DNA of 55,405 nt from NCBI GenBank assembly GCA_016182095.1, contig JACOXY010000013.1, positions 1 through 55,405 of the forward strand, written 5' to 3'. Positions 1 through 55,405 of this stretch are shown here, in pieces (the first letter of the stretch is position 1; each line of letters opens with the position of its first letter). The stretch comes from Candidatus Liptonbacteria bacterium. GTDB taxonomy: Bacteria > Patescibacteriota > Minisyncoccia > UBA6257 > JACOXY01. The notes under the pieces were generated by a model that worked only from the letters and a program-made list of their open reading frames with translations, did not search any database and was not told where the DNA came from. The translations under genes and the position numbers were made by a program.

Positions 1-340
1 CATCCAATCCCAATCTTTTTTTCGCTTCCTCATTAAACCTATTAAAGAACTGCGTGCCTGCCTTGGAAAAAAGCTCGCCTAGGTCGTGTTCGCTTATAGC
101 GGCGCTCATGTTATTTTTTTCAAACTTAACGAAGCCGGCATAAGTGGCTGCCGAAGAACTATTGTGGAGAAAAATTATTTTTGAGTTTTTTGGCGGGTTG
201 AGTTTTTTTAAAAACCCATGAAGATTGCCGTGTTTTTCATCCCAATATTTAAGAAAGTCTATCTCCTGGTCTCCAAAAATCAAGGTGGCTGCTCTTATGC
301 GCCCATCGGAACAATCTACTATATATATTCTTTCTTTCAC
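1..340 (-). CDS. partial hypothetical protein (3' end outside window), GTG start
   Basis: Open minus-strand frame from GTG at 340 to the window edge: VKERIYIVDCSDGRIRAATLIFGDQEIDFLKYWDEK...NRFNEEAKKRLGLD; missing from the ORF track (non-ATG start, no stop). Confidence 0.5.
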   Translation of the reverse strand, partial: MKERIYIVDCSDGRIRAATLIFGDQEIDFLKYWDEKHGNLHGFLKKLNPPKNSKIIFLHNSSSAATYAGFVKFEKNNMSAAISEHDLGELFSKAGTQFFNRFNEEAKKRLGLD

Positions 341-412
341 TTACATTTATTATAGCATTCCATTAGAAATAACAAAGCATTATCTAAACAAAAAAAGGGG
401 CACAAAGCCTCC

Positions 413-757
413 TTAGAAACAACCGCGGGGATTGGCAGTGACGGTGAGGGTAACAGTCATAACATTAGACACAACGTCCGGAGCGGCAAATATCATAGTA
501 GAAAATTTTTGATAAGCAGACGAGAGATCTCGCAAGCGAATACAGGGATGTTTATTTATCAAACGCGCAACTTCCTTGCCAAATTTCCCGGTATGATCTC
601 CGAAAAGCTCTGCAATAGTTGCCGTTTTTTGGGCTAAAATCAAACCATGGGGAAAATCGCTTGGGGATAGAAGCACTTTGACTGGGGCTTCCGTGGCGTG
701 AGCAGAGACGCTTATCACCAAAAAAATACCCGCGAGCAAGCCAGCAATTTTCATCAT
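413..757 (-). CDS. small secreted hypothetical protein (signal peptide)
   Basis: MMKIAGLLAGIFLVISVSAHATEA N-terminus is signal-like; RBS AAAGGAG before ATG at 757; promoter TTGATT-N16-TATAAT upstream. Confidence 0.55.
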   Translation of the reverse strand: MMKIAGLLAGIFLVISVSAHATEAPVKVLLSPSDFPHGLILAQKTATIAELFGDHTGKFGKEVARLINKHPCIRLRDLSSAYQKFSTMIFAAPDVVSNVMTVTLTVTANPRGCF

Positions 758-841
758 GCAATCTCCTTTATCAAGAACCAAAAACATTATAGGTCTTGTG
801 GCAAAAAAATCAAATTCTTGCGTACGGGACAAAACGCCGCC

Positions 842-1189
842 TCATGAGCCACGGCGGCGGGGTACGATGATTATGTCAGCATAAACAACCACCAAAGAAG
901 CGACGGATGTCAGCTGGGCGGCTAAGCTATATTCATAAATAATTCCAAGGAAAAATCCGAAAGTGAAAACTATCGCGCCAGCGAGAACGGCATTTAAAAA
1001 TTCAGCAAGGCCCGCAACAGTACCAGGGTAAGGTGAGGTATATCTCACCAGAAACGAGACTACGGCAATAAATATGACCAGAATTTCTACAGTCAAAAAT
1101 TGACCGAATCGCGCGACGGGCCCCAAGAAATGGAAAAGCAGTGAGTTCGCCAGAAGATAAAAGAGTATGCATATGCCATTTGCAAGCAT
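842..1189 (-). CDS. small multi-pass membrane protein, unknown function
   Basis: 115 aa ORF with several hydrophobic segments; upstream TTGAGT-N16-TATAAT; GC-rich hairpin plus T run at its 3' end (816-865). Confidence 0.55.
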   Translation of the reverse strand: MLANGICILFYLLANSLLFHFLGPVARFGQFLTVEILVIFIAVVSFLVRYTSPYPGTVAGLAEFLNAVLAGAIVFTFGFFLGIIYEYSLAAQLTSVASLVVVYADIIIVPRRRGS

Positions 1190-1275
1190 GTAAGCCTCGC
1201 TTTTGTTTTTAGAAGCTAAAGAAATTATAGCAGAAAATCGGAGTCACTCAACCATTCGCGCGGATAAAACAAAAA

Positions 1276-1301
1276 CCCCCGTGCAAGAACGCACTAGGGG
1301 G
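1276..1301 (-). terminator. rho-independent terminator of cassette 1324..1788
   Basis: CCCCCGTGC..GCACTAGGGGG stem followed (minus strand) by TTTTTGTTTTATC. Confidence 0.6.
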
Positions 1302-1323
1302 TGGGTGGGGGGGGAACACAAAT

Positions 1324-1788
1324 TCAAATATTATTTGATTTCGGGTAAGGTAAGAACTGCCAGGACGCAGAAACATCCTCGCGCCAAACATATCTTGAGT
1401 GACGGCAACCATATCTTAAACAAAGCACCAGTGCTTGCTGATAAGAAGATCTCATCACGCCCTTTCTCGCGGGATCTTTTTCCAAGTCATGCCAACCAAA
1501 AAAACAGAGAATTGCGCCGAATAAATTTCGAGGATTTTTCTTTTCCGTCCAAGGTTCTATAGATTCAATGGAATAATCTTCAGTGTGTCCGAAATAATCG
1601 TGGGCATGAACGCCAGACACTTCGCAGGCATTAAAGGCATCTCTATACGAATACCGCTCTACTACCGCCCAATGACCGTAATTTTTTACTCGCACAATTG
1701 AACCCAACGGAAAGCGGTCTTCAATAATTTTGTCCTGATTTCTGGCTTTAATGATCGAATCTACCGGGCGACCAATCCAAAGCCCCAT
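1324..1788 (-). CDS. hypothetical protein
   Basis: Start MGLWIGRPVDS preceded by AAGGAG; TTGACA-N17-TATAAA promoter; hairpin terminator at 1276-1301. Confidence 0.55.
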   Translation of the reverse strand: MGLWIGRPVDSIIKARNQDKIIEDRFPLGSIVRVKNYGHWAVVERYSYRDAFNACEVSGVHAHDYFGHTEDYSIESIEPWTEKKNPRNLFGAILCFFGWHDLEKDPARKGVMRSSYQQALVLCLRYGCRHSRYVWREDVSASWQFLPYPKSNNI

Positions 1789-1891
1789 TGCTACGCTCCT
1801 TGTCAATTTAGTATTAGGTTCTACGGCCTTTATACTACCAAATATAATTCTTGTCAACCGTTACGCAACAGTCGCGCGGATAAAATAGAAA

Positions 1892-1913
1892 CCACGCGCG
1901 AGAATGTGCGTGG
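1892..1913 (-). terminator. terminator of cassette 1938..2387
   Basis: CCACGCgcgagaatGTGCGTGG stem followed (minus strand) by TTTCTATTTTATC. Confidence 0.55.
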
Positions 1914-1937
1914 CTAAAAATCAATTATCCCTTCTTA

Positions 1938-2387
1938 TTATACATAACCGAACACACTCAGCCCCTCGAATGCCTCGTTCATTTCTCTTATTCCAATAAT
2001 TTCGAAGGTATTCCCCGCCGGCTGGAACATCTCCTCGGAATTTTCTCCATCGAAATGAAATAGTATGCGATACTGTCCCCTTTTCAGGCGATAAGTACTG
2101 ATAGTGAGAATAAAAGTACCATCTTTAGAAAGTGTAAAATTTCTTGCCCAAAGCGTTGTGAAACCGCGCTTCAACGTATAGTGAACACACGGCTCAGAAG
2201 TCACCGGAAATATTGTTTCGTCATTCCGAAGAACAGTGCCGCGGAGAATGATCTTTTCTCCACGGATAATCAGAGGTACATCAATTTTAACTTTTACACG
2301 ATATTGAGATTGATTTCCTCGGCTGAAAAGTTCAGTGATGCGTTGCGCCAAAGCTTCTTGAGTCCTCTCTGCATGCGACTTACTCAT
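1938..2387 (-). CDS. hypothetical protein
   Basis: 149 aa ORF; RBS GGGAGAG; promoter TTGACA-N16-TATAAA overlapping the end of the alaS fragment. Confidence 0.55.
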   Translation of the reverse strand: MSKSHAERTQEALAQRITELFSRGNQSQYRVKVKIDVPLIIRGEKIILRGTVLRNDETIFPVTSEPCVHYTLKRGFTTLWARNFTLSKDGTFILTISTYRLKRGQYRILFHFDGENSEEMFQPAGNTFEIIGIREMNEAFEGLSVFGYV

Positions 2388-2442
2388 GTTAATCTCTCCC
2401 TAAATGCTTTGGGCTGTTGCTACCTATATTTATACTCAAAAA

Positions 2443-2890
2443 TTACGCATTGTCAATTGTTGCCCTAATGCGCCTAGTTCCCGCCCCCACAGCTTCTTCT
2501 TTCAAAATACGAAAGTGTCCTATCTCCCCAGTGTGGGTCACGTGAGGGCCGCCGCAAAATTCTTTGCTATAAGCGTCTTCAATCGTTTTGCCGACATAAT
2601 ATACATTCACCATGTCGGGATATTTCTCCCTAAAGTAATACAGAGCGCCGGTTTTTTCGGCTTCGGCTTTAGGCATTACTGCTTTTTGCACCGGCAAATC
2701 TTTTGCAACTATAGAATTCACTTCGTCCTCAACTTTCTTAATTTCTTCGGGTGTGAGCTTGCGAGGAAATGTAAAATCAAAACGGGTACGCTCGGCCGTA
2801 ATGTCCGATCCCGCCTGATGAACATCGTTCCCCAAAATATTCCGCATGGCCTGCTGAAGCAGATGGGTCGCGGTGTGAAGCCGTGACCGC
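2443..2890 (-). pseudogene. alaS: duplicated 3' fragment of alanyl-tRNA synthetase (C-terminal part of editing/SAD domain)
   Basis: RLHTATHLLQQAMRNILGNDVHQAGSDITAERTRFDF...VYYVGKTIEDAYSKEFCGGPHVTHTGEIGHFRILKEEAVGAG matches the end of the full alaS at 4753..6594, with many substitutions; no upstream catalytic region. Confidence 0.85.
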
Positions 2891-2943
2891 ACCTGCATTA
2901 GCAGACAAAAGCATTGTAGCAAAGGTTGGCATAAAAGAAAATG

Positions 2944-2980
2944 AGCCTCCGGCGCTGCGAAAAAATTCGCGCCGAAGGCT
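2944..2980 (-). terminator. terminator of gene 3020..3782
   Basis: AGCCTTCGGCGC...GCGCCGGAGGCT hairpin followed by T-rich sequence on the minus strand. Confidence 0.55.
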
Positions 2981-3019
2981 CAAGGGTTAAAGAGGGACAA
3001 GCCCTCAAGGTTACAAGGT

Positions 3020-3782
3020 TCAGAACTTCCGGGACGCCCCGAGGCCAACGCTGTAGTAACGGCGGCCGTCCCAGTTGAGGACGCGGAGGCCGCGCCCGTC
3101 GAAAGTGCCGACACACGAGACGAAGCCAGCAGAGACCTTGTCGGTATTGACTGTGCGTTCCGTGCAGGCTGCCCATCGCGATCCGTTGGGGCGCTCGCCG
3201 GTCTTCTTGAAGACGAGGATGTCCTTCGTCGTCTCGACGATGGTCGTCGGCACCTCGTACTCGGGCGGGAGCATCGCTACCTGTTCTTCAGGCGTCTTGT
3301 CCGTTGAGCCGGGAACGATTTCCTTGTGCACGAGGTACCAGTGACGCCGCATCGTTACCACATCGGTGTGGGGCTGACCAACATGCCACGGACTGGTGTT
3401 GAAGTAGAACTTCGGCTGACCCGTTGCCGGGTGCAATTCCATCCACTTCGCCACCGTGAGCGGATCGCCGTTTATGCAGTCGATTCCATAGAAACCGAAG
3501 TGGCAATCCTTCACCACTTTGCCGCAGAGCAAGCAGACAGAGGTGAGAACATCTTCACCCCACGGGAACTTCCCGGCTTCGCGGATCTGCTTCTTCACGA
3601 ACTTGGCGTCGTAGTAGCTCATCCAGTCGGCATCGGTGAAGATGTTGCGACCGAGAACCACCCGAGCCAACCTCGACTCGATGGAACCAACGAGACCCGA
3701 CTGCCTTCTCCAACGCGGAGACGCTTTCCTCGAACTCGCCCTTGGTCATTGTCCAGAGACCGCTTGTCTGTCTTGTGCTCAT
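3020..3782 (-). CDS. GC-rich orphan hypothetical protein, apparently frameshifted near 3690-3705
   Basis: MSTRQTSGLWTMTKGEFEESVSALEKAVGS (RBS GGAGG, start 3782), then the adjacent frame gives LVGSIESRLARVVLGRNIFTDADW...SVGLGASRKF to 3020; promoter TTGACA-N17-TATACT at about 3991-4019. Confidence 0.5.
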
Positions 3783-3878
3783 GGCACACCTCCAGTTTTT
3801 GATTTGCTCTCCACATCCTTTAGAGACTTTAGAGAGCGGATTACCCCTTGCCGCGGGGCTGCGGTCCCATCTCGGAAT

Positions 3879-3936
3879 TTGAGACGAGCGTTTTGGGAAC
3901 TATTTTGGTTTATAGCGCCGAAAACGCTCGTCTCAA
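3879..3936. repeat. 16-bp inverted repeat in the 5' UTR of the 3020..3782 gene
   Basis: TTGAGACGAGCGTTTT (3879-3894) / AAAACGCTCGTCTCAA (3921-3936), between promoter and RBS. Confidence 0.8.
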
Positions 3937-4059
3937 GATATTCATAACCTTGTTTGTTCAATTTTCAAAGGTGCTATTTTAACTGTGTTAAGTATAGCAA
4001 TATATTGCCTAAATGTCAAGGGCAACCGTCACTCAACCATCGCGCGAATAAAATAAAAT

Positions 4060-4085
4060 CCCCCACGCAACAATGCATTGGGGGG
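4060..4085 (-). terminator. terminator of cassette 4120..4635
   Basis: CCCCCACGCAacaaTGCATTGGGGG stem followed (minus strand) by ATTTTATTTTATTCGCGCG. Confidence 0.55.
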
Positions 4086-4119
4086 AGAAAAAATTCCCAG
4101 GGACAAAAGGTTAAACAGA

Positions 4120-4635
4120 TTACTTGCGAACGGCGAGGAAACGAACGCTCCCGACCCAGCTGTACTCAAACCAGTACAAGAACAAGTAACGCCCCAAGTC
4201 GTCCCTGTAAAGGTACGCCACATATCGATTGCCGTGCACCTCACACACCGAACCAATGGTAACAACCGGGAAGTGCAACTGGACATCCGGGTACTTCACG
4301 CCAAACGCAAGAAGCTCGTGCAATGTGGCTGGGCGATAACCCCGATCATCAAGTTCCATGAGAGCACCATCAGATGAAACCATACGATTGAAAGAAATAA
4401 GTTCTGTCTGAACTTCTGCTCTGCCATGTTTTTTGCTGTGAAAGTTGCTGGAATTAACACTCTTGCTTGCCCAACTGTAGTGACCAAGTTCTACCAATTT
4501 TTCTACTGATATATCGTAGTTAACGGTAACAGGGTAACTGACCGCTGATCGATCAGCGGCAAGGGAGATGCAAGATAAAACGGCGAAAAGAAAAGCAATG
4601 GTAGCAAATAGAGAAAAGAGCTTATTCCGCGACAT
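4120..4635 (-). CDS. secreted hypothetical protein ending in GSVRFLAVRK
   Basis: Signal peptide MSRNKLFSLFATIAFLFAVLSCISLAA; GYRPATLHELLAFG...YPDVQLHFPVVTIGSV; RBS GAGGAGG; promoter TTGACT-N17-TATAAA. Confidence 0.65.
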   Translation of the reverse strand: MSRNKLFSLFATIAFLFAVLSCISLAADRSAVSYPVTVNYDISVEKLVELGHYSWASKSVNSSNFHSKKHGRAEVQTELISFNRMVSSDGALMELDDRGYRPATLHELLAFGVKYPDVQLHFPVVTIGSVCEVHGNRYVAYLYRDDLGRYLFLYWFEYSWVGSVRFLAVRK

Positions 4636-4719
4636 TACTGCCTCCTCAAGTTTTGTGATTTGCTATCTGTATTTATACTCAAAAAATTGTGGCTAGTCAA
4701 CTCCGAAGCTCTGGTCGGA

Positions 4720-4749
4720 GCTCCGATCTCGCTATGCGAGCATCGGAGC
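4720..4749 (-). terminator. hairpin downstream of alaS
   Basis: GCTCCGATctcgctatgcgagcATCGGAGC directly after the alaS stop. Confidence 0.5.
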
Positions 4750-4752
4750 CGT

Positions 4753-6594
4753 TTAATCTACTGAAGCGCGGATGCGGCGAACTCCCGCTCCAACGGCTTC
4801 TTCTTTCAAAATGCGAAAGCGCCCTATCTCTCTAGTGTGGGTTACATGCGGGCCCCCGCAGAATTCTTTGCTATAAGCATCTTCAATCGTTTTGCCGACA
4901 TAATATACGTTTACTGGATCAGGATATTTTTCTTTGAAAAAATACAGCGCGCCGGTTTTTTTTGCCTCCTCTATCGGCATTTCTTTGAAATGCACCGGCA
5001 TATCCCGCGCTATCACTTCATTTACTTCTGTCTCAATTTTTTTAATTTCTTCTGGGGTTAATTTTCTATGGTATGTAAAATCAAAGCGGGTGCGCTCGGC
5101 GGTAATGTCAGACCCCGCCTGATGTACTTCGTTACCCAATATATTTCTCAAGGCTTGTTGCATCAAGTGCGTCGCAGTATGTAGCCGCGTTACTTTCTTT
5201 AACTCTTCCTCATCCCCTGCTTTCAATTCACCCGTATCTAAAATAAGCCCGTGTCCACCGAATTTTTTCTCCAGTCCCGCGCGTGATTTTTCCTGATGCT
5301 TTTGGTATGCTTCATCGAATTCTTTTTCTGTCCGCTCGCTAAAACTGAACCCCCATTTCTCCATCACCATTTTCATCACCTCGAAATCAACTCCGTGCGT
5401 CTCTCTTATCCTGAATAAAATAGACCCGTCAATATCAGCCACATTATTTTTTACAACAACATTTGGTAGCAGCCTTTCAGGATCAACGCCTCCAATAAAT
5501 CGACTATAAAGTTTTTTCAAATCTGCTACGGTTCCAGTCAAAATTTTTGAGTATTTTTCTACCTCATCTTGCATAATACTCATCATTCGATCCCCGTTGT
5601 TAAGCAAATCAGGATAAAAATGCTTATATATATCAATAATTATGGAAACTGGATTCTGAAAAAAATTTTTGTCAGGTCCGGCGCCCACATCAAGATAGTG
5701 GGCCGTGAGAGCTCTCCTTAATAAGCGCCTGGGGATATAACCTCGTCCCTCTTTACCAGGCAAAACACCATCACTGATCAAAAAAACTGCCGCGCGAAGA
5801 TGATCAACGATCAACCTAATTTGACCTATGGGTTTATCTCCTTGAATTTCAATTATCGAATGCATTATTGGCTGCAACAAATCCGTCTCAAAAATATTAT
5901 TCTTCTCCTGCGAAACCATAACCAGACGTTCCAGTCCCATGCCCGTGTCAACACCCGGGGTCTTTAATTTTTCTAATTTTCCGTTTTTACAATAATATTC
6001 ATTAAAGACAATGTTCCAAATTTCAACGCCGTTTATATAAATTTCTGTGGTCGGGCCGCACGGGCCTTCGTTCCCGGTCGGGCCCCAAAAATTGTCTGTT
6101 CTGCCAAATTTTTTTATGCTTTTTACTCCCAGCGATTTCCAAATCTCTTCGGATTCAGTATCAGCAGGAACTCCATCACCACCTTCAAAAACGCTTACAT
6201 AATCTATCGCAAGCCCCATTTCTTTGGTAATAAAATCATGCGCATAGGTTATCGCCCCTTTTTTGAAATATCCGCCCTTGGGCGAAACTGGCTCGCCGGG
6301 CTTATAGCCAAACGAAAAATTCCCTAGCATTTCAAAAAAAGTAAGGTGTGACTCATCCCCCACCTCGTCAATGTCGGAAGTGCGGAATGACTTTTGAATA
6401 GAAGCGGTGTTTTTGCTTCCAAAATCCTTCATTGGGTCAGCTTCGCCCGTGTAATACTTCTTAAACTGCTGCATCCCAGCGGTCGTTAAAAGCACCGACG
6501 GGTCGTCAGGAATAAGTGATGACGAAGACACGATAGTATGTCCGCGTTCTTTGAAAAAGGCGAGAAACTTTTTACGGATTTCTTCTGAAGACAT
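4753..6594 (-). CDS. alaS: alanyl-tRNA synthetase (no C-Ala domain)
   Basis: MSSEEIRKKFLAFFKERGHTIVSSSSLIPDDPSVLLTTAGMQQFKKYYTG; editing-domain TATHLMQQALR and CGGPHVTHT motifs. Confidence 0.97.
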   Translation of the reverse strand: MSSEEIRKKFLAFFKERGHTIVSSSSLIPDDPSVLLTTAGMQQFKKYYTGEADPMKDFGSKNTASIQKSFRTSDIDEVGDESHLTFFEMLGNFSFGYKPGEPVSPKGGYFKKGAITYAHDFITKEMGLAIDYVSVFEGGDGVPADTESEEIWKSLGVKSIKKFGRTDNFWGPTGNEGPCGPTTEIYINGVEIWNIVFNEYYCKNGKLEKLKTPGVDTGMGLERLVMVSQEKNNIFETDLLQPIMHSIIEIQGDKPIGQIRLIVDHLRAAVFLISDGVLPGKEGRGYIPRRLLRRALTAHYLDVGAGPDKNFFQNPVSIIIDIYKHFYPDLLNNGDRMMSIMQDEVEKYSKILTGTVADLKKLYSRFIGGVDPERLLPNVVVKNNVADIDGSILFRIRETHGVDFEVMKMVMEKWGFSFSERTEKEFDEAYQKHQEKSRAGLEKKFGGHGLILDTGELKAGDEEELKKVTRLHTATHLMQQALRNILGNEVHQAGSDITAERTRFDFTYHRKLTPEEIKKIETEVNEVIARDMPVHFKEMPIEEAKKTGALYFFKEKYPDPVNVYYVGKTIEDAYSKEFCGGPHVTHTREIGRFRILKEEAVGAGVRRIRASVD

Positions 6595-6692
6595 GAGAGT
6601 AACTTAACACAAAAAAAAGACAAAAAAAAGGCGGCCTATGCCGCTAATTTACTTATCTTTCATTTCCTCGGAATATTTCTGAAAACAAATTC

Positions 6693-6935
6693 CTATTCTA
6701 ATTTTTTAAAAAGATACAGATTATAGAAATAGATACCAATGGCAATAAGAGCGGCAACAAGTCCAAGAGAACCAACGGCAAGATTATAAAAGCTATAGTT
6801 ATAGGGAAAGTTGGCGTTGTCAAAAATAAAAACACTCGCTACCCACGCCAGCAAACAACAACCAGTAATTCTGTTATATAATCTTGGGCTCATGCTTACA
6901 TCAGCTCTCAATCCATATGTTCTGCGGCTAGTCAA
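6693..6935 (-). CDS. small membrane protein
   Basis: 80 aa with two hydrophobic stretches. Confidence 0.4.
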   Translation of the reverse strand: MTSRRTYGLRADVSMSPRLYNRITGCCLLAWVASVFIFDNANFPYNYSFYNLAVGSLGLVAALIAIGIYFYNLYLFKKLE

Positions 6936-7117
6936 TCACATCTATGGCGCGGAGGGATTAGTGTCTGCTTACCGGCAAGCGGGGAAGTGAACAAAATTTA
7001 TCAATTGAACTCCCGTGTCGTCACAAGAGTGACTAAAGCTCCTGCGAACTCTCGAATCAGGTATCCTGCCCAAGTTTTTCTACAGAAAAATTTAGGCGGG
7101 TAGGGGCGGTCCAAAAT

Positions 7118-7146
7118 TTAAAAAAATCACCTCACATGAGGTGATT
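7118..7146 (-). terminator. terminator of 7153..7773
   Basis: AATCACCTCAcatGAGGTGATT followed by a T run on the minus strand. Confidence 0.7.
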
Positions 7147-7152
7147 AATTTA

Positions 7153-7773
7153 CTATCCCGAGCAGGATTTCCACTCTCCGACAAGTATCTTTTCGCAATT
7201 TCTACAGAGCCAACCAGGAAATGTTTTTTCAGATCCGTCTTTACAGGTATAAGTTCTTTTTATGGGGAAGTTGTGCGCTATGTGATACGGCGCTGCGTTG
7301 TAGGCGTCATCGCCCCAGTGCCAATTCATGTCGAATTGATAATCGCAATTGATACATGGAATGTACCGATGTGTAAAATATTCAGACATCCCATTTTTTA
7401 TTGCCCAATCGCGGTTTAGCGGTTCTTGCGGCCGCGCTCCCTTACAAACTTCTGCCGGAGTATATCTCTTCAGTTTTTTTACCGCCCAAGCGTATGCATT
7501 CTGATAAGCGATAATCTGCTCTGGCAGAATCTGCGCCACTACTTGGCAGCTTTGGTCTGATGGAGAATAGCCGACTTCCCGGACTTTAATACCCGCTCTC
7601 CGCATTTCATCTGCGATTTTTTCTGATACACGGGTAAATCGTCTTACGCGGAGGTCATATTTTGTATCATCCCACCAGCAGTATAGGGGAGCAATAAGGT
7701 TAAGAGGTTTTATGATTACATAAATAATAAAATAGGTTACGATGACAGAAAGCACCCTTTTGATCGATTTCAT
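7153..7773 (-). CDS. hypothetical membrane-anchored protein with C-terminal Cys pairs (possible zinc ribbon)
   Basis: N-terminal hydrophobic segment; CINCDYQF...WLCRNCEKILVGEWKSC; G-rich RBS; downstream terminator. Confidence 0.6.
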   Translation of the reverse strand: MKSIKRVLSVIVTYFIIYVIIKPLNLIAPLYCWWDDTKYDLRVRRFTRVSEKIADEMRRAGIKVREVGYSPSDQSCQVVAQILPEQIIAYQNAYAWAVKKLKRYTPAEVCKGARPQEPLNRDWAIKNGMSEYFTHRYIPCINCDYQFDMNWHWGDDAYNAAPYHIAHNFPIKRTYTCKDGSEKTFPGWLCRNCEKILVGEWKSCSG

Positions 7774-7884
7774 TCAACCCCCCAGTTTTACCAAGAACTA
7801 AAAATATAATGCCACATTATCGTTGATAGTTCAATCAGCAGGCGCTCCCCACTATTCGCTAGCCACTATTCACTAGTTACTTTC

Positions 7885-8349
7885 TTACTCTGCTACAGTA
7901 ACTTTCCCAAAAACAGATGCAAGCAGGTGGTTATGATATCCCCACTCGCCAACTTCGTTGAAGGTGAAACTATAAGATTCCCCCGGCTTCACGGCTCGGC
8001 AAGCATCAAACATTTTACTCTCGTTACTCGTGCCGCACTTTTCAATATCGGAACCAGGATAGACAGTGTGCGTGGGATGCATCGCTGTCGCCGGCCAAGT
8101 ATCTTGAGTTCCGTCATTCTCCCAAGTAACCGTGTCGCCTTTTTTAACGGTCAATTCTCGGGGAGTGAAAGCTGTCCCGTCAAAACTAACCACCCAAGTC
8201 TTATTCACGCTTACCGGAGAGAGCGGCGGCTCAACTGGAGGAGTAACATTCGGCGCATCCGCAGGAGCATTTGAATTTTGATAGAAAACGAACCCGCCGA
8301 CTAAAACCACTACCATAACTACAAACCACGATAAAGATTTGTTATTCAT
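7885..8349 (-). CDS. cupredoxin-like domain protein, membrane anchored
   Basis: FDGTAFTPRELTVKKGDTVTWENDG...YSFTFNEVGEWGYHNHLLASVFGKVTV. Confidence 0.75.
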   Translation of the reverse strand: MNNKSLSWFVVMVVVLVGGFVFYQNSNAPADAPNVTPPVEPPLSPVSVNKTWVVSFDGTAFTPRELTVKKGDTVTWENDGTQDTWPATAMHPTHTVYPGSDIEKCGTSNESKMFDACRAVKPGESYSFTFNEVGEWGYHNHLLASVFGKVTVAE

Positions 8350-8475
8350 GATATTAAATCAAAATTTAAAAATCAAAAATAAAAATTTTGGATTATCTGC
8401 CTTTGGCAGATCCCATAATAATTTTACATTTTGAATTGCAATTTTGACTTTTGCATTTTGAATTTTTAATTAATT

Positions 8476-9651
8476 TTAGTGTCCTTCCAGCGCTTTCGCG
8501 TGTTCATGCTGGCGGATTTTCTCCAGCGCTTTGGCTTCAATCTGCCTGATGCGTTCGCGCGTTACGCCAAAAACTTTGCCGACTTCTTCCAAGGTGTGCT
8601 GGACTCCATCCTCAAGCCCGAATCTCATGGCTAATATTTTCTGCTCCCGGTCGCTTAGGGTTCCTATAATTTCTCCTATTTTATCTTTTAGGAGAGCGTT
8701 GGAGGCCGCCTGTGGCGGCGTAAGATTTTTTTCGTCAGGTATAAATTCCGAAAGCGTTGACTCATCGTCTTCGTCGCCAATAGGAGACTCCAAAGACATT
8801 ACATCCTGCGAAATTCTCTGTATATGCCGCACCTTGTCAACATCCGTGTCCATCTCCACGGCAATTTCCTCCGCCAATGGATCGCGGCCCAGCTCCTGCA
8901 TTAGGCGGCGCTTGGCTTGAGTGTAGCGCGATATGGTCTCAACCATATGAACAGGAATTCTGATAGTTCTTGATTGGTCGGCAAGAGCCCTGGTAATCGC
9001 CTGCCTAATCCACCAAGTGGCATAGGTTGAAAATTTGAATCCTTTTCGATAATCAAATTTTTCCACGGCTTTTGAAAGGCCGATATTGCCTTCCTGTATA
9101 AGATCTAAGATGCTCAAGTTTGGGCTCCTGTTCACATAGCGTTTTGCAATTGACACCACCAAACGCAAATTGGCGCGGATTAATTTCTGCCGCGCCTCTT
9201 CGTCGCCAGCCTCCGATTTTTTGGCGAGTTCTTTTTCGTCGTCCTTGGTTAAAAGAGGCGTTTTGCCGATCTCTTTAAGATACATCTGTACGGAGTCGGG
9301 AAGATCTCCGACTTCGGTTGCCATCTGAAGTTCTTTTTCGGTTACCTCGTCCTTGGGCAGATCAATAAGCTGGGTTGTTTCAACAACTTTAATATTAGCG
9401 ATTTCCAGTTTTTCATAAAGTGCTTCTAAAAAAGAGAGGTCTTTTTCTATGTTGGGAAAATAAGACAAAATCTCCGAGTCGGTAACAAACCCGCGGACAC
9501 GGCTCCCTTGTATGAGCTCGCTTAAGGTTGCTTCGTTAAAAACCGGTTTTTTTTCGCGAACCGCCTTTTTAGCCGCTTTGGCTTTGGGCTTAGAGGCTCT
9601 TTTTTTGGTTTTTGGGGATTTTTTGGACATGCGTAGTTTTTTAAAATTCAT
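8476..9651 (-). CDS. rpoD: RNA polymerase primary sigma factor
   Basis: [54 protein letters not shown]; region 4 [15 protein letters not shown]. Confidence 0.96.
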
Positions 9652-9747
9652 TTATAAATTTTACCAAAAACAAGCACCCCGCCCTCTATGCCCAGCAAAC
9701 AAGTTGCTATTAAGTACGGCAAGCCCAGAGGACGGGGTAAGATGTTT

Positions 9748-11490
9748 TCAACATCTTAAATTATGTATTTGTTTTGTCAAAAGATCAAGTTCTCGCATGG
9801 CCTTTTGGAGTTCTTTCAGATTGCCTTTTGCCTCAAATTCTTTGACGGCGCGGGCAAGTTTCTGTTTTTCCTCTTTCAAATATTCCAATTTCAACTGCAT
9901 GCAAAGATCGTTTTCGCTGTGAGCTAAAGCGACGCCAGATCTTAAGTACAGCGAATTAATGAGCGCTCCGGTCTCGCCCTCATAATTTGCACCCGGCGCA
10001 CCGCTTGCCCCGAGGCGCAAATTTTCGGGGTTCTTCAACAAAGAAATAATATCCTGATATTTTTGGGGCAAATATTCTTTTACTTTTTGAACGATGTCCA
10101 GATCTCCCTTAGCGATTCCCAGGCTTATCAGATTTTCAGATATCAGAGCCAAGCGGCTCACAGGTTTAATATTCTCTGAATCTATGGGTGAGGCGGGCGC
10201 ACTTTCGTTTTCCGCCTTAATGCTCGCGGATTTTCCGCTCTGCTCCATTTCCTCTATTAGATTTTTTTCGGGGATACTCGATCTTTCGCTTAATTTTTTC
10301 ACCCAGATATTTTTATCTATCGGACTCCTAAAATATGCGATTTTCGCAAGAACCGCCCTTACAGATCTTTTGTCGGAACCATTTGCGAGATATCTATCAA
10401 AATAAAATTCCATCGCCGGCTTTGCGCCTTTATCAATAAGTTCCGCGAGCTTCCCGGGGTACTTTTCCACAAATTCAGCCGGGTCTTTCACGCCCTGGGG
10501 CAGAGTAACAACCCCAACCTCAAAATCATTAGCGGAACCCAAATCTATCGCCCGCTCTGCCGCCTGAATACCAGCTTCATCAGAATCAAAGCCCAGAATC
10601 AGCTTGTCGGCTTGCCTTCTTAAAACAGTCAGATGATCTTGCGTCAGTGCCGTTCCGGAAGCAGCGAGAACATTTCTAACCCCGTCCTGATGCGCCATTA
10701 AAAAATCCATCTGCCCCTCAACCAAAAAAGCCATGCCTAAATCTCTGATAGCGTTTTTGTTTTTATGAAATCCGTAAAAAATCTTGGACTTCTTGAAAAT
10801 CGCCGTTTCCGGACTGTTAACATATTTTCCCGATGTGCCATTGTCAAATTCCGGCAAAATCCTCCCGGTAAAAGCTACCGCCTTCCCAAAGTGATCGTCA
10901 ATCGGAAACATAAGCCGGCCCCTAAAGCGATCCAAATAGCCACCCCTCTCGCTCTTAAAGGCCAGGCCCGATCTTTCAATATCCGCGACTGAAAACCCCT
11001 GATTAATTAAAACCAGGGTCAATGCGTCAAATTTATTGGGAGCAAATCCAATTTCAAATTCTTCTATAGTGCCATCCTTTAGTCCGCGCGAGTGGGCATA
11101 ATTCAGGACGGCTTTATTTTCTTTTAGGGAGCTCGCGTAAAAATTCTTGGCGGTTTTGTTCATGTCATACAAAACTCCAAACTGCCTTTGCTCTGCCGGA
11201 TTAGCTCTTTTTAATTCAATCCCCACCTTTTCTGCCAGAATCCGAAGCGCTTCAAAAAACTCAATGTTTTCATACTTCATGAGAAACGTAAAAACATCTC
11301 CGCCCATATTGCACGAACCAAAACAATGCCAGGTCTGCCGATCCGGAGAGACCATAAAAGAGGGGGTTTTCTCTTTATGAAACGGGCAAACTGCTTTGAA
11401 GTTTTTTCCGGCAGGCAGGAGCGTAATGTAGCTCTTCAAGAGATCTACAATATCAATTTTTTGTTTAATTTCTTCGGCAGTAGACGGCAT
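9748..11490 (-). CDS. dnaG: DNA primase
   Basis: IKQKIDIVDLLKSYITLLPAGKNFKAVCPFHKEKTPSFMVSPDRQTWHCFGSCNMGGDVF zinc-binding domain; TOPRIM FLVEGQMDFL. Confidence 0.96.
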   Translation of the reverse strand: MPSTAEEIKQKIDIVDLLKSYITLLPAGKNFKAVCPFHKEKTPSFMVSPDRQTWHCFGSCNMGGDVFTFLMKYENIEFFEALRILAEKVGIELKRANPAEQRQFGVLYDMNKTAKNFYASSLKENKAVLNYAHSRGLKDGTIEEFEIGFAPNKFDALTLVLINQGFSVADIERSGLAFKSERGGYLDRFRGRLMFPIDDHFGKAVAFTGRILPEFDNGTSGKYVNSPETAIFKKSKIFYGFHKNKNAIRDLGMAFLVEGQMDFLMAHQDGVRNVLAASGTALTQDHLTVLRRQADKLILGFDSDEAGIQAAERAIDLGSANDFEVGVVTLPQGVKDPAEFVEKYPGKLAELIDKGAKPAMEFYFDRYLANGSDKRSVRAVLAKIAYFRSPIDKNIWVKKLSERSSIPEKNLIEEMEQSGKSASIKAENESAPASPIDSENIKPVSRLALISENLISLGIAKGDLDIVQKVKEYLPQKYQDIISLLKNPENLRLGASGAPGANYEGETGALINSLYLRSGVALAHSENDLCMQLKLEYLKEEKQKLARAVKEFEAKGNLKELQKAMRELDLLTKQIHNLRC

Positions 11491-11594
11491 TTGGTTTTAC
11501 TATACACCCAAATTTAAGAAACACAAAAGATTTCGCGTATCTTATGCGGTTACAATAATAAAGTCCTTGTTTTCCCTTATTCTTTCTTCTTTCC

Positions 11595-12287
11595 TTATTC
11601 TTTCTTTGCCGCAGGGGCGGTAATGGCTGGCGTCTCGCCCTCTGTAGTCTTTGACGCTTCGCGTTTTGCTTTTTCTTCTTCAGTCTCAACTTTTACTTCG
11701 TCAATCGTTGCGGGCGCCGCCATTGCCGCTTCTTCTTCCTCGGTCACCTTAGCGTTAATGCTCGCGATAACCGTTTCCTGGTCGGCCAAAAATTCAACCC
11801 CTTTGATTGGAGCGAGGTCTCTTACATAAAAACTTGAGCCAATGTCCACGAGCCCCGCCATGTCAACTTCCAATTTGTGGGGCAGGTCGCCAGGAAGCGC
11901 CTCAACCTCAAGTTCGTGCATCGCTTTTACCAAGATACCATTTTTCTCTTTAACGCCAGGGGCAATACCAATAAATTCCAAAGGAACCCTAGTTTTAATT
12001 TTCTCGTCCATGCGAACCTGGTAAAAATCGACGTGCGTCACGGTATCCCGCACCGGATCGCGATCAATATCATATATCAAAACCGGCCTTTTATCGCCGT
12101 CAATATTTACAGTTAATACGGTGCTCTCTCCGGCCTCCTTAAGAGCTTTGGAAAATTCTTTAGCGGAAACAGCAAGGTGCGCGTTTTCTATGCCTCGTCC
12201 ATAAAGCTCGGCCGGAATATAGCCCTCCGCCCTAAGACCTAAGAGCGCCTTCCCAAATTTTTCTCTTTTTTTAGCAGATAATTCCAT
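11595..12287 (-). CDS. rplY: 50S ribosomal protein L25/CTC family
   Basis: MELSAKKREKFGKALLGLRAEGYIPAELYG..; VTHVDFYQV; typical two-domain CTC length. Confidence 0.9.
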   Translation of the reverse strand: MELSAKKREKFGKALLGLRAEGYIPAELYGRGIENAHLAVSAKEFSKALKEAGESTVLTVNIDGDKRPVLIYDIDRDPVRDTVTHVDFYQVRMDEKIKTRVPLEFIGIAPGVKEKNGILVKAMHELEVEALPGDLPHKLEVDMAGLVDIGSSFYVRDLAPIKGVEFLADQETVIASINAKVTEEEEAAMAAPATIDEVKVETEEEKAKREASKTTEGETPAITAPAAKKE

Positions 12288-12531
12288 CCCTCACGCAAGA
12301 AGGAGCATTATCCGCTTCCTTCCTGTAATTTATCTTTTTATTTACAAAGTTATTTTATAATATTTATGTTCTACTTATCCATCCCTCACCCAAGAAGGAG
12401 TATTGTCCGCCGCTTCTTGTATTATTGTTTAATTTAATATTTAACTGAATTATTACTTATTTTCTAAATTACACATCAGACCATCCTTCACTCCTTCTTG
12501 GGTGAGGGACCACTCCTTCTTGAGTGAGGGA
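12285..12531. repeat. four copies (two per strand) of CTCCTTCTTGnGTGAGGGA motif
   Basis: Minus-strand copies at 12285-12304 and 12382-12401; plus-strand copies at 12490-12509 and 12511-12531; arms form long inverted repeats. Confidence 0.85.
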
Positions 12532-12678
12532 ATAAAGATCAAATATGATATGGTCCCGCCAAGCTAGACAATTTTAATTTTTGATTTTTTATTTCAGTAG
12601 AATAGCAGATAGCCCAAAAAAAGGCAACACTCTGTCTTATGTAGCCTACATGTATCTGAACCTAGACGCCCGAATTTA

Positions 12679-13080
12679 TTACCCGCCGCAGGCTTGCCTG
12701 ATTTTATCGATAGAAATGCTCAATTCGTCGGTTTTTCTAAAAAAATTGGCAGCTCCTATTTCTTCGGCAAATTTCTTGTCCACATCGGACATTTCGAGGA
12801 GCGGCTCGCCGTGATTTGTCATAAACACAACCTTAAGATTTGTAAGTTCCGGATTTTCCTTGATTTTTTGAAAAGTTTCAACGCCATTCAAAATCGGCAT
12901 TTGAAAATCCATTACCACGCAACTTGGTTTTACTGTTTTCAGCTTCTCCAGGGCATCGGCTCCATTTTCAGCGGTAACCACTTCAAATCCGGCCTGTTTA
13001 AGCTTAATGCTAAAAATCTCCCTGAAGTCCGCCTCGTCTTCAACCAATAATATTAGTGTTTTTGCTTCTTGATTCCCCAT
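12679..13080 (-). CDS. response regulator receiver domain protein
   Basis: ILLVEDEADFREIFSIKLKQAGFEVVTAENGADALEKLKTVKPSCVVMDFQMPILNG; no output domain. Confidence 0.9.
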   Translation of the reverse strand: MGNQEAKTLILLVEDEADFREIFSIKLKQAGFEVVTAENGADALEKLKTVKPSCVVMDFQMPILNGVETFQKIKENPELTNLKVVFMTNHGEPLLEMSDVDKKFAEEIGAANFFRKTDELSISIDKIRQACGG

Positions 13081-13104
13081 TTGACCAGTTTAGTATAGCA
13101 CAAT

Positions 13105-13989
13105 TTATTGCAGGCCGCTAAAAAGTTTTAGCCGTGAAAGCGTCGCGGCCTTAACCGCCCCTTCCGCCGCAGCTAAAATTTTGTAGGGGGCAATTTCATC
13201 TTTATTATTGTTCAGCGCGGACTCAAGTGCCTCGCGCCAGGCAATTCTTATTTCGGTATTTATGTGAATAATGCTCGTGCCGTTTTGCGCGGCTTCCATA
13301 AAATCATTATCGGATATGCCAGAGCCGCCATGCAAAACAAGCGGGATTTTAACGGCTTCAGAGATTGCTTTAATGCGTGGAATATTTAATCGCGGATTAG
13401 GAGCATTTTTCAGCATCCCGTGCAAATTGCCTACCGCCGGCGCCAAGAGATGAACGCCCGTTTCCGCAACAAATCTTTTTGCTTCTTCCGGTTTAGTTAG
13501 TGCCTCGCCGCTCGTTACGGCGCCCTCCGGAATAACATCCAACAATTTGGACGAACTGCCAATGTAGCCCAGCTCACCCTCCACTAAAACTTCGGACTTT
13601 GAACCTCGAACTTTGGACTTGACATATTGAACAACTTTTTTGGTTTGCCTCACATTTTCTTCAAACGGAAGTTTCGCGCCGTCAAAAATAACACTGTCAA
13701 ATCCAGCCGCGACCGCCTCTTTAATTTTTTCAAAAGAATAAGTATGGTCCGCGTTTATAAAAATCGGATAATCATACTCTTCGCGCAAATTCCTGACCAA
13801 TGCCACGGCCCGCTTAACGCCGATAAAATCCCTTTCGCCCTCTGAAACCCCTATGATAACCGGAACGCCTAAGTCTTTCGCGGCGCCAAATATGGCTTTT
13901 AGGGCAGACAAATCAGAGATGTTAAAGTGGCCTATGGCTACGTGGTTATCTCGAGCTTCGGCAATATGTTGTTTTAAGGTCTTTAACAT
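13105..13989 (-). CDS. fba: class II fructose-bisphosphate aldolase family
   Basis: HFNISDLSALKAIFGAA, NADHTYSFEKIKEAVAAGFDSVIFDGA, PLVLHGGSGISD motifs. Confidence 0.9.
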   Translation of the reverse strand: MLKTLKQHIAEARDNHVAIGHFNISDLSALKAIFGAAKDLGVPVIIGVSEGERDFIGVKRAVALVRNLREEYDYPIFINADHTYSFEKIKEAVAAGFDSVIFDGAKLPFEENVRQTKKVVQYVKSKVRGSKSEVLVEGELGYIGSSSKLLDVIPEGAVTSGEALTKPEEAKRFVAETGVHLLAPAVGNLHGMLKNAPNPRLNIPRIKAISEAVKIPLVLHGGSGISDNDFMEAAQNGTSIIHINTEIRIAWREALESALNNNKDEIAPYKILAAAEGAVKAATLSRLKLFSGLQ

Positions 13990-14065
13990 ATATTATAAAA
14001 ACGGCGCGCTTTTGTTGGAAATTTTGAATTATTTGGAAATTGCCGATAATTTAGAATTTAGAAAT

Positions 14066-15052
14066 TCAAAGTTTTTTTGGCAGATAATATTTCGGCGCCA
14101 TTTTTAGTAACCCTTCTAATTTCTCGCGTGTAAGTAATCCGGCCCTCGCGCCCACATCCTGCACGACCGACATGGAGTTAATCGGCGCCCAACGCATGGC
14201 ATCGGTTATATTCAGGCCGGCTGCCAAAGCCGCGACAAAAGTTGAAGAAAAGGCGTCTCCGGCTCCGGTCCTTTCAAAGGGCGGCTTTGGATCCGGGTAA
14301 ATAGGCATAACCCATGTGTTTTCTTCTTCATAAACATACGCGCCCCTCGGACCATCAGTAATAACAACTATTTTCGGGCCTAAGTCGTGAATGCCTTTTA
14401 ATAAGAGTTTAATATCGCTGGGACCAAGACCCAAAATTCTTTCCGCCTCTTCTTTGTTGCAGAAGAAAATATCAGCTAATTCATAAATAGCTTTTAGGCG
14501 GTCAACACCCAATTTCATTTGAAAGGTCCCTGGTTGAAAAGCCAGTTTCGTGGCCCGATGACCCATGAGCCAGTCGGCAATCGTGTCGTGAAATTTTTCT
14601 CCGCTCTCCCCAAGCGATGTCAGATACACCCAGGCCGGATCGTCAATGTCCGGCATCGCGTAATTGTAGTCTTGGTGCTTTATTAAAATCGTGCGGTCAT
14701 CTTCGTACCACAAAACATAATGATAGTTGGTCTTTTTGCCGGCATTTACATTAACAAATTCCGTGCCGACATTTTCTGCGGAGAACACCGCCAGGGATTC
14801 CTTGCCCTCCAGGTCGCTTCCTATGCTTGAAACCAGGGCGCTTTTTAACCCCAAACGCGCGGCGGCAACTGCGGCGTTGGCGCTATTCCCCACCGCAGGG
14901 ACTACCCAGACGTTTTCATAGGGAACTTTATCGCCAAACCGCAAACATATTTCACATTTTTCGCGGTTAACGGTACAATGAATCTCCGCGTCCTTTAATC
15001 TAATAAACGCGTCAGTTGTAACGTCACCAATCGCTATAAAATCATACCGCAT
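14066..15052 (-). CDS. PfkB-family carbohydrate kinase
   Basis: GNSANAAVAAARLGLKSALVSSIGSD and PFERTGAGDAFSSTFVAALAAGLN. Confidence 0.88.
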   Translation of the reverse strand: MRYDFIAIGDVTTDAFIRLKDAEIHCTVNREKCEICLRFGDKVPYENVWVVPAVGNSANAAVAAARLGLKSALVSSIGSDLEGKESLAVFSAENVGTEFVNVNAGKKTNYHYVLWYEDDRTILIKHQDYNYAMPDIDDPAWVYLTSLGESGEKFHDTIADWLMGHRATKLAFQPGTFQMKLGVDRLKAIYELADIFFCNKEEAERILGLGPSDIKLLLKGIHDLGPKIVVITDGPRGAYVYEEENTWVMPIYPDPKPPFERTGAGDAFSSTFVAALAAGLNITDAMRWAPINSMSVVQDVGARAGLLTREKLEGLLKMAPKYYLPKKL

Positions 15053-15069
15053 ACAGAGTATTATACACT

Positions 15070-15182
15070 AAAATAACCCCCCACCCTTCAAGCATTAATA
15101 ACTTTGCGACTAAAAAAGCGTTTGTAAAATTTTTGCTTATCATAAAACTTGTTGTATTGCTTGAAGGGTGGAGGGTTATTTT
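15070..15182. repeat. 25-bp inverted repeat bounding the tktC-pfkB intergenic segment
   Basis: AAAATAACCCCCCACCCTTCAAGCA (15070-15094) / TGCTTGAAGGGTGGAGGGTTATTTT (15158-15182), 24/25 complementary. Confidence 0.88.
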
Positions 15183-16180
15183 CTTCTGATAACTTTTTTA
15201 ACCGCCCTTACAATATCCTTAACCCCCATGCCATATTTTTCTATAAGTTCGTTTGGACTGCCGGATTCGCCAAAAATATCCTTCATGCCGATAAATTCCA
15301 TCGGCGCAGGCTCGTGTTTCGCGAGCAGCTCGGCTATCGCCCCGCCCAAACCCCCCAAAATTTGGTGCTCCTCCACCGAAACCACAGCTTTGGTTTTTTT
15401 GGCCCAATATACAATGGCCTTTTCATCCAACGGCTTAATGGTATGACAATTTAAGACCACCACGCCAATTTTTTCTTTTTCTAAAATTTGCGCCGCAAGA
15501 ATCGCATTGTGCAGTAATGGCCCGCAGCCGACAATGACAGCTTTGGGAACTCTCCCAAGCCAGAATACTTCGGCCTTCCCTGGGATAAAGGGGGTTTTCT
15601 CGGTCGTAAAAATCGGGGTTTTTTCTCTTGCGAATCTTAAATAGACCGGCCCCCATATTTTCGCGGCCGCGACTGTGGCTTTTCTGGCCTCAATCGCGTC
15701 ACAGGGCACAAAAACTTTCATATTAGCCATGACGCGCATTGTCGCGATATCCTCTATCGCCTGGTGAGTCGCTCCATCAGGCCCCACAGAAATTCCGGCG
15801 TGAGATCCGGCAATTTTAACATTGGAATCATTGTATGAAATAGTTGTTCTGATTTGCTCCCAATTTCTGCCTGGAGAAAAAGTAGCATAAGAAGAAATAA
15901 AGGGAATTTTTCCTGAAACACCCAAGCCTGCGGCAATAGTTGCTAAATTCTGCTCGGCTACTCCAACTTGGAAAAATCTTTGCGGATATTTTTTGGCGAA
16001 TGCTTCCATGCGAGTTGATTCCGTTAAGTCGGCGCAAAGCGCGACCACATTTTGGTCGTGATCGGCCGCCTCCACCAAGCCCAAACCAAAGCCGTCGCGA
16101 GTGGGCTTCATTTCTAATCCACCTTCATGAGATGCGGATATCGCCTCTAATGCAAGTTTTGCGTTAAGATTTAATGACAT
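15176..16180 (-). CDS. transketolase C-terminal subunit
   Basis: MKPTRDGFGLGLVEAADHDQNVVALCADLTEST...GVAEQNLATIAAGLG; pyrimidine-binding and C-terminal domains. Confidence 0.92.
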   Translation of the reverse strand: MSLNLNAKLALEAISASHEGGLEMKPTRDGFGLGLVEAADHDQNVVALCADLTESTRMEAFAKKYPQRFFQVGVAEQNLATIAAGLGVSGKIPFISSYATFSPGRNWEQIRTTISYNDSNVKIAGSHAGISVGPDGATHQAIEDIATMRVMANMKVFVPCDAIEARKATVAAAKIWGPVYLRFAREKTPIFTTEKTPFIPGKAEVFWLGRVPKAVIVGCGPLLHNAILAAQILEKEKIGVVVLNCHTIKPLDEKAIVYWAKKTKAVVSVEEHQILGGLGGAIAELLAKHEPAPMEFIGMKDIFGESGSPNELIEKYGMGVKDIVRAVKKVIRRK

Positions 16181-16288
16181 AATACCTAGACTCCCGCAAT
16201 TGAGTTACGGGTAGATTGCCCACGACCATCTAAGACCGCGGCACAAAAAATTGCTCTCGGATATCTAAAAAACAGTTTGTAAATAAAA

Positions 16289-16432
16289 TTAATTGCCAAA
16301 TCCCCGGCCGATACTCCCCAAAATATCAACCTTGTAAAACCCTTCCGGCAACACAAACTGAACCGCGATAAAAAGGCCGACCAGAACAATAATGGTAACA
16401 ATTGTAAAAAATTTTGGATCTGATGCGTTCAT
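16289..16432 (-). CDS. 47-aa single-TM small protein
   Basis: MNASDPKFFTIVTIIVLVGLFIAVQFVLPEGFYKVDILGSIGRGFGN*; below the ORF-track length cut-off. Confidence 0.45.
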   Translation of the reverse strand: MNASDPKFFTIVTIIVLVGLFIAVQFVLPEGFYKVDILGSIGRGFGN

Positions 16433-16610
16433 GATTTTCCCTAACGAATTGCGCAATTTTTACCTGCGCTACGCCAAGACTGCGGCAAGGCGAGCGAGAG
16501 TGCGAATTCATAAGAGTTTTATCGACTTTTACCCTCCTAAATTTTATAATGCAAAACTTGGGGCGGGTTAATTTAATTATACACTTATTACTTGTTACTT
16601 ATTACTTGCT

Positions 16611-16770
16611 TCATTGATGCTCGCCCCAGCACTAAATCCCGAACAAAGACCATCTTAGTTTATGTTCAGCTCGCAGAAGTCGCCTATCGGCTTATTTGTA
16701 TGCCTAATATATAATTCTCTAGGATTAGTGCGGGGCTTCGCTTTTTTTAATAACAATCATTGATGCTCGC
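16611..16770. repeat. 14-bp direct repeat of the tktN 3' end flanking a ~132-bp segment
   Basis: TCATTGATGCTCGC at 16611-16624 and 16757-16770; the second copy encodes SEHQ* of tktN. Confidence 0.85.
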
Positions 16771-17650
16771 TTCTTATTTTCCCGCTTAAAGTTCTTAACT
16801 CTTTCAGAGCCGCCCTGCCCTGCTCTTCTTTGGAAACAATATCCGTTGGCCCCAGCCCCGGAGGATTACCGTGCCACCTGTAATCGTTTTCCATGAAACT
16901 TACGCCCTTCCCGGGAATGGTGTGGGCGATTATTACCGTTGGCCTTTCGTAAATGGCATGAGCCTCCCGCACCGCATCAACAAACTGTGAAATATTATGC
17001 CCATCAACCTCTAATACATGCCACTTAAATGCCTCGTATTTATCGCGCAAAGAATCAAGCGGCATTACATCCTCCGTAATTCCATCAATTTGGATGTTAT
17101 TACGATCAATAATCGCCGTTAAATTATTTAAATGATTTTTTCCCGCGAACATCGCTGCCTCCCATAGATTTCCCTCATCATGCTCGCCATCGGAAAGCAT
17201 CGCGTAAATGCGGTATCGCTTTTCGTCAAGCTTTGCCGCCAAGGCCATGCCGATCGCCTGTGAAAGCCCGGATCCTAATGGACCGGACGTAGTTTCAAGG
17301 CCGGGGAGCGATGATCTATGCGGGTGGCCCTGCAGACGAGAATTTATTTTTCTTAGAGTTTTTAGCTCACTAATCGGAAAATATCCGGAGTGAGCCATGG
17401 TCGCGTATTGAACGGGACAAATGTGGCCGTTTGAAAGAACTAAACGGTCGCGTTCGGGCCAATTTGGTTTCTTGGGATTATGATTTAAGACATGAAAATA
17501 CATGGCCGTAAAAATATCAGCCATGCCAAGCGGTCCAGCAGAGTGACCGGACTTGGCCTCTAAGAGCATTTCAATAATCGACTCCCGGATTTTATTCGCC
17601 AGTTCTTCCAGATGTTTTAATTTTTTTTCATGCAACGACTCCATTAACAT
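16757..17650 (-). CDS. transketolase N-terminal subunit
   Basis: SGHSAGPLGMADIFTAMYFHVL...DGEHDEGNLWEAAMFA thiamine-PP motif; RPTVIIAHTIPGKG. Confidence 0.93.
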   Translation of the reverse strand: MLMESLHEKKLKHLEELANKIRESIIEMLLEAKSGHSAGPLGMADIFTAMYFHVLNHNPKKPNWPERDRLVLSNGHICPVQYATMAHSGYFPISELKTLRKINSRLQGHPHRSSLPGLETTSGPLGSGLSQAIGMALAAKLDEKRYRIYAMLSDGEHDEGNLWEAAMFAGKNHLNNLTAIIDRNNIQIDGITEDVMPLDSLRDKYEAFKWHVLEVDGHNISQFVDAVREAHAIYERPTVIIAHTIPGKGVSFMENDYRWHGNPPGLGPTDIVSKEEQGRAALKELRTLSGKIRSEHQ

Positions 17651-17676
17651 TATGATAACATTTTTTGAAGTTTATA
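17587..17676. repeat. 90-bp direct repeat, copy 1 (5' end of tktN)
   Basis: GGATTTTATTCGCCAGTTCTTCcagaTGTTTTAA...GAAGTTTATA, matched at 18467-18556 with about 4 differences. Confidence 0.92.
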
Positions 17677-17706
17677 TCCTGGAACCCACCCTGGCTTTGT
17701 TAACTA

Positions 17707-17735
17707 TTGATTCATATATTAACATATGTTAAAAT
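17707..17735 (+). promoter_or_regulatory. TA promoter with overlapping palindromic operator
   Basis: TTGATT-N17-TAAAAT; TTAACATATGTTAA palindrome (17719-17732) overlaps spacer and -10. Confidence 0.6.
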
Positions 17736-17745
17736 AGCATCACCT

Positions 17746-18000
17746 ATGGAAAAAGAATTTTATTCAACGGCGGAGGCCGCCAAACTGCTCCGCGTAAGCA
17801 GAGTTTCAATATTCCAAAAGATTAAATCAGGGAACATAAGGGCGCAAAAGGTTGGGCGCAATTTTATCATTAAAAAAAGTGATTTATTTGAGGCGTTGGG
17901 CAATGTCTTAAGCAAAGAAAAGAAACAAAATGTCGACAGGGCGGTAGCAAAGGCGCTGCGGGATTACGGCGAAGTATTTAAAAAGTTAGGCAAGGAGTAA
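17746..18000 (+). CDS. helix-turn-helix (excisionase-type) DNA-binding protein, probable antitoxin
   Basis: MEKEFYSTAEAAKLLRVSRVSIFQKIKSGNIRAQKVGRNFIIKKSDL; immediately upstream of a Doc-like gene. Confidence 0.85.
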   Translation: MEKEFYSTAEAAKLLRVSRVSIFQKIKSGNIRAQKVGRNFIIKKSDLFEALGNVLSKEKKQNVDRAVAKALRDYGEVFKKLGKE

Positions 18001-18002
18001 AG

Positions 18003-18431
18003 ATGAAAGTAAAAAATCTCGCATTAAAAGAAGTTGAATATAGCGCTTATAGGCTGGCAAAAAAGTTTATGTCTTGGAATGAGCCCATTCTCGATTTTGG
18101 AACACGTTTCCCAGAAGTGCTGGAAAGCTGTCTTTTGGTTCCGTTTCAAACATACGCGCGAAAAAATCTTTACCGGGGATTGATTAACAAAGCGGCCATT
18201 CTTTTTTATCTAATGATTAAGAATCATCCGTTTGAGAACGGCAATAAAAGAATCGCGGTAATGACGCTATTGCTGTTTCTCTATAAAAATAATGCATGGA
18301 TTAAGGTTAGCGATAATGCATTATATAAAATCGCTGTCCGAGTCGCCGAAGGATCTCCGCAGGAAAAAGATTTTTATCTGAATGCCGTTCAAGGATTTCT
18401 AAAAGAAAATATGGTGCGGATAAAGAAGTAA
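18003..18431 (+). CDS. doc: Fic/Doc-family toxin (death-on-curing type)
   Basis: Fic motif HPFENGNKRIA; ~140 aa; 2-nt gap from the antitoxin. Confidence 0.88.
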   Translation: MKVKNLALKEVEYSAYRLAKKFMSWNEPILDFGTRFPEVLESCLLVPFQTYARKNLYRGLINKAAILFYLMIKNHPFENGNKRIAVMTLLLFLYKNNAWIKVSDNALYKIAVRVAEGSPQEKDFYLNAVQGFLKENMVRIKK

Positions 18432-18466
18432 CCCCGACCACATCAGCACTTTAATAATAGTCTGGC

Positions 18467-18556
18467 GGATTTTATTCGCCAGTTCTTCTAAGTGTTTTAA
18501 CTTTTTTTCATGCAACGACTCCATTAACATTATGATAACATTTTTTGAAGTTTATA
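18467..18556. repeat. 90-bp direct repeat, copy 2 (displaced tktN 5' end)
   Basis: See 17587-17676; the TA pair lies between the copies. Confidence 0.92.
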
Positions 18557-18700
18557 AGTATTACCGTATTGCAAGAGCCCAAAAGAGAAAACTTATCCGC
18601 TTTTATTCTGATTTCTGAAATCTCGGAATTGGGTTGTGTAAAGCCGTAGCCGTGCGCATTATCTACTATCTGATATAAGTATAAATGTAAAAAGTTAAAT

Positions 18701-18733
18701 AAAAAAATCGCCCTTAGAGAAATTCTCTAGGGG
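18701..18733 (-). terminator. terminator of 18800..19372 gene
   Basis: CCCTTAGAGAAATTCTCTAGGGG hairpin plus T7 on the minus strand. Confidence 0.7.
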
Positions 18734-18799
18734 GGGGGGCCGATGTCCAAGGGACCAAGGGACAAGATTTTTGTCCCAGGGTCCCAAGGACTAAGTATG

Positions 18800-19372
18800 C
18801 TACTTGCTCGAGGCAACCCGATCGCCGGAGCGCACGTCGTCCCCGCCGGGCCGGGGCCAGTGCAGGCAGACACGCTCATCGTGCAATTCGAGACACGGGA
18901 CGCTACGGTCGTCGCCACCATCCACCGCAAATATCCCCGGAAAGTCAATGTAGACCTTTCCGAGAACCTTCGCAAGCTTGGGGAACCTGTCTTGGTTCGC
19001 CACGAGCCACTCGGCGTGCTGGAAGCCCAGAAGCTTCCCAGCAAGCGGAGCGAGCCGACGCTCGTACTCTACCACGTCGCCGATCGAGTCCTCGCCAGAA
19101 CGGAGAACCGTCCCGAGAACGAGGGTGGCTTCCTCCGTCGTAGAGGAGTCGTCGACCGAGCGCATCCAGCCGTACCTTGACTGGAGTTCTCCGAGAGTGG
19201 GCCGCGGGAGCGCAGGAATCGTGATTGAAAGCTTCCCGGTCACCCGGAAAAACGCCTCGACCTCCTTCACTTCGAGCTCTCCGCGGAGGAAGCTTTCGGC
19301 TGCTTCCTCACCACCCAGCCTGTTCACGATCGCCTCAAACCAGTTGTGTTCACGATGACCATACTTGGACAT
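18800..19372 (-). CDS. GC-rich orphan hypothetical protein
   Basis: MSKYGHREHNWFEAIVNRLGGEEAAESFLRGELEV; RBS AAAGGAG; promoter TTGACA-N18-TACAAT at about 19581-19610. Confidence 0.7.
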   Translation of the reverse strand: MSKYGHREHNWFEAIVNRLGGEEAAESFLRGELEVKEVEAFFRVTGKLSITIPALPRPTLGELQSRYGWMRSVDDSSTTEEATLVLGTVLRSGEDSIGDVVEYERRLAPLAGKLLGFQHAEWLVANQDRFPKLAKVLGKVYIDFPGIFAVDGGDDRSVPCLELHDERVCLHWPRPGGDDVRSGDRVASSK

Positions 19373-19432
19373 GACACTCTCCTTTAGGCTCGTAGCTGAG
19401 TTTTTCCTCGCCTGATAGGCAAGTAGCCGCAT

Positions 19433-19479
19433 CCATTGCAGCCCAAAACCTTATTTTCAAAGACTTTGGGCCGCAATGG
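19433..19479. repeat. 15-bp inverted repeat in the 5' UTR of the 18800..19372 gene
   Basis: CCATTGCaGCCCAAA / TTTGGGCcGCAATGG. Confidence 0.75.
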
Positions 19480-19591
19480 TTCAACACAGCTCACCACGAG
19501 CAGTTCGGCGTGCCTCACCGTGGACAGGTAAAAGATGGCTTATTTTGTCAGTTCTTAAAGTTCTTATTTTGCGTGGGAATTGTACCATATT

Positions 19592-20233
19592 TTATGCTAT
19601 TTTGTCAATTAACTCCATATAGGCTGTTTTTGGATTTTCACTCCCAAAAATAAAGTTTCCGGCCACAAATAGGCTAGCTCCGGCTTCTTTCGCGAGTTTC
19701 GCTGTTTCTAAATTAACGCCACCGTCAATTTCTATAATCACGTCTGATTTTTTATTTTTTAAAATTTTTATTTTTTCTAAAATTTCCGGCTTAAACGACT
19801 GCCCCGAAGGTCCCGGGGAAACCGCAAGCATTAAAAAACCGTCAAAATCATCAATGTGAGCGAAAATCCGCTCTACGGGAGTTGCTGGATTTATCGCTAA
19901 AAAAATCTCTGCATTATATTTTTTGTATTTTTCAATTAAATAAACCAAGTCGCCCATAGATTCCAGGTGGACAATGAGCCGCTTTGCGCCGGCCCGAAGC
20001 CACCGGTCAGCCTGAACTTCCGGATCTTCTACCATTAAATGAACTTCGAATCGCGGCGGGTTCGCGCCAAAAAATTCAGCAAACTCCTCCGGATTATTCC
20101 AGCTCACATGCGGGGTGAACTTGCCGTCAGAAATATCAACATGCATCATGGGAGCAAATTCGCTCGCCAAAGCTATTCGTTTTTTTATACACTCAAAATT
20201 TTCGCAATTGATTGATGGGATTATTTGATTCAT
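19592..20233 (-). CDS. rpe: ribulose-phosphate 3-epimerase
   Basis: MNQIIPSINCENF...MMHVDISDGKFTPHVSW, EVHLMVEDPEVQADRWLRAGA, EIDGGVNLETAKLAKEAGA; start placed at 20233, right at the repeat edge. Confidence 0.92.
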   Translation of the reverse strand: MNQIIPSINCENFECIKKRIALASEFAPMMHVDISDGKFTPHVSWNNPEEFAEFFGANPPRFEVHLMVEDPEVQADRWLRAGAKRLIVHLESMGDLVYLIEKYKKYNAEIFLAINPATPVERIFAHIDDFDGFLMLAVSPGPSGQSFKPEILEKIKILKNKKSDVIIEIDGGVNLETAKLAKEAGASLFVAGNFIFGSENPKTAYMELIDKIA

Positions 20234-20543
20234 AGGAGTGTGAAATACGAACAAAATCAATTGAGCGGAGCGAATTTGGCAAATATTCAAGGCGCGAGGA
20301 GGAGATTAGTAGCTTAAGCTACAGCTCCGACGAGTCCCGTTAGAAAGTCATCTTTCTAACGGGACGAGCAACGCTGAATATTTATCAAATTCGCCCGCCC
20401 CTCCGGGGAAGCTAAAAAATGGGTGATTTTCTTCGTTACTCTTCCTTAATGTATTCTACGAATACAATTTCGTCGTCGTGCCTTGAAATCATCTCATTTT
20501 TTAGCTTCTCAAGCTGATTTATGTTCGTATTTCACACTCCTAT
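20232..20543. mobile_element. TIR-bounded structured repeat element, copy 1 (312 bp)
   Basis: Perfect 22-bp TIR ATAGGAGTGTGAAATACGAACA / TGTTCGTATTTCACACTCCTAT; nested stems; homologous to 51359-51677 and 26317-26441. Confidence 0.85.
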
Positions 20544-21919
20544 TATTTTAACCCAAAACTTTTATTTAACCAGGCGAGAACATTCTCCATGTCTTTCCGG
20601 ATATTCTGCGACCCCAAAAATATTATACCGATTGTACGAACTTCTCCGCTCGAAAGCTTTAACTTCCAAGTGGAAACCAAGCCCTCGCCGCCTCCGCTAT
20701 AAGCAGTAATCCCGCCAAGCAATGAATCACCCTGAAACGCGGCACCGAGCTCATAAAGGCCTGACTGTTCTGTCTTGCTAATTTCTAAAATAACGCTCCT
20801 CTTTTCAATTATATATTTCAGCAATTTGGTGAGGTCGCTTGCGGTACTCACATTATCCTGCCCCAAACTCGCCGAATTGGACATTTTAGTACTGCCCATT
20901 TCCAGAGATTTTATTTTAGCCGCGACATTATCCATAAAAAGTTTTTCCCCCAGAAAAGAAGCGAGGGCGCGGGATGCTCCATTTGAAGAGCGGCTAATTA
21001 TCGGCGACAAAAGTTCAAGTGCCTCATAGCGCTCGCTTGGCAATAACTCGTAGCTCTGCTCTTCGCCAGAGAGCATGTATTCCTGTATGGTTATAAGCCG
21101 TCCAAGATAAATAACTTCACTGCCGGTAAGCGCTGTTATAAGTTTCCCCAACGATCCCATTGGCAAAATATCGTTGGAATTAAAATCCAAAAGCGGTTCA
21201 TCTCCGCTAAAATCATAAACAAGCGCTGACTTCGCGGTTATGGGCAGTGGCGCTATATCTGCGGTTATGGCCTGAAGCGGCGCTTTCAAAAAAAGCTGAC
21301 TGCTCTGGTCGGTCACCAAAACGGGCATTCCTTTTTTGGCAAAATCATAAACAAGTTTTGCGTCTTCATCCGAAAGACTTACGCACCCCGAGGAATACGC
21401 GGAGTCTGCAGGCGCGCCGCTTGGAAAACGCGGCGGTCCGTGTATAAAATAATTGCCGTAAAACCAGACACTCCACGGCATCCACACCTTGGCAATTGAC
21501 GATAAATGATTTCTTTCTTTAGAAATTACCTCATAATTTCCGGACGGGGTTTCGCGCGGGCCGCCCTCGCGCCCTTTGCGCAAAACCTTGAGCGTCGCGG
21601 AGGCGGTTCCCTCGCTAAAAATAGTAAGTTCCATCTTCACTAAATCTATTGCTATAAAATCCCTCTTTTCCTCAATATATCTGTCGCGCAGAAGTACAAA
21701 TTTTTCATGCTCAATCGCCGGCATTTCACCGGAATTTGTAAAAGGGCCGCTTTTCGCGGCAAGCACTTGCCGCTCATACAAATTCTGCCAATTTCTCAAA
21801 TCGCTTTTTACAATCTGAAACTCCTTATAAAAACCATAAAACAATCCGGCGGCGACCACGCCTAAAAAAAGAAGCGCAAAAAAGCTGAATTTGAAAAAAA
21901 GTTGGGATTTTCTCTTCAT
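20543..21919 (-). CDS. L,D-transpeptidase (YkuD) fused to a D-Ala-D-Ala carboxypeptidase-like (S11) domain
   Basis: IHGPPRFPSG...YSSGCVSLSDEDA (YkuD HxxxP/SxGC); MGSLGKLITAL (SxxK) and SSNGAS (SxN). Confidence 0.85.
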   Translation of the reverse strand: MKRKSQLFFKFSFFALLFLGVVAAGLFYGFYKEFQIVKSDLRNWQNLYERQVLAAKSGPFTNSGEMPAIEHEKFVLLRDRYIEEKRDFIAIDLVKMELTIFSEGTASATLKVLRKGREGGPRETPSGNYEVISKERNHLSSIAKVWMPWSVWFYGNYFIHGPPRFPSGAPADSAYSSGCVSLSDEDAKLVYDFAKKGMPVLVTDQSSQLFLKAPLQAITADIAPLPITAKSALVYDFSGDEPLLDFNSNDILPMGSLGKLITALTGSEVIYLGRLITIQEYMLSGEEQSYELLPSERYEALELLSPIISRSSNGASRALASFLGEKLFMDNVAAKIKSLEMGSTKMSNSASLGQDNVSTASDLTKLLKYIIEKRSVILEISKTEQSGLYELGAAFQGDSLLGGITAYSGGGEGLVSTWKLKLSSGEVRTIGIIFLGSQNIRKDMENVLAWLNKSFGLK

Positions 21920-21992
21920 GCCATTATTTTAACACAAGAATAGCGTTGATAAGTAGCACATCTTATAACAAAATCGGGCTTCGGCCCGATTT

Positions 21993-22436
21993 TTATTTTT
22001 CCAACTCTTTTATTTTCTGAAGCCGTCTTAGATGCCTCTCTTCTCCTGAAAATTTAGTCTTGAGCCAAGAAACTGCTATTACAGAAGCCATTTCCTGGTC
22101 TACCCAATCGGAAGCAATTACAAGAACATTTGAATTCTCGTGTTCCCGAGATTGAACGGCAACTTTTTCATTAAACCCAAGCGCCGCGCGCACTCCTTTG
22201 TATTTATTCGCAACCATGTCCATGCCATGGCCCGATCCGCAAATTAAAATTCCATTATTGTTTTCGGGATCTGCGGAAACTTTTTCTGCCACCGCTTGCG
22301 CAAAATCAACATAGTCGTCTTCCTTATCAAACTGAAAAGCGCCGAGGTCCTGAAATTCGTATCCCGTTTTGACCAAGTGTTTTTTAAGTTCTTCTTTGAG
22401 TGCAAAGCCGCGATGATCGGCGCCAATGTATAACAT
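21993..22436 (-). CDS. rpiB: ribose-5-phosphate isomerase B
   Basis: MLYIGADHRGFALKEELKKHL..GILICGSGHGMDMVANKYKGVRAAL. Confidence 0.93.
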   Translation of the reverse strand: MLYIGADHRGFALKEELKKHLVKTGYEFQDLGAFQFDKEDDYVDFAQAVAEKVSADPENNNGILICGSGHGMDMVANKYKGVRAALGFNEKVAVQSREHENSNVLVIASDWVDQEMASVIAVSWLKTKFSGEERHLRRLQKIKELEK

Positions 22437-22445
22437 ATGTGTACA

Positions 22446-23450
22446 TTAGAGAGCGGCCGCCACCCGCCTCACGTGTTCCACTAAAGTTGCCGTATACCCT
22501 GCCTCGTTATCATACCAAGAAAGAACTTGAACGAGATCTCCGTCCATTACCTTGGTCATTCCAAGGTCAATAATCGCTCCATAGGGTTCCCCCAAAATAT
22601 CGGTTGAAACAAGCGGGTCGTCGGTCGCTTTAATTATTTTTGACCAACGCGGTTCCTCTGCTACCGCTCTAAAAATATCGTTTACTTCTTCTGCGGAGGT
22701 TTTTTTCTTTAAGAGCGCGGTAATGACGCTAATAGATCCGGAAATAATCGGCACGCGCAGAGAAACAGCGTCAAATTTGTGGGCAAGCTCTGGCAATGAT
22801 TGGATAACCGCTTCAGCGGCGCCAGTCGTTGAAGGCACAATGTTTACAGCCGCCGCCCTCCCGCGGCGTAAATCTTTGGAATCGGGGCCGTCAACAAGTT
22901 TTTGGGTAGCGGTGTAGCCATGCGTAGTGCTCATGGACGCCTTTAATACTCCCAATTTTTCGCTTAATATCGCCATAACCGGCGCCACGGAATTAGTGGT
23001 GCAGGACGCATTGCAGGTTATGGGCCCGGCTTTTTTAAATCTGTCGTCATTTACTCCCACAAGCACGGTATCCGCGCCGCCCTTAGCCGGAGCCGATATG
23101 ACAACTCTTTTCGCTCCGGAATCCAAATGGACCTTGGCTTTTTCGCCATCAGTGAAAAATCCGGTGGACTCTACCACTATATCAACTCCCAATTTTTTCC
23201 AGGGAAGGTTAGCCGGATCTTTTTCGGCAAAAACCAGCGCCTCCTTGCCGTTAATGCGCAAACTTCCGTCCAGCGCCTCCACCTTCCCGTGATACCTGCC
23301 ATAAACACTGTCATACTTTAACAGATAGGCGAGCGTTTTTGTGTCCGTTAAATCATTCACCGCCACAATTTCAAAATCCGGATCGCTTATCGCCTGTCTG
23401 AAAAACAATCTGCCTATTCGGCCGAAGCCGTTTATCGCAATGCGGGCCAT
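22446..23450 (-). CDS. gap: glyceraldehyde-3-phosphate dehydrogenase
   Basis: MARIAINGFGRIGRLFFRQ; NASCTTNSVAPV; SWYDNEAGY. Confidence 0.97.
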   Translation of the reverse strand: MARIAINGFGRIGRLFFRQAISDPDFEIVAVNDLTDTKTLAYLLKYDSVYGRYHGKVEALDGSLRINGKEALVFAEKDPANLPWKKLGVDIVVESTGFFTDGEKAKVHLDSGAKRVVISAPAKGGADTVLVGVNDDRFKKAGPITCNASCTTNSVAPVMAILSEKLGVLKASMSTTHGYTATQKLVDGPDSKDLRRGRAAAVNIVPSTTGAAEAVIQSLPELAHKFDAVSLRVPIISGSISVITALLKKKTSAEEVNDIFRAVAEEPRWSKIIKATDDPLVSTDILGEPYGAIIDLGMTKVMDGDLVQVLSWYDNEAGYTATLVEHVRRVAAAL

Positions 23451-23532
23451 AATGCAAAGTTATAATCGTTCTAGCCGCTCTATTCGTTTTAAACGTTTAG
23501 AACGTTACAACGCCATAACATAATATTTTTTA

Positions 23533-23979
23533 TTATATATCAAACGCCACCTCATCTCCAACTTTTATATTATCACGGAGAACTCTGCCGGCGGCAAATT
23601 CAACTACATGGGTTACCGGCTCCGGCGGCGCATAACTTGGATAATATCCATTAGACGCAACCGGCACAGATTCATTGATATAAATGACTCTGCCATTATT
23701 CACCCAAACGAAATCCAGCGGAAAACGAACGTCTTTCATCCAAAATGAATAAAATCCCGGCTTATTGAAAACGAATAACATGCCTTGGGCCTCCCCGATT
23801 TCATCTCTATTCTGCAAGCCTAAAGTTCTTTCTTCGTCGGTATCAGCCACCTCAACCATATATTGTTGCCCTGATATATTCACATAGCCAAAGTTAGTCT
23901 TCGCGCCAAAAAAATAGAAATAATAAATTCCCCCGGCAACTAAAATTATAATTGATAATGGTGAGATTAAACGAGCCAT
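23533..23979 (-). CDS. DUF192 family protein
   Basis: VEVADTDEERTLGLQNRDEIGEAQGMLFVFNKPGFYSFWMKDVRFPLDFVWV. Confidence 0.88.
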   Translation of the reverse strand: MARLISPLSIIILVAGGIYYFYFFGAKTNFGYVNISGQQYMVEVADTDEERTLGLQNRDEIGEAQGMLFVFNKPGFYSFWMKDVRFPLDFVWVNNGRVIYINESVPVASNGYYPSYAPPEPVTHVVEFAAGRVLRDNIKVGDEVAFDI

Positions 23980-23985
23980 TGGTTA

Positions 23986-25371
23986 TTAGGCACTAGACAT
24001 CACCCGCCTATAAAGTTTCTGGTATGCGCTCGCTGGTTTTTTCCAGCTGAAATCCGCGACCTCGCACAATCCTCGCATTTTCTTTAATTTTTCCTCCTCC
24101 ACAAAAATCATGAGCGCTTCTTCAATTGCCCCAAGAAATGCCTTGTCGTTTTGCCCATCAAAAAGAACTCCTGTTTTGTTATGTTCTATAATATCGCAAA
24201 AACTTCCGATGCGCCTCGCAATAGGAATTGCCCCGTAACGCATGGCGGTGATTTGACGGGTGCCGCTCGGTTCCGAAGCATGCGGCGCCAAAATAAAATC
24301 CGAGGCCGCGTATATTTCGTGCGCCAAATTTTCATCAGCTCCGATTTTCACAAAAACATTTTCAGGGTACCTCTGCATAAGCCGCATAAGGCCATTTTCA
24401 AATTCTTCTTCTCCGAAACCGGAAAGGGCGAGGTCGGCATCAAAAACTTCAACTAAATATGGAGCCACCGCGAGCGCCAAATGGGTTCCCTTGCCTTCAT
24501 GCAACCGCGAAACCATCCCAAAAAGCGGGCGCGACAATCCATGTTTCAGGCGAAAATTTTCTTGAAACTTTAGTTTGGCGGCGTCTTTCCCGCCAAAATT
24601 TTTAATCAAGTCATAGTCACAGCCGCTTTGAATGCCGAGCGGCTTTCTTTTGCTCAAAATCCTGTGCAGGCCGGCTCCGAGATCTTTAGTTTGGATTTCC
24701 TCTGCGTGCGCGCGACTCACAGTTGTCACAGAGTCAGCTTTTTCTATTCCCTCCTTCAGATAATTTTTATCTCTTAAAATTCCCTGGTCGCTGATGTTAT
24801 GGACAGTAAACACCACCTTTGGCAACTGCGCTTGACCGGGAATATTCTTTAATTGATTTTTGCCTCGCTTTTTTGCCATTTGCGCTTTGCCATTCGCAAT
24901 TTGCGCCACCAATTGGCCCATTTGCCAATCGTGCGCATGCACAATATCCGGAGAAAAATTCAAAAGGTTGTTGCGCAAACACGCGAAAACGGCTTCTCCG
25001 AAAAACGCGAATCTTTCTACTTCCTTTCTGTGCAGTTGAGGCGTGGCTTTATAGAGCGAAATACCGCCGCCACCTAAGATTTTTTTATTTTCAACAAAAT
25101 AAACCGTGAGTGATGAGCCGGGGAAATGCCCGGAATAAAGCCCAAACTTTATTTTCTTTTGCTTCAGGCCGTGAGAAAACCTGATGGTTTTACTTTTAAA
25201 TATCGGCTTAAGTTTCCACGCCTTTTTGTCTATAACATTATAAAGAGGCAAAATAATCGCGGCCTCCGTCCCGGCCGCATGTAATTCTTTAGGCAGACCT
25301 CCAATAACTTCACCCAAGTCACTGATTTTCACATAAGGCACAGCTTCAGATGCCGCGAATAAAACTTTCAT
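23986..25371 (-). CDS. glgA: glycogen/starch synthase (GT5)
   Basis: MKVLFAASEAVPYVKISDLGEVIGGLPKEL; VHAHDWQMGQLVAQI; ASDFILAPHASEPSGTRQITAMRYGAIPIA. Confidence 0.9.
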   Translation of the reverse strand: MKVLFAASEAVPYVKISDLGEVIGGLPKELHAAGTEAAIILPLYNVIDKKAWKLKPIFKSKTIRFSHGLKQKKIKFGLYSGHFPGSSLTVYFVENKKILGGGGISLYKATPQLHRKEVERFAFFGEAVFACLRNNLLNFSPDIVHAHDWQMGQLVAQIANGKAQMAKKRGKNQLKNIPGQAQLPKVVFTVHNISDQGILRDKNYLKEGIEKADSVTTVSRAHAEEIQTKDLGAGLHRILSKRKPLGIQSGCDYDLIKNFGGKDAAKLKFQENFRLKHGLSRPLFGMVSRLHEGKGTHLALAVAPYLVEVFDADLALSGFGEEEFENGLMRLMQRYPENVFVKIGADENLAHEIYAASDFILAPHASEPSGTRQITAMRYGAIPIARRIGSFCDIIEHNKTGVLFDGQNDKAFLGAIEEALMIFVEEEKLKKMRGLCEVADFSWKKPASAYQKLYRRVMSSA

Positions 25372-25420
25372 GATAATTCATCATACACCGATCTTTGCCA
25401 AATTACAAATACAAATGAAA

Positions 25421-25451
25421 AGGGCCGACATGCGCATAGCACATCGGCCCT
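25421..25451 (-). terminator. hairpin downstream of 25477..26106
   Basis: AGGGCCGA...TCGGCCCT followed by T-rich sequence (minus). Confidence 0.6.
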
Positions 25452-25476
25452 GGACCACTTTCACCGATGCTCGGAG

Positions 25477-26106
25477 TTAGGCCGTCGCGAGTTGGACGGC
25501 GCCACCCACGATGCGGAGGTAGTAGGCGGCCTTGAGCGGGAGCGGGGCGTCGCCCACACGCTCGCCGTTCTCATCCTTCTGCCAGACCGTTACCGGCTGG
25601 CCATCAGGACGGAAGAGCGGCTGACGCGCTTCGAGGTTGATGCTCACGGCGCGCTCTCCGGGAATCTCCTCGCCGTTCTTGTAGAACGGATTGAGGAACG
25701 CCCTGACTCGCCACATCGCGCTCTCGCAGATGCTCCGAAGTTCGGCGCGGATCACATCCCGCACCTTCTTGAACTCGTCGGAGAGTTCCACGAACTCTCG
25801 GCGGGCGAAGAGGTACCGCACCATGTGGTACGACCTCTTGCCACGCGGGTCCTTGGCGTCGATGCGCATCTTGTAGAAGCCATAGACCATCTCATACCCC
25901 GACGCCTCGAGCTCTCCGAGAAACTCCACGAGGGAGCACTTCTCGGTCGGCTCGATAACCATGACGCCGCTCGAATGGCTCTTGCGCTCTACGCGCTCCT
26001 CTTGGGTTTCCCGATTCAGACGCTTCACCGAAGTAGGTATCGCGTCGGGGTTCGAGAAGCTGAACTGCATTGCAACCAGACGGACAGTACTATTCAGTTC
26101 GACCAC
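25477..26106 (-). CDS. GC-rich orphan hypothetical protein
   Basis: 209 aa; start or in-frame MQFSFSNPD; RBS GGAGG; promoter TTGACA-N17-TATACT at about 26232-26260. Confidence 0.7.
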   Translation of the reverse strand: MVELNSTVRLVAMQFSFSNPDAIPTSVKRLNRETQEERVERKSHSSGVMVIEPTEKCSLVEFLGELEASGYEMVYGFYKMRIDAKDPRGKRSYHMVRYLFARREFVELSDEFKKVRDVIRAELRSICESAMWRVRAFLNPFYKNGEEIPGERAVSINLEARQPLFRPDGQPVTVWQKDENGERVGDAPLPLKAAYYLRIVGGAVQLATA

Positions 26107-26137
26107 GGCGGGCCTCCTTTCGGTGTTTGGATTTTGG

Positions 26138-26202
26138 GGTTACTTTACGCAGTTTTGCCAGCAAAATGTGCGGTATTACAAGCAAAACTGCGCAAAGTAA
26201 CC
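26138..26202. repeat. 21-bp inverted repeat in the 5' UTR of the 25477..26106 gene
   Basis: GGTTACTTTaCGCAGTTTTGC / GCAAAACTGCGcAAAGTAACC. Confidence 0.85.
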
Positions 26203-26316
26203 TATGGAAAAGAACTGTATTTTACTACCATAAGTATAACAGATTACATTGCTTCTGTCAAGTCAAAACAGCCGCTTTTGTTACGCCTGCAGTTCACACC
26301 GTCATTGACATTCTGC

Positions 26317-26441
26317 AATGTATTCTCCGAATACAATTTCGTCGCTCGCCTCGCTCACGCCTTGGCGAAGCGGGCCATGCCTTGAAATCATCTCATTTTT
26401 TGGCTTCTAAATTTGATTTATGTTCGTATCTCACGCTCCTA
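26317..26441. mobile_element. TIR element, half copy (one arm only)
   Basis: AATGTATTCTCCGAATACAATTTCGTCG...CCTTGAAATCATCTCATTTTTTGGCTTCTAAATTTGATTTATGTTCGTATCTCACGCTCCTA matches the right half of the two full copies. Confidence 0.85.
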
Positions 26442-26957
26442 TATTCCATAAGCCACAATTCCAAAAGCAACAGCCACATTTAAAGATTCCTTGCGACCCA
26501 ACATCGGAATTTCCAGAATTTTATCGGCTAATTTCAATATATGCGGCGAAAGACCGCTAACTTCATTGCCCAAAACAAGCGCGACGCGGGGGACTTCGTA
26601 AGTTCTTTGGGACTTACGAAGTCCCGAGGATCGGACCTTTACCTTATAGTAAGGAATTGATTTTGCATTCTGTTCAACCACGAAAATTTTATAACCGTCT
26701 TTTTTTAGTTTCCTAATAACCGAAACTGCGGAACGCGAATATTCCCAGGGAACGGTTTTTTCGGCTCCCAAAGAAACTTTTATGAGCTGTTTCCGCGCGC
26801 ATCCAAATCTATCAAGCGGCGCCGGCGTAATGCCGCAGAGATAAATTTTCTCCACGCCGACCGCATCGGCAGTGCGAAAAATGGAGCCGACATTATGTAA
26901 ACTTCTTATGTTGTGCAAAATCACCGTCATATATTGAAAAGCAGGGCTCCTCACCAA
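26439..26957 (-). CDS. TrmH/SpoU-family RNA methyltransferase
   Basis: LHNIRSLHNVGSIFRTADAVGVEKIYLCG; ALVLGNEVSGLS; IPMLGRKESLNVAVAFGIVAYG. Confidence 0.93.
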   Translation of the reverse strand: MVRSPAFQYMTVILHNIRSLHNVGSIFRTADAVGVEKIYLCGITPAPLDRFGCARKQLIKVSLGAEKTVPWEYSRSAVSVIRKLKKDGYKIFVVEQNAKSIPYYKVKVRSSGLRKSQRTYEVPRVALVLGNEVSGLSPHILKLADKILEIPMLGRKESLNVAVAFGIVAYGI

Positions 26958-27216
26958 GCAAGGCGAAACCCCGCACTAATTTTTTAATTTTACAATAGAA
27001 TTACCGAAAATAAAGCCGAAGCCAAATTAGTTCACTGCTTGGGGTTGAGGCGGTTTCCGCGAAATAGACAAAATAATTGAAAACAAGGCTAAGGTTTTAA
27101 TGTGTTGAAGTCGAGGGACAGAAAATGTTGGGTGTCTGAATTGACAAAATATACTTTCTCTGCTAACATAGCAAGCAGTTCTGCGGTTCAACTTATGTCA
27201 ACCAAAGGGGGTTGTT

Positions 27217-27435
27217 ATGAAGTGCTCTCAATGGAAGAAGTTCTTGGTCGGCTGCAAGGGGCTTGCCATGATCCTGGGGTTCTTTTTCATCGTCCCTTTT
27301 CTCGGGGCCATGATTATGGGAACACCGATCACCATGGAGTTGGTGAAACAGTGCCTTGTGCCCCCTTCAATTCTTGCTACGGGATTCTTAATCCTGCTCT
27401 GCTTTATGCCTGGAAATGGAGCGGGGTGGTGGTGA
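27217..27435 (+). CDS. small two-TM membrane protein
   Basis: RBS AAAGGGGG; promoter TTGACA-N17-TAACAT at about 27141; terminator at 27447. Confidence 0.6.
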   Translation: MKCSQWKKFLVGCKGLAMILGFFFIVPFLGAMIMGTPITMELVKQCLVPPSILATGFLILLCFMPGNGAGWW

Positions 27436-27446
27436 TCCGTAGGGGT

Positions 27447-27475
27447 GCCCGGTTCTTCGGAACTGGGCTTTTTCT
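27447..27475 (+). terminator. terminator of 27217..27435
   Basis: GCCCGGTTCttcgGAACTGGGCTTTTTC. Confidence 0.85.
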
Positions 27476-27776
27476 ATTCCTACTCCCCCTAAAATATTTT
27501 GCCATGCAAAATATTCGGGCGATCATTTCGCCAATAGCGAAATGATTTAGCCATGACATTTTTTATATCATCCCACGACAGAAATTGTCATGGGGAATAA
27601 TTTTTGCTTTATTTATGGAGCTTTTCGGGCACTTTTCTGAAAAATCCTTTCTGTCCTTTCATGTTATTTCGGTAATTTATAGAAAATGTCATGGGGATTT
27701 TTCTTGCTTAATTTCGTCAACTTTTATACTATACATTCAGATTGTACCTTGAACAATTAAATGGAGGTAACACGAG

Positions 27777-28367
27777 ATGCCGTATGACGAAAATTTTTAT
27801 CGAATGTACCGTGAATACCTACAAGAACAGACGGTGCGCCGTAATCATGATCATGTATTCTCCCTATTTGCATCACTGCTGTTGCACGATTCACCGCGCG
27901 TAATGGATCTTGGTTGCGGTATCGGTGAATATGCAACTTATGACCAGCAACATGCCGCGTATGTAGGGGTTGATCTCAATAACACCGGCTCAGTGATTCC
28001 TTTTGTACAGGCAGACTATCTAAAACTTAATTTTGGAAATCTCTTGCCCTTCTTGCCAAACGCTTTTATCAGTTTATTCTCGATTGAATGTTGTCATTCA
28101 TCGGAAAGCAAGTACACTCTCTACAATCGTATTTTCTCGACCTTCCCTGCTGTAAAGTATGGGCTAGTTGGCGGATTTTTTTATGAATCGCGGCGTAATC
28201 AGGAAACCGTATCAGAAGCCGGAGAAATCGTAAGTTATCAAACTATCGAAGATCCGTCGCTTCATATTTCTCCACTATTTACGGAGCTGCGCATCCATAT
28301 TCGGACACCATCTCGAATGTTTGGAAATGATGTCATTGAAGTCTGGAAACTCCTCGTGCGGAAGTAA
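27777..28367 (+). CDS. class I SAM-dependent methyltransferase-like protein
   Basis: VMDLGCGIGEYATY...YVGVDLNN motif I/II; RBS GGAGG. Confidence 0.75.
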   Translation: MPYDENFYRMYREYLQEQTVRRNHDHVFSLFASLLLHDSPRVMDLGCGIGEYATYDQQHAAYVGVDLNNTGSVIPFVQADYLKLNFGNLLPFLPNAFISLFSIECCHSSESKYTLYNRIFSTFPAVKYGLVGGFFYESRRNQETVSEAGEIVSYQTIEDPSLHISPLFTELRIHIRTPSRMFGNDVIEVWKLLVRK

Positions 28368-28380
28368 TCACTCCTGCTAT

Positions 28381-28411
28381 ATCGCCAAGGCTCTGCCGCG
28401 GCGATTTTTTT
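28381..28411 (+). terminator. terminator of 27777..28367
   Basis: ATCGCCaaggctctgccgcGGCGATTTTTTTA. Confidence 0.75.
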
Positions 28412-28435
28412 ATCGTCTATCTCCCATGACACTTC

Positions 28436-31400
28436 TTATTCTTCAAGCCCCACCCGCATAAACCAATCGGCGCTCGCGGTAGGATAGGGAATTCTAAAAG
28501 ACGGGCAATAACTGCCGTTGCATTCGCCTGATGGGCCAGAGGCAGCCACACCATCCTCAAAATCTCCGGCAGTTGAGATTGCGTTCTGGAAAGAGGTCCG
28601 GTAATAACCGACTGGATTGTCATAGCGCGCGTCAAGCACAAACCAATAAGTTTGATTGGCTTCGACTGTTACCGGATCGGCAAAATAAAACACACTGTTT
28701 CCGGATTCCGTCTCGGCAATTTTGTTTGAAAAATCCGGCTTATTTGCTCCATTATCATCATAAACAGCGAGTCTATAAGAGGCGTCATCACCTCCGTTGT
28801 TCCGCTGTATATCAAGCAAAACTTTATTAAAACTTCCCTCTTCTCCTGAAGATATACTCTGTAAACTCGCCGAGTCAATCAGTCCCCCGCCGCACACCGA
28901 ACAATTAATATTAATCCTGCCCCAAGGATAACTCCAGCCGTCTTGATTCAACTGCTCTATTAAAAATCGGATTGGCGGGCGAGACCATTCTTTAGTTAGT
29001 ATATTGGAATAATTTCCAAAATCATCCCTAGCCCTTACGCCTATCAAAAATCGTTCGCCAGGTAAAACTACTCTGCTCGTCGTGGTAGCATGCCCCAAGT
29101 TTTGCCAATCTTGATCTAAAAAATCAGCGTGAGCCGAGTTTGACTCGGAGGAGGTGGAAAAATTAACTTCATATTTGACAAGGTTCGGCTCTGTATCTGG
29201 GTCTTGCGCATCGCTCCAATTAAGATTGATGCTTCCGGATTTAGCATATTCCACATTAATCTCTCCGCTTAATTCGGGTGCCAAGTGTTCCGGCGGATTG
29301 CCGTTAAAAAAATATTTGGTTTTATCAACCGTGAGCAGTTTGAAATTATTAAGTGCCCCGTCCTCAACCCTCGTCCCCTGCGGATAGCTTCTGTAAAAAC
29401 CGTAATAGGCAACAGTGAGATATCCATCCGCCCCAAAATCAGCATCACCATAATTACCTATCCTGAAAATGAGTCGGTTTAGAGTACCGGCCAAATATTT
29501 ACCGAACCGCAGCGCGTCGTTCATAAATCCTCCCCAAATGCCGCACTGGCTTTCGTCGTCAGGCAAAAGCAGAGAAGACTTGTAGCTTAAGATGCCAACA
29601 CAGCTCTCATATTCCGTAAAAAGCGCGTCGCTTAAATTTTCGGGTGTGGGACGCGCGCTATCTAAGAATTCATCTTTCGGCGCTTCTTTGTTTTTGTAGA
29701 AAACTAGAACTTTCCAATTAGCTCCGTGATCCCGCGAAGTTAAGTCGGGCAAAAACGGGTAATTATTATATCGTAATTCAACTACCGGCGCATTGCCAAA
29801 AATTGAGCTTGTCGGGGCCTGATAAAAATAAATTCCCGATAAAATTCCCGGCACTTCAAAATCTTTGAAAACTTCGTCGCTCGCAAGTCCGTCTTTATCT
29901 GCCGCTTGAATTGAAAATCTATAGCCTCGTCCAACTTCGTCAATCCGTCTTTCAAAAGCAGTTGAGGTGCCGTTATATATAGAAACGCCAGAGCTATTAT
30001 ATTCTTTAACTTCGTAAGTAAAATAGTTAGCTACTGAACTAGATTCAATAGTTCCCGAGCTTGTCGAGGGACTACCACGCCAATTAAAAATCAGCGCGAG
30101 AGAGCTCGTGCTGAAGCTAACTTCCAAATCATTTACGGCGGCCGGGGCATCGCGCGGCTCCGGCAAACTCGTGCTATTTTGCGGTTTGGGAATTTCGCGC
30201 GCTTCAAAATCATTGTTGGAGTCGGCGTCGCATCCATTCCCCAAAAACTCGTTTTCATTTTGCGGCAAAACACAGGAACTGTTTTTGAAAGCTTTGCGCT
30301 CCAAGCTCTTGCCAGCTTCAATTTCGCCATATGTTATGTCATCAACTACTTCCGCAGTCGCGTGATCGCCGTTGTAAAGCAAAATTGAGTTATTGGTGTA
30401 AGCGATACTCGCCGATTGGGCGGAGTATCTTAAATCCGGCTCCACGTTCCCATTATAAGAAGGACTTGCGATTAGAAAAAATCTTTTGGGGAGAATCGTT
30501 CCGGCGAAAACTCCGTCATCCACAAGGTTGCTCTCACTGCCCGAAGAAGTTTTTTTGCGTAGCTCCCATCCGGTTAAATCAACGGCTGTTTCGGTTGGAT
30601 TATAAAGTTCAATAAACTCATAATCGGAAGCGTTAGTGGCGCCAGCTTGAATTTCGCTTATTACAATATGATTCGTTGTCATATTTGTCGTATCAGACAT
30701 ATTAGACGTATCCGTCGCGCTGGAAGCATTGGCAGTATTGTCATCTGCTTGAGTTGAAGAAGGTGGCGGTGAAGCCGACGCGCCGCCACCGGACCCGCCA
30801 GAAGGATAAGTTGAGTTTTCCGCCTTGGGAGTGCCGTTCGTGACCGAACTCGACTGCCATCCAAAACCATAAATACGCTCCATGGTATTTTTGGTGGAAT
30901 TATTTCCGGCAGGCCAACTGCTTGCGGCAATAACCTCATCCATTAAGCCGCATTTATTGTCAAAAAGGCGAAGACCCTCGCCAGTATTCGCGAGCGCGCC
31001 GCTATAAATGAAGTCAGCAGCAATACCAGGCACCGTGTCATCGTCGGCGCGCTCCAAAAGCAAAAACTTGCCGGCTTCGAGCTTAGTGCCAGAATCAATA
31101 GTGATATGAATTTGTTCCTCCTTATCTATAACTTGCCAGCCGGAAGCATCGACCGGGGTACCGCTTATGTTTTTCAATTCAATCCATTCGTCATTCGCGC
31201 TATTTGTCGTACCCATCCAGGCAACTTCATTTATAATAATCCCCGCGCGGCTTGGAGTGCCGGGGACGCCATATGAGCAAGTTGAAGTCCGATCTCCCGG
31301 AGGTAGTTCCTCCGCTGGAGGTGTGACCTCCCCATATTGGCTCTCCTCGTCAGACGCTCCAGCCACTTCTCCGGTTTGCGTTTTAGGAAGAATAGTAACA

Positions 31401-32632
31401 GAAACTGAAGTTCCTAATTCCTCATAATCATTAGACGTATCAGATACGTCATTATTTAATGGAATAACTTCTATTAGATTCGCGGATTCTGTCACCGAAC
31501 CGCCTCCATTATCGCCAAACAACGAATCCCACCAACCGATTACAGCATCAATTGTATTTGCAAAAAATGATTTTTCCGCCTCATTATTATAGCGGCCATC
31601 TTTCTCGGCCGCGGCAACTTCTTTAAAAAACAGATCAATTAAGCCGGCACCGTGCCGAACTGCGCTGGTTGAGAGGAGGGACCAGTAGTTTTTTAGAACA
31701 AGACTATCGGGATCTGATAAGGTTATGTCAGAACGAAGCACCGTAACCAAATCACCGTATCTTGCATACATAAAGAGCAGCTGCGTATTTCCTTCTTCAT
31801 CTTCTTTAACAGCAAAAACTCGGCCACTAATTTTTGTCGGAGAGTTTGAGCTCGGAATAGGCAATTCGTACCCGCTTGATACCCCAATTCTATTTTGGCT
31901 ATAAAAATTATTATTTGAGTACTTCGCCATCACGTTGAAATAATTATCAACGCTATCCTGAACAATCGGCGCCATCCCTGTTAAGCGTGTTTTTAATTCT
32001 TTGTCGGGACTTTCCAAACCAAAAGCTCCGGCGAAATTTTCATATGGGCTCCTATCCCATTCGCTCCCAGGATGGGGATCATTTCGGGTGTGATCGGGAA
32101 CTGATGCGTCCTCTAATAAGTGCAGGACGTGGCCCAAGATAAACATGGCTTTTTCTTTGTCGCCTCGCGCGTAGTACTCCACTGCCCTCTCCCAGGTAAA
32201 GTCCGACTCGGTGGTTAGCGCTCCCAACTGTTTTTCCTGCCAGGCGGTTAAAATAGAAGTTATAAAAGCATAAGCCTTATAGCGAGTCTCTGTTTGCTTC
32301 TCTGCATCCTCGGCCCACTCTTTTGACCTATAGCCATCTCCATAAATAGATGTGAGCCCGGTGTCGTTAATAGGATCATAAAAATGATTAAGCCACCTTG
32401 GCGCGTCATCCTCGCGCCTTGAGCCGTCAATCAAGAATGGTTTTAAGTTTTCCGAAATTTTATTATTCTGATAGCGCTCGTTATAAAAATCAAAAATTTC
32501 CGAGGTTAAGTAGGCGTGCGTCCCAACTCCATACGCCAGCGCCTCGTTTGCACTTACAAAAGCTCCGACAGTAATCGGAGCAATAAACAGAGCAAAAAGT
32601 GATATTTTATTTCTTGCACCAAGGCGCTTCAT
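28436..32632 (-). CDS. large secreted protein: Zn-dependent phospholipase C/nuclease-like N-terminal domain, two lamin-tail domains, FnIII-like region
   Basis: Signal peptide; YGVGTHAYLTSEI, GHVLHLLEDASVPDHTRND; IIINEVAWMGTTNSANDEWIELKN and IVISEIQAGATNASDYEFIELYNP (LTD). Confidence 0.8.
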   Translation of the reverse strand: MKRLGARNKISLFALFIAPITVGAFVSANEALAYGVGTHAYLTSEIFDFYNERYQNNKISENLKPFLIDGSRREDDAPRWLNHFYDPINDTGLTSIYGDGYRSKEWAEDAEKQTETRYKAYAFITSILTAWQEKQLGALTTESDFTWERAVEYYARGDKEKAMFILGHVLHLLEDASVPDHTRNDPHPGSEWDRSPYENFAGAFGLESPDKELKTRLTGMAPIVQDSVDNYFNVMAKYSNNNFYSQNRIGVSSGYELPIPSSNSPTKISGRVFAVKEDEEGNTQLLFMYARYGDLVTVLRSDITLSDPDSLVLKNYWSLLSTSAVRHGAGLIDLFFKEVAAAEKDGRYNNEAEKSFFANTIDAVIGWWDSLFGDNGGGSVTESANLIEVIPLNNDVSDTSNDYEELGTSVSVTILPKTQTGEVAGASDEESQYGEVTPPAEELPPGDRTSTCSYGVPGTPSRAGIIINEVAWMGTTNSANDEWIELKNISGTPVDASGWQVIDKEEQIHITIDSGTKLEAGKFLLLERADDDTVPGIAADFIYSGALANTGEGLRLFDNKCGLMDEVIAASSWPAGNNSTKNTMERIYGFGWQSSSVTNGTPKAENSTYPSGGSGGGASASPPPSSTQADDNTANASSATDTSNMSDTTNMTTNHIVISEIQAGATNASDYEFIELYNPTETAVDLTGWELRKKTSSGSESNLVDDGVFAGTILPKRFFLIASPSYNGNVEPDLRYSAQSASIAYTNNSILLYNGDHATAEVVDDITYGEIEAGKSLERKAFKNSSCVLPQNENEFLGNGCDADSNNDFEAREIPKPQNSTSLPEPRDAPAAVNDLEVSFSTSSLALIFNWRGSPSTSSGTIESSSVANYFTYEVKEYNSSGVSIYNGTSTAFERRIDEVGRGYRFSIQAADKDGLASDEVFKDFEVPGILSGIYFYQAPTSSIFGNAPVVELRYNNYPFLPDLTSRDHGANWKVLVFYKNKEAPKDEFLDSARPTPENLSDALFTEYESCVGILSYKSSLLLPDDESQCGIWGGFMNDALRFGKYLAGTLNRLIFRIGNYGDADFGADGYLTVAYYGFYRSYPQGTRVEDGALNNFKLLTVDKTKYFFNGNPPEHLAPELSGEINVEYAKSGSINLNWSDAQDPDTEPNLVKYEVNFSTSSESNSAHADFLDQDWQNLGHATTTSRVVLPGERFLIGVRARDDFGNYSNILTKEWSRPPIRFLIEQLNQDGWSYPWGRININCSVCGGGLIDSASLQSISSGEEGSFNKVLLDIQRNNGGDDASYRLAVYDDNGANKPDFSNKIAETESGNSVFYFADPVTVEANQTYWFVLDARYDNPVGYYRTSFQNAISTAGDFEDGVAASGPSGECNGSYCPSFRIPYPTASADWFMRVGLEE

Positions 32633-32675
32633 GTTCTAAGTTCTAAGTTATAAGTCCTTTGTTCTTTCTCAAATA

Positions 32676-33212
32676 CTACATACTTTCTATTTTCCATACA
32701 TTAGATTCTTCGTCTAACTTAAAAACTATGGTCTGGTACGCATCAGAATTTTCATCTCGTATTTCAAACCATTTTGTGTCATTAGACAATTCTTCCTTAG
32801 ATTCAACTGGCTTTGCTGCTAATAAACCATTGGCTATTTCTTGTAGCCTCCCATCTTCTTTGGCTTTTAATAAAGCTTCCTCCCATTTTTTTCTCGTCAA
32901 AAAATACTCCTGGTTTTCGGCAGTGAAATTCAGATCAAGCATAAAATATTTAGAGGCAAGGTCTACGTCTTCTTTCCGCAAAGCAGCGATAAAAAGATCC
33001 AGTGTTTCTTGCGGAGTCTTCCCGCCATAGGTGTCCGCTTTAAGCGCGGCCTTAATATCGTCGCTCAACTTTTCAAAGTTCTTGGCGGTTTGTTCTATGT
33101 TAATTTTATCGCGGCTTCCATAGTAATAATTCCACGCGGCATATACGGCCAAAATCCCCGCGATAATAAGCAAAAATAACGCCGCTGATTTTAAAAAATG
33201 TTTCCCTTCCAT
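32676..33212 (-). CDS. membrane-anchored hypothetical protein
   Basis: Single N-terminal TM; 178 aa. Confidence 0.65.
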   Translation of the reverse strand: MEGKHFLKSAALFLLIIAGILAVYAAWNYYYGSRDKINIEQTAKNFEKLSDDIKAALKADTYGGKTPQETLDLFIAALRKEDVDLASKYFMLDLNFTAENQEYFLTRKKWEEALLKAKEDGRLQEIANGLLAAKPVESKEELSNDTKWFEIRDENSDAYQTIVFKLDEESNVWKIESM

Positions 33213-33217
33213 ACCCC

Positions 33218-33352
33218 ATCTAACGACATCGCAAGTCGTAAATTAATTTCTTCATTAAAAATCAATGATTGACTGTACCAAATTCCTACAAACGGTGTCA
33301 AGCGACAGCTACCACCACATCCACCATTTAACGACTTGCGATGTCGTTAGAT
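33218..33352. repeat. inverted repeat bounding a ~135-bp promoter segment
   Basis: ATCTAACGACATCGCAAGTCGT (left) / ACGACTTGCGATGTCGTTAGAT (right); TTGACA-N18-TACAGT inside on the minus strand. Confidence 0.85.
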
Positions 33353-33379
33353 AAGAAATGTGCGACCTATCTTAAAAAA

Positions 33380-33406
33380 GAAAAGCCCCCGCAAAGAGCT
33401 GGGGCG
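33380..33406 (-). terminator. terminator of 33426..34607
   Basis: GCCCC...GGGGC stem followed by TTTTC(T)6 on the minus strand. Confidence 0.7.
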
Positions 33407-33425
33407 CTAATCTGGAAAATTTATT

Positions 33426-34607
33426 CTAAGAAAACAGCTCATCTCTAACATAATCTCCGATTACAGTCGCGCAAGTAAGTCCGGGAGAGTCCGCCATCAC
33501 ATGGCGCAACCCAGGGAACATTTTGTCGCGTTCAATAATAAAGTCGTCCTTGGGCAATTTCAGCTTAGCGCGAATCCCTATATAGCCTTTTTCCAAATCA
33601 TCTGCTCGCAATCCAGGTATAATACATGCCATGGCGTCTGCAAAATGCTCTGGTCCATGTATAAATGTCTTATAGTCGGTTAAGCTGTCGCATGGATCAG
33701 CGGTGGGCCCAACAAGAACAGTGCGGCCTATAACCGGTTTTCGATCGGCATCAAGCTCAAATGTAGGCGTGAGATGAATACCAACCGAAAAATATTCATG
33801 TCCGTCACGCTCGGCATATTTAGGCGTCGTATAAACATTCATTCCGCGCAAGTAAAGTTCAGGACGTTTCAATTTATTAAAGGTATAGTATTCTCCACGA
33901 AGCGGCTGAATTTCATAAGGGTTTTCAGGATTCACCATCTTCGCGATTTTTGGCGCGTAAAGTCCGGCGGCATTTACAAGATTATATGTGCGAAAGCAAT
34001 ATCTTTCATTCCGCTCCACAACCGATACCTCAAAACCGTGCGCGGTTGACGGATTGATGCCGACAATTTCCGCGTTTTTTATAATGGTAACACCTGCATC
34101 TACAGCGAGTTGTTCCAATCTGTTCACATAGGTTGCGGCGTCAAACACCCCGGAGGTTGGCGCAAGCAAGGCCGAGCGCCCGCGGACATTCGGCTCAAAC
34201 GATGGAATTTCATGCCCAGGAATAATTTGAACATGCGGCACACCATTTTCTTTGGCGCGCTGTAAGTAGAATTCCAAAATAGATTCGTCTTCGGGAGTAA
34301 CCGCGACTACCATCTTTCCCCCAATCGCGGAGTGATAGGGAACGCCATGTCGCAGAAAAAATTCTTTTGACTTTCTATTCCCTAAAACGCAGAGTCGCGA
34401 CTTAAGCGTTCCCGGCGGGTAATAAATATCGGCGTGATTTACGCCCGAACTATGTGTCGTTTGCTCTTCGCCAAGACACGCATTTTTTTCAAACAGATAG
34501 ACGGTGTCTTTCTGTCTTTCATATTTTCCAGCAAGTTTCCATGCGCTCACGGCTCCAAGAACCCCTCCGCCGATAACGACGACCGGAAGTTCAATCCGTG
34601 AGTTCAT
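33426..34607 (-). CDS. FAD-dependent oxidoreductase (L-2-hydroxyglutarate oxidase / DAO family)
   Basis: LPVVVIGGGVLGAVSAWKLA Rossmann motif; EEQTTHSSGVNHADIYYPPGTLKSRLC; full-length DAO fold. Confidence 0.85.
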   Translation of the reverse strand: MNSRIELPVVVIGGGVLGAVSAWKLAGKYERQKDTVYLFEKNACLGEEQTTHSSGVNHADIYYPPGTLKSRLCVLGNRKSKEFFLRHGVPYHSAIGGKMVVAVTPEDESILEFYLQRAKENGVPHVQIIPGHEIPSFEPNVRGRSALLAPTSGVFDAATYVNRLEQLAVDAGVTIIKNAEIVGINPSTAHGFEVSVVERNERYCFRTYNLVNAAGLYAPKIAKMVNPENPYEIQPLRGEYYTFNKLKRPELYLRGMNVYTTPKYAERDGHEYFSVGIHLTPTFELDADRKPVIGRTVLVGPTADPCDSLTDYKTFIHGPEHFADAMACIIPGLRADDLEKGYIGIRAKLKLPKDDFIIERDKMFPGLRHVMADSPGLTCATVIGDYVRDELFS

Positions 34608-34993
34608 GGCGTAAATGCCCTCCGTTGTAAAGACAATTGCGCCACTCTATGCCCACAAGCGCGACATTTGTATGTTTTGGCATAGCTGAAAACTCTGAGC
34701 ATATCCGCTTTCGGACGCCATTCGCCGCACTTCGCGCAAATAAACAAACTCATTTTTTCAAAATCATAAATAGCGCCTGAAACCCATTGAAAATCATCCA
34801 TTTTACCGGCAACATCAAAATGAACGCAGAGCATCCCCGCGCGATTGCAAACCTTTAAAATTGTAAGTCCTTTGGCCCGCGGGTCCTTCAATTTTTCGGC
34901 CATGTCAAGCAAAAATTTCTTCCAGCCGGGACCAGCTCTTTTATGAGAGCACTTGATGCGCAGAAGAGGCAGACGAACGCCTTTGCGGCCCAT
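34604..34993 (-). CDS. hypothetical protein with zinc-ribbon C-terminus
   Basis: CAKCGEWRPKADMLRV..YKCRACGHR; overlaps the following gene by 4 nt. Confidence 0.65.
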   Translation of the reverse strand: MGRKGVRLPLLRIKCSHKRAGPGWKKFLLDMAEKLKDPRAKGLTILKVCNRAGMLCVHFDVAGKMDDFQWVSGAIYDFEKMSLFICAKCGEWRPKADMLRVFSYAKTYKCRACGHRVAQLSLQRRAFTP

Positions 34994-35257
34994 TCCACCC
35001 TCCTTTTCTTATTAACTTAAAAACTTCTGATTAGATCGTAGCTCACAGGATTTCATTTTGCAATTGCGCAGTATTCTTGAATTAGTCCGAACGCATTTTT
35101 CCGAAAAAATCCCCCCGCGAAAATTCGGAAAAGCGGCGGCTCGTACTGAGCGAAGTCGAAGTGAGCCGCACCGCTGACAATTTTCCGCCAGAGGCGGATC
35201 TGCCTCTGGCATGACAAGTTTTTCTTTGGCGGCAAATTCAATAACAAAAAAGTATTT

Positions 35258-35887
35258 TTAAAGCGGCTGGAATGTCATAATCATTTCTTTGAGAGTATCC
35301 TTTTTCTCAAGATGACTCTGAAATTCAACAAGTCCATTATTTACACACAAAACGATATGATACCTTTCTTGTTCACCACCAATCCAACCATAAGTAGCGT
35401 TAAACTCTATTCCTTGGTAATCGTGGATAGTAATAGGCGTAACAGCCTTTGCACTAAATCGTTCTTGGCAACTTCTCTTATCTTGAGTAGAAATCGAAGT
35501 TCCTTTCAAAGAATAATCATCTTCTGCAAATTTTATATCAGTCGGCTCAAAATAAACAACGGCTTTAAGGGGAACGTATTGATCTTGCGACGGGAATTGC
35601 TTCGCCCCTTCTCTAGGAACGCTAATTGGGTAATAAAATTTCCAGTTAGCAGGATATTTTATTTCGTATTTGTATTCATCATTAGAATAAGTTTTCCAAC
35701 TAGAAGTTATGCTCTGTGGCTGTGTAGTATTGGGCGACGGATTCGGCTTAGATACTTGGGGCGATTGAGATGGAATTGGTTGCCGATCTGGCAATCCTTG
35801 CTTGTTCAAAATCATCAGATACCCAAAGACACCAAGAGAAACGACGACAACGATAGATATTATGACTATGAGTTTATTTTGAAACAT
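35258..35887 (-). CDS. membrane-anchored hypothetical protein (PsbP-like C-terminal region possible)
   Basis: N-terminal TM, Pro/Ser-rich linker, WKTYSNDEYKYEIKYPANWKFYYP. Confidence 0.6.
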   Translation of the reverse strand: MFQNKLIVIISIVVVVSLGVFGYLMILNKQGLPDRQPIPSQSPQVSKPNPSPNTTQPQSITSSWKTYSNDEYKYEIKYPANWKFYYPISVPREGAKQFPSQDQYVPLKAVVYFEPTDIKFAEDDYSLKGTSISTQDKRSCQERFSAKAVTPITIHDYQGIEFNATYGWIGGEQERYHIVLCVNNGLVEFQSHLEKKDTLKEMIMTFQPL

Positions 35888-36036
35888 AGATGATTAAAAA
35901 ATTTTCTTCCCCCAAAATGCAGAATCGCCAATTCGTTTTTACCCCCAAAATTGAATGCGAATTAGTCGCCGAGTCCTTCGATTTTGCTCAGGATAAACTC
36001 CGCGAGGCAAACCAAAGCTCCTTGACTTTTCCTTTC

Positions 36037-36113
36037 TGGTGCGCCCGGAGGGACTCGAACCCCCAACCCTCTGGTTCGAAGCCAGATACTCTATCCAATT
36101 GAGCTACGGGCGC
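36037..36113 (-). tRNA. tRNA-Arg (TCG), CCA encoded
   Basis: GCGCCCGTAGCTCAATTGGATAGAGTATCTGGCTTCGAACCAGAGG...GGGCGCACCA. Confidence 0.95.
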
Positions 36114-36195
36114 ATTATCTCCTTATAGTATGCAAAAATATAGACTTCGTCAAAGTTTTTTGATATAATATGCGGGTAAATATCCTGGCTCCGAT

Positions 36196-36268
36196 GCGCC
36201 CATAGCTCAATTGGCAGAGCAGCTCGCTCTTAACGAGAAGGTTCCAGGTTCGAGGCCTGGTGGGCGCA
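36196..36268 (+). tRNA. tRNA-Lys (CTT)
   Basis: GCGCCCATAGCTCAATTGGCAGAGCAGCTCGCTCTTAACGAGAAGGTTCCAGGTTCGAGGCCTGGTGGGCGCA. Confidence 0.9.
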
Positions 36269-36317
36269 CACTTCAACGGATTCAGTGTAAACACCTCAAC
36301 AAGCTCAGTGTAAACAA

Positions 36318-38513
36318 ATGTTCAAGCTTGATACCAACATACAAGAAATAAAAGGCATACCGCCGAAATTCGCGAAGAAGCTCTCAACATTAAAAATTGA
36401 AACCGTAAAAGATCTCTTGTGGCACTTCCCGGCGCGCTACGAAGATTACTCAAAAATTTACAATGTAGAAGAACTGATACCCGGACAGCAAGCCACGATA
36501 AAAGGTGAAGTTCAAAAAATAAACACTAAACGTACCTGGAGGCGACAAATGCTTATAACCGAAGCACGCATCGCCGACATGACCGGCGTGATTCGCGCTG
36601 TGTGGTGGAATCAGCCATACATAGAAAATAGTTTACGGATTGGAACCGTTGCTAATTTTGCCGGCAAAATCCGCGAAGATGGCGACGGTTTTTATTTCTC
36701 TAATCCGGCCTATGAAATGATCCGTAGCAACAAAGAAACCAGGCACACCGCGAGACTAGTGCCGATTTACCCCGAAACAAGGGGGCTAACCTCAAAAGGG
36801 ATCAGATTTCTTATGAAGCCGATACTGGAGCGATCGGAAGAAATTAAAGAATTTATACCGAAGAAAATCTTAGAAGAGCGCGGGCTCCCGGAAATAAACA
36901 GGGCCATAAGCGCGATACACTTCCCCATAACGATAGAAGCGGCCCTAAACGCTAAAAAAAGATTTGTGTTTGAAGAACTGTTCCTACTACAGCTCTTGAA
37001 CATGAAGCAAAGACAAGCCATGGCAAAAGAAAAAGCTCCGACGCTCACAGTTAACAACGAAGAATTTCAAAAAATTATAAATAGCCTGCCGTTCCCGCTA
37101 ACACAAGCGCAAACAAGGGTTCTCACAGAAATATTTAATGACCTAAAGAAACCGACTCCCATGAACCGGCTCTTGCAGGGAGATGTAGGATCCGGGAAAA
37201 CCGTAGTAGCGGCTCTTGCGGCTTTAGCCTTCGCTTACAATAATTATCAGACGGCTTTTATGGCTCCAACGGAAATCCTGGCGCGACAGCATTATGAAAC
37301 TTTCAAAAAACTGCTTGCTCCTCTCAACCAAAAAGTGGGCATCGCTCTTTTAACCAGCAATGAAGCGAAAGTTTTTGGTGAAAATGATTTAGAAGAAGAA
37401 ACCACTAAGAAAAAAGCCAAGGAGGCGGTGGAGAATGGCAAAATTAAAATAGTTTTGGGAACACACGCCCTTATACAAAAAGATGTCCTGTTCAATCGCA
37501 TAGGACTCGCAATAATTGATGAGCAACACAGATTTGGAGTACGCCAGAGATCACAGTTATTAAAAAGCGTGCAGAAAGAAAAATTGCTGCCACACCTCCT
37601 GTCAATGAGCGCAACCCCAATACCAAGAACTCTAACGCTCACTATTTTTGGCGACCTTGATCTTTCGGTTATAGATGAGATGCCAAAAGGCAGGCAACCA
37701 ATTATCACAAAAGTTGTGGCGCCAGAAAACCGCGGCAAGGCTTATGCGTTCATAAAAGCCCAGGTAAAAGCCGGCCGGCAAGTATTTGTAATTTGTCCAC
37801 GTATTGAATCTAGTTCTGAAAATGAGAAGTCTTCGCTATCCCCCATGCCCCATACCCCATACCCTTCCTCATGGGCCGATATAAAAAATGTAACCGAAGA
37901 ATACGAAAAATTATCCAAAAAAATTTTCCCGGACTTAAAAGTGGCGATGCTCCACGGAAAACTAAAGCCAAAAGAGAAGGGGGAAATTATGTCCGCCTTC
38001 GCCTCCTCCTCCGCTAAAGCTATGGGGGACAAGAAAGGTTCAGCGGATAAGAAAAATAAAATTGATCTCCTAGTTTCAACTTCGGTTGTGGAGGTGGGAG
38101 TGGACATCCCAAACGCTACTATAATGATGATTGAGGGGGCTGACAGGTTCGGCCTGGCACAACTTTACCAATTTAGAGGCCGGGTCGGACGCGGAGAACA
38201 CCAATCGTTTTGCCTTCTGTTTACAAACTCTTCATCAAAATCTACTAAGGAAAGATTAGGGGCTCTGGTAACGGCAAAAAATGGTTTTGAGCTCGCTGAA
38301 ATGGACTTAAAAATCCGCGGACCTGGAGAATTTTTGGGATCTAGCCAAACCGGTATGCCGGACATAGCCATGCGAGCCCTGCAAAATATGGAACTAATCA
38401 AAGAAGGACGCTCCGCGGCGGAAGCTGTGCTGGCTAAAAGTTCAGATCTAAAAAAGTATCCGTCTCTTCGGATAAGAACGGCCGAATTTGAAAAAATCAT
38501 CCATCCGGAATAA
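36318..38513 (+). CDS. recG: ATP-dependent DNA helicase RecG
   Basis: LLQGDVGSGKTVVAALAAL; AIIDEQHRFGVRQR; SMSATPIPRTL; QFRGRVGRG. Confidence 0.96.
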   Translation: MFKLDTNIQEIKGIPPKFAKKLSTLKIETVKDLLWHFPARYEDYSKIYNVEELIPGQQATIKGEVQKINTKRTWRRQMLITEARIADMTGVIRAVWWNQPYIENSLRIGTVANFAGKIREDGDGFYFSNPAYEMIRSNKETRHTARLVPIYPETRGLTSKGIRFLMKPILERSEEIKEFIPKKILEERGLPEINRAISAIHFPITIEAALNAKKRFVFEELFLLQLLNMKQRQAMAKEKAPTLTVNNEEFQKIINSLPFPLTQAQTRVLTEIFNDLKKPTPMNRLLQGDVGSGKTVVAALAALAFAYNNYQTAFMAPTEILARQHYETFKKLLAPLNQKVGIALLTSNEAKVFGENDLEEETTKKKAKEAVENGKIKIVLGTHALIQKDVLFNRIGLAIIDEQHRFGVRQRSQLLKSVQKEKLLPHLLSMSATPIPRTLTLTIFGDLDLSVIDEMPKGRQPIITKVVAPENRGKAYAFIKAQVKAGRQVFVICPRIESSSENEKSSLSPMPHTPYPSSWADIKNVTEEYEKLSKKIFPDLKVAMLHGKLKPKEKGEIMSAFASSSAKAMGDKKGSADKKNKIDLLVSTSVVEVGVDIPNATIMMIEGADRFGLAQLYQFRGRVGRGEHQSFCLLFTNSSSKSTKERLGALVTAKNGFELAEMDLKIRGPGEFLGSSQTGMPDIAMRALQNMELIKEGRSAAEAVLAKSSDLKKYPSLRIRTAEFEKIIHPE

Positions 38514-38553
38514 TCTAAGCGGTCCCGCTTATTGAATATTAAGCGGCGTCGTC

Positions 38554-40281
38554 TTATTGTCCCGCCAAAAGGGTAATGCTAAAAACCGATTCATCTTTTC
38601 TGACGTTGAGTGACCCACCCGAATCTTGGCGCGCCCAGACTTCAATATAATCATTCGCCGCAAGCCTTAATCGGGAGCACTCATGCAAAATAGTGGGCTC
38701 CTGGCCAGACGATACTGAATTTATCTGCGTCGTAGTTGCCGATCCGCCGTTAATATAAAATATAATTCGGCGCGCGTCGGTACTATTCGTGGCAAAACTA
38801 ACATTAGCGCAGACAAGATAGAGCCCCCCCGCGGGAATGGTGAAACGACTATTATTGGTAACGCTATCATGTAACCCGCCAAAGTCTTCGGTTTCGGTAT
38901 CCCAAGTAAGCGCGGTCCAGGTAGCGTTCGTTACTGATTGGTTGGAGCTTTTTTTAACTTCTGCCGTTCTTTGGGCTGCAGCGGATGTCGCCTGCCAGCT
39001 CGCGTTCCCACTCGCGTCAGAAGTTAAAACATAGCCGTTAGAAGCGCCGGTAGGAAGTTTGAACCCATTCACCGTTGCCGTTCCAAACACCTGTAACAAA
39101 GAAGACGGGGTTGTAGTTCCGATACCGACATTACCATTTTCATCAATCCTTATTCTGCTTGCCAAACCACTGCCATCTATTTTGGTGGCAAAATCAAGCG
39201 ATCCTCCCCAATTACCATTGGTAACCCCTTCAGTAAACGATCTTATGTTGGCTATTCTTACTCCATTAGTTCCCAATATGTTAGCCGCGGCGCTAAATGC
39301 AACGTCGGCCTGAATCACTCCGTCTCCTCCGGCCGCGTTTCCTGTAACTTCCAATACCACATTGCTATTGCTATTTCCGTAAACATTCAATTTCGTGTTA
39401 ATGACATTAGGATCAATATTTAAAGTTCCAATACCAACTTTTCCGGTATTATAATAAATATTATTGCCATTCGCCCCCCACTGGTCCCCCAGATTCCTCC
39501 AGGAACCGCTTGCATATTCCCTGAAAACGCTGCTTGCGGTGTTGTAATAAATTGACCCGTTTTGTCCTTCAACGGGATCCGCGGATAATTGCCCAACATT
39601 TAAAAGATTAGATATGTTGATATTTTTCCAGCGTGAAGGAGAAGAGAGACCGACGCTATAAATATTATCCTGTCCCGGGATTATGTCCGAATCAAAAACT
39701 GCCGCGGAGACGCGTGCTATAGTTGTCCCAAAAGATTTTGAAAAGGCGTACTTTGGATTATCCGAGTTAAAAGACAGCGTAAAATCAACCTGAACGGCAT
39801 TCTTGGCCAGCGAATTGTAAATGCGGCGGAAAACAAGCGAGCCCGCATCAACAGTAACATTTTCATTGGTAAGCCGGTTCGTTGTGGTGGATATAGTATA
39901 AATGCCAGAGCCAGGCGGCGGGGCCTCGACTGTTGTGCCTTCATCCATCCAAATAGCAGTGCCGGAAGCGTAAAAAGCCACATAGTCGCGGTTAGAATCT
40001 TTATGCCTAATAACAAGCACCGCAATCGGGGTATTGGTCGCTATATCTATAAGACTTGAATCTCTTACCTCTCTTTGGATCATTTGCAAAACAAACCTTC
40101 CTTGTTCGGAAACCTCCCTCGCGGAAGTGCCGCTATTTTGAATTCTTAAAATGGCAAACAGAATGCCGACAATGGAGCCGATTACAATGGCAAAAATGGC
40201 CACATATAAAATCATCTCTAGAAGGGTGGCGCCTTTTTGTTTCTGCGAAATACTTGGAATCTGATATCCGGCATCTGGCAT
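38554..40281 (-). CDS. type IV prepilin-like protein with tail-fibre-like repeat and C1q/TNF-like C-terminus
   Basis: QKGATLLEMILYVAIFAIVIGSIVGILFAI (prepilin N-methylation motif); SRIRIDENGNVGIGTTTPSSLLQVFG; FTIPAGGLYLVCANVSFATNS... Confidence 0.75.
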   Translation of the reverse strand: MPDAGYQIPSISQKQKGATLLEMILYVAIFAIVIGSIVGILFAILRIQNSGTSAREVSEQGRFVLQMIQREVRDSSLIDIATNTPIAVLVIRHKDSNRDYVAFYASGTAIWMDEGTTVEAPPPGSGIYTISTTTNRLTNENVTVDAGSLVFRRIYNSLAKNAVQVDFTLSFNSDNPKYAFSKSFGTTIARVSAAVFDSDIIPGQDNIYSVGLSSPSRWKNINISNLLNVGQLSADPVEGQNGSIYYNTASSVFREYASGSWRNLGDQWGANGNNIYYNTGKVGIGTLNIDPNVINTKLNVYGNSNSNVVLEVTGNAAGGDGVIQADVAFSAAANILGTNGVRIANIRSFTEGVTNGNWGGSLDFATKIDGSGLASRIRIDENGNVGIGTTTPSSLLQVFGTATVNGFKLPTGASNGYVLTSDASGNASWQATSAAAQRTAEVKKSSNQSVTNATWTALTWDTETEDFGGLHDSVTNNSRFTIPAGGLYLVCANVSFATNSTDARRIIFYINGGSATTTQINSVSSGQEPTILHECSRLRLAANDYIEVWARQDSGGSLNVRKDESVFSITLLAGQ

Positions 40282-40365
40282 CATAGATTTATTATAACAC
40301 AAACTAAACAAAATCATTGCCAAATGTGGAAAAATGAGGTAAATTATGTAAAACTAATTACAGAT

Positions 40366-40401
40366 GGTCCCATCGTCTAACGGCTAGGACATGCCCCTTT
40401 T
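40366..40401 (+). pseudogene. truncated tRNA-Glu 5' half
   Basis: GGTCCCATCGTCTAACGGCTAGGACATGCCCCTTT; shares CCATCGTCTAACGGCTAGGACAT with the complete tRNA-Glu 80 bp downstream; no 3' half. Confidence 0.8.
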
Positions 40402-40403
40402 TC

Positions 40404-40546
40404 ATCCCTCACTCAAACTGGATTAGGCGCGGCACCCATCGACACGGCGCCATCGTCTAACGGCTAGGACATCGCCCTTTCACGGCGGAAATACGGGTTC
40501 GATTCCCGTTGGCGCTACTCAATAATAATCCAGCTTGAGTGAGGGA
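40404..40546. repeat. inverted repeat flanking tRNA-Glu
   Basis: TCCCTCACTCAAacTGGATTA (left) / TAATCCAgcTTGAGTGAGGGA (right). Confidence 0.85.
40446..40517 (+). tRNA. tRNA-Glu (TTC)
   Basis: GGCGCCATCGTCTAACGGCTAGGACATCGCCCTTTCACGGCGGAAATACGGGTTCGATTCCCGTTGGCGCTA. Confidence 0.95.
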
Positions 40547-40664
40547 CAAGCGGCAAAATAGGGCTACACAAAGTAAAGCCGGCCAAATTCATCTTGGCTA
40601 GTTTTACTTTACTTTTTATTTTATCCACAATGGCAAGACCTGCGCTGTGTTATAATGAAAGCAT

Positions 40665-41279
40665 ATGAAATACTTTTTATTGTTTGTCGTTTTCGCAGCC
40701 GCGGCTTTTGGAGGAGTCTGGGCATATAATAATTTCAGTGATGATTCTCTGGCAACCCCAGGAGCTCCAGCGCCAGGGACACCCCCCACAGCACCCACAA
40801 CGCCCACAACGCCACCGGGCGGGGGAACTCAAATTGCCGCCACGGGTTGTTACAATTATGGCACAAAACTAGACGCGCCTGTTAAGTGCCCCTATAACAC
40901 GCCCTCATGCACCTCTGCTGGTGGCTGTGTGACACAGTGCGGATCCTGCTCATATAATATCTGTGAAGCGCCAAGCGGCGGCCCGCTTAAGAAATGGTTC
41001 CCAACTCCCTGCGACACCACGCCAAGCCCATTCTTTGGACACATAAAATCAGATTCGGAATTCCAGAGTTGTCTTGCGAGCACCTTTGGACAGCCAGCCG
41101 TGGACGACTGGGTTCTTGGGAAAATTGTAGTATGGCCGGCAGACGCTCTCACCCCAAAGGATAATCTAATCACCAAGGATTTTACTACATGTTACGACGG
41201 ATACTATAAGCGATTTTGCGCGAAATTGAGCCCGCAAGTGAGGACGAGTACATATAAGAGCTTGTGCGATAAGTATTAA
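40665..41279 (+). CDS. secreted Cys-rich hypothetical protein
   Basis: Signal peptide, Pro/Thr linker, many Cys; extended -10 TGTTATAAT upstream. Confidence 0.65.
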   Translation: MKYFLLFVVFAAAAFGGVWAYNNFSDDSLATPGAPAPGTPPTAPTTPTTPPGGGTQIAATGCYNYGTKLDAPVKCPYNTPSCTSAGGCVTQCGSCSYNICEAPSGGPLKKWFPTPCDTTPSPFFGHIKSDSEFQSCLASTFGQPAVDDWVLGKIVVWPADALTPKDNLITKDFTTCYDGYYKRFCAKLSPQVRTSTYKSLCDKY

Positions 41280-41327
41280 ACAGATAATTCATAATGAATA
41301 AAATGCTTCGTGTTGATGCGGAGTATT

Positions 41328-42200
41328 TTATTTTTGGCATTTTGGACAAAAGTGGAATGGGCGCCCGTGAAGTGTGGCGCGAACAATTTTAGTTTCGCAT
41401 CTCGGACACGGCTCCCCCTCTCTACCATAAACCAGACGCAATACATAATAATTTCCGGGCTTCCCAGTTACATCCGCATAATCGGACATTGAAGAGCCGC
41501 GTAATTTGATTGCTTTTCTCAAAATTATTTTTATTGAATCATGCAGGATCTTTATCTCATTTTTCTTTAGGCTTTTCGCGCTCCGTAACGGATGCAGGCG
41601 CGATAAAAATAAAATTTCATCGGCATAAATATTGCCGATACCCGCCAGGATTTTTTGATCTAAAAGCGCTTTTTTTATACAAATCTTTCGCCCAGCAAGA
41701 GATTTTTGAAAATCGACCAATTTTATCAGCAGAGCATCAGGGCCCACATCAAGGCCCAATATTTTGGACTTCGTAGGTCCAGCGGACTTACGAAGTCTTG
41801 GGGCAGAAGCAGCTAAAATTTTTCCGAATTTTCTGACATCCAAAAAAGCCAAAAGCTTGTTGCCCGATAAATAAAAAATAGCGTGGATATAGGGGCTGCG
41901 CTTTTTTGACATCGCAAGTCCATCGGACTTGCGATGTCTGGATATTAAAAGCAACTTTCCGGTCATTTTAAGATGAATGAGCATCAATTTACCATCCAAC
42001 AACTCAAAAATAATATTTTTCCCAATGCGCTTAACGCTTTGTATGGTTGCTCCCGACACTTGCCGCCGGAAACTTACAAATCCCCCTTTGTGACGCGAAA
42101 AATGCCGCGGCCAATCGGTCCAGATATTTATAATTTTTTTGCCGCTAACTTTTTTATTCAGTCCGCGGACTATTGTTTCAACTTCTGGTAATTCGGGCAT
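41328..42200 (-). CDS. mutM: formamidopyrimidine-DNA glycosylase
   Basis: MPELPEVETIVRGL; ILAGIGNIYADEILF; CPRCETKIVRATLHGRPFHFCPKCQK zinc finger. Confidence 0.96.
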   Translation of the reverse strand: MPELPEVETIVRGLNKKVSGKKIINIWTDWPRHFSRHKGGFVSFRRQVSGATIQSVKRIGKNIIFELLDGKLMLIHLKMTGKLLLISRHRKSDGLAMSKKRSPYIHAIFYLSGNKLLAFLDVRKFGKILAASAPRLRKSAGPTKSKILGLDVGPDALLIKLVDFQKSLAGRKICIKKALLDQKILAGIGNIYADEILFLSRLHPLRSAKSLKKNEIKILHDSIKIILRKAIKLRGSSMSDYADVTGKPGNYYVLRLVYGREGEPCPRCETKIVRATLHGRPFHFCPKCQK

Positions 42201-42283
42201 GCCAATATTGTATAAATTTTTGAGCGCATTACAAGCACAAATGACCTTTGCTCCAATAAAGTCAGTGGTTCCTAAAAAATTAA

Positions 42284-42312
42284 AAAGACGGCTTAACAGG
42301 CCGTCTTTTGCA
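42284..42312. terminator. bidirectional hairpin terminator downstream of 42293..43189
   Basis: AAAAGACGGCttaacaggCCGTCTTTT. Confidence 0.75.
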
Positions 42313-43129
42313 ATTTCATGAAAGTAGCCGCCGCATTATGGAAAAAGGCGAGCGCTTTCTTGGGACTATACGTGTCATTACCATACCCGACACCCAATTT
42401 GTTTCGGAGTCCCGATTCGGCATCAATAGAAAAATCATTACTGCCAAGCCACCCGGAAATTTCTTCCACCAAACGCGCCACATTGAATTGGTTGAACCCG
42501 CCGGCAAAGCCAATGGCTAAATCATTGTGTTCTTGAATTCTCTCCGCCAAGCTCACGCACGAAGCAGGAACAAGCTCTTCACCGCGCCCGCCGGACGGAT
42601 CAATAAGCACATAATCAATGCAATTGTTGTAGCTCTTAAGGCCAAAGACAATAGCCCCATGGCTCATAGTTTCAAGAGCCGTCCGGTGAAGCTGCATTAT
42701 GATTTGAAGCTCCGGGTATCGGATCCTGATTTTCTCCATCATCCCATAGTGAAGATTGCCAAACTGCATATTTAACTGCAGCCCACGACAGATATTATCC
42801 GCGTACATGTTTTCCATATCAAAAATCTTGCACACAGAATCATACAATGCGGGATATTCTCGGGTAGTGAAGTGAACAGCGGTGAAAATATCGTCTCTGG
42901 TAGCCAGTGCCGCCCGAAAAATTTCGGGAATGTCCGTCACAACCGGGTTCCGCTTGCTTTCGGTTTTTTCTCCGCGTAGGGTACGCGTAGTAACCTGCAC
43001 GCCCACCTGTCCGCGATGCGATATCGGAAAGTTATTCAAAACATAGTGAATGCTCGCCGAAGCGGAGATCGCCTCTTCTATATTTTTCACGCCAACAATG
43101 CCGATATATGGGATCTTGCTCATTGCCGC
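42293..43129 (-). CDS. hypothetical TIM-barrel-like protein (weak similarity in motif to phosphoribosylanthranilate isomerase)
   Basis: MSKIPYIGIVGVKNIEEA...; GFAGGFNQFNVARLVEEISGWLGSNDFSIDAESGLRNKLG resembles the TrpF C-terminal pattern. Confidence 0.45.
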   Translation of the reverse strand, partial: AAMSKIPYIGIVGVKNIEEAISASASIHYVLNNFPISHRGQVGVQVTTRTLRGEKTESKRNPVVTDIPEIFRAALATRDDIFTAVHFTTREYPALYDSVCKIFDMENMYADNICRGLQLNMQFGNLHYGMMEKIRIRYPELQIIMQLHRTALETMSHGAIVFGLKSYNNCIDYVLIDPSGGRGEELVPASCVSLAERIQEHNDLAIGFAGGFNQFNVARLVEEISGWLGSNDFSIDAESGLRNKLGVGYGNDTYSPKKALAFFHNAAATFMKLQKTAC

Positions 43130-43235
43130 CCACTTTTTCTCAAAGAAAATTACTGAAACCATTCTAAAATAACTTTTTTTCTTTGTCAATTATTTTTGAT
43201 TGAAAAAAGCCGCAAAATCATTTAGTATTTGCCTT

Positions 43236-44465
43236 ATGAAGATACTCGCTATTGAAACCAGCTGTGACGAAACCGCCATTGCCATCATTGATTACAACGA
43301 GAGAAAGCGCGGGGTGCGCATTCTCGCCAACATCATTTCCTCGCAAATAAAACTTCACGCTAAGTTCGGAGGTGTTGTTCCTAACTTGGCACGGCGGGAG
43401 CACGAGCGCAATTTACCCATTGTTTTAATACAAGCGCTAAAACAAAGTAAATTGCTAAATTCAAAAATGAAAAATCAAAAATCAAAAATACAACTTAAAA
43501 CTAAAAACTTAGGAAAAATTCTTGAGCGGGAATCGGAACTTTTAGAACTGGTTGTAAAAAAAATTCTTCCCATTGGTGCACCTAAAATTGATGCCGTAGC
43601 AGTAACGCACGGTCCCGGACTTGCTCCCGCTCTTTGGGTTGGAATAAATTTCGCGCGCGCACTTTCATATATATGGGAAAGGCCCTTGATTCCCATAAAC
43701 CATATGGAGGGCCATATTTTTTCAGCTATGCTGAAAAAATATGGAAACTCTAAACAATCACAAAGCTCAAAAATCAAAATTCAAAAAAACCATACCCCTG
43801 CCTGCGCAGGCAGGCTATACCCCATACCCTATCCTGCTTTGGCCCTGCTCGTTTCCGGCGGACACACAGAACTAGTGCTTATTAAAAAATTGGGAAAATA
43901 TAAAATCGTGGGGGAAACGGTGGATGATGCGGTAGGAGAGTGTTTTGATAAGGTGGCACGAATTTTAGATCTCCCCTACCCCGGAGGACCGGAGATCTCC
44001 CGCCTCGCAGACACATTCAACATTAAACATTCCGCATTGGATATTAAATTGCCCCGCCCCATGATCCACTCTAAAGATTTTAATTTCAGTTTTTCGGGGC
44101 TGAAGACTGCCGTTTTATATCTTACAAAAGATCTAAAAGATAGTTATCTCCTCCCCGAAGTAAAAGCGGCGATTGCAAAAGAATTTCAGGATGCGGCAGT
44201 AGAAGTCCTTGTTAAAAAGACGATGGCCGCCGCAAAAAAATATAAAGCAAAAACAATTATTTTAGGCGGCGGTGTTGCGGCCAATTCTTTGCTCCGCAAA
44301 GAATTGAGTGTCAGGTGTCAAGTGTCACGTGTCAAGTGTTTATTGCCGTCACCGGCAATAACTGGAGACAACGCCCTCATGATCGCGCTTGCCGCCGCAA
44401 TAACAGGGAAGATTATAAAAAGGCCTCAAGCTCTGAAAGCCGAGGCGAATTTAAGATTATCTTGA
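43236..44465 (+). CDS. tsaD: tRNA N6-adenosine threonylcarbamoyltransferase
   Basis: MKILAIETSCDETAIAIID; VPNLARREHERNLP; VTHGPGLAPALWVGINFA; GGGVAANSLLRKEL. Confidence 0.96.
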   Translation: MKILAIETSCDETAIAIIDYNERKRGVRILANIISSQIKLHAKFGGVVPNLARREHERNLPIVLIQALKQSKLLNSKMKNQKSKIQLKTKNLGKILERESELLELVVKKILPIGAPKIDAVAVTHGPGLAPALWVGINFARALSYIWERPLIPINHMEGHIFSAMLKKYGNSKQSQSSKIKIQKNHTPACAGRLYPIPYPALALLVSGGHTELVLIKKLGKYKIVGETVDDAVGECFDKVARILDLPYPGGPEISRLADTFNIKHSALDIKLPRPMIHSKDFNFSFSGLKTAVLYLTKDLKDSYLLPEVKAAIAKEFQDAAVEVLVKKTMAAAKKYKAKTIILGGGVAANSLLRKELSVRCQVSRVKCLLPSPAITGDNALMIALAAAITGKIIKRPQALKAEANLRLS

Positions 44466-44503
44466 TTCTTGTCAAGTCATAAATCCTGCGCCATAATCTA
44501 TGC

Positions 44504-46714
44504 ATGATGAAAGAATTGCCGCCACAATATAATCCCAAAGAAACAGAGGATAAGATATATGAGCTTTGGGAGAAGAGCGGGTATTTTAGTCCCGACAATC
44601 TTCCGTCTGACACTAAACCATATCCCCCAAGCCCTAAACCCTTCTGCATTATTATGCCCCCCCCAAATGCCAACGGCGCGCTCCATGTGGGACACGCGCT
44701 TTTTGTAACGCTCCAGGATATTATGATTCGCCACAAACGGATGCGGGGGTTTAAAACACTGTGGCTTCCCGGAGCAGATCACGCCGGGTTTGAAACGCAG
44801 GTTGTCTATAACAAAAAGCTTGAGCGTGAGGGACATTCGCTCTGGGGCATCCCCCACGACAAATTATACAAAGAAATCCTTGATTTTACACTCAAAAATA
44901 AATCTCGAATGGAGAGCCAGATTAGGAAGCTGGGCGCATCTTGCGATTGGTCACGCGAGAAATTTACGCTGGACGAAGATATAAAAGCAGTGGTCTATGA
45001 TACATTTGAGATGCTTTACAAAGACGGGCTTATTTATCGCGCCGAGCGCCCGGTCAATTGGTGCGTGAAACACCAAACTACGCTTTCAGATTTAGAAATT
45101 AAATACGAAGAGCGCGAAGATAAGTTATATTTTGTGAAATATGAGATACCGGAAATGCGCTCATATATTGAAGTCGCGACAACTAGACCAGAGACAATTC
45201 CTGCGGATATCGCAATTGCCGTAAATCCCAAATCAAAATGGAAAAAATTCATAGGAAAAACCGCGGTAAATCCCATGACGCAAATTGATTTGGCCATCGT
45301 GAGCGATACCAGAGTTGACTTAAGTTTCGGAACCGGCGCCCTAAAAATCACCCCGCATCACGACGCATTAGACTTTGAAATTTACGAGACACACAAAAAA
45401 GAAATCGTGAGTAAGCCGGTTTCGGTTATTAACCAATTTGGAAAACTTATGGGTGCGGGCACCTTGGGCGGCCTCAAAGTAAAAGAGGCGCGGGAAAAAG
45501 CCGCTCTAATATTAAGACCAAACTTCGCGAAGGAACCCGAGCCATATAAGCACCAGGTCTCTGTTTGCTATAAATGCGGGACAATTATTGAGCCGAGAGT
45601 TTTGGCGCAATGGTTCATCAAAATGACGGAAAAACCAAAATCCGGAGGAAAATCACTGCGCGACCTTGCTGTAGATGCGGTAAAACAGAAAAAAGTAAAA
45701 TTTGTCACCAAAAAATTTGAGAAAATATTCCTGCATTGGATGAAAAATCTGCGTGATTGGAACATCTCGCGCCAAATCGTCTGGGGAATTCCTATACCCG
45801 CATGGTTTCATGAACCAAAGTGTATTCCTCGCAAGGGCTATGAGAAAGATATCGTAAAATGCAGAGAATACATCATTTCTGGCACAAAACCAGTGTGTGA
45901 ATTTTGTGATGCCCAATTTGTGCAAGATACTGATGTTTTTGATACATGGTTTTCTTCAGGACAATGGCCATATGCTACGCTTATGACAACGAGCAATAAA
46001 AAAGATTTTGGAGCATTTTACCCGACAGATATCATGGAAACTGGCTGGGATATTTTGTTTTTCTGGGTAGCTCGAATGATTATGCTGGGACTCTACCGCA
46101 CCGGGAAAGTCCCGTTCAAAACCATATATTTGCACGGGCTTGTACGCGACAAAGACCGGCAGAAGATGTCAAAGTCAAAGGGCAACGTCATTGACCCGCT
46201 TGGGGTTTCTGAACTTTACGGCACAGATGCTCTGCGAATGGCGCTCGTAGCAGGAAATGCCGCGGGGAATGACCCGGTAATATCAGAGGAAAAAATTAAA
46301 GGATACCGCAATTTCGCGAATAAAATATGGAACGTGTCCAGATTTGTATTAATGAAAACCGGAGATGAAATTTCTAAGGGAAAAATATCCTTAACAGCAA
46401 AAGATAAAAAAGGTCTAAAAGAACTTGCAAATATTAAAAAATCAGTCACTAAAGATATAGAAGCGTATAAATTTCACCTTGCCGCCGAAAAACTATACCA
46501 CTACTTCTGGCACACCTTTGCCGATAAAATTATTGAAGAATCAAAGTCGCGCCTTGAAAAAGGCGGAAAAGAAGCTGAAAGTGCCACGTATATGCTCCGA
46601 ACTATTTTAGAGGGTTCGCTTAAAATGCTGCACCCATTCATGCCGTTCGTAACCGAAGAGATCTGGCAAAAACTTTACGGCGGCAAAAAAATGCTGATGG
46701 TGGAAAAGTGGTAA
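44504..46714 (+). CDS. valS: valyl-tRNA synthetase
   Basis: PQYNPKETEDKIYELWEKSGYF; PPPNANGALHVGHAL (HIGH); QKMSKSKGNVIDP (KMSKS); no C-terminal coiled coil. Confidence 0.93.
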   Translation: MMKELPPQYNPKETEDKIYELWEKSGYFSPDNLPSDTKPYPPSPKPFCIIMPPPNANGALHVGHALFVTLQDIMIRHKRMRGFKTLWLPGADHAGFETQVVYNKKLEREGHSLWGIPHDKLYKEILDFTLKNKSRMESQIRKLGASCDWSREKFTLDEDIKAVVYDTFEMLYKDGLIYRAERPVNWCVKHQTTLSDLEIKYEEREDKLYFVKYEIPEMRSYIEVATTRPETIPADIAIAVNPKSKWKKFIGKTAVNPMTQIDLAIVSDTRVDLSFGTGALKITPHHDALDFEIYETHKKEIVSKPVSVINQFGKLMGAGTLGGLKVKEAREKAALILRPNFAKEPEPYKHQVSVCYKCGTIIEPRVLAQWFIKMTEKPKSGGKSLRDLAVDAVKQKKVKFVTKKFEKIFLHWMKNLRDWNISRQIVWGIPIPAWFHEPKCIPRKGYEKDIVKCREYIISGTKPVCEFCDAQFVQDTDVFDTWFSSGQWPYATLMTTSNKKDFGAFYPTDIMETGWDILFFWVARMIMLGLYRTGKVPFKTIYLHGLVRDKDRQKMSKSKGNVIDPLGVSELYGTDALRMALVAGNAAGNDPVISEEKIKGYRNFANKIWNVSRFVLMKTGDEISKGKISLTAKDKKGLKELANIKKSVTKDIEAYKFHLAAEKLYHYFWHTFADKIIEESKSRLEKGGKEAESATYMLRTILEGSLKMLHPFMPFVTEEIWQKLYGGKKMLMVEKW

Positions 46715-46767
46715 ACAACATAAAATCTAAAATAGTATTTAGATTTTAGAGTGCTATAATGTAGTCA

Positions 46768-47499
46768 ATGACGCTAATATTATTGCTACTGGGTATTCTC
46801 CCTGGCTTTGTCTGGCTCCTCTTCTATCTTGAGGAAGACACAGACCACGAGCCAATGCGCGAAGTTTTTTTCGCCTTTCTTATCGGTTCGGCAATTACGA
46901 TCATTGTCCTTTTTACCGAACAGCTCTACGCCGCGCTTGGCAACATTATTGGGATAGCGCCTTATTCCTTTATATCTTTTCTGGGGCTCTCTTCAATAGA
47001 AGAATTTTTTAAATTCGCCGCCGCCTATCTGGTGGTAAGCAAGAGCAGGTATTTTGATATACCGGTTGACGCAATGATTTATATGGTTGTGGTGGCTCTG
47101 GGCTTTGCGACACTTGAAAACATTTTCGCGGTAAGCGGAGAGTTCAAAAACGCAGCCGCCCTAAGTTCCGCGGCCGAAACTGCCTCGCTCCGTTTTGTTG
47201 GCGCGACCCTGCTTCACACTCTTGCCTCCGCGACTGTGGGATATTACTGGGCCAAGGCGATGACCCACGGCTCTTGGGTTAAAAATTTAGTCACAGGGCT
47301 ATCTCTCGCGACCGGACTCCACACTGTCTTTAATTATCTCGTATCCGTTGAGGGCGTATCCATAATTTATCCCGTGATACTGCTCACCGTAGCAGGATTC
47401 TTTGTCCTAAACGACTTTGATAAACTAAAGCATCCTGAGAAACTGGGGGTTGCGCCATTCTTCAAAAAAAGAGTTGGCGCTCAAGCTGATATGGTATAA
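46768..47499 (+). CDS. PrsW-family intramembrane metalloprotease
   Basis: SSIEEFFKFAAAYL (EExxK), GFATLENIFA, ATLLHTLASATVGYYWA, GLHTVFNY. Confidence 0.88.
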   Translation: MTLILLLLGILPGFVWLLFYLEEDTDHEPMREVFFAFLIGSAITIIVLFTEQLYAALGNIIGIAPYSFISFLGLSSIEEFFKFAAAYLVVSKSRYFDIPVDAMIYMVVVALGFATLENIFAVSGEFKNAAALSSAAETASLRFVGATLLHTLASATVGYYWAKAMTHGSWVKNLVTGLSLATGLHTVFNYLVSVEGVSIIYPVILLTVAGFFVLNDFDKLKHPEKLGVAPFFKKRVGAQADMV

Positions 47500-47631
47500 T
47501 CCCTCACTCTTCACGCATCAAAATGAAGATTGTGGATATTCTCTTATTGATATGGCAAGGTTGTGTTATAATGAAAATAATTAATAATCGCTTTTTGTCG
47601 CAAAGCGACTAATGAGTGAAGAGTGAGGGAT
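47499..47631. repeat. inverted repeat bounding the prsW-hsp20 intergenic promoter segment
   Basis: ATCCCTCACTCTTCA (47499-47513) / TGAAGAGTGAGGGAT (47617-47631); TGTTATAAT inside. Confidence 0.88.
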
Positions 47632-48100
47632 GGACGATGATACAAAAAATTATTTAAACGAGCTGTCACAAGAAACCGGCGAAGAGAATATAGAATTAGC
47701 GAGGTCTGGCGGCGCTGTCACAAACTCCAAGAAATCAGCCGAAAAAAATCTTGCCCTCTCGAGTGAAATGGAGGGGCAATTAACAATTGATGTCTATCAG
47801 ACAAGTTCGCATATTATAGTTGAATCAACTATCGCCGGAGTTAATCCGGACGATTTGGATATTGAAATTACCCCGGAATCTGTAACTATAAGGGGGCAAA
47901 GGGAAAAAGAGGAGCGCGTTAAGGAAGACGATTACATTTATCAAGAGTGTTACTGGGGAAGATTTTCACGATCGGTTATTCTGCCGCAGGAAGTTGACCC
48001 GGATAAATCAGAGGCAACGCTCAAAAATGGCGTCTTAAAAATAAAGCTTCCAAAAATCAATCGCGAAAAAAGCAAAAAACTGAAAGTGAATTTCGTGTAA
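47630..48100 (+). CDS. Hsp20/alpha-crystallin small heat-shock protein
   Basis: QLTIDVYQTSSHIIVESTIAGVNPDDLDIEITPESVTIRGQREKEE...KNGVLKIKLPK. Confidence 0.92.
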   Translation: MDDDTKNYLNELSQETGEENIELARSGGAVTNSKKSAEKNLALSSEMEGQLTIDVYQTSSHIIVESTIAGVNPDDLDIEITPESVTIRGQREKEERVKEDDYIYQECYWGRFSRSVILPQEVDPDKSEATLKNGVLKIKLPKINREKSKKLKVNFV

Positions 48101-48144
48101 AGACGGAACAGATGGCATTTTTGTTAGTTTGCAAAAGACTAAAA

Positions 48145-48171
48145 GCCGCTCTATAATAAGAGTGGTTTTTT
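48145..48171 (+). terminator. terminator of hsp20
   Basis: GCCGCTCTataataAGAGTGGTTTTTT. Confidence 0.75.
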
Positions 48172-48191
48172 GATATTGTGAGAGCGTTCCA

Positions 48192-49304
48192 TTGGAAAAG
48201 CTCCTTAAAAAACTGAAAGAAGATGGCCATACCATAGTACTTTCTGGCAGTATTGGCGCCATACCTGCAATAGCGAGTTCCATTATTATCTGGAAGCTTT
48301 TAGAACCATATAAAAACTACTTTGATGCTATACGCGCCGCAAGCGGATCAAGCATTCCCCTCGCTTTTGCCGCAACAGGAATGCCGCCCGATGAAATTCG
48401 AAGCAAAATGTCGCTTATTACATTAAAGGATGTCGTTGAAGATATCGGGCTGTTCGCTGAACACAATGAGGGCAAGGGGCTGCGGGGCAAACTAAAAGAT
48501 CTTATCGCATACTATACTGATGCTTTTAACGCCGCCGGAATCCTAATGCGACATTTGACAGACGGAGTAGGCATTATCAAGGGTGACAATATGGCTAAAC
48601 TTATCGCTTCAAACCTACCAGTAAATAATTTTGGAAATACTTACCCAAAACTTGAAGTGGTGGCGACCGATTTTAATACTTTGAGGCCTTATATATTTTC
48701 AGCAAGTACTACCCCAGAGGTACTTATTTCTGAAGCAGCGACTGCTTCATGCGCCATGCGCGGCATATTCATGCCCAGAAGCATACAGGGCGCAGAATAT
48801 ATTGACGCGGCGCAATGTGAACCGCTTCCTCTATTGTCGGTGCTAAATTCACACCTCGCAAAGGGATTGGATCCCAAAAAACTTTTCATTCTCGGGTTCT
48901 TTGTCCACACATTTTCCCGCAAAGCACCGGAAAAAAGGCACTACCTGGCGCTTGACCGCCATTACGGAAGAGCGGCCCACAAAGACCTCTTCCAGCTTCA
49001 TAAGCAAATTCTTCATCATCACGGCGTAAAATTTATTATTTTGGAACTGGATACAGAAAAAGTGGTTCTTCCACCGCCAGAAGAGTTCCCCGATCTTTCT
49101 GATTTGGGCATTAATTGGCGCGGTATTAGAAAATTATTTGCCAGATTTGCGAATAAATCACAGGTCGAAAGGCTTCTCAGAGGAGTTTCTATATTTCTCT
49201 ATGAAGAAATAAACTTAAGGCACCTTCCATGTTTTATTGAAGCCCTGGAACCGGAAATTAATCGCAAACTCTTGGAAAAGGTTCAGCAATTTAAGTTCAC
49301 ATAA
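48192..49304 (+). CDS. patatin-like phospholipase-fold protein with atypical motifs (TTG start)
   Basis: HTIVLSGSIGAIPAIASSIIIWKLLEPYKNYFDAIRAASGSSIPLAFAATGMPPDEI aligns with patatin N-terminal motifs. Confidence 0.65.
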   Translation: MEKLLKKLKEDGHTIVLSGSIGAIPAIASSIIIWKLLEPYKNYFDAIRAASGSSIPLAFAATGMPPDEIRSKMSLITLKDVVEDIGLFAEHNEGKGLRGKLKDLIAYYTDAFNAAGILMRHLTDGVGIIKGDNMAKLIASNLPVNNFGNTYPKLEVVATDFNTLRPYIFSASTTPEVLISEAATASCAMRGIFMPRSIQGAEYIDAAQCEPLPLLSVLNSHLAKGLDPKKLFILGFFVHTFSRKAPEKRHYLALDRHYGRAAHKDLFQLHKQILHHHGVKFIILELDTEKVVLPPPEEFPDLSDLGINWRGIRKLFARFANKSQVERLLRGVSIFLYEEINLRHLPCFIEALEPEINRKLLEKVQQFKFT

Positions 49305-49307
49305 AAA

Positions 49308-49340
49308 TCCCCTAGCTTACTGCTGGGGGAATTCTATTTT
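49308..49340 (+). terminator. terminator of 48192..49304
   Basis: TCCCCTAGCttactGCTGGGGGAattctatttttt. Confidence 0.7.
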
Positions 49341-49504
49341 TTAGTATTTTTATCTTGATTTTCAGATTTTAATAATTCCTTAAAATGCCCGCGAATTTGC
49401 CTCGGCAAAAAAGAAACCATCCGGAAGAATGGGTCGTGCGAGTACGAAGACATGAAACACAAAGCCACCTGCCGTGAGGCAGGTGGTCGATTATTATTAC
49501 TGGT

Positions 49505-50404
49505 CTAATTAAGAAAAAAAATCTCGAGCATTTCTTCCGCAAAAAGCTCTTCGCCAGGCATAAGCGGCCGATTTTCGTCACCACGATCCCAGCTTGCCTG
49601 AAGCGTATGGTCACCAGGATGGTTTAGCGCCATAAAAGATCGATAATTGCTTCCATTTAAAACCGTGCGGCGAAAACCGATACCCAGTGATAGCCGGCGC
49701 AATTCAAAGAAAGAAATCGGCGCGCCTTTTATCGCTAAGCCCTGTTTCACATCAGCGCCAGGAGTAATACACTCGCTGGGAATACCTTCAAAAATAAAAC
49801 CGAAATCGTTAATGTGCTCTTGTTCACAACCAAAAACTGTCATGTTATATCCGCGGCTTGAAAAACGAAATTCATCCGTAGGGTCCTTGCTGAAATCAGT
49901 CGGAAAGGAAAGTGAAATAAGTGGTGTGCGGATATTGTAGATATGGGTGCTGGAACGCAGGTGAAAGCCGTCTATATTGGTAAGGGTCCAATCATATTCG
50001 GGGCCTAAGCACGACGAACTGCGATCAATCGTTTCCAAGGTGCCACGCCACCGCTCGCTCGTTCCTGCGCGAAGCGCATGGAACGGTCCGAAGTTCCTTG
50101 TCGTAATGTTATTGTTATCATCCGTAATGTCGCAGGAACCTATGTCATACCCCCCGCCCTTATATTTTTTGTGCTGTCCATTCAGGGTAACGAAAGGAGT
50201 CTCTCCGGTGAGATTCACTCCATTGAATAAAATGTTGCCGATAGTGCCGTTACCAACTTGCCATTCGACCTCTTCATTGGTATGCCGTCCCCCGCCATCT
50301 CCGCCGCTTCCGCCACCACCTCCGCAAGCAGAAAAGGTGACAACAATACTAAACACAAAAACAACGCGCCAAAATTTCATCTGATATCTTCTTGTTGTTG
50401 TCAC
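49505..50404 (-). CDS. putative lipoprotein, Gly-rich linker
   Basis: VFVFSIVVTFSACGGGGGSGGDGGG lipobox and linker. Confidence 0.65.
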   Translation of the reverse strand: MTTTRRYQMKFWRVVFVFSIVVTFSACGGGGGSGGDGGGRHTNEEVEWQVGNGTIGNILFNGVNLTGETPFVTLNGQHKKYKGGGYDIGSCDITDDNNNITTRNFGPFHALRAGTSERWRGTLETIDRSSSCLGPEYDWTLTNIDGFHLRSSTHIYNIRTPLISLSFPTDFSKDPTDEFRFSSRGYNMTVFGCEQEHINDFGFIFEGIPSECITPGADVKQGLAIKGAPISFFELRRLSLGIGFRRTVLNGSNYRSFMALNHPGDHTLQASWDRGDENRPLMPGEELFAEEMLEIFFLN

Positions 50405-51081
50405 GGCACAACCTCAAGCCGTTCATGAGCGGTAAGAATGGCGCCACGTGGCAAATTCGTCCAGCGCGGCTCCACCGTTTCAGCGAGGTTCAACGGTGTC
50501 GGATTGGCAATGAACGACACTTTGTCGTAGCCAACGAAGTTGCGGCGGAACGTAACACCCTGGTGCGTAACAGACGCCCAATCAGCTGCTGGAAACAGCC
50601 ACTCGCGCAAATTAGGGCCGTACCTTCCCGTCTTCCCTGGCATAGCCCACACGTCATTGGGATCAAGGTTCAACTGCCATGGAACCGAAAGAAACTTATA
50701 TGGCGCCGGAAGTGGACCAACTTCCACGTCTAGATCAAGCATGTTGGGCGCTCCTGGAACCGGAGTAAATACAAGCTTGTAGGGCGCTCCGGGGCACCAC
50801 CCCGAAGGCGAGCCGAGAACATTGCCCGGGTACCCGAACGAGGTAACGTTTGTGTCCGGATCGTCAGTCGTATTGCAAGCGCCAATAATGTATAGAATTG
50901 CAGAGACGGTCCCATAGTCTGGCACATCAACGGCATAGAGCGCGGAATCGTCGTATTGAAAACGACTCCCACCATCTCCATCGCCCCCACCACCATCTCC
51001 GCCGCTTCCGCCGTGACCGGCACAACCAATAAGAGAGGATAGAATCACGAAAACAAGCGACAAAACAAGATTTTTGGCCAC
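50401..51081 (-). CDS. putative lipoprotein, Gly-rich linker (overlaps 49505..50404 start)
   Basis: MAKNLVLSLVFVILSSLIGCAGHGGSGGDGGGGDGDGG; TATAAT upstream. Confidence 0.65.
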   Translation of the reverse strand: MAKNLVLSLVFVILSSLIGCAGHGGSGGDGGGGDGDGGSRFQYDDSALYAVDVPDYGTVSAILYIIGACNTTDDPDTNVTSFGYPGNVLGSPSGWCPGAPYKLVFTPVPGAPNMLDLDVEVGPLPAPYKFLSVPWQLNLDPNDVWAMPGKTGRYGPNLREWLFPAADWASVTHQGVTFRRNFVGYDKVSFIANPTPLNLAETVEPRWTNLPRGAILTAHERLEVVP

Positions 51082-51140
51082 TTTTCACCTCCTTAAAAAA
51101 CTTTCGTAATTATATCAGAAAACAGGAAAAAAGCAAATTT

Positions 51141-51338
51141 CTATTCGCCGCTAAAAAATACGTAAAGAACCGCCAAAACTAAAATAATAACCATTACAAC
51201 CCATTTCAACTTGCTGGATTTAGCGGCCTCTAATTGATTGGACTCACCCTCCACTCTTTGCACTGTCCCCTGCATCCTCTGCGCCTGGCTAAGCGTAGTG
51301 TCCACCTTATTAAATAAATCAAATAATTTATCTAACAT
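51141..51338 (-). CDS. small C-tail-anchored protein
   Basis: 65 aa, coiled-coil-like N-part, C-terminal TM. Confidence 0.5.
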   Translation of the reverse strand: MLDKLFDLFNKVDTTLSQAQRMQGTVQRVEGESNQLEAAKSSKLKWVVMVIILVLAVLYVFFSGE

Positions 51339-51358
51339 AATTAAAAAATTATTTTACC

Positions 51359-51677
51359 TAGGAGTGCGAGATACGAACAAAATCAATTGAGCGGAGCGAA
51401 TTTGGCAAATATTCAAGGCGCGACCTGCCTGCGCAGGCAGGGGAGGAGGTTAGTGCTCGGAGAGCACAGCTCCGACAAGCAACGCTGAATATTTATCAAA
51501 TTCGCCCGCCCCCTTGGGAAAGTTAAAAAATGGCTGATTTCTTCGTTATGCTTCATCCTGAGCTTGCCGAAGGACTCCTCCTCAATGTATTCTCCGAATA
51601 CAATTTCGTCATCGTGCCTTGAAATCATCTCATTTTTTAGCTTTTCAATTTGATTTTGTTCGTATCTCGCACTCCTA
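51359..51677. mobile_element. TIR-bounded structured repeat element, copy 2 (319 bp)
   Basis: 28-bp TIR TAGGAGTGCGAGATACGAACAAAATCAA / TTGATTTTGTTCGTATCTCGCACTCCTA; same nested stems as copy 1. Confidence 0.88.
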
Positions 51678-51766
51678 TACGACTTTTATGTTTTAAGTAT
51701 AGCGCGTAAAAAGCTAAAGTATTTGTGGATAAATTTTCTATCTTAAAATTCCAGAAAGTCAGATTT

Positions 51767-51850
51767 TGGTGCTCGGGGCCGGACTCGAACCGGCATGCCT
51801 TTCGGCGCATCATCTTAAGTGATGTGCGTATTCCATTTCGCCACCCGAGC
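51767..51850 (-). tRNA. tRNA-Leu (TAA), CCA encoded
   Basis: GCTCGGGTGGCGAAATGGAATACGCACATCACTTAAGATGATGCGCC...CCCGAGCACCA, long variable arm. Confidence 0.95.
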
Positions 51851-51911
51851 TAAAACAATCTAAAAGATTGTTCGTCCGATCAGCGAAGCTGATTTAGGGC
51901 AATCAATCCAG

Positions 51912-51984
51912 AGGTGCCGGTGGGGATCGAACCCACGTATAACAGTTTTGCAGACTGTTCCCTTAACCACTTGGGTACGGCACC
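51912..51984 (-). tRNA. tRNA-Cys (GCA)
   Basis: GGTGCCGTACCCAAGTGGTTAAGGGAACAGTCTGCAAAACTGTTATACGTGGGTTCGATCCCCACCGGCACCT. Confidence 0.94.
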
Positions 51985-51996
51985 ATTACCACTATA

Positions 51997-52323
51997 TTAC
52001 TCACCCCCCAACAATTTTTCAATCTGCGCGGCGTTTTCCGGGCCCTTGTCATGTTTAAATATAATTCGCGGCATTGGTTTGATATTTATTTTTTTAAGCA
52101 AAAGGTGCTGAAAATACCCGGCTCTTTTTCCCAGATTCTCCAACGCGCTCTTCGATTTCTGCGATGGATGAACAGTTATGCCTATTAATGCCCTATCCAT
52201 TTTTTTGTCTATCTCGACGGAAGTCACGGTGACCAAAACTCCGGGGAATTCTGTTTCCTTAAGAATAATTTTTGCGAGTTCGGCGTGTATCACGCTTGTA
52301 ACGCGGTCCTTGCGCTGAAACAT
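51997..52323 (-). CDS. rbfA: ribosome-binding factor A
   Basis: RVTSVIHAELAKIILKETEFPGVLVTVTSVEIDKKMDRALIGITV; adjacent to infB. Confidence 0.9.
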   Translation of the reverse strand: MFQRKDRVTSVIHAELAKIILKETEFPGVLVTVTSVEIDKKMDRALIGITVHPSQKSKSALENLGKRAGYFQHLLLKKINIKPMPRIIFKHDKGPENAAQIEKLLGGE

Positions 52324-52335
52324 GTTTTGATTTGC

Positions 52336-53868
52336 TTAGGTGAGCTTTGTGGGCGCAGGTATTACAATTTTATCACCCACAATAATTTTAGTATTTGATT
52401 CAAATATCATCCCACACTCGTTTCCCGCATCTACCAATGCCGCATCCTGCTTTTGTTTTTTCAAACTCAAAATGCGTCCCTTACCCGCCATTACAGCCTC
52501 TCGCTCTTTTGTGGAAGCGGTCTCCCCCGTTTTTAGTTCCACGCTTGATGCCGGCACGCGCCACACATCACAATATGCTTTGTTCTTCATCACACCATCC
52601 AAAACTTTTCCTCCAATCAATTGCTTGTGGGTTTTTTGGTTGAAAATAGCGAGCACCTCCAAAACACCAAGAGGTTCCGGAGATTTCAGTTCATTAACGG
52701 CATCCTCCACCTTCTTCACAAGGTCATAAATAATGTTTGAGATGACGATCTTAATATCATTATTTTTTGCCAAGGTTTCCGCCGCTTTTTCTGCCTTTAC
52801 GTTGAATCCAAAAATAGCGGCTTTGGAGGCAATAGCCGATTTCACATCGCCATCCGCAATGCCACCCACTGCTTCATGAAGAACTTCAAGATTTACCTCC
52901 TCAAACTTAAGAGCTTTAACGATTTGTGAAACCGCCTCAAGCGAACCCGAAACATCCGCCTTCAATATAATGCGCAAAATAAGAGATTTTTCTTTATCGG
53001 TTTTTTCTGCCACCCTTTGTTTTTCTTGCTTTTCAACGCTCCGCTCCGGAGCATCACCCTCAGAAAACTCTTCGCCCACTTGCGGCAAATCTTCAAACCC
53101 CAAAATCATGGCGGGGGAGGATGGTGTAAATTCTTTCTCGTTTTTTCCCAAAAAATTCTGCAGTCCCCTAACCCTTCCCTTTGCGGTTGCGGTATAAATA
53201 TTCGTCCCTTGTTTTAAAACACCATTTTTCACGATTACCATTACTTCGTTGCCTCTGCTCTTTTCAAGACGGGCTTCAATTACAAACCCAGAAGCGGGGG
53301 CCGTCGGGTTATATGTTAAATCTTCAAATTCAGCAGCTAAGAGTATTAAATCTAAAAGCTCTGGTACACCCTCCCCTGTTTTTGCGGAAATCGGCTGAAA
53401 AGAAATACTGCCACCATAACCTTCAAGCTGAACTTCATTTTGCGCCAATTCTTGCTTAACCCTTTCAGGATCGGCATTATTTTTATCAATTTTATTTATG
53501 GCTACTACAAATGGCGTTTCGCTCTGCTTTAATATCTGAATAGATTCCTTAGTCTGTGGCTTCACTCCGTCATCAGCCGCCACAACCAAAATAGCGAGGT
53601 CCGCGACGTGCGCGCCTCGCGAACGCATTTTGGAAAACGCTTCATGCCCAGGCGTATCAATGAACGTGATCCGCTTCTCGTTATGCGTTATCTCGTAGGC
53701 GCCCGTCGCCTGTGTGATGCCACCCGCCTCCTTCCCCGCCACATTCGTCTTCCTTATATAGTCGAGTAGTGAGGTCTTTCCGTGATCAACGTGACCCATT
53801 ACAACAACAATTGGAGAGCGGACTAATTTTTGATTTTCGATTCCCTTGCTTGTCATTTTAGAACCCAT
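52336..53868 (-). CDS. infB: translation initiation factor IF-2
   Basis: [78 protein letters not shown]. Confidence 0.97.
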
Positions 53869-53944
53869 CTTAAGATAGGTGCTATCAACTTAACAGAAAA
53901 CCTTGATAAAAACAAGGATTTTATGTATTCTATAGGAGATTCAC

Positions 53945-54031
53945 GGAGGCGTGGCCGAGTGGCTTAAGGCAGCATCCTGCTAAGATGTTAGGGGAGAAAT
54001 CCCCTCGAAGGTTCGAATCCTTCCGCCTCCG
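53945..54031 (+). tRNA. tRNA-Ser (GCT)
   Basis: GGAGGCGTGGCCGAGTGGCTTAAGGCAGCATCCTGCTAAGATGTTAGGGGAGAAATCCCCTCGAAGGTTCGAATCCTTCCGCCTCCG. Confidence 0.95.
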
Positions 54032-55298
54032 CAATTTTTCGAAAAGGGTTTCTGAACGCAAATCTGGGTCGGCGCTTCGCGCCGACACTAATGCATTCCC
54101 CCCGCCGAATCCAGAATTCAAAAGAGTGATACTCGTCTAACGAAAGAGCATTTTCAAGATAAGCGTTCATCAGCTTCTCAATTTTGGAATCCAAAAGAGA
54201 AATATCGGCTTTTGTGTTGTCTGCAAAAAGCGTAGACGATTGGGCTTCACACAATATATCTTTTTTATTTTCCGCCAACATCCAAGAAGCCCAATCGTCT
54301 GGCAAAGAAACTTTTTTGATTTCTTTTTGAATTTCAGAAGTGATGATTTCCTCACGAGTATATTTTTGTGAGCAAGGATTTTTCCGTTTTGTACATCGCA
54401 AATAGTTATGACCCTTTTGTGTTTCGGTGGTAATGAAACAGCCACATTCTCCGCAACGGAAAAATCCTCTATACAAAAATGGTTTCAATCCTTTGCTATG
54501 CGGTTTAGATTTTCGGCTCATCACTTCAGCAACGGAATCAAAAAGTTTCTTTGAAATAATCGGTTCGTGCTTTCCCTCAAAAATCTCTCCGTTATACCTC
54601 ATTAGCCCCGTGTAAATAGGATTTTTGAGAAGTTTTTGATAATTCGACACCGCAAGCTCTCTACCGCTTTTTCGCTTCAATCCAAGCGCGTTAAATTTGT
54701 CGCGGACTTCCCGCAAAGTGAAGTTTCCAGTTGCGTATGCCTCAAATGTCTTACGAACAAGTGGTGCTAAATCGGGATGTGGCACAATACCTTTTCCTTT
54801 CTCGTTCACATATCCAATCGGGGACATTTGAGGCCATATTCCTTCCTTCACTTTGTTTCTATGTCCGCGCTTGATATTCTCGCTTAAGTTGTCCACATAA
54901 TACTTGGATTGCGAAAAAGCGATTGAGAGCATGAATTTGCCTTGCGGTGTCGGATCAAACCAAAAAGTTGGAAATTTCATTTCTGAAATTACACCAGTAT
55001 CAACGAGGTAGATAACTTTTCCTCCATCTACCGAGTTGCGAGCAAGTCTATCGGGATGCCACGCCAAAATACCAGACGCTTCGCCCGCTTCCATTCTCGT
55101 TACCATTTCGTTGAACACAGGACGACCTGGTATTTTGGCGGTCTGCTTTTCGACAAAGACATCTACCACTTCCAGTTGTTCTTTCGACGCGAGTTCCTTT
55201 AACTCACTTAACTGGTCAGAAATACTGCGGACTTGTCTGTCTTTGTCGTCCGTAGACTTGCGAGTATAGATGAAAAACTTTTTGGTTTGATTATTCAT
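53988..55298 (-). CDS. large serine recombinase (resolvase N-terminal + recombinase + zinc-ribbon domains), C-terminus reading into tRNA-Ser antisense
   Basis: KKFFIYTRKSTDDKDRQVRSISDQLSEL; ILAWHPDRLARNSVDGG; CGECGCFITTETQKGHNYLRCTKRKNPCSQKY; ends ...KIAEAEGFEPSRGFLP from the tRNA complement. Confidence 0.93.
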   Translation of the reverse strand: MNNQTKKFFIYTRKSTDDKDRQVRSISDQLSELKELASKEQLEVVDVFVEKQTAKIPGRPVFNEMVTRMEAGEASGILAWHPDRLARNSVDGGKVIYLVDTGVISEMKFPTFWFDPTPQGKFMLSIAFSQSKYYVDNLSENIKRGHRNKVKEGIWPQMSPIGYVNEKGKGIVPHPDLAPLVRKTFEAYATGNFTLREVRDKFNALGLKRKSGRELAVSNYQKLLKNPIYTGLMRYNGEIFEGKHEPIISKKLFDSVAEVMSRKSKPHSKGLKPFLYRGFFRCGECGCFITTETQKGHNYLRCTKRKNPCSQKYTREEIITSEIQKEIKKVSLPDDWASWMLAENKKDILCEAQSSTLFADNTKADISLLDSKIEKLMNAYLENALSLDEYHSFEFWIRRGECISVGAKRRPRFAFRNPFRKIAEAEGFEPSRGFLP

Positions 55299-55319
55299 AG
55301 AATTGTATTGGCAAACGAG

Positions 55320-55350
55320 TGTACAAATGAAGAAAAACTTCATTTGTACA
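55320..55350. promoter_or_regulatory. 13-bp perfect inverted repeat upstream of the recombinase (possible operator/hairpin)
   Basis: TGTACAAATGAAG aaaaa CTTCATTTGTACA. Confidence 0.6.
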
Positions 55351-55398
55351 AAAAAGTCGGTTCGAACTTTTTAATTAAGGATCGAACCGTCTTTTTTG
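55351..55398. terminator. bidirectional terminator-like hairpin
   Basis: AAAAAGTCGGTTCGA...TCGAACCGTCTTTTTT. Confidence 0.6.
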
Positions 55399-55405
55399 AG
55401 CCACG

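Follow-up and report, generated by a model that had tools for sequence, protein, structure and literature searches.

Background

What kind of element is the 319-nt palindromic sequence found at positions 51359-51677 of a Candidatus Liptonbacteria contig, and what keeps its stems paired? The window, i.e. the whole stretch of DNA analysed here, comprises 55,405 nucleotides (contig JACOXY010000013.1, assembly GCA_016182095.1) and belongs to a genome, hereafter G000, of 893,105 bases in 23 contigs that is 97.5% complete. An earlier note on this sequence had recognised two copies of a structured repeat and had argued that their paired structure is either selected or mechanistically maintained. We report here that the element has greater breadth and more structure than the earlier note gave it. 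We assign it to a new family of MITE-like foldback elements in which a two-arm fold is conserved, and for which we infer transposition and a role of the arm.

Structure and copies of the element

The sequence at 51359-51677 is a full two-armed element closed by a perfect terminal inverted repeat. The coordinates and sequences first given for it were correct, and its features, together with the other copies present in the window, are the following.

51359..51677, + strand: full two-armed element copy (the subject of this study), 319 nt
51359..51386, + strand: left terminal inverted repeat, 5' strand of the outer stem, preceded by CC and starting with TA, 100% complementary over 28 nt
51650..51677, + strand: right terminal inverted repeat (28 nt), 3' strand of the outer stem, with TA at its end, pairing with 51359..51386
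51393..51508, + strand: arm A hairpin, core GGCGCGA..GGAGGAG..GTGCTC-GGA-GAGCAC..GCTCCGACAAG-CAACG, match of covariance model R1
51520..51642, - strand: arm B hairpin, homologous to arm A and inverted, core GGCACGATGACGAAATTGTATTC..GAATACATTGAGGAGGAG..TAACG on the - strand, R1 match
51424..51441, no strand: nested palindrome CCTGCCTGCGCAGGCAGG placed after GGCGCGA in arm A, also at 43797-43814
51549..51574, no strand: nested 26-nt insert TGCTTCATCCTGAGCTTGCCGAAGGA in arm B, missing from aligned uninterrupted copies
20233..20542, + strand: second full copy in the window (copy 1 of the earlier note), with nested hairpin CCCGTTAGAAAGTCATCTTTCTAACGGG between ACGAG repeats
26316..26441, + strand: fragment consisting of part of arm B and the right terminal repeat

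The ends of the copy at 20233-20542 (arms 20232-20256 and 20519-20543, 25 nt) are 96% complementary. Once nested inserts are removed, the two-armed element measures about 275 nt and contains, in this order inside the outer stem, arm A, a small CCCC/GGGG hairpin and arm B, the two arms (about 95 nt each) being mutually homologous and in inverted orientation. The arm core follows the pattern TTCAAGGCGCGA-SGA-SGA ... GA-SGAG-CAACG, and the full arm layout is TTCAAGGC[GA]CGA - SGA - SGA - apical hairpin - GA - SGAG - CAACG. The apical hairpin does differ between the two window copies as first reported (GTAGCTTAAGCTAC versus GTGCTCGGAGAGCAC). Folded as a single strand, 51359-51677 reaches -144.1 kcal/mol (z = -10.8), and none of 100 shuffled sequences was equally stable.

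The proposal that loops tolerate nested insertions was right in substance but not in location, as the inserts occupy set places in the internal loops or bulges of the arms and not the apical loops. The copy at 51359, for which a single small palindrome had been mentioned, carries two of them (51424-51441 and 51549-51574). The first insert site lies after GGCGCGA on the 5' strand, where CCTGCCTGCGCAGGCAGG is found in both arms of several copies, and the second is the CAA bulge on the 3' strand, used in three different genomes; the 26-nt insert of arm B occurs at the identical position in four other copies. Within element arms, the perfect 18-nt palindrome CCTGCCTGCGCAGGCAGG always follows GGC(G/A)(C/T)GA.

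Eleven full copies, together with several fragments or solo ends, were found in G000, where the terminal repeat pattern gave 35 matches versus 0 for the reversed control. In being short, non-coding and present in several copies (11 full ones) with 25-28-nt terminal inverted repeats, the element resembles a MITE. Two pairs of direct repeats unrelated to the element were also noted in the window: 2453-2883 and 4757-5187 (77-78%, 2.3-kb spacing), and 17565-17676 and 18445-18556 (91%, 880-nt spacing).

Mirrored changes and covariation

The usual terminal end in G000 is GGAGTGTGAGATACGAAC. Relative to this sequence, a T>C change in the copy at 51359, a G>A change in the copies at 20233 and C17:2812, and a G>T change in those at C7:7980 and C10:39682 are each present at both ends. 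The earlier observation that end substitutions occur in pairs thus extends to most copy-specific changes, but the copies at C13:97034 and C10:104977 hold a few end changes without a mirror.

A statistical covariation analysis over all genomic copies and their relatives, as the earlier note had advised, gave strong support to paired change. It was based on 18 copies, full or nearly so, drawn from six genomes: 11 came from G000 and the remaining 7 from five further genomes of the order. They were aligned after the nested inserts had been taken out, one copy being truncated at its left end. Standard pairs make up 94.6% of the cells of the consensus structure, a percentage biased towards the unslid register, as this very alignment had served to derive the structure. 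Two-sided changes, which are less affected by this, were counted in 55 of the 108 pairs (173 cells), against at most 18 pairs and 27 cells in slid-structure controls and against means of 26.8 pairs and 50 cells (maxima 34 and 65) in shuffle controls, the latter comparison being inflated by the relatedness of the sequences. For this reason, the cross-phylum alignment of arms presented below is the strongest single evidence for kept pairing. Taken alone, the 11 copies of G000 gave 16 two-sided pairs with 44 cells, where shuffling reached no more than 13 and 22.

Distribution and conservation of the arm

A pattern scan covering one genome per species returned 92 stretches, in which a real arm was defined by folding and by a correct 3' strand, the other stretches being coding or chance matches. 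Within Patescibacteria, real arms were found in Berkelbacteria, Yanofskybacteria, Harrisonbacteria, Portnoybacteria, Buchananbacteria and others; outside this phylum, they were found in Omnitrophota, in Desulfobacula and Desulfobacteraceae (Desulfobacterota), in Verrucomicrobiia (Verrucomicrobiota) and in one gammaproteobacterium. Despite the common arm core, the terminal repeats are unrelated between groups (TAGGAGTGTGAG, GAGCGCAGGATTC, GTGTTGCCAACC, CTCATCTCAAAAATA, GTCCCCTCTGTACAAAT).

In the alignment of 42 arms across phyla, 13 of the 16 core pairs changed two-sidedly, with 120 cells versus 42.6 when shuffled. The core contains tandem G.A mismatches, namely G30.A73 (42 arms), A31.G72 (35, plus 7 with A.A), G33.A70 (40) and A34.G69 (40). 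For the loci that came from the pattern scan, the letters of the 5' strand belonged to the pattern itself, so that the 3' strand alone tests these counts without bias. The pairs between the G.A steps swap between C-G and G-C (S32-S71: GC 22, CG 19; S35-S68: GC 23, CG 19). Arms found by full-element similarity (L003-L084) agree with this conservation of the G.A mismatches. The arm core may be a folded single-stranded DNA or RNA site recognised by some protein. We do not claim a standard kink-turn, which would need the G.A steps on the other side of the CAA bulge.

Covariance model R1 detected arms in 47 of 150 genomes of the order (44 of 124 genera), with at least 27 matches in G000 and as many as that, or more, in genome G058. 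A genome of the same family (G001) had no match to the full element and two R1 arm matches. Convergent arm pairs numbered 61, with a gap of 8-13 nt in 57 of them, and the only divergent pair lies between two neighbouring elements; the Desulfobacula copies consist of a single arm. Searches of plasmid and phage collections gave no match to the element, and a search of the available literature library returned no paper with the motif letters and none joining "miniature inverted-repeat" with Patescibacteria.

Some further observations concern particular members or neighbours of the family. Loci L066 and L086 (genome G005) have element ends AGACCTCTTGCATAATAAC and one copy of the same arm core. A likeness of some ends to the tRNA T-arm (GGATTCGAACC) is seen in part of the family only. 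Finally, Desulfobacula G101 (L222, about 1750-1850) has another hairpin repeat that starts similarly (TATGCAAGGCGCAAGAAATGC...) and is possibly a distant relative of the arm; two weak R1 matches (L126:3386 and L150:3006) possibly correspond to this same repeat.

Genomic setting and strand symmetry

All 11 full copies of G000 are intergenic, in all orientations to their neighbours and often starting a few bases from a stop codon; the copy at 51359-51677 is flanked by a short membrane-protein-like ORF and by tRNA-Leu/tRNA-Cys. Copies also occur in rRNA genes: the 23S gene of G058 contains two and the 16S gene of G073 one, and the 23S gene of G000 has two at its 3' end. The 23S insertion sites fall in variable regions. 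When rRNA genes were compared for an empty site, the 16S case alone permitted a guess, that of a 1-2 nt duplication. Hairpin insertion within an rRNA gene, which characterises 23S intervening sequences, was limited to certain copies, namely L170, L132 and L017 (the last at the 3' end of a 23S gene); the copy at 51359 is intergenic and not such an insertion.

This setting brings forward the reading of the element as a structured RNA (a regulator, an attenuator or a hairpin for RNA processing, as in 23S rRNA intervening sequences) whose pairing is selected on the transcript. Several copies are indeed located in transcribed rRNA genes and fold with their ends paired, the conserved tandem G.A core resembles an RNA motif, and short unclassified insertions are frequent in the rRNA genes of Patescibacteria (CPR), some of them thought to be cleaved by RNase III (PMC11270868). 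Most copies in G000, unlike rRNA intervening sequences and such insertions, are intergenic, and the element has neither an ORF nor an intron model. We regard the RNA reading as unlikely, given that the intergenic copies have every orientation to their neighbours and that Rfam covariance models gave no family match even at relaxed thresholds. Moreover, selection on one RNA strand should make G-U exceed A-C in the long stems, and by position no such strand preference is found (G-U 30 versus A-C 26); by cell the counts are 79 versus 40, 32 of the G-U cells stemming from two columns.

Maintenance of the long stems and of the arm core

Among the double changes in G000, 8 of 14 are transversions without a G-U path. 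Together with the absence of strand bias, these transversion pairs are explained by template switching from arm to arm no less well than by stepwise selection on RNA. Template switching is known from published work (PMC8794818) as a source of compensatory hairpin changes that creates and maintains hairpins. With this precedent, and with mirrored transversions, ends that are perfect within copies and different between them and no strand bias, one could imagine that template switching or conversion acts alone on the element, with no selected function. We consider such pure homogenisation quite improbable: the G.A mismatches are kept by almost every arm in all these phyla, with C-G/G-C swaps between them, and would be eroded, and the near-constant spacing of the two arms would be left unexplained. 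As homogenisation alone would remove the mismatches, their persistence implies that the arm core is kept by selection. The long stems are probably kept paired partly by template switching at replication, and the arm core by selection. Both halves of the earlier claim, selection and mechanistic maintenance, thus seem to apply, and the claim is borne out by the covariation in full copies and by the cross-phylum arms.

Mobility and search for a partner

Of 26 copies of the single-arm elements of the Desulfobacula type, 25 are bordered by TTA on both sides or by TAA on both sides; such 3-bp duplications are the signature of a DDE-type transposase that targets TNA, and suggest such an enzyme in this relative. 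In Patescibacteria, most ends have a TA flank (28-29 of 40 on each side, some spurious pairs being counted among the 40). Duplications beyond TA were not seen at these ends; as TA is palindromic, a duplication is indistinguishable here from an extended repeat.

The search for an autonomous partner covered the DDE_3, DDE_Tnp_1 and Y1 families in a limited set of genomes. Neither DDE_3 nor DDE_Tnp_1 was detected in G000 or in the other Patescibacteria genomes tested, and no partner with matching ends was found among the DDE_3 and DDE_Tnp_1 loci of 18 genomes. Three candidates were rejected: (i) an apparent element end beside a Verrucomicrobiia transposase, attributed to chance; (ii) a 2.9-kb Desulfobacula interval between two ends, which contains only ordinary genes and two separate elements; and (iii) the four-helix-bundle genes of family PF05635, seven in G000, whose flanks carry other inverted repeats. 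These PF05635 (23S rRNA intervening-sequence protein) ORFs, L088-L094 (C9:2598, C3:39489, C15:1701, C9:43545, C8:6404, C10:36276 and C18:16067), are in several cases enclosed by copy-specific inverted repeats built of degenerate short repeats, and L089 lies inside the 5' part of a 16S rRNA gene.

The least probable reading of all would place the element in the REP/REPIN type, in which a RAYT (Y1) transposase mobilises a pair of inverted palindromes in the form of single-stranded DNA. In its favour, the head-to-head dimer of related hairpins with its conserved spacer resembles REP dimers (PMC3733652) and some copies have no clear target duplications. Against it, a RAYT link was ruled out by co-occurrence (Y1 in 7 of 16 arm-rich versus 6 of 16 arm-free genomes), the arm-rich G058 has no Y1 transposase, the single Y1 gene of G000 has its own unrelated palindromes, long perfect terminal repeats are not a REP trait, and the Desulfobacula relative makes 3-bp duplications. 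That Y1 (RAYT-like) gene (C18:85340-85615, L188) has copies of the palindrome ACTACGGGGTC(T/A)GACCCCGTAGT around and within its ORF.

In a Yanofskybacteria genome (JAUYJF), about 130 nt of identical interior were found on three contigs, at contig ends, with differing outer ends (loci with a shared interior and differing outer repeats: L124, L134, L143 and L173). This suggests recent spread or conversion, and also that the interior and the ends of the element may evolve or recombine separately.

Comparison with known systems and proposed mechanism

With prokaryotic MITEs the element shares its short, non-coding, multicopy and mostly intergenic nature, its terminal inverted repeats and its stable fold, and the 3-bp TTA/TAA duplications of the Desulfobacula relative recall MITEs moved by DDE transposases. 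It differs from them by its two homologous arms of fixed geometry, by a cross-phylum core under unrelated terminal repeats and by an autonomous partner that was not found in the Patescibacteria tested (DDE_3, DDE_Tnp_1, Y1). REP dimers, REPINs and BIMEs likewise have two related inverted palindromes, a structured spacer and compensatory stem changes (PMC3733652), but the arms of the element measure about 95 nt inside long terminal repeats, are not 20-40-nt hairpins with a terminal GTAG or CGTC tag, and showed no RAYT association. ERIC sequences, the intergenic repeat units of enterobacteria, are similarly gene-free palindromic intergenic repeats of 100-300 nt (PMC2759123), with an architecture unlike that of the element.

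We therefore favour, with a probability of about 0.62, a non-autonomous MITE-like foldback element whose stems are kept largely by template switching and whose arm core is kept by selection. The terminal inverted repeats form an outer stem around the two inverted homologous arms joined by the CCCC/GGGG hairpin, and in this scheme the element would be moved in trans through its ends (TA-flanked in Patescibacteria). The arm core would be bound by some protein as folded single-stranded DNA or RNA and maintained by selection, and template switching between arms at the replication fork would largely keep the long stems complementary. A bolder and doubtful extension is that of a phylum-spanning arm module with a tandem G.A core, recognised by its shape and not by its end sequence and fitted into many unrelated terminal repeats. 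An enzyme that works on the folded single strand would then spread the elements, even into the rRNA genes of bacteria without the usual transposases.

The small, reduced genomes of Patescibacteria are thought to be poor in mobile elements. Against this presumed scarcity, about one in three of the genomes sampled from the order carries the element, which also enters rRNA genes. The analysis also separates two often-confused causes of "compensatory" changes, template-switch mutation in the stems and selection on the fold in the arm core. Finally, the conserved arm offers a defined target in the search for the protein that may bind or move the element.
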